A stretch of 64,000 nucleotides of DNA from Argopecten irradians. Its lineage: Eukaryota > Mollusca > Bivalvia > Pectinida > Pectinidae. A model generated the notes under the pieces. It saw only the letters and a list, made by a program, of their open reading frames with translations, was not told where the DNA came from and did not search any database. Below, piece after piece: positions 1 through 64,000 of the stretch; positions within the stretch are counted from its first letter, which is position 1, and every line of letters begins with the position of its first letter. The translations under genes and the position numbers were made by a program. Where the stretch lies: positions 10,934,837 to 10,998,836 of the forward strand of contig NC_091147.1 in assembly GCF_041381155.1 (NCBI RefSeq), given 5' to 3'.

Positions 1-510
1 TGATGCATGGTCGATTGAGTATGATATGATATACAGAAATTGATGGATATTCAACAAAACGTAAGATATCTTATACAGAAAATTATAGAAATGCAATGCA
101 AGGGACGTAACTCCCAGTTGTACAGTGTATAGATCTAATTCAGACTAAATTCGTCAACAAGTTTTGGGTTTGGGTAATTGAAATTTAATTTGGTGTCGCT
201 ATTTAAATTGTATCAAGGGGTTTTAGTTAGGCGAGTATGCTACTTCATGTATACATAGTACAGTTGATCTCATTGTGACCAATTATAAATCGAGTTACGA
301 TTATGCTAATGATTATATATATTTATCAGTGGCGTAGGAAGATGAAACGTAATGGGGGGGCAAAGGTCCTCAATATTTCGTAACCCCCCCCCCTCGCGCA
401 CCCCGCACCCACAGGAGATACTTGATATACTTTTTTTTCATATATCATTACATATAATCCTTATACACATCTATAGACAGTGGCGTCGCTAACAGGAAAT
501 TAATGAATAC
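1..510. other. Non-coding AT-rich left edge
   Basis: No exon-like reading frame, splice-flanked segment or known repeat was recognised here. The stretch holds short G and C runs near 351-395. It should contain introns, and possibly later exons, of the minus-strand transporter whose first exon lies at 1695-1818, but no second exon with the expected TM1 sequence was found. Confidence 0.4.
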
Positions 511-518
511 GCAAATAA

Positions 519-1165
519 GCGTGCGACTTTGGGGGTTCCGGGGTGTCCACTGGAAAAAATATTACGATTTAGAATGATTGTGATGAGTTTTACGATGCAT
601 TTTGATGATTTTGCGAGCGCCGAAGGCGCGAGATTTTGGTGTTCGGGGGACGGGAGGTCTCCCCCGGGAAAAATATGTACGATTTAGAATGGCAGAGATC
701 AGTTTTACGATGCATTTTGTTGATTTTGAGAGATTCGCTGGCGCGAGATTTTGGTGTTTGGGGGTCTGGGGGGTCTCCCCCGGGAAAAAAATTACGCTTT
801 AGAATGGCTGAGATGAATTTTACGATGCATTTTGTTGAATTTGCGAGCGCCGAAGGCGCGAGATTTTGGTGTTGGGGGGGATTTAAGATTTAGAATGGCT
901 GAGATGAGTTTTTTTGATGAATTTTGAAGGTGTGAGATTTTCTTGTTTGGGGGGTCTTGTGTTCTCCCCCGGAAAAAAATTTCGATTTAGAATGGCTCAG
1001 ATGAGTTTTACGATGTATTTTGATGAATTTGCAAGCGCCGAAGGCGCGAGAATTTGTTTGGGGGGGGGGGGGGTCCGGGGGTCTCCCTCGAGAAAAAAAT
1101 TACGATTTGGAATGGCTGATATGAGTTTTACAATGTATTTTGATGATTTTAAAGCTTTTTACGGT
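519..1165. repeat. Degenerate ~115-bp tandem repeat with GCGCC/GGCGC hairpin
   Basis: About six units share three blocks: a GC-rich core (gcgagcgccgaaggcgcgag) near 612, 729, 843, 925 and 1031, a G-rich then CCC-GGG segment, and an AT-rich block ending in acgatgcattttgatga. Unit spacing varies from about 82 to 117 bp. The core holds a 5-bp stem (gcgcc/ggcgc) around a GAA loop. Short open frames through it are repeat shadows, not genes. Confidence 0.75.
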
Positions 1166-1595
1166 AATTTTTCGATTTAAAGTTACCCGCATTACTTGTG
1201 AGTTTCGTCATACCATTTGGTAACCCAGCTCGATCTGAACATACCGGATTCACACCATCGGCACATTGTTGTGTAACTCAAAATAATAATGAATTGAAGA
1301 TATATAAACAAATTAATATTTTTTTAAGAAACATTTTTTTTAAATAGTATAATCCATTGGTGGACATTTTTAGTGTAGTTCGTGTGTATTGAATTTTCAT
1401 TATTAAAGGTTTGAACATTAAATGCTTGAACGTTTTAGGAAACGCGCCGCGCAGCGGAAAATTTTCTAAAATGAAGTGCAAATATGTACAGGAGGACCCT
1501 TTTTTCTTTCAAATGTGCATTTTAGAACATTTCACTCGGCGAAAAATGGGGGGGGGGGGGCAAAAAGACATGTTTGCCTCCCCGTCCTGGGGAAC

Positions 1596-1638
1596 GGGGG
1601 GGGGGGGCAATCCCCCCCCCCCCCCCCCCCCCCCCCCC
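1596..1638. repeat. G12-caat-C27 homopolymer inverted repeat
   Basis: A run of 12 G (1596-1607) is followed by caat and then 27 C (1612-1638). The two runs can pair as a hairpin, and either strand could form a quadruplex or i-motif. Another G run lies at about 1548-1560. Run lengths in such tracts are often unreliable in assemblies. Confidence 0.7.
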
Positions 1639-1694
1639 GCCGTCCTACGCCCCTGTATATATACATAAGTTTGGTAGATGCTTCCTCAGATTAC

Positions 1695-1818
1695 CTATAA
1701 GTACCATCCACGCCCATCCCTGGTCTGTTTGTTTATTAGGGTCGTCTTCTTCCCTTTCCTCTTCATCCTCGTCTTTTTCTTTCTCCTCGCTTTCTTTCTC
1801 TTCGCCACTTCCACCCAT
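1695..1818 (-). CDS. First coding exon of an MCT/SLC16-like transporter (partial gene)
   Basis: Reading the minus strand from the ATG at 1818-1816 gives 41 codons plus one base up to a GTAATC donor just below 1695. The protein start is a strongly acidic, Glu/Asp/Lys-rich tail of about 30 residues, followed by TDQGWAWMVLI. This matches the [D/E]-G-W-x-W motif that opens TM1 in monocarboxylate transporters. The same motif and the same phase-1 donor occur in the complete transporter starting at 17081, where exon 1 ends RGWAWVVLG. The rest of the gene should lie beyond position 1; no later exon was recognised in 1-1690. The two transporters diverge from each other about 15 kb apart, suggesting an inverted duplication. 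The highly charged N-terminus is unlike the short one of the neighbour. Substrate unknown. Confidence 0.72.
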
Positions 1819-4800
1819 GATGTCTGTATAACATACATGTATGTTATATGTCATAAGTAATTTAAACCTTATATAGTGTATACTGACCAATATATGCCAT
1901 TACCTAATACGGATGAACAATGTCATACGCATATATATAATGCCGATAATGAATTAAAGTTGTAGTCCTATCCTTGTGGTATACACTGTATATGACTGCA
2001 TAGTCCATGTACCGCTGGTTTATCTCTTTAATTATTTATTAATTAGTTTCTACTCTATGTCGTCAACTGTATTATAGATGTGTATTTGTGTATAAACAGT
2101 TATAAGGTGATGCCAGACAGATACATATACCAATGTACATATACTCGATTAATGTAATACAGCGTACTAGAGTGAAACAATCATTATACATTAGGCAAAG
2201 ACTTCACCACGGGAATAGTACAGCGTAATTTCAATATTTTTGTGATTAGCGCTGGCGACAGGTGTTTACACACAATGTTGTAAACTGAATTATGTAGCGG
2301 TGATCGTAGTTGTAGTGCTTTTCGTGCCAGATGTTTATAATTAGCGCGAATCCATCACTGTAGTTACAAGTTCAAAATCAATGTCGCGCTAAAATTTGAT
2401 TGGTCTAAAACGAGTACGTATGTTATATACACAAACATTATATAATACTGGTGTGTGTAATAATTAATGGCATAGGGAAATCAACTTAAGCAATGCTAAC
2501 CGCATCCATCCACGGATCCCATTCATAACACTATTACGCTTACAATGGCATGTACAATGTCTCACCTTTTGTATTTTTCTTACAATAAAACAATCTAAGA
2601 CTTATAAATACATATGTACATGTATACATGAAAATCTATATTACAAAAACCACTAAAATAGTTCTGAGAGAGGGTACTGAGAGACTATATTATATTTTGT
2701 ACTTTGAAAAGGTTACTATTGGCTATATTGTATTAAATTCCTATTTACATGCAGGGTGTTACACCTACATGTAATAAAACAAACCCAAACAAAACATGAT
2801 ACATCTGTACAGACAATCACATACCATAACATACATCTGTACAGACACATACCGTAACACGCTGCACACATGGGAGGCCGTCCTTAAATGGCCTTGACTG
2901 ACTGAAACAGATTCGTTTGCAAAGACGCAATGTTTCGTAAAAATAGCTGGCAGATGGCATTAGTTAAACATTACTTACTACCCGTACTGAGTGGTCAGCG
3001 CTTCCCGGCGGGCCTGTTACGTACATAGCAAGACAATGGTCATTGATTAGTAATCCGTTTATCAGAACATATACAGGTAGATCAGGTTATTACGTGAAGA
3101 ATAAAAGTACAAAAGGATTTCCTGTCAACTCAACTCCTGTCACCCGTAATGTCATAAAGGATACCTAAACGAGCCACGACTACCTACACTGTAATATTCG
3201 GATAGCTTTACACACGATCAGTATTATATCGATATCATACAAATTATACAATAAATTAATTGTTTATTTAATAAGTTTAATAATGAAGCCATGTTAACTT
3301 CGTTGTTAATATTTTGTATTTTTTATTTTTATATTTTTTAATAACGGTGATTTCTGGTGTATCCGAAAATCAATCCGTGTCGTCCAGACCTCAATTCAAA
3401 TCAATTGAAATTATTTTCCTTATGTTATCAAATTTATCATTTCAGTCAACATTAAAAAATCAACGTTCGAAAAACACACACATATATATAATATTCTAAT
3501 TATTCACCAGCGATCGTGCAGAATACACTGTCGTACATGTAACCACAATAGAATTATTCCTTTATACCAACCTTGCAAACTTTAGACCATAGAACCTAAC
3601 TGATTAAGTATGTCACAAAGAAATGGACATAATTACAATTATATTAGGTTTCCACGTTGGTCACCTTTAATAACAGATAGGGTTATAAGCAATCATATGA
3701 CAGTCCCAAATCTTCATTTCTTTCGAGTTATAGTGACAATGTTTCTGTCTCCGCTAGATTTGGAACCTTAGTTATTTGTTAATTTGCGGAATTGCCTCCT
3801 TTACTTTAATATCCCCATCAAATCCCTTCCCCGTTAGTTTCCTAGGAACATCAATCAATAATAACACAACCGGATTAAGAATGTTTAATTAAAAACAGTT
3901 AAATTTTATAGTTTAATAACATAATGTATTGAGGAATGGAGTATTCGAAATGTATTCTTACTGGTCAGTGCTCAGACAGGTGCGCTTATTGTTATAAGTA
4001 AATTGTTTTCATGCTGATGGGCTTATAAACAGTACGAACAAATTAAAATGGTCAGAGTTATTAGACACCCAGGTCACCATTAATAAAGAACTATTTGAAG
4101 TGTCCTACTTCTTTTGACCACTGTAATTAATCAATATTAGCACTAAATGACAAACAGATGTAATAACTGCGGGATCCATCCTACAACCTAACAAACCAGT
4201 ACAGAGCTGTGTCAAAAGTAACATTATTTGAGTCGTTTAGTACGACATTGTTACATATCAGACATAATTAGACAAAAATGTTCAAAATTCTCAAATGATA
4301 GACCAACTCGATTGTGAATAACTGCTCTAACAAGCACCTTGTTTTCCATGAGATCCTCTGTGAAGTGTGTATAAAATAAGCCCGGGTAGTGTAATGATAT
4401 CATCACGTTCTAATGTTGTCGTGTGTCATGGTGTTAATCTTATGCTCTTCTTTTTTTGTGAAATAGTGATATGACAAGGTTAATCCAATAATGTTACATG
4501 TCATTGTTAAAATGTTATAAAGATACCTGTGTAATCTTACTAAACAAAAACGGAATCTGTGATATCATAATTCTGCTATAACTCCCGTAGCTCTATAGTC
4601 AGACGCGGGATATATTTTGTGACGTCGTTCTGACCATGACGTACTACGCATTTCTGTGAGTAATTTTGTGCTATCTGAACGAAAAATTCAATTGTTCTTT
4701 ATTATTTAAAACAATATCTGTAAGCGTTATTTCAAAATGTTGAATACCGGAAAATACTAATTAAAATGTTGGAGGTGCACTGATGATGTTTGTTGTTATT

Positions 4801-7340
4801 ATTTATTTCCATGGACTTATTCTATTTTACCATGAATGACGTCATGGCTACTGAAGAGGCTCCACTGACGAGGGCAGCGGGAAATTTGATTTGGATAATA
4901 GCGATAACAGTGTACACTACAGTTCGGATTAAAAATAATAGAGAACAGATATATAAGCATATTAAATTTATTTGCAATCCTGGAAGAATTATAGGATCAT
5001 AAATCCCCAAGAAGGCAGTTTAATGTTTCAGTATACAAACGCTGGTTAGGATTAATAAATGCACGACCTGTTACGAAATACGTTTGTTTAAACCAATGAA
5101 ATAATTTAAATTGAATTGATATAAAAGCGCTATCTGAATTGCCCCATCATCCCATTGTATTAGTATAGTGTCCTCGAATGTTACCATATTGACGACAATT
5201 ACATTTGATTTTATAGCCTATATAGATATTTTGAAATAACCTCATACATTAATCGAACGGCAGCAATAAAGAGAAAAGTCGTACAATCAATAGCTATAGG
5301 TACATGTAATATGTTTTCATTTGTGTCGTATAAATCACACAGAAGGTATTTCCGTGTACCTGTACATTATCTGTATATAGAAATAGCGCATTAAGAACAT
5401 TTTGAAATAAGACGATAAATCTTATAACGTAAAAAGGGTTTAACAAAACTACGTCACGATAAGGAAACTTAAAACGTCTAGTTAAGGTCACCTATTTTAA
5501 GTCAACCAGATTTTCAAAGTCGACAAGGAGATAACTACACCCGGAATATGATCTAGAGAAGTGACCCGATATACAATCATCATTCACAGAAATTAACCCA
5601 TATAATTACATGTATACGCGATTTACATAACATGTCCTAATAGGTAATTGTTTCATATAATTTAAGCTGTTAAAACCCTGAAATTACAGATGCATGTATG
5701 GTACTTCTATTTACTGTACCAAGGTTAGCAATAAGAACAACAAACATTGAAGGTTATAAGCAAACCAATGTACACCAGTATGTGTATAGTTATATAATGC
5801 ATGCACCTACCTTACACAGCTGCCTAGATACGGGTATATGTCATCTAAACCCCGGTCATATCTCTACACTATAGGTCTGACTGTCCCAATCCAGTTGGGT
5901 AACGTTAGTTAACGAACATCGACAGGTGTGGAACAGTACCTTTAAACTGATAATATGTCCAGGTACGCAGTATCACAGCGCATGCCCATCCGATGGTGTG
6001 CACGATTTTCGAGTAAGAAGGACTCACTATTTATAAAACTGCACGTAAAACCCTTTTATTCACCCCTTAAAGATATAAAAGAAATGTAAATATTTGCGTT
6101 TAACGTTCTGAGTACTTGATGTGCTGCTTTAATTGTGTAGCGTCAAACATGCTAAATGTGTGCATATCTTGTAATGAGCTGTATCTATATCCTATACAAT
6201 GACCTTTCTTGACTGGTATGATGCTACAACATGTACACCATTATATACTATATATGTAGTACCCGTATCTACATTGTTATCGCAAGACAATACAAAGTAC
6301 GGAGCTCTACCCGGGCCTATCTGTAATGTGTAACCTATATTTACCATAGAGATTATGTCCCACTGACTCCCGATCTTATATCTGTAGCGCTATACGAAAT
6401 AGCTGAAATATGATAAAATACAAACAACGTACAACAGAGTGTCTAAATGATTGTCACAAAATGACCCTTTGTATTAATAAATGATGCATTTATATCTGCA
6501 TGTAATTATCAGTTTCCGAGGAACCCTATTAGGTGCCCTTTGGATGAAGTTTGGTAGTTCACATTAGCCTGGATTATATATGAAGCCGAGCTTTAGAATT
6601 TCTTCTTGTATTACATTATTTGTTCAATCTAAATTTCACATTACGATAAAAATATCAAGCTTATAGAATTATGTTAGAGTTCTGTTCTGATTCTGATAAC
6701 AATATAACTACATAAAATATTGTTCATTTCATAAGGTTTTACATTTATACAAGGTATTTTGCAGAATCAGATTGTAAATTCAATTTGTGTATCTCCCTGA
6801 ATTATACAAAACTGTGTACATCAAAGGATATTTATTTCGGACCACTTATGGTAACAAACAAAATACATCTGCAGGTGAACTTGACTAGAGAAGGGCTTAT
6901 TTGACTCTGTATATGACTTGTATATACAAACATAAAGCCACTTTAGGGAAAACTGTTAATGGCGGATTAATAATTAACGTCAATAGACTGTTGTGTTATG
7001 GAAATACAACACAAAAACTAATATAAACCTGTACTAGAAGTAGGTAATCAGCGCAGTGGTTTACAGTAAAAGTACAATTTGATTAATTTGTTATTGCTCA
7101 ATAACATAAAGTTAATTCTTGTAGTTTTATATAAAACGTGTTATTCCAATTTTGTTAGAGACTCTTTTCTTTCACTCTCTATAATATCACTGCGCCAATG
7201 TTTCAGCCAATCAGGAACGACATTATGATGACGTTATGAGATGATCAAGATAAAATCATTTTTAAAGAAATGAAAAAAAAACATGATTGACCTATAACGC
7301 TATATAGAAATTATTAAAACGATTATAGTTAATGAGTGAA

Positions 7341-7423
7341 AAAGTGACACTGCATTGAAGAAAAATGACACTGCATTGTAGAAATATGGCACTGCATTTT
7401 AGAAAAATGACACTGCATTGTAA
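7341..7423. repeat. Short ~22-bp tandem repeat, 4 copies
   Basis: Four copies of a unit built around gacactgcattgtagaaaa occur in a row with small substitutions. No coding meaning is apparent. Confidence 0.7.
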
Positions 7424-9401
7424 GGAAGAAAGATTATGATGCCAACAAAATCAACGTACGGCAAATTAACGATAACCGAGAACCGTGTAATGCTACGTTT
7501 ATCTAACCTGATAAGAATTATGTAAATCTAAATATATATTTTCCAAAATGAAAACATGCGTTTTCATTTTATTCATGTCATTCAAATTAATTTTCGGATA
7601 AAATGCATATCAATAAAGACAAAAACCGTATCCGATATTAAGATACATACCTATTTTGTTGTGTCGTTGTTCATTCTCCACACTCAACGTCCCTAGCAAA
7701 GACTGACATGGCACATTTGCAGTTTAGGGCCCAAGTGCAATTGGACGTGATTTGACTCCTTGGGATAAAACAATATATCATTTGGAAGACAGCCGTGAAC
7801 GCTATGACCGTGAGCCAGTCGGGTAAGCGCCATTGTCAGTTAGCTGATGGTAATGTCACCCGGACACCCATACAAAAGATCAGCCGGCCTACCAGATATG
7901 TATATGCTATACATACAGACGTAATGAATGAATTCGAGTCTGTTTTGTCAAGGTTTGATTATGTTTACATTTATATTTAATATCACCGATTATGACAGGT
8001 GGATCTTGGGATTTCTTACAATGTATATAGGGGATTTAAAGTTTTGATGACTCTTTTCATTCCTTATGTATGGTATTCAGAGGTTGTGCTCAATAGTGGA
8101 CTGGTATCAATTATAATAAGAGTACTAAGGTGAGCTATTATTGACTTTTCGTGTAATCAACACAAATAACCGACGTCATGTACTAGGTAAACAGATGATC
8201 AATTTTATTTTCTTTGTTATTTCATTCATAATTACATTTTACATTTGCAATAGACTTTGTTTGATTGGTATTTCATTTAACGACTGAATTTATTATAATA
8301 CCAAAGGTCAGAACAGATAGCTATGTATGTGAGTACTTCGTTTAGATCATGCTTAATGATTTTGTTTACTCTAGATCTCAGCTACAATTGAAAATATATA
8401 TTTGCTGTGGTAAAATTGGCAAAATTATTTGATACTGCAAATTGCAATATATCTACTTTAAAAATCGTCGCAATATCTTGTTGTAAATTAATCATATCAG
8501 TTGGAATTAATCGATACACGTGAGTGTTCATGCGATATATTTTGATGTTTTAAAACAAACTCTAGAAGATTTCATTTTACTCTTTCGTGCAAACGATGTT
8601 GACAAACATAGTGAAATGACATTAGAAATGAATACACATTGCACTTCACCACATCAATGTAAAACCAAACAAAGGAACAAACAAAGAAACAATAAACTTA
8701 CGACTGACAATTAGTCACGTTATCTTATTTTATTTATGTTGCGTTAAATCTGTTTGTTAAATACGACGTCATATGATCTTATTATATTTAATTCTATCAA
8801 TTCAATACATTAACAAATTTGATCGGTTCATCAAATCACCCACGTATGATCGATGTCAACAAAACGTCGTGTCTTCCTCTAGAAACGTTATACCACCAAC
8901 ATATGTATTTGAAACCTCCCGCTAATTACCTTTGAATGTTCGTTTTCATATTTTAAAACATACCAGGCGACGTTATCACGTCTGGCACTTTCGGCCGGAT
9001 ACAGCGACCATTTATAGAGCGTTGTCTGTTTATGCGTGAAAATAGAAATTACCTGACCCCCAAAGTCATGCGATTTCAATACTTATAAGCCTATTACTTC
9101 ATGTCAGTGTGTTTCCTAAAAGCTAATGAAGGAGCATTTAAAACTTTTGAATGTTAAAATTCTTTTTTGTTTAAAAGAAATCTTTCTTTGTCGATACTAT
9201 GTAGCATAGCGAATCACCGGGTAAAGTGGGATTTTGTGGTTTGACAGAAAAAAAGTATAGGCCATTAGATTTAGTAAAAAAGAATGCATATTGCAAGGAC
9301 AAATATAACATTATGTGAACAATTGATGGTTATTGATTTATAAAGAGTTAATGGCATAGACTAATGTTAACTTAATGACAATTTAGTTGAATCTGCATAT
9401 T

Positions 9402-9748
9402 AAAGTGATCAAGGTATGGTCGGGCAAAGGAAACCAGTCTAAATGCGTTCATTGGCCTTCCAAAACTTTCACATATTAATACGACGGCCAAGTTCTGCTT
9501 AGTTTCCCAGTTCTGACCATTAAAGTAAAGAAAAGTTGAAAGCATTGAAAGCGAGGCTGCGTGGATATGTAACCACGGACATAGTGAGCCGGGAGGACGT
9601 TTTAGAATTTCTATACTTTAAATTAATTTCTTCGTACGCAGACAGATTTTGACGAGAGATTTTATTTTTTCCATTTCATAAGAAATTATACTGGATACAT
9701 TCACACCATTTTACCGACTTTAGCCATTTTTGCCCGACCGTTCACTTT
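9402..9748. mobile_element. MITE-like non-autonomous DNA transposon (~347 bp)
   Basis: The ends are inverted copies of each other. The left end carries aaagtga...ggtcgggcaaa and the right end carries tttgcccgacc...tcacttt. The left copy has about 8 extra bases between the two blocks. There is no open frame. The sequence aaagtgatcaaggtat occurs both inside the left end and immediately after the right end. This fits a miniature inverted-repeat transposable element; the autonomous family is not identified. Confidence 0.65.
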
Positions 9749-11599
9749 AAAGTGATCAAGGTATAATTTTCTAACAACCTGTTTAATGATTCATCATTCT
9801 AATAATATTAAAACCGACGTGATTTATGGTAGGCATACTAACATATGTACCTGTTGAACAGCTAGTCCAGTCAGGATGATCACGGACGATACTCGCGATC
9901 GTATGTAGTTCCACATTCATCCTGATGCCTATCCACTGGATATGTGTCATCTTAAATAAAACGTTTGTGTCTATCACCTACCTTTTTACAAATAGACGTC
10001 AACATCTGTTGCATTTATATAGAGACAGAAACAATACTGTATAATTACACCGTACCAACTTCAAACATGTCAAAACATATTAATTATGCATCAGTCCTCA
10101 ATACAAGTTCACTCGTATTCCAATTTCTTCAAGCGATATTTATTTTCACGAACATTTAAAGTAAATCTATATACAAGTAGGTACAATGTAAGCATAGTCT
10201 TTACAGAAATTCAGGATTTGTTTCCTTGTCCGCTATGTCGACTTCATTATTTTGTGCAGTGTTGTAAGAAAATTATGTATTAGTGACGTCACAATATGTT
10301 GAATACACGTCACTTCATTAGTGTTCACAATATTACTTTGGAATAGCAGTCCTTATAATTAACGTTATTCGACTAATTGACCTAATAATCTTTTATGGCG
10401 TGTTTTGATAGTTAAGGACTTTTCATTGTTTGCCAATGTGACTCTCGTGATTCATCAGTGACATAGGAGTAACGCCCCTTTACTAGTATTATCGTGCGGT
10501 AGTTGTTAGACTGTTGTTACATAAGCCCAGAGGGTGTTGATATTAGGAAAAACTGAGATTCGTGAGGAAAACTATATTTTTACTTTGTAGATTAAAGAGG
10601 TTTCTTTAAGGGACATCTTTAGTAAGAGGGTGCCTACAGTTTTTACTCCCAAGTTTCGTGGTGTTATTCAAACACAGAAGCAGACGAATTAGTATGTTAG
10701 AATAGTTACTTACTTTACACCATTACCACCATTAAAAAGTTTGAGCTTCTAATTTTGTTTCAAGACAAAATATTGAATATAATTAATTGCATCCCGAAAA
10801 ATTTTCGTGGCACTATGTCATATATGGAATGAAGCATTGAATGCGCATACATCAAAAGCAAAACAAATTATTTCATATATTTTCTATACTAATTAGACAT
10901 ATCTATAGACGATTACGTACCAATTATTGTTTAATTGATTAATATCGTTCTGTTCTGTCGGCGAATGAGCATCTTTAATATCATTGGCCGACATCTTGTA
11001 TTGAAAATGCGATAAAAATGAATATTGTCGACAAGAATATCTAATAGGGTTGTAATGTCAGTTTGTAATGTTTGCAAGAACGGTACCTTTGAACATACCG
11101 CCATTTTGATATAGTCTAAACATGATACGTGTAGCAAAAGGAATATTTTAATGCACCTATAACGAGTGGATATTTGCACCCAACGTCCTCGTTTAGTTAT
11201 TTTTTTTCAATGTCAAAAGTATTCATTGACATTGACGAGCGTAATTAATTCCGTGACTGTGTATAAATGACCAGAGAAAAAAAGACTTTGCGAATTGATA
11301 TCGGAATAACGTAACGCGTGAAAGCCTTTTTTGCACAAAAGGTCAAAAACACAATTATAAGTTTGTCTTTTCCAACTCAAATGAATTGATTGTCATGGAA
11401 GAGTGAATCTTATTTCCTAAACTGTTTATTAATTTTGAAACGTGTTCAATGTGTATCATTAGTTTAGATGAATTTCTTGACTGTGTCGGGTTTTTTCTCT
11501 CTCGCTGAAACAGATGTTCGTGTATTGTACGGTTATGATACAATGGTAATTACGTAAGAATAATACATGTCTGACATACAAGAGGAGAAACAACCCTGC

Positions 11600-11808
11600 C
11601 AGCACGTTCAGTAAGACGCGGCGGTGTGATAACTGGCCTCTACGCGATGTCACGCACATGTGTACACGGATTTGTTTACCCTGCATACACTCAAGTGTCC
11701 GTGGTATATGTGACTAGCAAAGACACGTTATCTTCCATACATACTTCAAAGGTCAAGGGCTTCGATCACTGGTTAGCTACGTTACGTCGGATGGAAAACT
11801 ATCCGGTA
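11600..11808 (+). other. Possible untranslated leader exon of the plus-strand transporter
   Basis: A locally less AT-rich stretch ends in a good donor (tatccg followed by GTAAGT at about 11806). The transporter exon at 17020 begins right after a polypyrimidine tract and CAG, so an upstream untranslated exon is expected. This is the best-looking donor noticed in the gap, but nothing else ties it to the gene. Low confidence. Confidence 0.2.
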
Positions 11809-14328
11809 AGTTTACCTTTTGACATTTTATAAAATAAGCATATAATGAAGTCTTGCTGATGGGGTAATATGTTTAAATCACTCTGAAGGTGAATACGTCA
11901 TGTACAGTTCGAATGTCCCGAATGATTATTGCATGAAATGCTACTGATATCTATGTCATGTGATCAGGGCTAATTTGGTTATTCGGATTCTCTCGGACAT
12001 TTTTCTTATGAAATTTTTTAAAGTTTAAGATTGACAAAATTATTTACAAAATATAAAAAAAACTTACCAGATATAATGCAATTACTAATATTTATTTATA
12101 TTCTTTAAAGAGTAAATTTAATTTATTAAATACTATCGAGAAAACTTTCAAACTGTTTTAGGGTTTTATTACTCGACCCGTTTCTACTTTAAATTCAGCT
12201 TATTGTTTTATTGAGATTTTAGCTGTTGTACATGTATACCAGTGTGACATGATATTTACAATGTGACCGAGTTCTAGGCATTATTGGAACTACTCATTTT
12301 CAGTGTCTACACAGCCTTGTCACTATAACCTAATGCTTTCCGCTTTAGAGATAAGATAAAAATACATGTTCGTTATAGCACTACCTCACATCACGCTGTC
12401 GGAATGTTTTTCCTTCATTACACCGCACGCACTTATTATTGCCAGCAGGTGATCCTGAAAACATTGTCCTTGTGTAGAAATCGCAATATAGTACATCATA
12501 GGGAGACTGTCTATTACATAAAATTACAACAATTCACTTTTTCAGGATACAAATATTCGCGTGATTCCGCGAGTGATCTGGAACGCAAATTCAAATGCTT
12601 CATGAAAACTTGTTTAAAAACTACACATTAATGCAGGATTATCCTTAAGAATCAAGCACCGAATATTTATATATTCGTGGTGATGTTGAAAATAAGGAAA
12701 ACACAAAATATTGTATAAACGACAACAAAATAGTTTACTGTAGAAATATCAATGATTAAATATTGCGTCACTCGACGTAACTCAGCTATAAAATACATAC
12801 TTTCACCAAAATCATACAAGCTTTATTCTGTCTTTGTATATTTGTGAGCGCAATTCACGTCATTTTTTCCGAAACGTATGACGTTACGCTCGCAAACACA
12901 TGACGTCACAATCAATACCTACTCGCAAGTGCAGATAACTTATTCATTCATTTACATTATACTTTATAATATAAGTCTTTTCTCTTTATTATGTTCCTTT
13001 CTCCTGCTTCCTATGATGTTTTTGTACTACTTCTCCCTTGATGCGTCTTCTAATTGATTCTATCAAGTAGAAACACATTAGTATGACATCATGGACTAAT
13101 TTCGATTTTCTATTTAAAGAGACAACCCCATAAAACCTTCGTGCAGTTTGTAAAACCTTGGCCTTATACGTCACGATTAACTTGTAACATCTGTCTGTAA
13201 TACACAGTATAAAACACTATACCTGGTCAATACAGATAAGCACTACAGTTTGTGTTTAGGAGTATAGTCATCTGGATTGTACATAATCGATCAACTTTTA
13301 TTCATTTATCAATAGCTGTTTTGACATTATCTGTACTGCCGCCTTTTTGTTTATAAATGAAATGTATCACGGATTAGTATTATCGCCTATATGTTAAGAC
13401 ATGGTTTCCTACCTACGATAATATCTCACTAGGTCTTTCCAACGTTATTTATATAATCTAGAACGGTTACATGAGTGTATCACCAAATAAACCACGATAT
13501 TTTAACCTCATATAAATCATGTTCCACAGAAACGTGATTGGACAATAATTTGATTTTAATTCAGGAAAGAAACTATAAATGGACATATTACCATGATATT
13601 ACTGACGATCTTAAAAAGACAAAAAGTAATGTTGTAAAGTCGAAACAAAACATCCAGATACTCATAGATATCAATACTTGGATAGCTTTTGTATATCTGA
13701 CCTGATCCTATTATTCTTACACACCTCCAATAGGTGACAGGAGGTCATAGTATACATAGAAAATGATCATGGGGCACTAACCTACAACAACATGTGATAC
13801 AGTGTAACGTCCTGGGAGGCGTTACACATGTCTAATTCCCCTGGTATCCTAGATAATAGTACAACCTCCAGGTTGGAGTAATTCCGTGTGGGACGTGCAC
13901 AAATACATACTGGTTTAGTAAATCTGAAACGGAATCTGATGATCGTTTGGCCCAATGAATATTGTTGTAAACAAAGAATAAGTAAGACAAACATATAATA
14001 TCCCATAGGAAGATGCTTTAGTTATCAAAACTATACAATCCTTATTTTATAATATCTAATGTTAAGATTGATTATACATAAAATGTTCCTTATACAGTTA
14101 CCGGTTACAGGTTTAGGGCATGTTGTACGTGTCACGGAATCACCGTCCCCTTTAACACTACCATTACCCTATCCTGCCTATAAACAAAACTATGTAGGTG
14201 ACTAAATGGTTGGTCTAGAGGAAGCGTTACTGTAAACATGTAATTATAGGTATATCGTTTACACTTTTCTGCAGACATTGATAAATAAACTACAGAAAAG
14301 TCACACCCTATCATTATAGACACATCTA

Positions 14329-14435
14329 TACTGTAAACGGAGTTTCGCGCGCGAGTTAATCGCGAAATTATATCGCCACGAAAAGGCAATAAAACGCGAA
14401 ATTATGTAGCCGCGGAAATAGATTGGTTTACAGTA
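14329..14435. mobile_element. Small palindromic MITE
   Basis: Bounded by tactgtaaac on the left and gtttacagta on the right (perfect 10-bp inverted ends). The interior has repeated cgcgaaattat words and CG-rich palindromes. A related end (ggtaaaccaa...ttttcgtggc) is visible near 14989. Non-coding. Confidence 0.6.
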
Positions 14436-14490
14436 ATCTGTAGTGTCCAGTAATCTGTGGTGTCCAGTAATCTGTAGTGTCCAAGTCTAC
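14434..14490. repeat. 17-bp tandem repeat, 3 copies
   Basis: Three direct copies of agtaatctgtagtgtcc with one substitution abut the right end of the small MITE at 14329-14435. Confidence 0.7.
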
Positions 14491-15677
14491 TGCTGATTAT
14501 AAAACTAAACACGCATCCTTCACGTGTCATTTGAAACTATATAGGGATTAAAGTACAAGTGAATTAAGTGTAGTATTCAGAACTACTTAATCTAATTCTG
14601 ACTCAGGAGTAAAAAGGACAAAATATTCTTATGACCGGAAACATGCCCATGTCCTGATGCTAAAAGGGATAATGTGGGGGAGAGTTCCATTGCTCTATTA
14701 CTATCTACACCTTCTTTGTAATCCTGTCAGGTAGCTAACATGATAGTAGAGCTTTTAATCACTGCTAAATGCAATGGAATGTTTGCAAATATCATACAAT
14801 AGTTTACACAAATATTAAAACATAAGAATAAATGTGTATTTTTTAAAGAAGAAAAATTATATGTACAAAGCTAAGTGAAGAATACTTCAGTTAACTGTAT
14901 TGTTGCATATATGATACTTATTATGTATAATGCATGGGACGACTGGTTCTCTTACGATTTCTTCTCTTTTCCGTATGTGTACGGTAAACCAACTTATTTT
15001 CGTGGCGGAGTTATTTTTCCTTTCTGTGGTTTAATTTTGATATTTTAAACTCATTATTTTTTCAAAGTCAAATTGCGTAGTGAATTTGCGATCCGAATTT
15101 CGGTCCTATTCTTTTAGAAATTTCTGCTGAATATCTTTTCCTTATCTATAATATAAAACTTAGTATCATTCATTATGACCCTAATATCGACAATAACAAA
15201 TTAATTTTATGAAGTGTTAGCTGTCAGAACCGGTCGTGATATAGTCCTGTAATCCTGTGTATTCTGATTTAATAGTATGATGTTTTCTTAATTGATGGTA
15301 ATAAAAACCTGAATAATCCAGAAACACATTGGAAATATGCTGGTCCCGATGATATCCAGTGTATCTAGAAATAAAACCTATTGTAAGGTCAAAATATAGG
15401 ATACGTTCATTTGTCATAAAATCCACTGTACAAGAGGGAATTCCAAAAGGATTTGACAGAATAAACAAAAACCTAGCTTAGGTACTAGAATATCACATTG
15501 ATATAATTGTTGCTTTGTTTACGTCATGATCAAGTGATAGTTAATCTAAATGTTATCTTTGTAAATAAAGGTATAGCGTCACTGTATGTGGAATGTAGAG
15601 ATATTGTGTAATAGAGTGATTGTGGTATCTCATATACTACAGGATAGGTGTTCATTATCAGATGAAGACAGACGTTC

Positions 15678-16728
15678 ATTGATATATACTGTACAGGTAT
15701 ACTTAGTTATTGATATATACTGTACAGGTATACTTAGTTATTGATATATACTGTACAGGTATACTTAGTTATTGATATATACTGTACAGGTATACTTAGT
15801 CATTGATATATACTGTACAGGTATACTTAGTTATTGATATATACTGTACAGGTATACTTAGTCATTGATATATACTGTACAGGTATACTTAGTCATTGAT
15901 ATATACTGTACAGGTATACTTAGTTATTGATATATACTGTACAGGTATACTTAGTCATTGATATATACTGTACAGGTATACTTAGTCATTGATATATACT
16001 GTACAGGTATACTTAGTCATTGATATATATACTGTACAGGTATACTTAGTCATTGATATATACTGTACAGGTATACTTAGTCATTGATATATACTGTACA
16101 GGTATACTTAGTCATTGATATATACTGTACAGGTGTACTTAGTCATTGATATATACTTACAGGTATACTTAGTCATTGATATATACTGTACAGGTATACT
16201 TAGTCATTGATATATACTGTACAGGTATACTTAGTCATTGATATATACTGTACAGGTATACTTAGTCATTGATATATACTGTACAGGTATACTTAGTCAT
16301 TGATATATACTGTACAGGTATACTTAGTCATTGATATATACTGTACAGGTATACTTAGTCATTGATATATACTGTACAGGTATACTTAGTCATTGATATA
16401 TACTGTACAGGTGTACTTAGTCATTGATATATACTGTACAGGTATACTTAGTCATTGATATATATACTGTAAAGGTATACGTAGTTATTGATATATACTG
16501 TACAGGTATACTTAGTCATTGATATATACTTACAGGTATACTTAGTCATTGATATATACTGTACAGGTATACTTAGTCATTGATATATACTGTACAGGTA
16601 TACTTTGTCATTGATATACATACATACTGTACAGGTATATGTAGTTATTGATATATACTGTACAGGTTTACTTAGTCATTGATATACATACATACTGTAC
16701 AGGTATATGTAGTTATTGATATACGTAG
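15678..16728. repeat. 31-bp satellite array, about 34 copies
   Basis: The repeated unit runs attgatatatactgtacagg followed by tatacttagtc. Starts at 15678, 15709 and onward confirm a 31-bp period. Most units differ only at a T/C in the last base; a few gain TA, and the right-hand units near 16610-16720 are more diverged (catacatactg). Each unit contains the perfect 8-bp palindrome CTGTACAG and the palindrome GTATAC. The array ends about 290 bp before the first recognised exon of the plus-strand transporter. Confidence 0.95.
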
Positions 16729-17080
16729 TGACCATATCAATGTTAATCTAAACTTTTTGACATTTTAGACATCATGATTAATGAACTTTTACATATATCG
16801 GAATAAGTTATGACTTATGTGTACCATGAGTAAATCAACTTTATTGGATATCGACGTGCAAACATTGGTATGACAGAATGATTGAAATTGTTTTATCATG
16901 TTCGTTTTGTAATCATGACGGTCTGTTTCTGAATCTATTTAGTTTAATGTCAGTAATAACACATATTTTGTAAACATACATCACGTTATTATATCTCCCC
17001 CCCCCCCTTTCTATTTCAGGTGTTAGTTTCATTACATAAAGAATGACAAAGACCAGTCATCATCATCATCATCTACCACA

Positions 17081-20000
17081 ATGGACAATGAGAGAGAGAG
17101 TTCCCTCCCGGTCGACCGAGGCTGGGCGTGGGTGGTACTTGGAGGTAACCCTTTTTTATCACTATGTTAAATAAACTTTTCTTCAGTCACATATCATTAA
17201 AAAATTATTGGTACATACCTTCAACAAAATAGTTTTTTTTTAAATTTTTTTTATAATTGTGCAGAGTAGCAAAAGTTATTAGTTTATCGTTAATGCTGCA
17301 CTTGTAATAGCATCATGAACAATTTTAAGAAAATAAGTAAAAAATACAATTCCGTAGAGTGGGTCGTCTAATGTCTCCCGTTGTCACCCTAATTACCTTG
17401 CGGTAGTTGATTATCTTAGAGCTAAGAGGCAAACTGCAGAATGAACATCTATTGTCCAGTTAGGTTCACACGGGGAGTAATGTTTTTGTTTGGTACCTAG
17501 TTACTGTTACCGCACTCTGTCCCTCGTCCTTCCGCATTTTCACATTATTTCGACTTTGCAATCATTTCTATTTCATACTTACAGCAATGAAATGATAGCT
17601 GATGCTTTATTTTTTTCCCATTTCAGGCTCAATATCTGTATATTTCTTTTATGCTGGAATATTAAAATCGTTTGGTATTTTATTTGTTGAGTTCCTCAAC
17701 AAATATCAGCAAAGTGCCGCAGTTACCGCCGTTGTTTCTGGTCTGGAGTCAGCATGTTTCACAATAGCTGGTGAGGTTATCTTAAACGTTTTGCGATACA
17801 TGTAACATGCTTACAAATGGGTTGAATGCTTATCTAAAATATTGAAACAAAACTCTCGTTCAAATGGTAATGGAATAGTGAACATTAAAACAATATTGCG
17901 TTATGAGTACTTGAAATGTTGTTTAGGTATGAACACAAATACAATAGTACAATGCGATAGGCCCATTGGTATTATTGATTACTGTTGTATCTATATCTAT
18001 ATTACAGCATTGCTGTCGTTGACCGTCGGTTTACGGTACACCAGCTGCCGAACAATCGTCATAATTGGCGGGTTACTAATGGGAGCAGGCTTTGTCCTCA
18101 GCAGCTTTGCTCGGGACATCTACTTCCTGATGGTATCATACAGTGTGGTGTTTGGTAAGTGATATAGGTCTTCATTCAACAGTTTTAATGCAATTATTGC
18201 AGTGGTATATATATATAGCAGAAAAATGCCGTGGAACGTAATGTTATTCAAACAACGCTATATTTTTGCAGGACACAAAATGATAAGCATCCGTCAAAAT
18301 GTTAAAAGATCATGAAATTTCTGCTATGAATCAACATAAAAATGACATTTCTAAGATTACACTGAGAAATTAAAATGATAATAAATGATGAAAGAGATTT
18401 ATATTCAAGAATGTTTTTCTGCAGGTTTAGGGCACGGCATGGTGACGGGCCCAGTTTTGTGTATTCTTGGTGATTACTTCGAAACAAAGCGAGGGATAGC
18501 GAACGGAGCTGTCATGTCAGCATGTAGTGTTGGCGGGTTAGTGGTAGCCCCTCTATGTCGCGCTCTCCTGGACGAATACGGACTTCAAGGAACTCTTCTC
18601 ATCCTAGGAGGATTGATGTTCAATTCTATCGTAGGAGGAGCATTGTTGAGACCGATTGACTTTTTCTCACTTGAAAAGAGAAGAGCAAAGCTGAAAGCAC
18701 ATAAACGTAAAAAGAAAAGGAAAGAAAAACAGAAGCAAGAGGCGGAAGAGACAAATGGAAATATATCAAAAAGTTTACCTTTACTAGATACGGATGAGCC
18801 CTTCAGAGCGAGGTCTCCAACGGCAGACTCCACCTTCTCACCACTAGCACGTAGAGCTATGCTTAAGAGAATGCGGTCGAGGACCGAATCAGAGGTAGCA
18901 ACACAAGAACCATTGCTACCACCACCTACACCGCTTTCCGAACAAACTCAGCCTGACACTGCACACACAAAACCAGTAGACGGAACACCTAAAATGGGAG
19001 TAGCGCGTTACTTCAGCAACGAAAGTCTAATTAACATAGCATTTGCATCGTCAGCTGGATTCAAGACATCTCGGGAAAGTTTAAGAACTCGTAAAAATGC
19101 TGTATCAGAGAGCACCGAAGGAAGTACTTCTAATGTTAAACAACCCGTGGGTACTTGTCACGGATTATTTAATTATAAAATATTTTTGAATCTGTCATTT
19201 ATTCTGTTTGCCCCTGGGTACTGGATGGGGAGCATAGCTGCCTCACTGCCGGTACTCTATATACCAGCACATGCCGCGGAAATAGGAATATACGGACAGC
19301 GTGCTGCTCTTCTTTTATCTATATTTGGTGCTTGTGACGCTGTAGGTCGGTTACTAGCGGGAGTAGTGGCCGATAAGTTTCATATGAATCCTAGATATCT
19401 AATGATCTTGGCGTGTGTGATTGACGGTCTGATGCAGCAACTATCAGTGACTTTTACTGAATATTGGCATTTTGTGTTATACTCCCTTGTGTATGGAATT
19501 TTTGCGGGATTTTTGTATTCTCTTTACGCCGTCATTGTGCTAGAAATGGTAGGGACGGATGACTTCCGGAGCACAATAACAGTTCTTATGTTAGGACAAG
19601 GAGTTGGATTTAGTATATCTAATCCCCTCATAGGTAAGTGGAACAAAAACACATGACATATATATTTTATGTGGGGAATGAAATGTTACTGACAACAGAA
19701 AGAATTTACACTAAATTAGGACCAGTCCGTTTCGGAAAAAATGATAACATAATAGAACCATTTTCTATAGCAATAGTGAGCGTTCCCATTGGCAAAGCCC
19801 ATCCTCTAGACACGTACATCATGTAACCAATGCTAGCTAATATGGAGATCTGAACCCATTTGACTTCATATCGAATATAGAAATCATACAACCAAAGTGG
19901 CGTCATAACATCCAACAATTCAATATCTGTCCTTTGAATTTATCCTTATCCGCCATTGGTTGCAATCTTAAAGCACACAACTGACTATTGAACAGACCAT

Positions 20001-20577
20001 AGGTTTTTCGTTTTTCGTTTTTCTTCCTTCCTCCCTTGTGTTACAAAGTCATATATCTATTATGTAATATATCATACTTTGTTAATAAGAAATGAAGGTG
20101 TTCTATTTAAGAACGACACTAGATTATTTTTATTTGAATTTTATTGCTATAACAAATGATATTTAAAACGACATTATATCTTTAAAATCATATAATTGAA
20201 TAGAATGGGGTTAAGTGAAAGGATTAAAGTTAACATACAGTATTAAAGTCATCATGTCCCCAGTGTCTAGAAAGCAAAACTGTTATTTCTATCCCATCAA
20301 CTCATCCCATCAACTCTTTATATTCGTAACTGTATCGTTTACATACATATGCAAACAATTCTACATTTCTGTATTGATCGATCCACTTGAATTTAAAATA
20401 TTGTCTTTTTTCGTTTCAGGAGCACTAAAGGACACTTACGGTTCATACGACGCATCCTTACATTATACAGGCGCATGCGCATTACTGGCAGCTCTTTTGT
20501 TCATCATAGAAGCAATAGTTGATAGACATAAATCATCTAAACGCAAAGAAACTGATATAGAAATGTTACCAAGTTAA
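17081..20577 (+). CDS. Monocarboxylate transporter-like (SLC16/MCT family) membrane protein
   Basis: Five coding exons join cleanly in phase 1: 17081-17144, 17627-17770, 18008-18154, 18425-19633 and 20420-20577, giving 573 residues. The chosen start (ATG 17081) is in frame with RGWAWVV; the earlier ATG at 17043 is in another frame. Twelve hydrophobic segments are visible: six before and six after a long charged loop of roughly 150 residues in exon 4 that is rich in Lys/Arg then Ser/Thr/Pro. Family marks are the TM1 motif RGWAWVVLGG and, after TM4, DYFETKRGIANG, the usual second MCT signature. Known family members move lactate, pyruvate, other monocarboxylates, thyroid hormone or amino acids across the plasma membrane by proton-coupled or facilitated transport. 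The substrate here cannot be told. The acceptor before 17020 implies an upstream untranslated exon. A divergent relative starts at 1818. Confident on family, unsure of subtype. Confidence 0.93.
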
Positions 20578-20980
20578 CAAATCGTCTAACACCGGTGTGA
20601 ACTGTTATTGATGGGATATGAGAGTGGGTGATAAGCTATTGTATAATCTACTTTAAATATGTTTAAATGTGTCGTATATAACAACAAGCAAAACATAACA
20701 ACATAACGGTGTTCGTGCCTTAATGGTAAATTAGTCATATTTCAGAATGGAAGCAAATCATCACTTGAAATATAATTACTTTTGATACGGGACCTTTTCA
20801 TCAGCACATGGGCTAGGCGGGGTGGGCAAGAACTAAATATTTCTACTGAAAGCACAATAGTTACGTTTCGTTATCATTTTATGTGAACAAGCGAAAGTTG
20901 TAAGTAAGACCGGAAACATGCAATATGGTTTTAATACAGTGATACAGGTTTGTCATGTTATTTTAGCATCATCAATTAAA

Positions 20981-23880
20981 CCGCTTTCACGAACAATGAA
21001 CTTGCCCACAAACCAATTTTACTAAAACTAAATGTTACATGCAGCAACATTAATGCAAACCCTTTAAATACGTTTAAAAAAGTCCCAGGGGCCCGTATTG
21101 TGGCCAAATTAAAATTGTCCAATAGAGGTGTATGACAGGGTTCCCTTTTTGATCCAAAATGTATCAAAATAATGTTTAATGTCATAAAACTGTATTATTT
21201 TCTGAAGAGTTCATATTATGATCACAAATATGTAGGCAAAATGTAACAAATATAATTTTGGCTACATTTTTTGGTGTTATTTTCGGCCATATCAAATATT
21301 AACAATGGTGATTCACCCACTTCCAGTTTGAGTGCACCAAACATATTTTGTTGGCTCATTACCTGAAGTAAATGTACAGTAGTGAAAATTTCGGAAAAAT
21401 TGTGGACCGGTAAATTTGTCGTTTAAAGGTTTTAGTGGGGCAAGGTCTATTTTTAGCAATATTGTACTATGGTCGCACCATGGCCCTTTTCAGTCATAAA
21501 ATTGAGAAAACAAATAAAGTTATTTCTTAATCTTATCTAATGCTCATAAGTTACATTAAATGTAAAGTAATAAATGATTTGATAACCTTTATATTATAGA
21601 ATAATCAAAATATTGAATCACAATTACAAAGTATTTCGGAAATTTAGGGCATTATCATTCACTTTTCAAGCAAGATGATGATGCAACTGCATTCTCAGAA
21701 ACATTCTTTTTATTTACAGCTGAAAGGCATATAAAGTAAAATAATAACAAAATTTAGAAAAAAAATAAGTGGAAGTAGATTAATATGTAAGAGAATCATA
21801 ATGTTTACCAATTTTCACACATCCAGTATAATAGTAAATATATGTATAATGTTTTTTTCCCTCAAAATATTGTGCTTTCAAAGTGTTGGCAATGGCATTA
21901 AATCACAACATTACAAGTTTCTGTGTTTAAAAAAACCAAAGACAAATAGATATATGATTTTTAACGTTCAAAATTGTATCAATTTTATCATATTTAGTAT
22001 TTCTTAGCAGTTTAAGATTTAGATTGTTCAGAACATTTTGTGATCAATCAACCGAAGTTTGATTTCGAGTTTTTGAATTTTCATCAGAATTTTCATGAAT
22101 TCCATAAAGATTAACTAAATTTTTTTTCAGTGTGAAAACTAACAGCATCTTTTATGGTTAATGAACCAGTCAAACGTTTTTGAGGTCCGCAGTTTTAATT
22201 TTCATAATTAGCGTTGTGTATCGTAAACACATCATACTGTTAATAAAAATGGCTTAAGGTTATCATAACAAGTATTAAATTTTGATTTTGTAAGAAATTT
22301 GGTTATCAGAACATGAATTATACATATCGGGTGGGGGGGGGGGGCAAATAGATTAATTCATACGTGATACAAAGTTAAGTAACATACAGTATAATATAAA
22401 ACACTGCATCTAAATGATTTCCAGTTCGATCAGAAACTCTCATTTCCTGTTTGACGGTTTCTCCATTATCTTTGTACGATTGATACTGTATCCGCCAATT
22501 AAGATATATAAGTGATGTTTCTGTCCATAAGGATTACTTCAGAATTACTAATAAAATTCATATAATTCTAAACTTAAAGTCAGTTTATTTAGTATGGAAT
22601 AAAACAGTTTCATCACCACACACTCTTTACCATAGGGATATACACCATGTACATGTACTGTGATCTTTTGTGTCTAATAGTCAGTAAATCTTTTTAATTT
22701 TCTTGTTATCAAATAATGCTAACATGGAATTCAAATATGATTATTAACAATAAATCTTTGATGATCTATTTTCAGATAACGTGTATTTTCATTATTAAAA
22801 CTGCATCATTCAGTTAGTTATTTTGCAAGATTAAAGAAGTATTTGACATTAATGTATTTATTGCTGAATTGATACAAAAATGCGTTTCCCGACCAAATTG
22901 AACTTAGAATCTAAAACAAAGTAACATGTAAAAGTGATGCGATTTGCATTTGTTAGCATGAATCAACATACATGTTAATCTACCATAAGTGTTAGCCCTG
23001 CAAATAATTGAACTACTGTAGTTTTTTAACAAATGACCCATGTAACCTGGTAACTCTTCGCTCTCAAACAACACAGTTACAGAATCCCATTTTAATCACT
23101 CTCTTCACTGTAAATATGCTATATAATTACAAAATAAGTCATTAGAACAGGACATATTAGTGAAGCTACTTCAAATGCTTTTGCAGTTTATTATGGTCTT
23201 AAAACACCCAAATGTTTTGTAATTTTGATTATGTAAAACTTAATTTTTCTCCAAATATCACAAAATAAATCAATTTGAAATCATATCAAGCGTTACAGAT
23301 GAGTATTGGATTAAGTATAAATGTTGACACCGTAAGATTCGTGATTAATGATCCAAAATAAGTATATTCATATCATTATGAAATGTTACTAAAAATAGAC
23401 CTTGCCATATTCTAACCTTTAAACGACAAATTTACCGGTCCATAATTTTTCTGAAATTTTCACAATATTTACTCCAGGGAATGAGCCAACTTTTAGAAAA
23501 TATTTTTGGTGCACTCAAACCGGAAGTGGGTGAATCATCATTGTTAATAATTGACATGACCGAAAATAACACCCAAAATTTCAACATTATCTGACTTAAA
23601 AATGTAGCCAAAATTTCATTTCTTACATTTTGCCTTCATATTTGTGAACATAATATGTACTGAATTATACTCTTTAGAAAAATGATACCTTTTTGGATAA
23701 AAAATGGAACACTGTCATACATCTCTCCTGGGCAACTTTAATTTGGCTATAGCACAGGCTCCTTGGACCTTTTGAAGTTTTTGAACGTATTTCAATGGTT
23801 TGCATTTATGTTGTTACTTATAACATTTAGTTTTAATAATATTGGTTCGTGGGCAAATTTCCATTGTTCGTGAAAGAGGT
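20981..23880. mobile_element. Foldback-type element with ~480-bp inverted terminal repeats
   Basis: 20981-21456 and 23389-23880 are imperfect inverted copies of each other. Shared words read on one strand include ctttcacgaacaatg at the outer ends, ttaacaatgatgattcaccc and ggtttgagtgcaccaaa in the middle, and gcaaggtctatttttag at the inner ends. The arms differ by scattered substitutions and small indels, so the insertion is not recent. The 1.9-kb interior is AT-rich with no long open frame, so the element is non-autonomous. It lies about 400 bp beyond the transporter stop codon. Family not identified. Confidence 0.85.
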
Positions 23881-23944
23881 ACTTTCCTTATTCATAGTCA
23901 TCGTCAAATAGTTATTATTATTATTTTATTCTTTTCACCTTAGG

Positions 23945-24164
23945 TTTTTGGTTTGATTAGTTTAACGTCCTATTAACAGCCAGGGTCATGTAAGGACGTG
24001 TCAGGTTTGTTGGTGGAGGGAAGCCGGAGTACCCGGAGAAAAACCACCGACCAGCTGTCAGTAGCTGGCAACTGCCCCACTTGGGATTCGAACTCTCGAC
24101 CAAGAGGTGGAGGGCATGTGGTGATATGTCGGTACATCTTATCCATTCGGCCGCCGCGGCCCTA
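23945..24164 (-). mobile_element. tRNA-derived SINE
   Basis: Read on the minus strand from about 24164, the element starts with gggccgcggcggccgaatgg, which resembles a tRNA Ser/Leu-type A box. About 70 bases on it has a B-box-like gagttcgaatcccaa. The remaining ~130 bases include the conserved-looking body accaccgaccagctg and end near 23947. This combination (RNA polymerase III promoter plus unrelated body) is that of a tRNA-derived SINE. Its general form resembles repeats common in bivalve genomes. It sits directly outside the right arm of the foldback element. Confidence 0.75.
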
Positions 24165-24589
24165 TGAGAAACGCTATACAAATATTATTTAATAATGCTT
24201 TACACATGTTTCGTAATGGTTACCGAATTCTTCTTCAATAATAATTAAATTATAGCCAGGTTGGGGTTTTTTTGGTAAGTGAAATGGAAAATTACGGCTT
24301 ACGTATTCTTAAACTAACTTGATTTCTTACAGAAAAAAACTTAACAAAAAGCGACAAATGCGAATGACAAAATGGCATTTATTATATAGAATATAATAGT
24401 CTAGTTTAAAAATAGCAAATATGAAAGGAGGAGTGTCAATTTGGGCCAATATTTTGTTTACATATACCCGGGGGTTAAGACATTATGATATTTCTATTTT
24501 GTCCAGTTTTGTTGGAACCAAATTATATTTTTGAATGATTTTTTTATGAATTATAATGCATTTATATGTTAGAAATTTCATTCGGCCAA

Positions 24590-24630
24590 ATTCATCGGAG
24601 TTCGAAATATCGAGGTTTGACTGTATAATC
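24590..24630 (-). mobile_element. Possible pogo/Tigger-type terminal repeat fragment
   Basis: On the minus strand this reads acagtcaaacctcgatattt followed by cgaac, which resembles the ends of Tigger/pogo DNA transposons. No matching second end was found nearby, so it is at best a solo end. Confidence 0.3.
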
Positions 24631-25427
24631 TCTGTCCACACATTGTTTTTCTGCTTGGTTATTATGTAATTCTGGATAATTTGAAAAGATTTTCCATTCT
24701 CCGAACACTTTAATATAACCCGGTTCCTCTGTATTCTACTGTAATAATATCACAAGTGTATGAGTGCTATACTTCAATATACAAAACTAAGCGTTTCAGT
24801 GCCCAAAATAGCCACAAGTAAATAAAAAAACATATTATATATCAATATAGATATCATATATTTATTTATTAAGAAAATGATGTACTGAGAACATGTATAA
24901 TGAAATTTATCTAAGTTTTTTTCTTGAATTAAATGATAATATGTGCTGTATACATTTGTGTTGTTCTTTGTTTACTTGACATAACAAAAGAGTGTTACAC
25001 CGTTATGCAGGCTCAGATTTCCAAAAACAAAAGTCAAAATTAAGTCAAAATTAAGTTTTCCTCCATATATAACTTTTGTAATTTTTTTATTATTATTTTT
25101 TACCAATCTAAGATCAAAAACAAACTTAAATCAATTTTAACGTAGATTACATATGGAGTCGTTTTATGTTTTGACTTCAGTCGATGTTTTTTGTTGTTTT
25201 TCCCCTACATGTATATATCGATGTCAGAACCAATACACGTGTTAGTCCTTGTAATGTCGGTCATTAAAGTACAGATACATGTTAACATCAAAGGTTTATA
25301 ACACCTAGTTAATTATTATATAGTTTTACAAACATCTGTCCTCTCTCACACCGCAGTAAAGAGAGTTATAAACGGTGAACTTTTACAACTAGGACTAAAT
25401 TGTTGTCAACCATACTGGAAGGTAGTC

Positions 25428-28400
25428 ATGTCCTCAATATCTGTGTTCTTTGTGATCTTTGTTGTGGGTAAGTTGTACCAAATCGTGTTTGATTGAAGGT
25501 GGTGTATGGATTGTAAACAATGATGTGGCAATATCCGGAGTGACCTTACAACTATATGATGTTATTATCGATCTGATTTAATAGTTTGAATATAAAGGAC
25601 ACTTATTATGATACGTGTAAACGTTGATATCTGAACTGTGTAAAATTCAATCAAACTAGAAAGTACACTTATTATGATACGCGTAAATGTTGATATCTGA
25701 ACTGTGTAAAATTCAATCAATCTAGAAAGTACATTTATTATGATACGCGTAAATGTTGATATCTGAACTGTGTAAAATTCAATCAAACTAGAAAGTACAC
25801 TTATTATGATTCGTATAAACGTTGATATCTGAACTGTGTAAAATTCAATCAAACTAGAAAGTTAAAAGAACACAACACGACAAATTTTCAAATAATTAAA
25901 TAGATTCGATTAGAAATGATGTTATCAAAATTTAAAAATTCTCTTTAAGTTACGGGTTTCTACCATTATTATGTCATTACATTGTAGCTACAATTGAGCC
26001 TGCGATTCATCCACGGCTTATTGTGCTACATATTTGCTCTGACAGTAACGAATGTCACGTGTCTTTATGGCTCACTTAACGCCAAATTATTAGAGAAGTC
26101 TTTTTCTAATATCGATTTTTGGGAATAAGAGATCGTACCAAAGTTGAATAGATAATAACTTGATGTGCTTCCTCTTAAACTAGCATTTGTCAATGATATA
26201 TATGATATATAGTGTGTTGTAACCGGAATTTCATTGTTTTGACTAACGCAGTGTCTTCCAAAGTGGTTGTCTGATCAACGTGAATGGTTTTAGTTTCATT
26301 TTGTTGAAATAATGTTCACGTAGCAATTTGCTACAAAAAACGATAATTCTTTTCATGAAAATCACCAAATTCGTTTTGATAAATTTTAAAACGAGACTTC
26401 GACGATACTGAAAGCTCACTAGTGAGATAACCCTTTAGGTCGATATTCCTGAAATTTATCGTCCTAGAGTGAGTTTAGGGATCCGGCATGTATGATTTGG
26501 ACTTTGGTATGAAGTTTGTTCGCTAGTATTTGCGAAACTTTATAATAACAAGAGGAATATAGACAATATAATTGACATATTCAGCAACCATCCAGAGGTT
26601 ATCACCATTGTATCCCATTAATCTCAGTTGATTTACAACATTGCTAACTCGATTTCTATTGAATATCTCCCTTGAGTACACAAAGTGAGACCAATCATAA
26701 AGTCATTCCATATACATTTGTTCTCACAATTATTTTGAGGCATTTTCTCAAGTATTAAGTACACTTTTAATGTGACGGTGACGACAAACTACATTGAAAA
26801 ATTATAAGTAGGGGACCTGTATCTGACCTGCATGTAGGGCGTTTAGTTTGTTCTGGCTGCCTCCAATGCATGGTGCAAAGGTCTTCTAAATTTCTATCTG
26901 ATCTTTCCCCTTCTTAAAAATGTACTAACGTTTGACTTTGAACTAATATTTCGCCCCAAAGGTTCTGTCCCCTGGCCGAGCCACATCATAGTCTATAACA
27001 GTGATAGTTTCTGTTCCTGCTTAGCGCTCAGCAAACATGTAAATACAGTGATATGACTTATTTTTAGTTGTCAGAATAATGTGACCGGATAGGTTGTGCT
27101 GTTTGATATCTTTGCGGTATGCTTTAGAGAGATAGTAATATAAAACGGCAAGGGCACAACATTTTCAAAAAAAGACACATCACTAATACACTGTACAGCC
27201 GTCTAAACCACACAGATAGCCACGCTCACACAGCACTAATACATAGTGCACTAACACACTACAGCCTTCCAAAACACAGATATCTAATCTTGTACAACGC
27301 TAATACACCACAGCCTTCCAAACCACACAAATAGCCACGATCGCACAGCACTAATTCACCCCAGCCTTCCAAACCACACAAATAGCCACGCTCACACAGC
27401 ACTAATACATAGTGCACTAACACACCACAGCCTTCCAAAACACAGATATCTAATCTTGTACAACGCTAATACACCACAGCCATCCAAACAACACAAATAT
27501 CCACGCAAGCACTGCAACACCCCAGCCTTCCAAACCACACAAATAGCCACGATCGCACAGCACTAATATACCCCAGCCTTCCAAACCACACAAATAGCCA
27601 CGATCGCACAGCACTAATACACCACAGCCTTCCAAACCACACAAATAGCCACGATCGCACAGCATTAATACACCACAGCCTTCCAAACCACACAAATAGC
27701 CACGATCGCACAGCACTTATATACCCCAGCCTTCCAAACCACACAAATAGCCACGATCGCACAGCACTAATACACCACAGCCTTCCAAACCACACAAATA
27801 GCCACGATCGCACAGCACTAATACACCACAGCCTTCTAAACCACACAAATATCCACGCTCGCACAGCACTAATACAACACAGCCTTTTAAACCACACAAA
27901 TATCCACGATCGCACAGCAGTTATACACCACAGCTTTCCAAAGCACACAAATATCCACGCTCGCACAGTATTAATACACCACAGCCTTCCAAAACACACA
28001 ATATCCACGCTCGCACAGCACTAATACACCACAGCCTTCCAAAACACACAAATATCCACGCTCGCACAGCACTAATACAACACAGCCTTCCAAAACACAC
28101 AAATATCCACGCTCGCACAGCTCTAATACAACACAGCCTTCCAAAACATACAAATATCCTCGCTCGTACAGCACTAATACAACACAGCCTTCCAAAACAC
28201 ACATATATCCTCGCTCGCACAACACTAATACACCACAGCCTTCAAAAACATACAGATATCCACGCTCGCACAGCACTTATACACCATAGCCTTCCCAAAC
28301 ATACAGATATCCACGCCCGCACAGCACTTATATACCCCAGCCTTCCAAACCACACAAATAGCCACGATCGCACAGCACTAATACACCCCAGCCTTCCAAA

Positions 28401-29140
28401 CCACACAAATATCAACGCTCGCACAGCATAGTTGTTTGCGGTCATGATGCCGTTGGAACTATTTGTTTGTTTAAGAGCTTATCAAAGAATATAACGTCAT
28501 TTAAATGTGAGAATCGGGGACGTCATTTCATTAGTATTTGAACCAAACCTCACACGACAATTTCATATAATCGAAACGAATTAGAATATGGAATGTGAAT
28601 TTACACACTTTCCATTCCACACCTAGGAATTGTTTGTGGTCTGGACCCTGAAAAAGGCTGCATGCGTGTCTGCCCCATGTCCTACATACCAGTTTGTGCC
28701 GATAATGGACGGACGTACGCCAATGACTGCGAAATGATGATCGAGAGCTGTGTGTAGGTATTCCAACATGCTGTATGTTATTTATCGACAATATCATTTA
28801 GAAAACGTAATATTCATTTCAAAAGATAATTTTAGTAGAATATAAATGTTTATTATGTGCCGTAAATGCGTAAGAAAGTATATCGTGGGTATTAGTCTGT
28901 TTGGGTTTTTTTGTGTCAAACTGATATGTTTACAATTTTAAAGTACACTAAATTATAATAAAGTCACTAAGATCGTCACATCAATATGATTTGATATTCC
29001 ATGTTATTGTTAGAATTGAGTGAATATCTCATCTCGGTATATGAAGGTAAATGTCACCAACATGAAAATTTAAACTTTTATTTTGAATTCGTTCCAGACT
29101 GAGGCGTGAGCTGAAGGTCGCACACAGTGGAGAATGCTGA
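25428..29140 (+). CDS. Small secreted Kazal-domain protein
   Basis: Three exons (25428-25467, 28627-28753, 29098-29140; phases 1 and 2) give a 69-residue protein. Residues 1-14 are a short hydrophobic signal-like segment (MSSISVFFVIFVVG). The rest is one Kazal domain: C29-P-M-S-Y-I-P-V-C37, then A-D-N-G-R-T-Y-A-N-D-C48, C55 and the terminal G-E-C69. The spacings C29-x7-C37-x10-C48-x6-C55-x13-C69 fit non-classical invertebrate Kazal domains. Seven cysteines are present, one more than the usual six (C17 or C25 is extra). In Kazal inhibitors the P1 residue is two after the second cysteine, here Met31, suggesting a chymotrypsin-, elastase- or subtilisin-like target if it inhibits at all. Poly(A) signal AATAAA at 29226. 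The 3.2-kb first intron carries two minisatellites. Inhibitory function is inferred from the family. Confidence 0.85.
25597..25861. repeat. 66-bp tandem repeat, 4 copies
   Basis: Four near-identical 66-bp units repeat inside intron 1 of the Kazal gene (period marked by acttattatg at 25601, 25667 and 25799, with a variant at 25733). The period is a multiple of three, so a minus-strand frame stays open for 95 codons, but its product has no domain and is a repeat artefact. Confidence 0.9.
27060..27165. repeat. Interspersed repeat fragment shared with 42140-42250
   Basis: The words cagaataatgtgaccggat here and cagtataatgtgaccgggtg near 42144 head two otherwise weakly similar stretches. This suggests two decayed copies of one repeat family. 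The ends are not defined. Confidence 0.35.
27186..28432. repeat. 51-bp minisatellite, about 24 copies
   Basis: The unit runs acaccacagccttccaaacc, acacaaatagccacgatcgc, acagcactaat (51 bp). Copies vary by a few bases (ctc/atc, nearby T/A changes). At the left end a block of about 165 bp is repeated (27221 and 27386), showing higher-order structure. The 51-bp length is a multiple of three, so minus-strand frames stay open for up to 180 codons, giving a 17-residue aromatic/Cys repeat. With no start context, splice support or domain these are not taken as genes. It lies in intron 1 of the Kazal gene, ending about 195 bp before exon 2. Confidence 0.95.
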
Positions 29141-29225
29141 TATTTAGCTACAGAGGTTGTCTCCCTTCGTCTCCAAACTGCTGTTGCATTGATGTGTATG
29201 ATTCGTGAGATAACACCAACAGCAG

Positions 29226-29231
29226 AATAAA
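29226..29231 (+). terminator. Poly(A) signal of the Kazal gene
   Basis: AATAAA 86 bases after the TGA at 29138-29140. This fits the end of a short message before the GH76 gene starts at 29579. Confidence 0.65.
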
Positions 29232-29578
29232 AGTTAATTTACTATCTAATATTGGTTTGTGTTGTAAGCCCATCAAAAATTCACAAATGCATTATGAAAT
29301 CAATTTAATGAATAAGCCAATCAGCGTGAACCGTGAATAGCTGGTTAAGTCATGGTTTTAATAAAATAAAGTTTTGTTACTAATGCATGCTAATTGAAAT
29401 GAGAATCACTGTTTAATCACTAGATATAGCTCTTACATGTACGTGTACATATGAGAGACGTTTAAACCAGATCCGTGATCTTATCTGATAATCACACGGG
29501 TACATAAGGGCAATATGCCCTTTACACACAGAAAGATAAACCAGTTCACTGGTCTAAATTTATCATACATTTGCGAAG

Positions 29579-31598
29579 ATGAATTTAAAAATTCATTCAA
29601 CATTTTTGATAATCACGGCGGGGTTTACCGTTTCATTAGGGAATATTAAACTTCCTTGCACAGAGGATATGTTCCATAGTAGCACTAATGCCTATTGGGC
29701 ATGCGCCTCACAGTTTGCTCTGCAGTCCAACTGGTTTCCGTCGCCAATCGCTGGTTTGTTTAGTTATCAGGTAAGTTATAAACTGTAGCCTTTGTCAAGT
29801 TTCCCTTATTGTATATCACCATAGCAATCCCGTACAGCTATTTATAATTTCAAAACATAAACGACATTCTAACGTAATATTTGCATATCAGCAAATTACA
29901 TTAGAAGTTGACGATAGCCTGTCGCTATGGTCATCAATGCATATTATAAACTAGTTGATTAATTATTTCGTTAGTTTATAAAGTAATTGCAAGCAAGCGA
30001 ATGAAATAAAGAAAGGTAATCAATGAAAAAGTTATTACGTTCTAGTTCTAGGCTGCCATTTTGTTATTAAACGAATGATGGTTACTTGTGGCAAGAATGG
30101 TATAGTAATAGTTACTCAGTATAAGATATATCTGAAGATAACAGACGTCCTAAAATTAAAATATTGATTGCTACGCCGGAAGGAGAATTCCGGTTGAAAT
30201 TATTCTCCGATATTGTACAAAGTCTTAGGAAAACTTAAAAAATAAATACTGAAATAGTTCTGTAAAAAAAGCTTGTGAATATATCCAAGGACATTTTATA
30301 ATAACAAACAAGTCGATAGATACATTTACACCACGTGCGTGTAGAAGTTAACCAATACAAAGTGCAGCGGTGAAAGTACCTTTAATTTGATGTCGACGGC
30401 AATGGGTTTTTTTCAGATTTGGAACGGATTCGATGGTTTCTGGCAAAATGGAGCTGTTCTCGAACCATTCGTTAATTTCATGGCTTACGCAAACCATACA
30501 AGGTACAAATCTGTTGTAAAGAACTCACAGCGAAGTTTATATTCTCTACTTGAGGCCTACGGGCCATACCCATCCTTTGATGATATGGGATGGTATGGAC
30601 TCAGCTACGTCAGGATCTACGAGGTACTGGGAGGAGACGACTTTCTAGATTCAGCAGAGGATATATTTAACTGGGCATGGACCACAGGATGGGACCAGAG
30701 TGATAAATGTAATGGTGGATTCTTCTTCGACAATCTGAAAGGTTCTAAACAAACCATCACCAATGTTGAAATGTTTCAACTTGGAGTTAAACTCTACCGT
30801 TTTAGGAATGATTCAGGCATCCTTGATAAGGTCCAACAGATACAAAAGTTTTTATTCAGTAATGAAATTGTAGATATGAAAACTCATTTAGTAGTGGATG
30901 GTATATTTATAGAGAACTGTACGAGTAATGGCGTCTATGGTCCCTCTTATAACGGAGGGGTATTCATCGGAGCACTCGTTGAATACTATAAAGTTACTCG
31001 AGATATTTACTATATAGAACTCGCTAAGAATATCGCTGAAGCAATCATCGAGACTAAATCCAATAATAGTCGAATTCTAACAGAGTATTGTGACCCTGAC
31101 TGCAATGACGATGCCATCATGTTTAAGGGCATATTTGCCAGGAATTTAAGATATCTTATGGACGCACTGCCAGCAAATGATTCCACGACAAGAACAAATT
31201 ACCAAAAAGTTCTAGACATCAATGTGATGGCAGTACTTGAGTTAAATTCATGTGACAAAAATCCAATTTCTAAATGCAACATAACTTTCAAAGATGGTCC
31301 ACCATTTTACAATGTGTCTGGTCCAGTATTTTCGCCAAATTGGAATGGTCCGTTCACAGTCGGGGCTCCGATGCAGCAGACGTCGGCGTTTGATCTCTTC
31401 GTGTCCAGTATCTACCCTGGAACCACCTGTAGTGGCCATCTTTGTGCTTATGATCCTTCGTATCCGCCTCCGCAGCCACTCACATGCGGTAGTCACCCTT
31501 GCCCCAAACACGAGGAGTGTTGTGAATATAGCCCATATACCTCGTACACCTGCTGCGCTAGGGGTCAGAAATGTAACAAACAGGGAATCTGTGTATAG
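29579..31598 (+). CDS. Secreted glycoside hydrolase family 76 (alpha-1,6-mannanase-like) with Cys-rich tail
   Basis: Two exons, 29579-29770 and 30417-31598 (phase 0), encode 457 residues. Residues 1-21 form a signal peptide (MNLKIHSTFLIITAGFTVSLG). The body matches GH76, an (alpha/alpha)6-barrel family of endo-alpha-1,6-mannanases and related transglycosylases. Visible hallmarks are F-W-Q-N-G-A, the paired aspartates D119-D120 in SFDDMGWYGLSYVRIYE (equivalent to the catalytic Asp pair), the following GWDQSDKCNGGFFFDN segment, and YNGGVFIGALVEYYKVT. The last ~50 residues form a cysteine-rich module (CGSHPCPKHEECCEY... then TCCARGQKC...GICV), not usual for bacterial or fungal GH76. No membrane anchor is seen, so secretion is likely. 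The gene starts 440 bp after the Kazal stop codon on the same strand. GH76 is best known from bacteria and fungi, so ancient horizontal gain is possible. The intron and Cys-rich tail argue that it is a resident gene. Confidence 0.9.
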
Positions 31599-32010
31599 GG
31601 CTAATCTAGCTAAACTGGTTCAAAGATGAAATTATCGAATATTGAAAATTTCATAGACAAACAATATGACTGGACGTGTTGTGATAAACCCTAATACTTT
31701 AGATAGTAGCGATATGTCATCATGCATATAACATTCTTGTATCTCCATCTAAAGAATGTGATATAGTTTGAAGCCTAAGATTATACACCACTTGTTTTCG
31801 TCAAATGTACTACCATCTACTTACATCTTGTTTTGAAATTTCTACGTTTCCGAGAGGGATTTTGATTTTTTTTAATTTTCAACTAATTTTAAACTAATTT
31901 GATACTTTTTGAGTTCCAACAAATATTAGCTTACCGCAGTCTTAAATACCGCACAGTAATTTACTATCACTACGCCACACGACAGAATACCGAAATAAAC
32001 ATAAATTTAA

Positions 32011-32270
32011 ACAGGGACCTCACTCAACCCCCCCCCCCCCCCCATCCACACACACCAACACACCAACACACACATCAAAAATATCCCAACAACAAGAACA
32101 TAGATTTACTACACAGGGATCTCAACCTACGCCCCCCACACCCCACACCCCACACACACACCCCAACAACAAGAACATTGGTTTACACAGGGACCTCGAC
32201 CCACCCCCCAACACACTCACACCAAAAATATCCCAACAACGAGAACATAGATTTACACAGGGACCTCACC
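32011..32270. repeat. C/A-rich degenerate tandem repeat, 4 copies
   Basis: Copies begin with acagggacctc at about 32011, 32113, 32187 and 32257, separated by C runs, CA tracts and cccaacaacaagaacatag. Units vary from about 70 to 102 bp. Confidence 0.75.
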
Positions 32271-32308
32271 ACGCCCAATCCTGCATTTATTTGGTTTTTT
32301 AACTTCAC

Positions 32309-32382
32309 ATTATGTCATCGATATAGATGTTCTGTTATGTCATCGATATAGATGTTCTGTTATGTCATCGATATAGATGTTC
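32309..32382. repeat. 25-bp tandem triplicate
   Basis: Three perfect or near-perfect copies of ttatgtcatcgatatagatg plus ttctg follow each other. Each holds the palindrome atcgat. Confidence 0.85.
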
Positions 32383-32464
32383 TGACGTTATGACTTCACT
32401 TTCGGAAATGTATACGTAGTGAACTTTTAATGTTATACGTCTTCAAATAAATTACTAGTAAATT

Positions 32465-35400
32465 TCAATGTCTTTGTTTATTCTGGTGAATTTTTACAGT
32501 CATATCCACCTGTTCTGAAACGTGTGGTCCTTTTTCGTTCTCACAGGGCTGGTGTTTTTGGCCACACGCACTGACTGTTAGTTTATGATCAATAATGGAC
32601 AGAAAGAAGGCACAAGTGAGGACGTTAGTTACTGCCGTCATGGCAATTGTAATAATAAGAAGACTGTATGGTGCGGGGGACTTCCAAATGGTCAATGTGG
32701 TTGACTGAAGCATATAGATGGAGAAAGCCCCCGCAACAACAGTGATCAGGATCTTAGGCACCACCATGATGATGACGAAGTCACGCTTGAACAGCCATGT
32801 CTGAAACACATAGTATTCAAACATATACTCAAAGCAATTCAAGAAGGTGTCTGGATGTGGTATTCAAATATTTACTGAAATCAATAAAAGAAGGTGCAAA
32901 CAGTAATTACTCACTATATATTATGATTAAAATACAGACCGTCATTCCTACTCCGTTCAAAGCCTCTATATTTCGGAGTGAGGAGGAGGTCTGTGTCTCA
33001 CTTAATGAATCATCTTAGTTTTGGCCAAAGCACAACTGTTGGACACAATGTCATCTTTCTTATATTTGTTTTACATGTTTTTATTATGCTTGGTGGGTTG
33101 GGGGTGATTTACTTATATAATATGATACGTTCATTGTTAATATGTATTGTTGAAAAAATGTACCATACCGGATTTGTTTTAAGAAGGTTAAAATAGACTT
33201 TGTCTAAGGCTAAAGCAAGTTGCTATGTTTACAATTTGATGAAAACAAACATCATTATGGGCCTTTGTTGGGGTCCATATGGTATTATTTAGAATTTAAT
33301 TTGTTTTCAAATAGGATAGGAACAGTGGGCACACAACTTTACATTTACACCAAGCTGCTTCATCAGATATCAACTGTAATGTAATGGTTCCAATTCGTAA
33401 ACCGAAGGTTTATTTACTGTAAATAAGCGTTTCATTAATGGATTATTTTCATCTCACAACACGAATTCGTAAAGCCATGTAAATAAATATACGAAGGTAA
33501 TGATATGTAAGAAGTATGAACGTACAATGTGCATTTTGCATGATTATGAGTGAGCGATTTCAACATCACAAGTATGTATTATTACGAATGAGCAACCCAT
33601 GTCCATTTACGGTGAGAAACTTACACACAACCTTTCTAAATAATAATCCGAGATTCGTTCTTCATCTGTCTTTGCTAACAGTCCACATGTTCCGATAAGC
33701 ATTCCCTGTATGTCAAATGAACGCACGATATCAGTCATGGATTAATCTGACGTGTATCATAGTTATGAGAAACAATTGCTACAAAAAATATTGATTGATT
33801 GATATAATAGTATTAACGCATTAGAAACTGCCTTCGAGAGGATTTGTGGTCCTATAATTCTATTATGATTGCAGACCAAATTCAATAACGCGTGATTACC
33901 ATCATGGCGCAGAAAGACAGAAATTAGCGATACAAACAAAGGACGGTCAAAAATTATTCAACAATGTGTTTGTCACGTCCTCGAAGATAATCGAGGAAGG
34001 CGAGAAGAAAGTGACACTTTTTCGACGGTGAGGACAGTCAACATTTGGATTAAAGTTCACTTACGTACGGAGACATGGCCGAGTTCTCACCTCTTACCAA
34101 GAATACAATATCATCCTACGGATATTAGTCCGTTGTCAAAGTGAATTATGGAATTAATACAAGGTGAGACAAATGAAGACGTTTATTTTTGTATATCTTT
34201 TTTCTAATACTTTTTTCTCTATCACGATAACGTCGGGGTTTCGCGCCAATCTCGGATTTTTTTTTTCATAGTGGTATGCAAAAATAAATATTGGCCAATC
34301 AGAAAGCCAGATTTCGTATGAAAACAAAGAAAAAATAATTATTAAAATTTTGAGCACCTTAATGATTCGCATGACTGAACTTGCTCTCGGGCCGTGAAGC
34401 GGTCGATTGTTGAAATAGTACCTATCTGCACGTGTACTCGGTATCAATGCGCGCTTGGTCTACCCATTACACGTGTACAGTCCTTGTGAATAGGAAGATT
34501 GTTTTCCACATTTTGAAAACGCCGTTTAGTTTGGAAAACGATGCCACGACTTACGGATACCAGTATCACGAAGTTACGGGTATGTTGGCAGGTGGACTTC
34601 CGCGGCGTGAAATTGCGCGTAGAATGGGATGTTCGCCTTCTACTACTTTGAGACTTCATCAGCGGTACGTTCAAACGGGTTCTCTGAATGATAAACCGCG
34701 CCCTGGGAGGCAACGAGTGACGTTATATCGACAGGACCGTTTCATCTGGGTCACCCATCTCCGTGACCGATTCCAAACTGCCTCCCAAACACCCAGAACA
34801 ACGATAGGTATCTTCGGTTTTTACTGTCCGCCGACGTTTGCGTAGCACCGGTTTGAAAGCCTGTAGACCCTTCCGTGGGAACATGTTAACACGTCGACGT
34901 CAAAATCGCCTGACGTGGACCAGGTAGAATTCGCGTGTGGAGACGACGAGGAGAGATTTACGTCGATTCGTGCGTCCGCGAATGTGACCATTGGGTCGGT
35001 GGCAGTGTCATGGTGTGGTGAGGGATATCCTTCGACCGCAGGACGCCCCTTGTTATCGTGGACGGTAATCTGACGGCACGGGGTTACATCGACGAAGTCC
35101 TACAAACTACCGTTGTACCGTTCTTTCGTAATCATCCCGACGTCGACATTCTACAGCAAGACAATGTTCGTGCGCACTCAGCAAGGTTGACCACAGACTT
35201 CCTCAATCAACAGAACATTCAAACACTGCCCTGGCCTGCCTTCTCCCCTGATCTCAGTCCGATTGAACACTTTTGGGACCAGTTAGGTCAGGCTGGGAAA
35301 CGACGTCAGCCACAACCGCAAAATCGACGTGAACTTGAAATTGCCCTTCAGGTGGAGTGGAGGAACATTCATCCAGTTAGAATTCAGCGTCTGATTCGGT

Positions 35401-35911
35401 CCATGCCACGTAGGTGTCGTGCTTGTGTGGAGGCAAATGGTGGCCACACCAGATATTGAAAGTGTGAAAATGAATTTGAGGTAGCGTTGAAACGTTTGTC
35501 TCATCCCCATTCACGGGCAATCTTTGACTTACTCACTGGTAGGAAACGACTCTCGAAATGCATACCTTTGTAATGAATTAAAGATTTTTTCTGTTAAACT
35601 TTTGTTACCATTAAAATTCATCGGCGCTCAGTATATATATAGACGAACAAATGGTAATTATTGTTCAAGTGATGATAGTATCGTTTATACTTTGTCTGTG
35701 ATGAAGCATGTTATTCCAGTACGTGACATTCAGATGATAATGTACAAACCAATGTGCTTGTAATGATGAGTAACACCGACAGAAGACGGAAATCCGTGTA
35801 GTTTGTCCATATAATGATGCCTATAGAAAGCATTAGGGCGTCAACAATTACTAGAAGTCTCGCCTTCAGTGTCAGGTAAGCATCTATCTCACTCAGAGTC
35901 CTCATTCCCAT
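32465..35911 (-). CDS. Small multi-pass membrane protein, function unknown
   Basis: The last exon, 32465-32800 (minus), follows a clear acceptor (tgtgtttcag) and encodes 111 residues with two strong hydrophobic segments (FVIIMVVPKILITVVAGAF and YSLLIITIAMTAVTNVLTCA) and a polar C-tail. An upstream exon starts at ATG 35911, just after acceptor-like CAG and TAG sites, and has one hydrophobic segment (LLVIVDALMLSIGIIIW) plus the start of another (FRLLSVLLIITSTLVCTL). Two weak phase-0 donors fit, after 35750 or after 35723; both join the last exon in frame, giving about 165-175 residues and four membrane spans. A missed middle exon is possible. I do not recognise the family; the layout resembles small tetraspan proteins. 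The ~2.9-kb intron holds a Tc1/mariner-like transposon in the opposite orientation. Confidence 0.5.
34161..35505 (+). mobile_element. Tc1/mariner-superfamily DNA transposon, inactivated
   Basis: The likely transposase start is ATG 34541 (MPRLTD), typical of this group. It is followed by a helix-turn-helix region (GGLPRREIARRMGCSPSTT at about 34590-34650) and a basic linker (NDKPRPGRQRVT). The catalytic part at about 35058-35456 shows the second Asp in ILQQDNVRAHSARL and the Glu in PDLSPIEHFWDQL, a DDE domain of the Tc1 type ending EANGGHTRY. The reading frame changes soon after the MPRLTD start and again between about 34800 and 35060, and stops interrupt the middle, so no full transposase is encoded. 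Short inverted ends are visible: tgagacaaa at 34165-34173 and tttgtctca at 35495-35503. Outer limits are approximate. It sits in the intron of the minus-strand membrane protein gene. Confidence 0.85.
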
Positions 35912-37740
35912 CTAGTACTGAAACAGAACAGGCGGAAAGTGGTGACTAGTAAACAAAACACGTACGATATCATTAACATTCTTCAAAAAGAACAGAAGAC
36001 CATGACATTATATCGAGACCGATGTAAGAAATATTGAATATTTTAGACGGTAACCGAACGTGCAATATAATACACATATACTAAAGCATTGTTTCATAAT
36101 GCGAAATTATATTTTAATTATATATGTTTATTTGTATTCCAATTCAAGCTTAGAATATTATAACCAATTATGCAAATGAATGAGAGTGTATCTGTTGCTT
36201 TGAACAAATATAACTTCAGATATGTTGTTTTATTTGCTTGCCAAATTCATAAGCTAGATTACAGTACATTACTTACCTGGTTACTGCCTTAATTCTATAG
36301 GTATACATACCTTAACCTTATCAAGCATAGTTGGCAGTCATAAAGACAATGAACTTCAAGCGCTATTATGACGTCATTATCATTGTGACGTCACTATTGT
36401 CGTGCCAGCGATCACGGAAGACGGCTGTTCGAATGGCTGTTCCATCCATGACAATAACGAATGATTAATTCATTATAGAATTTGCCTCTGTCCAGTTTGC
36501 ATTCATATTGGCTATAAATGTCAACTGAAAGACGTTCAATGCTTTAGTATTGTAGCTATATAAATGTATATATGCAGTTAAAATCACTACGTAACAAAGT
36601 TTAACAGCGATACCAAACATCAGTGTTGACATTGATTTACACAGGAAATATGGTCTTTGTTTGGTTTCGTAGCTTCATGTGATGAGCCAGGTGTTATCTG
36701 ATCTAAATGTAGTCATTATCGTTGTGACGAAACAAAAGATAAATTTCCAATATGTACTTACATTGTTCTGCCATAAAGCCAAATATGTAGAAATATATAG
36801 TATATAATATGCTACTTTTTGTATCCGTGCACTTCTTGTTTACACTGATATTGTAATTAAACACTCCTTTCTTGCTCACTATTACGCTTCATACAAAGTA
36901 TGAAACGCCATTAGCCTATGGGAACGTTAGTCACGTGTTTTTAGTACAGACAGATTTACCCAACAGCAACAGTTTGTGAGGTTTACTTCACATAGTTCAA
37001 ACGACAGTAAAAGCTTATTGTAATCATATTCCCGGCTGGGTCACTTACACAACTCAGATTGAAATAAAACTACTGAATAATTTAGTACCTTGTTTAATGT
37101 AGTATAGATACATGTACTATTATGAAAACTTTACAGCAATACGCCATTCTAATGTTTCCTGGAGCTCCCTTGAACAACAATTACAGGTATTATATATGGT
37201 GCGTCTGGTTAGACCTAGTGTGTTTGTGAATTAATAGCAGTTATAATAATTTCATTTTATTTTCAGACGAGCCTTCGCAAAATCTCCATAGGCCTGTATC
37301 AATTACTACAGAATTACTTTTACAAACGGTCAAATAGGTTGTTCCGGATAACCTAAAACGATCCTGGTATATTTCAGTTATGGACAATACAATGTATATA
37401 CATAATGATCTTGAGTTGATTATTTTAATTTTCGCAATTTCTTGGAACTCATATATACATCTATATAGATTCCAAAGAATATGAAATTGTCTTCTTTTAT
37501 TCATTACTTGAAATGATGATACATTTATTCATTATTTTTCTGCTATCCTTATTTATTCATTTGACGTTATCTCTGACATGAAGCTAATCGATCAAAAAAA
37601 ATTCAGCATCGCCCATAAGAGTGGGGTGTTGGTAGTAAGGGGACGATATTCGGAAGAAAATCACCGATGTGTCAGGATTGGTCCCTACAATCGTGTGACT
37701 CACACTGGTAAATTACAATAATGTACATCATTACCACTCT

Positions 37741-38019
37741 GTCATCGTTACTTGGGGATATTTGGATGATAACAAATTTAGTCAAACTAAATCTCTGAAC
37801 AGGTTAGTCGGTCATCGTTACTTGGGGATATTTGGATGATAACAAATTAGTCAAACTAAAACTCTGAATAGGTTAGTCTGTCATTGGTATTTGGGGATAT
37901 TGGGATGATAACAAATTTAGTCAAACTAAAGTTCTGAACAGGTTAGAATGTCATCGTTACTTGGGGATATTTGGATGATAACAAATTTAGTCAAATTAAA
38001 GTTCTGAACAGGTTAGTCG
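37741..38019. repeat. 70-bp tandem repeat, 4 copies
   Basis: Units start at 37741, 37811, 37880 and 37950 with gtcatcgttacttggggata and continue ...ttagtcaaactaaa...ctgaacaggttagtc. The third copy is the most diverged. Confidence 0.9.
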
Positions 38020-38249
38020 AATGAGATACATGTGCAATTAAATGAAATTGAACAGTAATGGAAATAGGTCCTGATTATATAGGTAGCGTAATATTAGTCT
38101 TACGGAGAGTCTTTGATGGTTTTTATTACCTTTCCCTTGAACTAAGGAAATTAATACTATCTTAGCAAATGTGAACCAATATCACATTTGCAGGTTATCC
38201 CAGGGTATTAATTTACTGTAGAAGACATTAAATAAAGGTTTCCCATCAA

Positions 38250-38390
38250 GTGACTGTTGTTTATCATGTTTGTCAAACTCGAGTTAGTTAATTTTCAAAT
38301 TTTGAAAAGACAAGAGCTTTAGCGATTGTCTTTTAAAAATCTGAAACTTAACTAACGAAAGTCTAGATAAACATGATAAACAACAGTCAC
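38250..38390. repeat. Foldback repeat with 22-bp perfect inverted ends
   Basis: 38250-38271 and 38369-38390 are exact reverse complements (gtgactgttgtttatcatgt plus tt). Inside, gttagttaa and ttaactaac form a second inverted pair. The whole ~141-bp unit can fold as a long imperfect hairpin and resembles a small palindromic MITE. Confidence 0.75.
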
Positions 38391-39724
38391 GCGTTGGGGA
38401 ACTTATTTTTCCCATAACTTTAGCTCTATATTTATACCGTGGTGACCATTCTCTCGTCTTCATTTAGAGAAACTTACCACCATTCATTGTGTAGTGATAA
38501 CTTTCCGCGATAATATAGTGCTTAGATAGAGAGCCACTATTCTATTGTTTGATATTTTGAATAAGCAATTACCTGTGAAACAGTAAATACAATGTTATTT
38601 AAAATGTGCTATGAAAAGAAGCCCAAAGTTGAGAGCCGGATAAAATCATTTAGCGAACCAGAGATAATCAAACAAAACATTAATATTAATTGCTGCGTAA
38701 TTATAGGTGAAATATATCAGAATTATAAATAGCAGATAAAAAAGTCTATAAATTCTAGAATTAACTTATGCATAACAAATTGTAGCACATCTACACCAGT
38801 ATAAGGTTCTCCGTATGCTCTCAGATTCAAGAATAGTAAGCATAAGCCTGCCAATCTATCTCACCACAGGGTAGTATAATTATCTACAGTTGACATTCCA
38901 TGACATGTTACTTGCGTTTAGAGTCACGTAAGTGTAATCTTAGTTTAATGTTTGTTGCATTTCAGCGAATCCTACAGTGACTTCGACAGCATTACTCGTC
39001 GATACACGTTGAGGAGAATTTGTTAACATTTCAGATGGATTATGCGAGTGATTTTTAGTGATATATCAATAGTAAACTAAAATGTATTTGTTTTGGTTTA
39101 TTGGGAAAGTGTGTGTGTGTGATTGTATATGAGGTGAATCTTTTTTATATATTCTCCTGGATTTATGGTGACTGGTTAGTGCCGTAACGCGTTCTCACAA
39201 TCTCGCTTTGTTTGCAATGAGATATTACCACAACTGGGAGTAACAATTTGATGATTATGGACCGAGACCACAATTGCTATGTTTCATTTTAACATGACAA
39301 ATCATGATATATTCCTAAAAATTCAATGAGAAGTTACCATCTTATCTTGTCAAGGTCAATATATGAGTAGCAAATTTCGGAAGATTCAACTCAGAATAAT
39401 CGGCATTTTCTATTTATCAAGTGTTAACATGTGCCGATTATATACATCTGGGTCAGGAGTTCGGGTCAAAACAGGACTTTTTACACAGGATCCTGCAGCA
39501 CTTAAACAGAAGAATATTCAATATTTTTCATACTATAATTGTTAAAATGACACATATATACTACACATCTACATCAAATGTTGGCAAATACCAAGTTCAT
39601 AGGGAAATGGTGCATGTTTTTCGTTAAACATATACATTTCTGACTTCATTCGTACTGAAACTGGAAGTATGTTATTTTAGTCTTTTTCCTATGGGTTTCA
39701 TACAGTCGCTTTGTAGCCATCAGA

Positions 39725-39860
39725 GTACCGCGTTGTCGCTCCGTCGTCGTCGAGTTGTCGCGAACAACCGTTGTAGCTCCGTCGTCGTCGTCTAGTTGTC
39801 ATGATCTCGCGTTGTCGCTCCGTCGTCGTCGAGTTGTCACGATCACGTGTTGTCAACCTA
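39725..39860. repeat. Degenerate CGTCGT-rich tandem repeat, 3 copies
   Basis: Three units share gttgtcgctccgtcgtcgtc followed by gagttgtc and a variable gap. It is more GC-rich than its surroundings. A minus-strand Arg-rich frame through it is a repeat shadow. Confidence 0.7.
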
Positions 39861-41724
39861 CAGTCGACAGAATGGGATAGGGACATTATAGATGAATGTG
39901 TCATTAAAGATTCCCATACGGGTTGTCGTCGTGTTATTATGTTATTTATAACCCGGGTCGTACTGGCCTGTGTTTGACAATTTTATAGCTCTTCAAATTA
40001 ATCAGGACAACCAGATAAAAAGTATTAAATACCAGTGTAACAATTCATTGTATGTTTCTACTGCTTTCACCTTCTTCGTATATCGTAAATTTATTCCTTC
40101 CATCGGAATCATTTGAGTGAGCTTAATATAAAACATCTCTCTGTCTTTTCAAAACCGCTGCTTATTTTTGTTACATTCAACAACACTTTGTATACGTATA
40201 ATACATAGCCATAAAGTACTAGTGTAGCACATTCTGTACACATGACACACAATCACATACTACATTGTATGCATATGTATCAGTGAGACTTTAAATCGTA
40301 ATTTGGACATTTTATTTTAATTTTCAGATAAAGATAACAAAGAAAGAAATGTGAGAAGTATGAACTATATTAAAATGGTAGTAATTCAATTGATGTTTAT
40401 ATATCATCAACAATGTAATACAGGGTACTTTATTTGTATCAGAGATAAGTACTTACCAACAGAAATCAACTAATGAATTTGTAATAATCGATTATAATAG
40501 ATGTTCACAGTTCATCCAACCACTGTGTTTGAGGCGTAAATGACACAGTGACGAGCTCCTGATGAAATTACTATAAACGGTGTGCAACAATACACTAGGT
40601 TTGACTTGAGATAAAAATGACCATGCTTTATATTACAGCGTAGTTAAGAAAGATATAGAAAGTACAAAAATATTAGTATTATTGATTATCGATTCAACAA
40701 ATGAAACTTAAAAAAAGCCAAGCATAAATATTCAGCAAAACTAATCAAAACCAAAAAAGGGGAATAGGGATATATATAGCAATTAAATTACGATTGTGTA
40801 AACATTTCCTAGTGTCCCTTTCACTTACTACATTGATATATATTTTATCATTAGCAACATATATTGATGTGAACATGCTTTCTCATTGTTTACAATTCAA
40901 TACAATTAACATAACTTTAGCAAATGTTTTCTCAACCTACATGCACTGCTTTTTACCATGAGGCTGATGATGAAAACCAAGTTTTATATCCCTGTCACTT
41001 CTTGTAAACCATAAGGAGCATAGTTGTAAACGGAACTCGGAAATGGAAGTCGATCGAAAACTAAATTAAAGTGGATTAACCACTAGTAATCTATAAAAAA
41101 GACAATAGGCAACATTTCTATTATTTCCAAAGCACATTGACTCCTTTTTGTCTAAAATGATAGAAGATTTCCTTCTTTTTATTTAAACGGAAATAGGAAT
41201 AATTAAAAAAAACAGAAAACATTTGTAATATGTTCAAATCACATAAACAGAAATTTTTGAATTTCATTTTTTTTTATTCTTAAACGGAACTCGAAACCAA
41301 CTTCAGCCTGCCTATGAAGCATTAAACTGTCTTCTTGTTGTACCCATGGTCAATATATTTAGATGAGAGTGGTTTCCATATAATCTTCATAATGCGCGCT
41401 AGTGAATTATGAAATGATGATCTGCAAAGCTCTGGCATCTATATAGATAATAGATTCCAAAGGAAGATAGTTTAATACTTATATTTACATTATTAACTCA
41501 TTTTGGCTGTTTCTTCATTAACATTGTTTGAGTTAGACTAAGACAACTGTTTATCAACGACGATTTAATTCACAAGATGGAACAGACATTTTGACGGTGA
41601 TCAATTGACGTCACCATGTCAACATTAGTGACGTCATATTGGTCATGCTTTGAGTGTCACTTATATCCCCATAGACTTCACTTTGCCTTGGTGACTTTAT
41701 ATAGTAGAAGTAGCATGTGATTAT

Positions 41725-41843
41725 GTACAAGTGAAATGAGATCAGAACAAGTGAAATGAGATGAGTACGAGTGAAATGAGATGAGTACAAATGATATGAC
41801 ATGAGTACAAGTGAAATGAGATGAGTACAAGTGAAATGAGAAA
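41725..41843. repeat. 20-bp tandem repeat, 6 copies
   Basis: Six copies of gtacaagtgaaatgagatga, with the fourth (gtacaaatgatatgacatga) the most changed. Minus-strand Ser/His-rich frames are repeat shadows. Confidence 0.9.
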
Positions 41844-43980
41844 GTTCTCCACATATGATATACAAAGTTGCTCAAAATCTTATACATTGTACTTTGCATC
41901 AATGATATGACACCAGACATATTGAGCAGATATTTTAACTAGTTATGACAGTGTGAACAACAATACACAACTTTCAGATACCGATAAGATCAACTTTGCC
42001 TAAAATTTGAAACGCTTATCAACACGTTTCTGAGACTTAGTTTGTAAGCTGATTATATGATGTATATTGTACGTCTATTGATGTTATAGGTATGATCCTA
42101 TATCAGAATAAAAGGAGTGGGCGAAGACCAGTTTGTCAGACTTCAGTATAATGTGACCGGGTGGGGTATGTTGATGGTTGTTGTTTTACATGCGTCTGTA
42201 GAACCGCACTTTTAAAAGATAGCTCCATTAATATAATGAGAAACATCAAGAACATACCACAGCCTTTACAAATCATATAGTGATGGGCCGTGAAACACAA
42301 ACAAACAAATTACAAATTATACAGACACTTACCAACACGATACACGGTTTATCCCAGGCAATATGTCGTCACGCAAATTTCACGTGAAAAAAGAAAAGAC
42401 ACAAGAAATTTTGCCACTGTAGAAGTGTGGTCGTCCTCAAATGGAATTAATTGTTTGAAAGACTATGTGGAATTACAATGGTAATGCTAAACTAATCATT
42501 GAGCTAGGTGCATGGTTCCTCAATCACTGCAAAATATCGGCAGATCCTCGTGCATATTGTACGAAGCCTTGCTGTAGACTTTCATCAATGCGTGAAATTG
42601 AACTTTAGTATATTTTCTAACTCCACATGCATGAACCACGTCAGGAGCGTATATGGTTATAGTAGGATGTTTAACTGGAATGTGGATATGTAACATTACT
42701 TTATCTCCTTATATTTACATTTTCACTTCGCCCCGCCTCAATGAAACTAGTAAACTCCGATCACTTCATTTCCCAATGAAGATGCTTGGTCACGCGCTGA
42801 CCTCTGACCGGCGTGAGAATACATTTTGACCTAGTTTTACGCCGCTTCAGTTTTGAATGAACTTTCTGCCTGTCTTTGTACATTCAGAAATGCTTGAGAA
42901 AGTGATATTAGAAATTGTCAGTAATATAATATTATACAGATATTTTACACGTATTTTGGTGAAACGCTGACTTAGGCTCAAGCCCCGGAAAAATGCTGAA
43001 CATAGGCTACCGAACGCATGAGGTTCACCACTCATCGCAAATAGGCATAATCGAACGCAAATGGTTATGATAATGTGCACAATATATGTGATGCGGTGAT
43101 ATACATGCAAGCTTAGAAACGATAGATTCCATTAAATAGCAAACAGGCTGATTTCAGTGAAATTAAGCCTAACAAAACGATTCTGTGAGTGTCGAAACCC
43201 ACAGCATTGGAGGGTCGTTGGAAACCGCCAATATTTCAAATCAATGTTTCTCTACTTACTTTATACAGCATTTTAATCCCAAAACTCCAGTTGACAGAGA
43301 AGTTATCACATTTCAAGAATAACACAGAAGTCTTCCAGTGATCTGCGACTAAATCCCACATTTTAACACGTTTTATTGAGCCCCGGAAGCACCATGTTAT
43401 TGGGCTGCATCACATACCATAGACACAGGGGTTGGATTTCACAACATGTTTAGTTAATAAACATTTAAATGTCAGCTACAAATAATTACCAGACGGAAAT
43501 ACAACATTCAGTTACATTCCACAACAATTACAATTGAATTTTAAAAGGTTTGATTATGTTTAGATACCAACTATTCAGCATTTTCACCACAATCATCATT
43601 TTCTTCAAAACCGGACCCCTGCTAAATCGAGCAACCGGATTACACATTGACTGCACTGCTAGTACTGCGCAGCAATTTTTGTATTTGAAGCTACATAATG
43701 TTTTTATGATAAAATTTAAGCCATTAATTCCTGTACATAGAAACAGTATTTAGAAATCGCCGTTTTTAATCTTAACAACGCACAAAGAATGAAGTTATTT
43801 TCGGAACTACATTTTGTGTTGCCTTGGTGACGAGAAGAACTGACTGGCGGCTGTTCCGTAGCTGTACATACATGTACGATAACTGGTACAATGTTGCAAA
43901 TTTGTATAATAATCTGATACCGAATACATATAATTTGATTTTTTTCAACAGCGGGATTTTTAAATTGATTAACGTAAATA

Positions 43981-44137
43981 TAAGGATTGATTATCAATTT
44001 TGTTGCTTGCATTGACTGATGAAGAAAGTTAATCTCGTGCAAATGTTACATGAACTGCTTCGCAGTTCACTTCATTTGCACGAGATTAACTTTCTTCATC
44101 AGTCAATGCAAGCAACAAAATTGACAATCAATCCTTA
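43981..44137. repeat. Near-perfect 65-bp inverted repeat (long palindrome)
   Basis: 43981-44045 and 44073-44137 are reverse complements over 65 bp with a single mismatch (gattatc versus gattgtc). The 27-base loop holds its own 7-bp hairpin, gaactgc-ttc-gcagttc (44052-44068). It ends about 50 bp beyond the stop codon of the minus-strand sulfatase, so it may lie in that gene's 3' untranslated region. It is much more perfect than the other foldbacks in the window. Confidence 0.95.
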
Positions 44138-44189
44138 AATAAAGACGAGGCTAAATAATACAATTAGATAAACCAAAACACAATAGCTG

Positions 44190-47100
44190 TTAACACCATC
44201 CAGGAGACCAGAAACCGTTGTAGTTCTTTGGATCGGACACGGCTGTGCCATTCGGATAATTCGCCGGAACCATTTGTTTGTGGTACTCCGCCATCCTCAT
44301 CCGTAATTTCTTTACAACATCGGGTAACTTATCCGAGAGGTTATTACGCTCGTTAGGGTCATCTAATACAAAATACAATATAGATAGTAAGTATAACATG
44401 GTATATGTATATAGCATTGACATTGATGACATAATTATATCAAGTTCGCATAGCTACTTACTTTAGTATACAAATATATCGATAACTAAATAATGATGTT
44501 CTTAATATATACATGTACTTAAAAGATGAATTATTTACTATATAATAGACACTGATAACATCGTCTAAAATAACAGTACTAATTGAATTGGTCTTCTCAA
44601 GAAGTAAAATATGAAAAGATTTGTTGTGATATGGCGCTATTCCCATAAGATAAATTGCATGTGAAATTGTTTAATTGTAACCAAATTCAAGCTAAATGCG
44701 ACTGGGGGAAAATAAATACCATTAGTTTGTTTGTACGTTTAAAGTATCATAAAAATCAACGTCCATTGATTCGGTGTAAAATGAATATTTATCAACTAGG
44801 TCCAAATATAAGCACCCCGGATTTTCCTAGGACAAAATATTTTTCTGTCAGGTTAATCCCAACTGATTAATTGTCGATGAAGATCCATAGTTAGACGCCA
44901 TAAACAAAGGTCTAAAATTATTTTATAATTACGCTCCAAACCCTTTCAACTCATACAGATTTATAATAAAACAATAGAACAATAAATGTTACCAGGCACT
45001 CCACCAGCGGCTGCTACTATGGTCGGACTCCAATCGACAGCGTGAATCATGCTTAAATACACGAAGAATATATTTTGTATGTTATGATTTCAAAATGTCT
45101 TAAACTACAAAGGAATTAAGATGGTTTTTTCCTTATCCCTTATCAGAATCTACTTATTTATGTTTTTTACATTAAATAGTATTTACGGTTATAATTCAAT
45201 GTATTTAGGTTACATTCAGTTATTCATCTTACTACGTGAAGTGTACATATTAATATCAATTTTTCATCAGCACTCTATAGAATGGTCTAATTCACATTTG
45301 TAAATTTGTATTTCTGCACGAAGCTCAACGCAAATGAACACAGTTGTCGCTGATTGTACATAGAGACCTTAATATTTACAAAATGAATCCGTCTGCACGA
45401 GTTAGGAAGCTACACCATCGATTTAAATTCCATTCCATTAAATAGCAATAAGAAATGTTCCTGAAACATTGTTTGAAATAACGTTGGTTTAGAAAAATAC
45501 AAGAATATGAATTCAACATTTAAAGCGTGCCCATGGAACCCTTGCCAATCATTATAACTTACCCGTTGTACGTGTATCCTGTCTTCTCCAAACCGGCCCC
45601 GTGAACGAAAGCTGTCACTCTTGTACCACCCTCGTATATTGTTATCTTAGATCCTCGTAATGGCCAATTGTTGCCATTAGCAGCAGGCCAACCACCATTC
45701 TGAACGTCAAAATATCCACAAGGAAAGGTTAACATACAGAACAACTTGCAACTTTCGGGGAAATATGAATAAAAGAATCATAATATGTAAAACCCGATAG
45801 ATTCTGGGAATGTGGAGATATCTCTCTCAGATGTTTACTATATAACATATCATAAAAATAAATGATAGCATGCTACGTAAACAAGTCATTATCATCTAGA
45901 CGAAGTATTACATTCCAAAAACGACAATGGACGTTGACGTATATGCATAAGGGTATGAAATACATTGTTTTGGTTTTGCAACAATTGGCATATAATTGCT
46001 TCAAATTGATACTTGAAATTGTGTATAGTCTGGCCGTTGTCTCTGCGACCATTTTGTTTAATCTAAATTTCGTCCTATAAGCCATTTTTACACTGTTTAT
46101 AAGTAAAAATCCATGTATCCAGGCTATATATCATAAACTCACATCAGCGGTAAAGATGATCAGCGTGTCCTCGTACATGCCATACACTTTCAGAGCGTCT
46201 GTCACGACACCGATGACGTCATCCATCGCTGTTACCATCCCTACATACAAATGTACATACAACAGTCACAATACGAACATCATTGCTGCCCAATATCACA
46301 TTTGGTCATAGGACTAGGCTATATATTTAGGAGATTTTGACATTATATATTTCGTATAGCTGATATAAAATACGTGGGTATTTTTTCTGCGATTTTAAGT
46401 AAAAACCAGACATTCAATTTTAAAAGTTTCAAATTTACACAAAGATCAACAATTTCTTACCATTTTACCAGATTAAGCAATGATCAAAGCAGTGTCCCGC
46501 AGAATCGCAAAGTATCATCATGTGTTATGAATGATTTATAAAAACAGAAAATAATCATTAGAGATAAATATTTTCTGTAATTGGCACAATTTATTCTTTG
46601 CAAAAACACACTTTAAAAAATATTTGAAATGCTTATTGTTAATTGAATTATTTTATCTAATCCCAATTGTAGATCCCACTATAAGACATTATAATATCAT
46701 TACTAGCCATGCCATCACAATATAAACCCACAACATAACCTAACACAATGCGAGTTTTAATCCCCCATTAATAGGCCAGCTGAGGGTGTGATATAATAAC
46801 TATTCGTCTTTGATTCTCTCACCTGAGAATTTTCTCCTGCCTTCATTATGTATGTGTTTGTACATATTCTCGTACTCAATAGGTACCTAAAAGATCAAAT
46901 ATAAATCTGTGTTATTGGTAACAAGTTGGTGTTTTCTCAGATTTTAAGTGCCTAACGTACCAATGGATACACATGTCACTTTTGCAGCATACCAAACCTG
47001 AATCCTTTTTAATGCCCGCCGAAACAATAAAGTAAACATTTTATATTAGCATTTATAGTGAAACACGTTATAACGACCACGCTTTTAAAGGATGCATGAT

Positions 47101-50100
47101 TATAATGCAACATTTTCCATTCCCACTCAAGGTTCATATAAGGTATCTACATAATTTTATGTATAACGAACTATACTTATAACGAAGTAATTTCGTAAGG
47201 TTCGTTTGTTTTAACTCTGTTTTACTATATAAAATCAGAGCCTCTATATTTACCCACCTGGATCGGAATATGAACAGACTGTAGAGGCATATAAAGGAAA
47301 AATGGTTCACTCTTATTGTGTATTCCGATTAGCTCCGCGGCTCGAGCAGCGAATTCATACTGTAATATAATGAAGCACGGGTTGATGTTCCATGATGGCA
47401 CAACTAAACACAAAAGCAATATAGAACGAGAACCAGGAAAGACAAAATACACATTGTTCCTACAAGCAGTACACCGTCATTACAATAAGGTGTATCTAAA
47501 CAATAAGAGGTGCCATGTATATCTAGATGTTGAAGTACAATCTGACCATAATCAGACGGCAACAACAAAGATTCAGATGTACGTAGTATTCTTATATATA
47601 AGCTAATATAGTTTAAAACTACTGTTTCCATCTAACAATGTTCTAAATGAAACAGGCGTATGATAAAGACTCAACCTTACCGTTGAATAAGTACCTATTC
47701 CATCTTTGTCGGTTGCCGTGTTGTTCCGGAAGTCGTATCCCACTTTATTACCCCTGGCTGAAATAGAATTCTCGCGTTATTTGGTGTTGAAAACAAAGTT
47801 TAACAATGATAATAACGTGCCTCACATAGGAGTCGCTCCATATGAGCATGGTTAACATAAAAGCGAAATCCAATCCATATATTAACGAGAGTCCAAACAT
47901 TTCGTGATTTCAGCTAAAAATGAGCAAAAAACATGTTAGAGGTTTTAAATTACCGTGATCTCATTTACATGGTGTAACCATGATTTAACCATGTCTCAAT
48001 AATTAGAGGGCACCATTTTCGTTATTAAAATACGCGAAAATGTCCCTACCGCGAATGATATCACTTTTACAATACTTGCTATTAACTTTTGTGTAACAAT
48101 CGTGCTGTCCGCCAAGAAACCCATTAATGATATCACTTTTACAATACTTACTATTAACTTTCGTGTAATAATCGTGCTGTCCGCCAAGAAACCCATTTAT
48201 GATATCACTTTTACAATACTTACTATTAACTTTCGTGTAATAATCCTGCTGTCCGCCAAGAAACCCATTAAATGTGTCAAAGCCACGGTAGGTCGGCGTA
48301 CACTCCCATTTACAGAACCCAAGGTGCCATCTACATTGAGAAATTGGCATAAAACACACTGAGTAATCCGTTGTAAATCCTAATAACAGAAATGGCCCCA
48401 AGGACAGTGGCCAAGGTTATATGTTAAAAAGACATACGATATTAAAATATATGTTTATTATCACTTTTATAATTCTAAACGACAATTTACAATAAAAAAG
48501 CCATAGCATTAAACTATTGTGGGTTTGTCATCTCCAATAGCAAAGGTACATACATTATTCCGTATTTTTTACGGTAGCACCGTTATTTTTTTTAAAGGAA
48601 ACGACATAACGTTTACGTTATAATGTGGTAGCTAGTGAAAAAACACATTTCCCATTTAGTTTTATTTTTACACCATACACCATTTCCAAAAAAAAAAAAC
48701 GGATGTTGAAAAGAAAATTTCAAGGTAAATGTACAATGAAGCTGAAGCCATTGTCTGTTTGTTTGCTAAAGATACGTCATATTTATAGCATACAAATCCT
48801 ACAGATCGTGGTTCACTACTTACTTTCCTATCATATGTGTTTTATAGCCCAGTCCTTTGAGATGTTGTGGCAGGAATTTGAGGTTCGTCGGAGCACACAC
48901 CTTCTGGTCAGGCCATATAACCAAATGCTAAAGAGACGAGAGAAAATATTCCTACAGGTGCAATGGCAATATTTAAAGGATATGAAATATATTCTGATCT
49001 GTCGTTGAGAGTAATCTTCCTCGCTAGTATCTGGTTTAATTTTAACCCAATTAAATAAAATCACTAAAACTCTCAATGTTATTTAAAACTTCGAAACTTC
49101 GAAACTTAAAATAAACATTATAAAAGCATATGCAATCTTAAGTATCCAATTAAAAGAAAGAATTATCAAATATTAGAAGTTCTTTTGCTGGAGCTCGTTG
49201 TCTACATCACGCATACATTACCTGAAGTCCGGCTTTGAAAGGATATACCCCTGTCATAAAAGCGTTTCGCGATCTGTTAAATATAGAAAGGACCAGGTAA
49301 CAGTGAATTATTGACATTATTGAAATAATTAATCAGTAGCTAATCACATTTTAGTAATGCTAATCTATATATAAGAGAAACTTGCTTCAAAAAGTTTCAG
49401 ACAGTACTGATTGAACTAAGCAAAATTCCGATCAATTTGATGACTTATATAAATCCCAGAGTTGGTCAAGCATTTTGTACGAACTCTATTTACTGACGAG
49501 GTTATATCTAAACAGAACTTGGTCACATCTTAGGTTCTGTGTACGTATTGAGGCCGACTTCAGACGGTGACGTGTATAGCCATGTGTCGGATACCTTAAT
49601 TGGCCAGCGTAATCAAATAACACTGCTTGGTGCTGTCCACAATGTGCATGTTTGAATTGAAATGCGTCATGATATTTCTGCTACATCTGGTTATAATTTG
49701 ATTTCGTTTGGTTATTGTAACGTCCCATAACGTTTTAGGACATCCCAGGTTAAGGATGTGATATAATGTGTTAATATTCGGGAAAAACCTTGCAACTGAC
49801 AAACATGGAATCCTTATCAGGATGTGGAGGACTATTTGTAACGTTTCCGCCACCAACGTAAAAATATTCGTTAGGAATACTTACGGAGAGCACACGGGCT
49901 GTACATAGGACTGGTTGAGGATGACTCCTTCCTTGGCCAATTTATCAATGTTAGGAGTGGATATGTTTTCATTACGAAACCCGACGTCGTTCCAACCTAT
50001 AAACCGCAAGTTGGTCACATAAATACTTGTTTATTAGACTTCGTGTCAAAATTCATTACACTACAGAGTCAATAGTAACATGTCGCATTTGATATTAGAC

Positions 50101-50791
50101 AGCACAACATAGAACAAATTCAATCGCGAGGTACGACAGTATCACGTAATTGGTAATACTAAATCTATGCAAACGGTAAGTTTACAATATGTGGATTATT
50201 CGTCTACCCCTTCAATTACCAGTGAAGATTTTGTTATTGGACATGACTAAGGTCTGTAACTTCCTGTTATGGACTAATAATCACTGGGTTATATTATCCA
50301 TACGATTCTTCTCTTATATCATTAATCTCATAACGAAAAAATCCTTCTATTGTCCAATATAAACATTCAATTCATACATTTGAACAATAAATGTCGTGAT
50401 CGCTATTATGGTATCATTATACCGCTCTGTATAAGTATTTATAGTTTTTTCACGTGAGTTATTCCCCTTCGACAAATGTTAAATATACAACTACTTGTAT
50501 ATTTTAAATTGATTTTCACATATGTCTGTACACATCGAGTTGTCTGTACTATATATACAACAATGAACAACATGTGTAACACTACATAACCGTGCTTGAT
50601 ACCTGATTTACAACCATTGATCCTATGATTCGTATATATAAATATGTATGTTGACAAACTGTTTTCATTGCTTACTCACCGAAATCGTCTGCTACTATAA
50701 ATAGAATATGTCGTGGATTAGCATGCACATGCGTTGTCTCGTGCACGATAATCACACAAACAATTAAGACCGTCTGTAGGAAGGTCCTCAT
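44190..50791 (-). CDS. Arylsulfatase B-like sulfatase lacking two C-terminal exons
   Basis: Twelve exons on the minus strand, in coding order: 50680-50791, 49885-49996, 49222-49273, 48824-48927, 48224-48330, 47681-47757, 47258-47359, 46823-46886, 46143-46240, 45563-45699, 44993-45051 and 44190-44362. They give 398 residues. A signal peptide ([20 protein letters not shown]) precedes FIVADDFG. The sulfatase signature C73-S-P-S-R is complete, its Cys being the one converted to formylglycine. GKWHLG (K127, H129), QSVH (H218), D276-N277-G-G and RGSK (K294) are also present, so the catalytic set is intact. The plus-strand paralogue has two further exons (90 codons) before the last exon; no trace was found in 44363-44992. 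The exons that remain meet in phase 1, so the shortened message stays in frame. Exon 5's end is triplicated into the intron. It may be active, altered or a young decaying copy. Expected to be secreted or lysosomal. Confidence 0.88.
48056..48271 (-). repeat. 72-bp x3 tandem duplication spanning exon 5 end and donor site
   Basis: Three 72-bp units (boundaries near 48056, 48128, 48200, 48271) each contain the last ~46 bases of sulfatase exon 5 (encoding [13 protein letters not shown]), the 5' splice site and the first ~25 bases of intron. Units are almost identical, so the expansion is recent. The first two units keep a GTAAGT donor (after 48224 and 48152); the third has GCAAGT (after 48080). 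Because 72 is a multiple of three and the frame stays open, use of the later donors would add 24 or 48 residues (each ending KYCKSDII) without changing frame. Confidence 0.92.
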
Positions 50792-51939
50792 TTTCCGGGT
50801 ACACTGTTGATGGATGTAAACATAGGCAGTGTAATGTATTTTGACTGCCCACGTGACTATGGCTGATAGAAAATTAGTGCATTCAGGTATAACGAGTAAT
50901 TCTACAGGTAGAGGTCCATAGAAACACTTAAATAAAGAGCAAAAATATGAAATTACAGTTGGTAGTAGCCTAAAGGTTACACGCTTGTACACACTGAGTG
51001 CACTACGTTTAGACTTTTGTGTAAAGATACAAAGATAATTTACACTGAAAAGATTATTGATAGGTGTTACTTGTTCTCACGACATATATCTCTTATGTTT
51101 TAAGTTATTGTTTTTCATTTCACATTATATTTATTAACGTAAATAAATTGCAGTTTTAAAGGCTTGTATATCATGTAATTTTTTTTGTATCATGCATGTT
51201 AGTCTTACCCTATATCCTACAGAAAGAACACACACTATACTGGTATGGACTATTGATTTCCGATTTCTCAGGTACAACCATCACGGGATGATACACACGA
51301 TAAGAAATAAGAAAAGAAACTAAATTACAATAATGCCCCTATACATGACCATGTGACCCTTCATGCTTTATGGATTCAATTAATAAAACCCTACTTTGTA
51401 ACATTATAAATCCTTCTGCAATAAAATATATGTACATAAAATACAATGTACTTTCACAATTGCACAAAACTTCAACTACCCAACCTTCCAATGAATACTT
51501 AAATAAGGACATGATATGAGATATTTGTTTCTGCTCTCTTTAATTTGACAATGTCCGCTAAGCAGTATTCGTGTTAGAATATGTTTTTTTTATTTGCTTT
51601 CAAATGATTCAATTGCTTTGAAGCTGGTCCTATTCACTACCAAAATCGATAGTTTCATCTTTCGGACACGTCACATTATTTTACCCTTTATCATTTATTA
51701 CGGTCACTTGTTAAAAGTTATTGCCACTTACTGTATGATACTATCAGCCTTAATATGAAGTTCTTAAAGTCTTCAAAGTCACAATGTAAAAATAGAGCAC
51801 ACACACACACATACATAAATAATCGTTATACTTGAATACACGGGGTATCGCGTCACGCACTGAGGTACATGTGTAGTCGTCCACTGGAACACAAGTGTTG
51901 CTGCAATGCTCACGTGATACGCACAGAATACCCGGAAAT
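50792..51939. promoter_or_regulatory. Shared 5' region between head-to-head sulfatase genes
   Basis: The start codons of the two paralogues are 1148 bp apart and point away from each other, so this segment must hold both promoters unless unseen leader exons exist. It is AT-rich, with a short CA repeat near 51800. No specific promoter element is claimed. Confidence 0.5.
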
Positions 51940-54900
51940 ATGATGACTTGTTTACAATGCGTTCTGTTTGTTGTTAATGTTGTTCTCGTGCAAATCGCTT
52001 ATGCAACGCCACGACATATAGTCTTCATTGTAGCAGACGACTTCGGTGAGTATATGATTTGATGTATAGGTCGCTAGTTATACGTATATATAGACTACAT
52101 CGTCATTTCTTACACAATAGTGATGCTCTGTTTCCATATGAACTATGTATGACATGGTTATAGCCTTATACAATGCATCAGGTTGCTTCAATATAAGGCT
52201 CAGCAGGACGGACAAAGACGTGTTTTATGATACAATATAACAATACCTATGCAGATCTAGTTTCTGCAATAGGATAGTTATATACCCTTTTATAAACACA
52301 AGCAAGACAACGTTTCCATAAAAGTTATTTATACAGCGTGACTCTTTTCTCTGTTTCTCTATACAACTTATATGGCAGTATTTCCTCTCCTTTAAGTACT
52401 CTACAAACATTCAGTTGTGATATCAATCTTAATAATTTTCATTGATGACAGAAAGTTATCACACACATAGTGTAAATGTACATACTCGACATTCCCTAAA
52501 CCCATTGTCACTTGTAACACAATTAGATATTAAGTAATAGTTCAATATCACTCAACAAAATGTCATTTCATGTTTGCTTCAATGAACCATAAAACGTGCA
52601 GTCTTAATACACGAGTATGATACCACAAGGGCATATATATAAAAGACCTTGTTAATTTATCAATAACGTTGGCTATCAATCGTATTCCCCACATAGCATT
52701 GTAAATTTTTCAAATCATTTAGTATTACAAATACTTTTTTGTGATATAAAATTTCAAGGTTAGTACAAACAAAAAGAATGTTTAAAAGACACATCTCGTC
52801 CGTGAAGGCTTTGAATGTATGTATTACTACCCCTTTTATACTACTTAATCAATAAACAAACTGGATTATTTATAAAGGATACGCGACATCGATCGTTTCA
52901 CTCACGCATGGTTCTGTAAATTGTTAAAACCGACAGCATTAACGATAGCTCAGTGATGGGAATGTTCTTTAGGTCGATCCAGAGAGGGAAATATTTGAAA
53001 GATAGACTCCAACAACTTCCCTTTTAATTGTAAAGTGTAGATATAATGCAAATTATACATGTAATTGCTCATTTCAGATCCTACACACATGTTTGAGGAC
53101 ATGCTGTGGACACATTTACCACATAAATATCATTGACGAATACTTAAGGATAATATTAGAGGACTCTTCATATGTGGAATGAATTATAGTGATATTCTAC
53201 CCGACAACCTTTGTGACCCCGAGGGAAGAATATCCTTATGTTTTATATACATAAATGACAGAGCATTTTCTCGCACCTCGGACAGGGAAATCTCACTTGA
53301 TACCCGGTGCTAGATTTTTCTATCTCGTCCGATCTGTCTGGTACCTTTACGCGAATTTTGGCGGAATTTTACGACATTCATGTAACAGTCCGCGCATGTT
53401 ACGTCAAACTCTCAAACCGGTGACGGCACAAGCGTCAGATAATCAATATTATTAGAAATATATGCATTCAGTCATTTACCATGCATTGTTTGGTTGTTGT
53501 TTTAATCATGAAAACAGTATGTACCGATTGATCATCGTTTTCTCTTTTATATAACCGAACTATAGTTTTATGCGGAATGACTGAAATCGAAGCGCAGATG
53601 AAATGGTTAATCGGCTTTGAACCAGGAGGCCCAAGACGGGATAGTTTTACACTCTGAACGAGTATATAGATGGGTTTTGTTATATCTTAGAGCCGCGAGT
53701 CTCGGGCTAAGATTTTGTAACATCCCAACCTCGGCTAACGCCTCGGTTGGGATTATGTTACAAAATCTTAGTCCTCGACTGAGATAACCCGATCTCGATC
53801 ACTTACAGGTAACAGATTTTATTATTCTCTCATACCTCGATGTTTTATTATTACACTTACAATTATGAGAGCTCTTTATTTTGAGAAGTAATTTCGAGGA
53901 AAAATGCAACTGCAAATTAATTATCAATACATTAATATTTTCTTAGATAATTGAACTCAAGTCTCATCGTTTGCGTTCTTTAAAGTACAACCATCATAGA
54001 TTCTGAACATGATGTTAAAGTTCACCGAGAGTAATTTTGTTTACGTAGTGACGTTACTAAGATATATTGCATGGGCACCCATGTAATACAGTCTCGGGTG
54101 ACATGAGTGTATTGCATCAGATAAACCAGTATTGAAGCGACGTTTAGATACTGTAGTCTTTCATTAATGACCGAATATAAGATAGCAAAACTAGAATTAG
54201 AAAGTGTCACCATACCACTTGATAACTCGAGGAAATATTTGCTAGACAGAATAGCAATCTTACAATATGCATTGTCTTTATTAAGCAGTCAAAGAAAAAT
54301 CTTCTACTGTTCAAATTCTACACTTGCAATTCAATAATGCATGCGCAACCATGACACAAGTTTAAGTTGATGGGGTCAAAAAGCAGTTATGCTACTTTGT
54401 AGACCGACGACCAGGTAAATCATCACCCAAATATTGCGCCAAATTGGAAATATAAATTTTACGGTTATAGAGAGTTCTATTCCACTCAATGCTAAGGAGA
54501 TGTTTATATATACTCATGGATACGTACTGTATCTCTCCATTATCGTTTTGACCTTTTCATTACCATATATACTCAATGGAGGAACAAGTGCATTTGATAA
54601 GGGAAAACAATGTTATAGACTACGAGAAGGGAAGACATATTTGCATTTTTTTGAAAGTAGACACATTCAATAATATTTTTTGTTTAAACAATGTCTATTT
54701 CAGGTTGGAACGACGTTGGATTCCGTAATGAAAACATATCCACACCAAACATTGACAAATTGGCCAAGGAAGGAGTCATACTGGGCCAGTCTTATGTGCA
54801 GCCAGTGTGCTCACCGTAAGTATACACCAGTACGATAGTAGGGAGTGTGATACTGGTGTGTCACGCTGTTGTTACTAATTGTTACTGACTGAAAGGGTAC

Positions 54901-57900
54901 ATAATTTATGTATATAATTCATCCATTCAATATTTTTTCGCGGACATAAGAATATATTCCGGAAAAAACCTGTAATATTTGATAATGTGTTCTATCGATG
55001 CTACAATGTATTCCTCTGTTTGCACTTAGCTATGTTGTGAAGTAAACTATATAAGCATTTTTATCAAACGATATGATACTAGGATATATGTTCTAATTCC
55101 AGATCCCGAAGTGCGTTTATGACTGGGATGTATCCTTTCAAAACCGGCTTACAGGTGAGATTATCGATTACAATGTATACTATACAGATCATCACTGTTT
55201 AAGTCAATTTGATTAATAAGATATCTAGTTTTAAGTGGATCCCAGGTGAAATTGCCAATTATCCTTTCTAGAACATCATCCTTTAATTCATCAATTGCTA
55301 GTTTGGGCGTTGTTCACGCTCACACAGAAGGTGGTATTGACGTTTGTATCACGGAAATAGCTAAAGATGCTGTATGGTTTCCATGGTAATTTGGATGTGT
55401 ACAATGTTTCAAAAATAACTATAATAGTTTAAAATAAGACATAAGGACAACATGCTCTTACTTTTAAGTATTTTATGGTATTTATTCTCTGTATGTCGCA
55501 CTTGATGATATATTCTTACCGAAAATGATCGAAATTACATTGAAATAACAGAAATGATTATCATTCTTAAGAACAAAAATGCAGTGCTATAGCGACCACT
55601 TCTGTATAAAGACCACCTACTTAGTAGCACCTTTTTTCTAGGTTTCCAAATGAAAAATTTCCATATAATTCAACATAGAAAGTTTTCTTAAGTCCTATGG
55701 GACTGAATATTGTCTGAATAAATAGGTTTGACTGTATTTAAACCATTTAAATGTTCACCAGCCATTTTGTTCATGTTTTCAGCATCTGGTGATATGGCCT
55801 GACCAGCAGGTTTGCTCTCCGTTGAACCTAACATTTCTGCCACAACATCTCAAGAAGCTGGGGTATGCAACACATGCAATAGGAAAGTAAGTGTTGAAAA
55901 GAACATTTTTATACTAGACGTCTTACGTAATAAACCAGACTACTTCATCATTAATACCAAATGCTTTTATCTCACATTTAACACGGAAATAAAGGATAGC
56001 ATATTATATGAGTCTTAACTGTATACTCCACATAAAAAGTATAAGCAACATTATAGATTGTACCGGGTTATCTGTGATTGTCAATACAATATCTAAATTG
56101 CTTTGAACTGGTCAAAGTGGGTTGCTGTCAATGAAGGTTTAGCTATCCAGTATATTATAAATAAAACACTGATTTGGTTTCTTTCAATGACAAAGCATAT
56201 TCCAAATATTCATATCGCACTATAGTACAATAGGTAATACATGTACTTTGATTTCCATAAATTACAGTTTGTCTTCCCTTTTCCCTTATGTACGTTTCTG
56301 TAAAAGAACAATAATGTCTCAGAGATGGCAATTTGGTTTCCATAAATGCAAGTGGGAATTGCCTTTATAACATTTAAATACTGTTTTATACCGTAGTAGA
56401 TGGCACCTGCAATTTTGTTTATGACGGTGTGAATGTCGTTTATAATGTTCATATATTGCTATGCCGCAATATATGACATCTAGTTTCCATCAATGAAACT
56501 GCAAATTCAATTTTAATATCCATATATGCTTTTCTGTTGTAAATGACAACAGGGTTTTTGTAAATGAACATGTACACTGCGCCTCCCTTAATACTGTTTA
56601 ATATTTAGCATTACCGTTACAGATGGTACCTGGAGCTTCGTTAGTGGAAGTGTCACTGCCCTTGATAATGTTTTGTTTTTTATATTGACCGTTACAGATG
56701 GCACCTGGGATTCTGTAAATGGCAGTGTACACCCACGGAACGCGGTTTCGACTCCTTCTACGGTTACTACACCAGCCATGAGGACTACTACAAGAAAACA
56801 AATAGTGAGGCTGAAATGATATTTGTGACATATTTAAACAGTTCACTTATTGTAATTTCATTTTATAAATGTTATAAAAGAAAATCATGTTTTATTCTTG
56901 AATGTCTGGTTTCAGTTTCTAGATAAATCCTTAAAAAATAACGTTTCCCGGGTCTATATTGTGCGTTTGTGTATGTATCCATTTTTGTTCCCGAGAGTTT
57001 AAAGTTTCCAATTCTCTTTCATTACATATTCTCTGCCAACAGTTTTCAAATGACACAATTGTTAAAATGAGAAACAACACAAAGCGAGAATAAACCATGT
57101 CAGAATTAGTATAAGTATAGGACAAATATTTCCGACTTTCTTTCTATAGACACTGTATTCACCATCATCATCATATTTGTAGTTCGTGATGGGCATCTGG
57201 GATTTGACTTCAGGGACAACATGGCGACTGATAAAGAAGCAATAGGCACTTACTCTACGGTAAGACAGACCACATGTAAAGATGACAACATCGTATAGCA
57301 AATAATATTCGCGGGAGATAAACCATTCGTATGATCGCGAACATTTCTACTGTGAAATTTATACTCTCTTAGCCATAAATTGTGTCACGATATGATGATA
57401 AAAGACTGTTTTTCTATCTCAGCACATACAATGTAACTTTCTAGCTTGTGCAGTCAGTTTTCACTGATAATAGAAACACATACGGAAAATAAAGGAAAAA
57501 TAGGCAAGTGATATGATAGACAGTTTGAATTGTGAATTGATCTTACCGTTTGGGATCCCATTGACTCGATGTAATTATTTATAATAAGATGGCCTCCATA
57601 TAGAGAGGTGGTGCTTAGACAAGTGTCGCTGTATAAAACCATTCAAATTGCAAAATAAGTCATATCATAATTGTCATTGATGATGTATACAACATTATTT
57701 TTGCTTGTTTAAAAAAAACACTTTTTTGTCTCTCTTTTAGTTTTTATATGCTGATAGAGCTGTGGAATTGATAAATAAACACAAGAAGAGTCAACCATTT
57801 TTCCTTTACCTGCCGCTACAATCCGTTCACGCACCGATTCAGGTATTTTGTCCCTCCTACAGGAAGTGAAAATGAATAATTCAATGTAAGGTTATGTAAG

Positions 57901-60900
57901 ATGAAAAGCTGTTTTTTCACAATGAATATTACGTGTATGGTTATTAACTTATATCTAGTATTATATTCCAACACCTGGCACACCATTACATGACCCCTGA
58001 CTTTTATAAGAGGTGTAATAAAGACAATGAACTTTGTTGGGTATGGAATTTATTTCACACGATATAGTTAGGTTTAAAAGTTACAAACGAATGTCTTTGT
58101 AACTTTTAAAAAATAACTTACGATTGTAAAATAATATGTTCATATCCAACAACCTTAAGCGTGTGTGTCCTGTTTCTTTCACTATTTAACGCTGTTTGAG
58201 GACCAAAGTATAAACTCGTTTTCATTTACATTCGCACTTGACAGGATGTCACATGGAGTGTGATATATAGTAGAAAAACAAAATGCTTCTCAAAATACAA
58301 ATTGTCAATTATTCATTTTAAGATATTGATTACATGTTATGAATTTCTGTATGCCGCTTGTTAACTGAATTTTACAGGTACCTATCGAGTATGAGAATTT
58401 GTACCAAAATATACATAATATAGGACGGAGGAAGTTCTCAGGTGAGTGACAGTTTTGCAAACCAAATTTGGATTAGGTGTATAATGAAAATCTGGTGTGG
58501 TGGTAGAGACATGTTGCCAACACTTGATTGGATCTGAAAAAATGACTTCCTTTATATGTGTGATTAATTATATTCTCATGGCATCCCCCTCCAAAGGCTT
58601 AATTAAAATTTAGTAAAAGAACATTGGAATATGAAGGCGATTGAAATTCAAAGAACAAAATTTATCTTAACGGGCATGTGCACTCTTTTATCTGCATTGT
58701 AACAGTATAATGTGTGTGGGTGAGTGTGTGTGTGTGGCGTGGGGGTGCATTCTAATGATAATATGTTAGCAGCTTTCACAAGCGTACCAACGATATATAA
58801 AATGCTTCAAAGCAAAATACCGTTCTATATGTTACATCAATCAAGTTTTAAAGCGTATACATATGATCCTATTGTATATATATATATAGGAATGGTAACA
58901 GCGATGGATGACGTCATCGGTAACGTAACAGAAGCATTGAAGTCGAATGGCATGTACGAGGACACTCTCATTGTCTTTACATCGGATGTAAGCTTAAATG
59001 TTTATTGTGTGGCATCCAAAGTACTGATTGTAGTATTGTTTATAAACTTAATGACCACATTATGTCAAATTGCAAATAAATATATGTACACTTGTACGGA
59101 CGATAGTACATACTTTTAACATTTATATACCAATGTAGAATATTTAATTAAAGTAATTTATATTACGATTGCTTTGTATGTTCGATTCCTTAGCGTACCT
59201 TATTGAGCTGTACCTACTCCCGTATTGACGAAATTAGTGACAGTATTATCGCGGTTGTGGACAACTCACGTTGTCTATGTATGCTGTGAAATATTTGTTA
59301 ACATTGTTGTATTTTAGAATGGCGGTTGGCCTACCGAGTACGGAAACAATTGGCCATTACGAGGTTCTAAGATAACAATATACGAGGGTGGTACCAGAGT
59401 GACAGCTTTCGTCCACGGGGCCGGTCTGGAGAAGACAGGGTACACATACAATGGGTAAGTTATATCGTGTGTCCTTTGGTAATCATGTGTTAATCTATCC
59501 CAATATTACATACAATATTTTCAATTTCAATCAATTTCATCTTAAACAAAAAACAAATAGATCTGGCAATATTTGGCTTTGCTTCGTCATTTTAACAGTC
59601 GTTTCATGTCTGTGTGATCAAGAAATCCTCCATATGATAGTTTTAAACGTCGCGTGTTTCTTATTTATCCGAGGTAATCCAAATGATTGCTGAAAGTGAA
59701 AAATATTATATAGTTATATCTGAATCATATGATTGTTTATAAATGCGTTACTGTTTTCCCTAACATAGGATGCTTCACGCCGTTGACTGGAGTCCGACGA
59801 TAGTTGCAGCGGCCGGTGGAACAATTTCTAGTAAGTTCCCAATAAAACATGCACATGCAAGTTATGTAAGTTTAATCAAAGCTTTGATGGATCCTCTTAA
59901 AATGTTATATTTTTAGGCGTGTTATATATTACAAGTACAATTAGAGTTAGATGTTTTTTGTTGATAGAGGATGTATAGATTAAAAAGATAAATGTATGGA
60001 TTTAGTAATACTAACTTGTCGGATGTTCACGAAAAAACACACTGTCAGTAAAGGGTGGCTTTTTCTATTAAATATGTCGAGCAACTGAATGCCATATCTT
60101 AATAAGAAAAAACTCACTATTTATAAATACACAACGATTTTTAACCAAGCCAAAAATCCAAAGTTATGTAAGACATTTTAAGTCGTTTGAATTCGATAGG
60201 TTTGTGGACGTGGCTTTTTCGATTATGTACAATGAAGACCTGTATATTGGCATTCTTTCTATATAATACAATTACTTTTTCTTTTTTCGTTTGCCCTAGT
60301 TTCACAGCAACACCTAATTTAATCAAAATGCAGTTACAAAAATAGTGATAATAATTACTGGTTAACAAAATGGTGTCAATGGAGTAATAGTTTACTCCAT
60401 TTTGGGTTTGAATCTTACAAATTATATTGAATGTTTGCTTCTGTAGATACAACCATTGACGGAATCAACCAATGGGATAACATCCGGACCGGAGAATCTT
60501 CCAGCCGGACAGAGTTTATTTACAACCTGGACGATTTAGCACCCTATCAGACAGGCCACGCTGCCATTCGGTAAGCCTTGGTGCAGTGTGTGTAAATTAC
60601 AATATGATTAGGTCATAGTCGTGTTTTGTCATTTCGGTTTTTTGTTGTTTTTTTCATCCACGTGCGGATGGCGAAGTTTAGGTCTTAGGTCTCGAAATTG
60701 AAAAACACATTAACAAACACAAGCAATTTTAGGAACTAAGCAAGAGTTAGGTAACAGACAAAGTTATGCTTCCTACCATCTTTAAATATGTTAAATCTGA
60801 AAATGAATTATATCGATCGTATATCGATAACAATAAGTTCATAACTTGTTTCAGTTTGAACGTCTCAAACTCTTGAGTTATATTCTGGTTTAGTTTTTAT

Positions 60901-62296
60901 TTTCTTGTACAACTTGCTGACTGGTATGTTATTAAAACAACAACTATGGCATATCATATGGTTGAATGACTATCAATTTGTTTCATACATTGTACATACT
61001 CAAGCTTTTATTGGGAAGCAATCAAGGACGCGATTGTGAACAGATATTAATGGCACAATGTAAGGTTTTTGCTGTTTGTATTTTAACACAGATAAAATCA
61101 TATCGATTGATACTGGTGCTGTAGCATACTGTTTGGGTCAAAACGAAAGATGTGTCTAAGTCATGTCAAATTATATCTTATGGGAAAATAAAAAGAAATA
61201 CTCAGTACTATTTGTCTACGACAATTGTTTCTCCGCCGATCATTTGTTTCTATTGAAGATAATACTACCCGTACAATCACTATTTTAAACGTCAGCAAAC
61301 GGTCTTCCAGCTTTATTGAATATTGTACAGTTGAGTCCATTAAAGATTCGGTCCAAACACCAAAGCATATTGTGCATAATTAAAATAAAGCATTGGTTTT
61401 TATTTTATAAACATTTATGTGAAAATGAAACAATACAAGTTAACCAGATTATATAATACAAGTTAACCAGATTATATATAGGTAGAGCTCTGTTGATCCT
61501 TTCGTAAAATTATTTCATTGTTGGGTTATATGTCCATATTGCTGTACAACTGTCCTAGTAAGTTAATGGTCCATAACATTTCACATTTTACTAACAGTAT
61601 GGGAGATTATAAGCTGATAGTGGGCTACCCTGGTTTGTACCCGGGCTGGTACCCGCCTCCCACATACACAGACGATAACTATATCAAGGAGATCCCGTAC
61701 GATGGTAGTCAGGACGACAAAATACAGCTGTTCAACCTCAGAGGTATATATCCTTTAATTCTATTTTGAGTTTCAATAATCCAAATAACCTTTATGAATG
61801 AAAAAGATTATTATTGCTTCTTTTTTTTTACTCTTTTTTTTATCATACTGGGATATGATGATTAGTTACTAGCTTATCTCCGATCTGTGTGTGTTTACCA
61901 TGTAGAATCAATAATGCATGATCATTTTATGGGTCTGGGGTATATCATGCATATGTATTATATGTATCGCGATACGTAAGCGTGTAAAGTGAGGCGAACA
62001 AAAATCAAAACAAAGACGGGTTTCATAAGATTGCGTAGAAAAAACTACACATTTAAAATCCTATTGCTCATTTATCTTTCATACTGGTGACAAAAGTCAT
62101 ACATGTATCATTTTCTGTATCAGATGATCCGAACGAATATAATGACATTTCGGATAAGTTCCCTGATGTTGTAAAGAAATTGCGGGCGAGAATGGCGGAG
62201 TATCACAAACAAATGGTTCCGGCGAATTACCCGAATGCTACATCCGCGGCCAACCCAAAGGACTACAACGGATTTTGGACTCCTGGGTGGTGCTGA
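51940..62296 (+). CDS. Arylsulfatase B-like sulfatase (full length)
   Basis: Fourteen exons: 51940-52045, 54704-54815, 55103-55154, 55783-55886, 56698-56804, 57183-57259, 57741-57842, 58378-58441, 58890-58987, 59318-59454, 59769-59830, 60447-60570, 61598-61743 and 62124-62296; all phases agree and the product is 487 residues. A signal peptide of about 22 residues is followed by [14 protein letters not shown] (metal-binding Asp pair). C71-S-P-S-R75 is the type I sulfatase motif whose Cys becomes formylglycine. K125-W-H127 (GKWHLG), H216 (QSVHAPIQ), D274-N275-G-G and K292 (RGSK) complete the active site. The C-terminal part (HAAIRMGDYKLIVGYPG) matches the arylsulfatase B/GalNAc-4-sulfatase group. 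The family removes sulfate esters from glycans, in lysosomes or extracellularly; the substrate here is unknown. For exon 6 the acceptor at 57182 was chosen because it aligns with the paralogue. Intron 1 contains a foldback and intron 4 a degenerate array. AATAAA at 62765. Confidence 0.95.
53671..53795. repeat. Foldback element in sulfatase intron 1
   Basis: 53707-53730 (ctaagattttgtaacat then cccaacc) pairs with 53745-53771 apart from a 2-base bulge. Smaller palindromes flank it (gcgagtctcg, and gggttttgttatatctta against gagataaccc). It is non-coding and resembles a small palindromic MITE. Confidence 0.7.
55582..55737. mobile_element. Possible short Tigger-like MITE in sulfatase intron 3
   Basis: Starts cagtgctatagcgaccactt and ends aaataggtttgactgta, which reads tacagtcaaacctattt on the other strand. 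Both ends open with CAGT, as in pogo/Tigger-type ends, but the inverted match beyond that is weak. Confidence 0.35.
56095..56760 (+). repeat. Degenerate ~75-bp array repeating the acceptor and start of sulfatase exon 5
   Basis: Related segments occur near 56170, 56245, 56321, 56398, 56475, 56549, 56622 and finally at the true exon start, 56698. The clearest are accgttacagatggtacctg (56614) and accgtagtagatggcacctg (56391), against accgttacagatggcacctg at the real acceptor. Each continues with a diverged form of ttctgtaaatggcagtgtac and then ttnataatgtt. Upstream copies are increasingly degraded. The copy at 56622 still has an AG acceptor. Confidence 0.75.
58073..58110. repeat. 15-bp stem hairpin in sulfatase intron 7
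   Basis: tttaaaagttacaaa and tttgtaacttttaaa are exact reverse complements around an 8-base loop. Confidence 0.8.
61434..61480. repeat. 23-bp direct duplication
   Basis: atacaagttaaccagattat plus ata occurs twice in a row upstream of sulfatase exon 13. Confidence 0.8.
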
Positions 62297-62764
62297 CGTT
62301 ACATCCTCGATCTGCATTGTTTATTGTCACACTCGTTATTATAGATTATAGATTATATAAAACGCCCGAAATCCATTATGTATATCGTACAGTGTAGTAT
62401 GCTGGTATCTTATATAGAGGTCTGTCGTGTCATACATGAATCAGAAGTATATGCATTGCATATTCATTACATAACCCTATGATCCGTGTAGAATGGTTTT
62501 GTGTTGAAGACATGTACACTACTTTATGAAAAGTTATCGTATTCTGCTCATTTGTTTATGATTAATATTATGAAATGAAACAGAACTCATGTCTCTATAC
62601 AGTACTAAATATGTATAATATGTATAATGATAGTTACGGACTGTAATAACAACATTCAACTTTCACAATTTGAATCTCAACTATATAATCACCTATATTG
62701 TACATAGTTATCAATGTTTGATGTGTGTAAATTGTCATTCATAAAAGTACATTATGTTTTTGTT

Positions 62765-62770
62765 AATAAA
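62765..62770 (+). terminator. Poly(A) signal of the plus-strand sulfatase
   Basis: Canonical AATAAA about 470 bases after the stop codon, followed by a T-rich stretch. It is the best candidate 3' end; the intervening sequence is AT-rich with no gene. Confidence 0.6.
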
Positions 62771-62799
62771 CAAGTTTTTAAGAACCGAGTATAAGTTGG

Positions 62800-64000
62800 G
62801 TTAGTTGGGTTTTTTTGCAAATCATCCTGATTTTTTTTCAGTACATAGGATGACTTTTCGCTGGGTGTGGTTTGTACTGATGAGTTAACTATAATAGCTC
62901 TCGACAATTTTAACTAGTATTCGTAGGAGTCTGTGGTGTCGGTAATCAAAAACACATCGTCTGCACACGTTAACAGTGAAGTATGGACGATTCCCATTGA
63001 TGACCAATATCCTGAGGTAGGATTAAATTGGAGGACGTGGGGTCGACGTCAATAACCTATATTGGATGATGCTGATAATTCCCCTTTGTGGCATACTAGG
63101 CTGACCATACCTCCTGTACTTGACCGCCCACTTTGGTGCCAGTCGTGGCTATGTTGTTCCATACATGTGTGATCTAGATCTTATACTGATAGATGTATCG
63201 TAAGGTTTGCTGCTCAGATCGTAGGTTATGGACAATTCTATCAAAGATGGTTTCTGTATCCAGAAATTAAAGACGGTATGCGTTTCGTCCAGTTTACTCG
63301 ATATGCACTTGTCTTTTTTCTCTAGCAGAATATAGGCTGGTGCATGGTAGGGATGTAACTTAATTTCTTCAATAAAGTCTATTTGAAGTGGATTTCGCTG
63401 AGATTGGAACTTGTCAGGTTTCATATTTAGCACAGATGGGATCAGCATTAAGAACTCTTCGTATGCCAGTTAGAAGTGATATGTACCTCTGTAGAATTTT
63501 GCATCATTTCGAGATACGTTTTTGTTTTTGTTTTTTTACTTTTACTGTTTGAACAAGTTGTCCTAATTTTAGAAGTTTGGCACAGCATCCTCAAATAATA
63601 GCATGGTATAATAACCGTTGTACATGCGTTGGCTTGGATATGTGTTTCTCCTCCGTTCCTGCGGCTCTGTTTAAAGATCACTGTTGTAGAATTGAGTTGG
63701 TCTTGCAGTACAATATATTCCGTGTGCAGGGTATTCAATGAGCTTTCAATGTTCTTAACATCTGTTTCTAAAGTTGTAGTATAAGCAAGCTAGTAGAGCT
63801 GATTTCTTGGTTTCGTCGTAAATTTTAGCTTTCTCTCGGATTTTTCATCTCATCCTCTCGATTTCACGCCTCAAGTTATTCGTTTTAGCCTTAAATCCTT
63901 ATGTTTCTTAGTTGCTGATCTAGATCCGGTCCTAGAATTGAATTATAGCGAGACGAATGAGGCTGTGATTGCGATACAGGTGCAGGTATACTAATGCGGC
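62800..64000. other. Unrecognised right-edge region
   Basis: The minus strand has two open stretches of about 100 codons (63149-63448 and 63448-63738). Base composition here is somewhat less AT-rich than in nearby introns, and Lys/Glu/Arg-rich segments appear upstream of 63740. No domain, splice pattern or repeat family could be named. It could be the decayed end of a gene or mobile element extending beyond the window. Confidence 0.25.

Follow-up and report, generated by a model that had tools for sequence, protein, structure and literature searches.

An arylsulfatase-B-like gene of Argopecten irradians, lying on the reverse strand of the 64,000-nucleotide stretch of DNA analysed here (the window), carries three near-identical 72-bp units across the junction of its exon 5 and intron 5, each with its own splice donor. 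The explanation that we favour, and hold to be probable, is that of a young and nearly neutral minisatellite lying across a splice junction, in a probably impaired sulfatase copy, with the first donor supplying the main product and the second donor being used in some transcripts. Comparable arrays occur at the junctions of other sulfatase exons in the same genome, and this wider class of natural splice-site arrays is a more interesting lead than the sulfatase triplet itself.

The host gene

The contig that contains the window (C14) is 39 Mb long and belongs to an assembly of 846 Mb in 1508 contigs. The homology model places the gene at 44190..50791 on the reverse strand, with 12 exons, GT/AG boundaries and an open frame encoding 398 amino acids when exon 5 ends at donor 1. 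The predicted protein matches the Pfam family Sulfatase (PF00884; E 5.2e-54, residues 28-338) and its best solved relative is human N-acetylgalactosamine-4-sulfatase (1fsu; E 6.9e-102); the sulfatase identity proposed in the initial annotation is borne out, as is its numbering of the repeated exon as exon 5. The six catalytic motifs (DD, CxPSR, GKWHLG, H, DN and K) are all present in the model, as VADDFGWND, CSPSR, GKWHLG, LQSVH, ADNGG and RGSK.

Relative to the neighbouring paralogue, dN/dS is 0.129 over 364 codons. In a comparison over 290 codons, for which the third gene is a composite (C14, 36.00 Mb), 13 residues are unique to the focal branch and 18 to the paralogue, and four of the 13 fall in the repeated part of exon 5. 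The low dN/dS, the open frame and the lack of any faster change suggest that the gene was constrained for most of its history, and it may still be.

Three copies of the exon 5 junction

TRF reports a period of 72, with 3.0 copies and 95% matches, at 48054-48271. Unit 1 (48198..48269), unit 2 (48126..48197) and unit 3 (48054..48125), all 72 bp long and on the reverse strand, each hold the end of exon 5, a donor and the start of the intron; the donors are GTAAGT, GTAAGT and GCAAGT, with their first intron bases at 48223, 48151 and 48079 respectively. Three such units had been described initially, with the same donor series at the same positions, and both parts of that description stand, the former on TRF and the comparison of units and the latter on the exon model. 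Unit 1 begins 57 nt (19 codons) after the tryptophan codon of GKWHLG, within the same exon. With head-to-tail, near-identical units inside the range of about 10-100 bp (72 bp x 3.0, 95% matches), the array has the form of a minisatellite.

Units 1 and 2 differ at 2 positions per 72 bp, units 2 and 3 at 3, and units 1 and 3 at 5. At one point units 2 and 3 both read CAC and unit 1 reads CAG; a further three changes are found in unit 3, including that of its donor from GT to GC. Two successive tandem duplications would fit this pattern, given the CAC shared by units 2 and 3. A query comprising all three units found one place in the 846 Mb assembly, and no second sequence version of exon 5 was found there, in searches that scored the best candidates only.

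In the exon model, the last base of exon 5 is 48224, 48152 or 48080, depending on the donor. When ended by donor 1 the exon occupies 48224..48330 on the reverse strand (107 nt), and it measures 179 nt with donor 2 and 251 nt with donor 3; exon 6 (47681..47757, reverse strand) is joined in the same phase whichever of the three is used. Frame and phase are therefore kept throughout, with 0, 24 or 48 extra residues, exactly as the initial annotation held. Among simulated duplications of 40-120 bp that span the donor, 1351 of 4515 (30%) were frame-neutral and open up to the second donor, and frame neutrality is thus no sign of design.

The further claim, that the gene could make three protein lengths, survives in part: all three forms are open and in phase, but the longest is unlikely to be made. 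A GC donor that lacks G at -1 should be a poor one. The best predicted duplex with the 5' end of U1 is -7.5 kcal/mol for donors 1 and 2 and -3.3 kcal/mol for donor 3 (AUA/GCAAGU, the slash marking the exon end), compared with -5.0 to -13.0 kcal/mol for the remaining ten donors of the gene, so that donor 3 ranks last among all 13. It is because of this weak pairing with U1 that we consider the +48 form unlikely, although by a simple count of matches to the consensus donor 3 scores 7/11, no worse than, and equal to, six other donors of the gene. Over the 11 nt tested, donors 1 and 2 do not differ, and their units agree at 70 of 72 bases; the real contest is probably between these two.

One other splicing product was considered. 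If donor 1 were spliced to an ACAG in unit 2, a pairing noticed when the units were read by eye, 47 nt would be lost and the frame shifted; a mini-intron between units, being of 47 nt and out of frame, was set aside.

Deletion of two C-terminal exons

Residues 323-434 of 1fsu have no counterpart in the window gene, which has an incomplete C-terminal region, two conserved exons being missing between its exons 11 and 12. This downstream deletion had escaped the initial annotation, as had the recurrence of junction arrays in the genome, described below. Both exons are present in the head-to-head paralogue and in contig C539 of the same assembly (L033/L062 541-1199); at the deletion point in intron 11 (44616..44617, reverse strand), C539 is longer by approximately 657 bp, which hold the two exons (124 + 146 nt, 90 codons). 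The lost exons, totalling 270 nt, are entered and left in phase 1, so that the frame survives their loss, and as a result of the deletion every isoform is short of about 90 sulfatase C-terminal residues.

C539 matches the 3' end of the window gene and carries a second version of its exons 11 and 12, both identical to those of the window (0/59 and 0/173 differences). The stretch of 253 bases that leads from the deletion to exon 12 contains no substitution and one 1-base gap; from the deletion to the stop codon there are 0 substitutions in 426 bases, against 55 in 649 on the other side (introns 10-11, exon 11 included). Judged from this alignment, the difference is a clean deletion in the window copy relative to C539, which is either the other haplotype or a separate copy. 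Because two conserved exons are deleted, a normal enzyme is improbable even for the +0 form, and constraint on a gene copy without two exons of the sulfatase C-terminal region has probably been relaxed. The lesson of the triplet is to check the surrounding gene first, as two other exons are missing here.

Within the 51,736 bases of C539 no earlier exons were found, the contig turning into high-copy repeat; with no exons before exon 11, it is not a source from which the ancestral number of units can be read. This repeat occupies at least 2.5 kb upstream of exon 11, from approximately position 1972 of the contig, with no exon 10 found beyond it, and matches at least ten other places at 94-99% identity along most of its extent.

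Paralogues and the age of the array

The nearest paralogue is a sulfatase gene arranged head-to-head with the first, at 52003..62296 on the forward strand (the start of exon 1 being approximate), which has the two exons and a single exon 5 junction. Here too the exon ends in AAATA before the donor. The paralogue comparison covers 9 of 14 exon 5 regions, the alignments of the other five stopping before the exon end, and in none of the nine, each read over 210 nt, was a second copy of the end of exon 5 found. On this comparison the triplication is specific to the window gene among the paralogues read. By eye, the intron lies at the same position in 8 of the 9, L077 being the one that differs; the idea that the read-through segment SKYCKSD is a normal part of the exon was rejected on this account. 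In one of the nine (L071), an array of 31 bp x 2.2 is found in the intron, starting 15 nt past the match.

That the triplication was recent, as first proposed, can be retained in the form 'probably young': the units differ at only 2-5 of 72 positions, and the two versions of introns 10-11 differ at 55/649, though at 0/426 beyond the deletion. The array could be recent enough for individuals to differ in it, a suggestion for which the comparison with C539 is uneven (55/649 on one side and 0/426 on the other).

Positions 61565-61762 of the window, an exon region of the head-to-head paralogue, are 95% identical to C539 (L033 605-802), where the neighbouring exon regions are 73% and 83% identical, and this suggests gene conversion.

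Junction arrays elsewhere in the genome

Arrays with a period of at least 30 are found in 31 of the 76 loci examined, some of which overlap. The loci were merged into 40 intervals, amounting to 220,664 bp around sulfatase exons and containing 178 edges of 89 exons; 89 of 91 clusters were kept, since two copies of an array on C15 (1.466 Mb) had at first been counted as exons and were dropped. Arrays with a period of at least 20 cover 8.8% of these 220,664 bp. They straddle 10 of the 178 exon edges, against 5.35 expected under random placement (P 0.028 by edges, 0.124 by exons). With the focal exon left out the count is 9 of 176 against 5.32 expected (P 0.07 by edges, 0.245 by exons), and with a degenerate C15 copy left out as well the P values are 0.21 and 0.35. 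We claim no enrichment of arrays at exon edges from this random-placement test of 178 edges; junctions are struck at roughly the chance rate and are not clearly purged.

When the sequences of the eight straddled exons were read, the splice site was inside the repeat unit in five, the focal one included, and the other three represented an in-exon duplication, a repeat ending at the stop codon and an array that is intronic only. On C1 at 49.946 Mb (L016 1627-1775), 49 bp x 3 carry the donor of a sulfatase-family exon, and translation that continues past donor 1 reaches a stop some 10 codons on. On C15 at 1.466 Mb (L013 423-1554, 1640-2267) both edges of one exon are affected, with 66 bp x 13.6 on the donor side and 58 bp x 10.6 on the acceptor side (TRF); read-through past donor 1 stops immediately, and only one of nine acceptor copies, the exon-adjacent one, is open. 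A degenerate version of this array is found on C15 at 1.451 Mb. The largest, on C8 at 33.578 Mb (L031 1679-3207), consists of 34 bp x ~45 (TRF), with 37 recognisable acceptors, and includes the acceptor and the start of an exon that we take to be N-acetylglucosamine-6-sulfatase-like; 3 of the 37 acceptors are in frame and open, namely the exon-adjacent one and two further upstream.

If the genes that bear these arrays work, we infer from three of the loci (C1, C15 at 1.466 Mb and C8) that splicing there mostly takes the exon-adjacent site. It is possible, and we propose it tentatively, that splice-junction minisatellites, with 3 to ~45 copies beside one exon, are a recurrent class that is tolerated as splicing picks the exon-adjacent copy. 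If true, they would amount to graded experiments, set up by nature, on the spliceosome's choice among near-identical sites, and the sulfatase triplet would be a frame-neutral case in which that choice also changes the protein.

Origin of the array and use of its donors

According to the explanation that we favour, a local tandem duplication, and then a second one, would have multiplied a stretch of 72 bp that by chance included the boundary between exon 5 and intron 5, giving a short minisatellite of a kind common in the genome. The event would have been nearly neutral, because the intron-side copies lie where splicing can remove them. Donor 1 would yield the main product, a protein left unchanged by the duplication; donor 2, whose sequence is the same, would be used in some transcripts and add 24 residues; and donor 3 would be essentially unused. 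Preference for the exon-adjacent site in the other arrays implies that the sulfatase would mainly use donor 1, although the two non-adjacent C8 acceptors that also give an open product count against such a rule. For a gene copy without its two C-terminal exons, relaxed constraint is probable and no form is likely to be a normal enzyme; against relaxation stand the otherwise intact frame and the dN/dS of 0.129 over 364 codons.

The triplet could instead be a working alternative-splicing switch, in which donors 1 and 2, and weakly donor 3, compete to place 0, 24 or 48 extra residues in a loop after GKWHLG. The three open forms in a common phase and the near-identity of the first two donors and their units are what such a switch would need, and in the alignment the extra residues would sit at a place where the segment of human arylsulfatase B is itself slightly longer. 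Nevertheless, donor 3 forms a weak duplex with U1, the host gene copy lacks two conserved exons, and ~30% of random duplications at this place would be frame-neutral anyway, and we think a switch unlikely.

When duplicated donors compete in cis in vertebrates, the intron-proximal copy is often favoured, and this would point to donor 2. Were the same preference to hold here, donor 2, as the strong donor nearest the acceptor, would have taken over and mainly the +24 form would be made. The equal U1 pairing of donors 1 and 2 (-7.5 kcal/mol each) would then leave the decision to position, but in the other arrays checked most sites that are not exon-adjacent break the frame or stop translation, and the persistence of such genes would suggest the opposite rule; we regard a takeover by donor 2 as improbable.

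An assembly artefact, with one or two units real and a third misassembled, is highly improbable: exon 5 was found at only one place in the assembly by the best-candidate searches, as might suit an error, but units 1 and 3 each have differences of their own and unit 2 is unlike both, which argues against a simple duplication artefact, and similar arrays of up to ~45 copies exist elsewhere in the assembly.

Comparison with known systems

Most work on duplicated splice sites has used constructed reporters. In a genome where donor or acceptor arrays occur naturally next to single exons, the choice of site could be read straight from RNA. As for the sulfatase triplet, its import is modest: it illustrates that a junction can be duplicated in tandem and the frame be spared by chance. 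Searches of one literature library on junction duplications, minisatellites, splice-site competition, scallop genomes and sulfatases listed no report of splice-junction minisatellites.

Among the papers that come near, PMC1877881 deals with competing donors in reporters. In a potato RdRp gene, the segment duplicated in tandem spanned the boundary between an intron and an exon, and a new intron arose, supported by 106 RNA reads (PMC4974935). As in the sulfatase, that duplication crosses the boundary, carries the parental splice signals into the second copy and leaves copies that differ at few sites; it was, however, the 3' splice side that was duplicated there, with the gain of an intron, whereas the sulfatase, a case known from DNA, has its 5' splice side in triplicate and no evident new intron. 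The same paper (PMC4974935) describes the Rogers model, of intron gain by duplication of exon segments containing AGGT, and the experiment of Hellsten et al. These share with the sulfatase a tandem duplication as the source of splice sites, but the duplicated donor of the sulfatase is a real junction, and reading the units by eye revealed no second acceptor whose phase could be used. PMC2423196 centres on tandem donors 3-6 nt apart, and although alternative donors of one exon change the length of the product in both cases, those of the sulfatase are 72 nt apart and were made by duplication.

Further repeats in sulfatase exons and in the window

Two repeats met in the survey lie in or beside sulfatase coding sequence. 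A 55-bp tandem duplication with 100% matches in a sulfatase exon on C4 at 5.4325 Mb (L041 1666-1777) takes in the CTPTR site and leads into a stop, and on the same contig at 5.441 Mb (L054) an 87-bp repeat of ~6 copies (98%) has a unit that ends at the sulfatase stop codon. The window itself holds another long array, a 31-bp repeat in 32 copies at 15676-16686.
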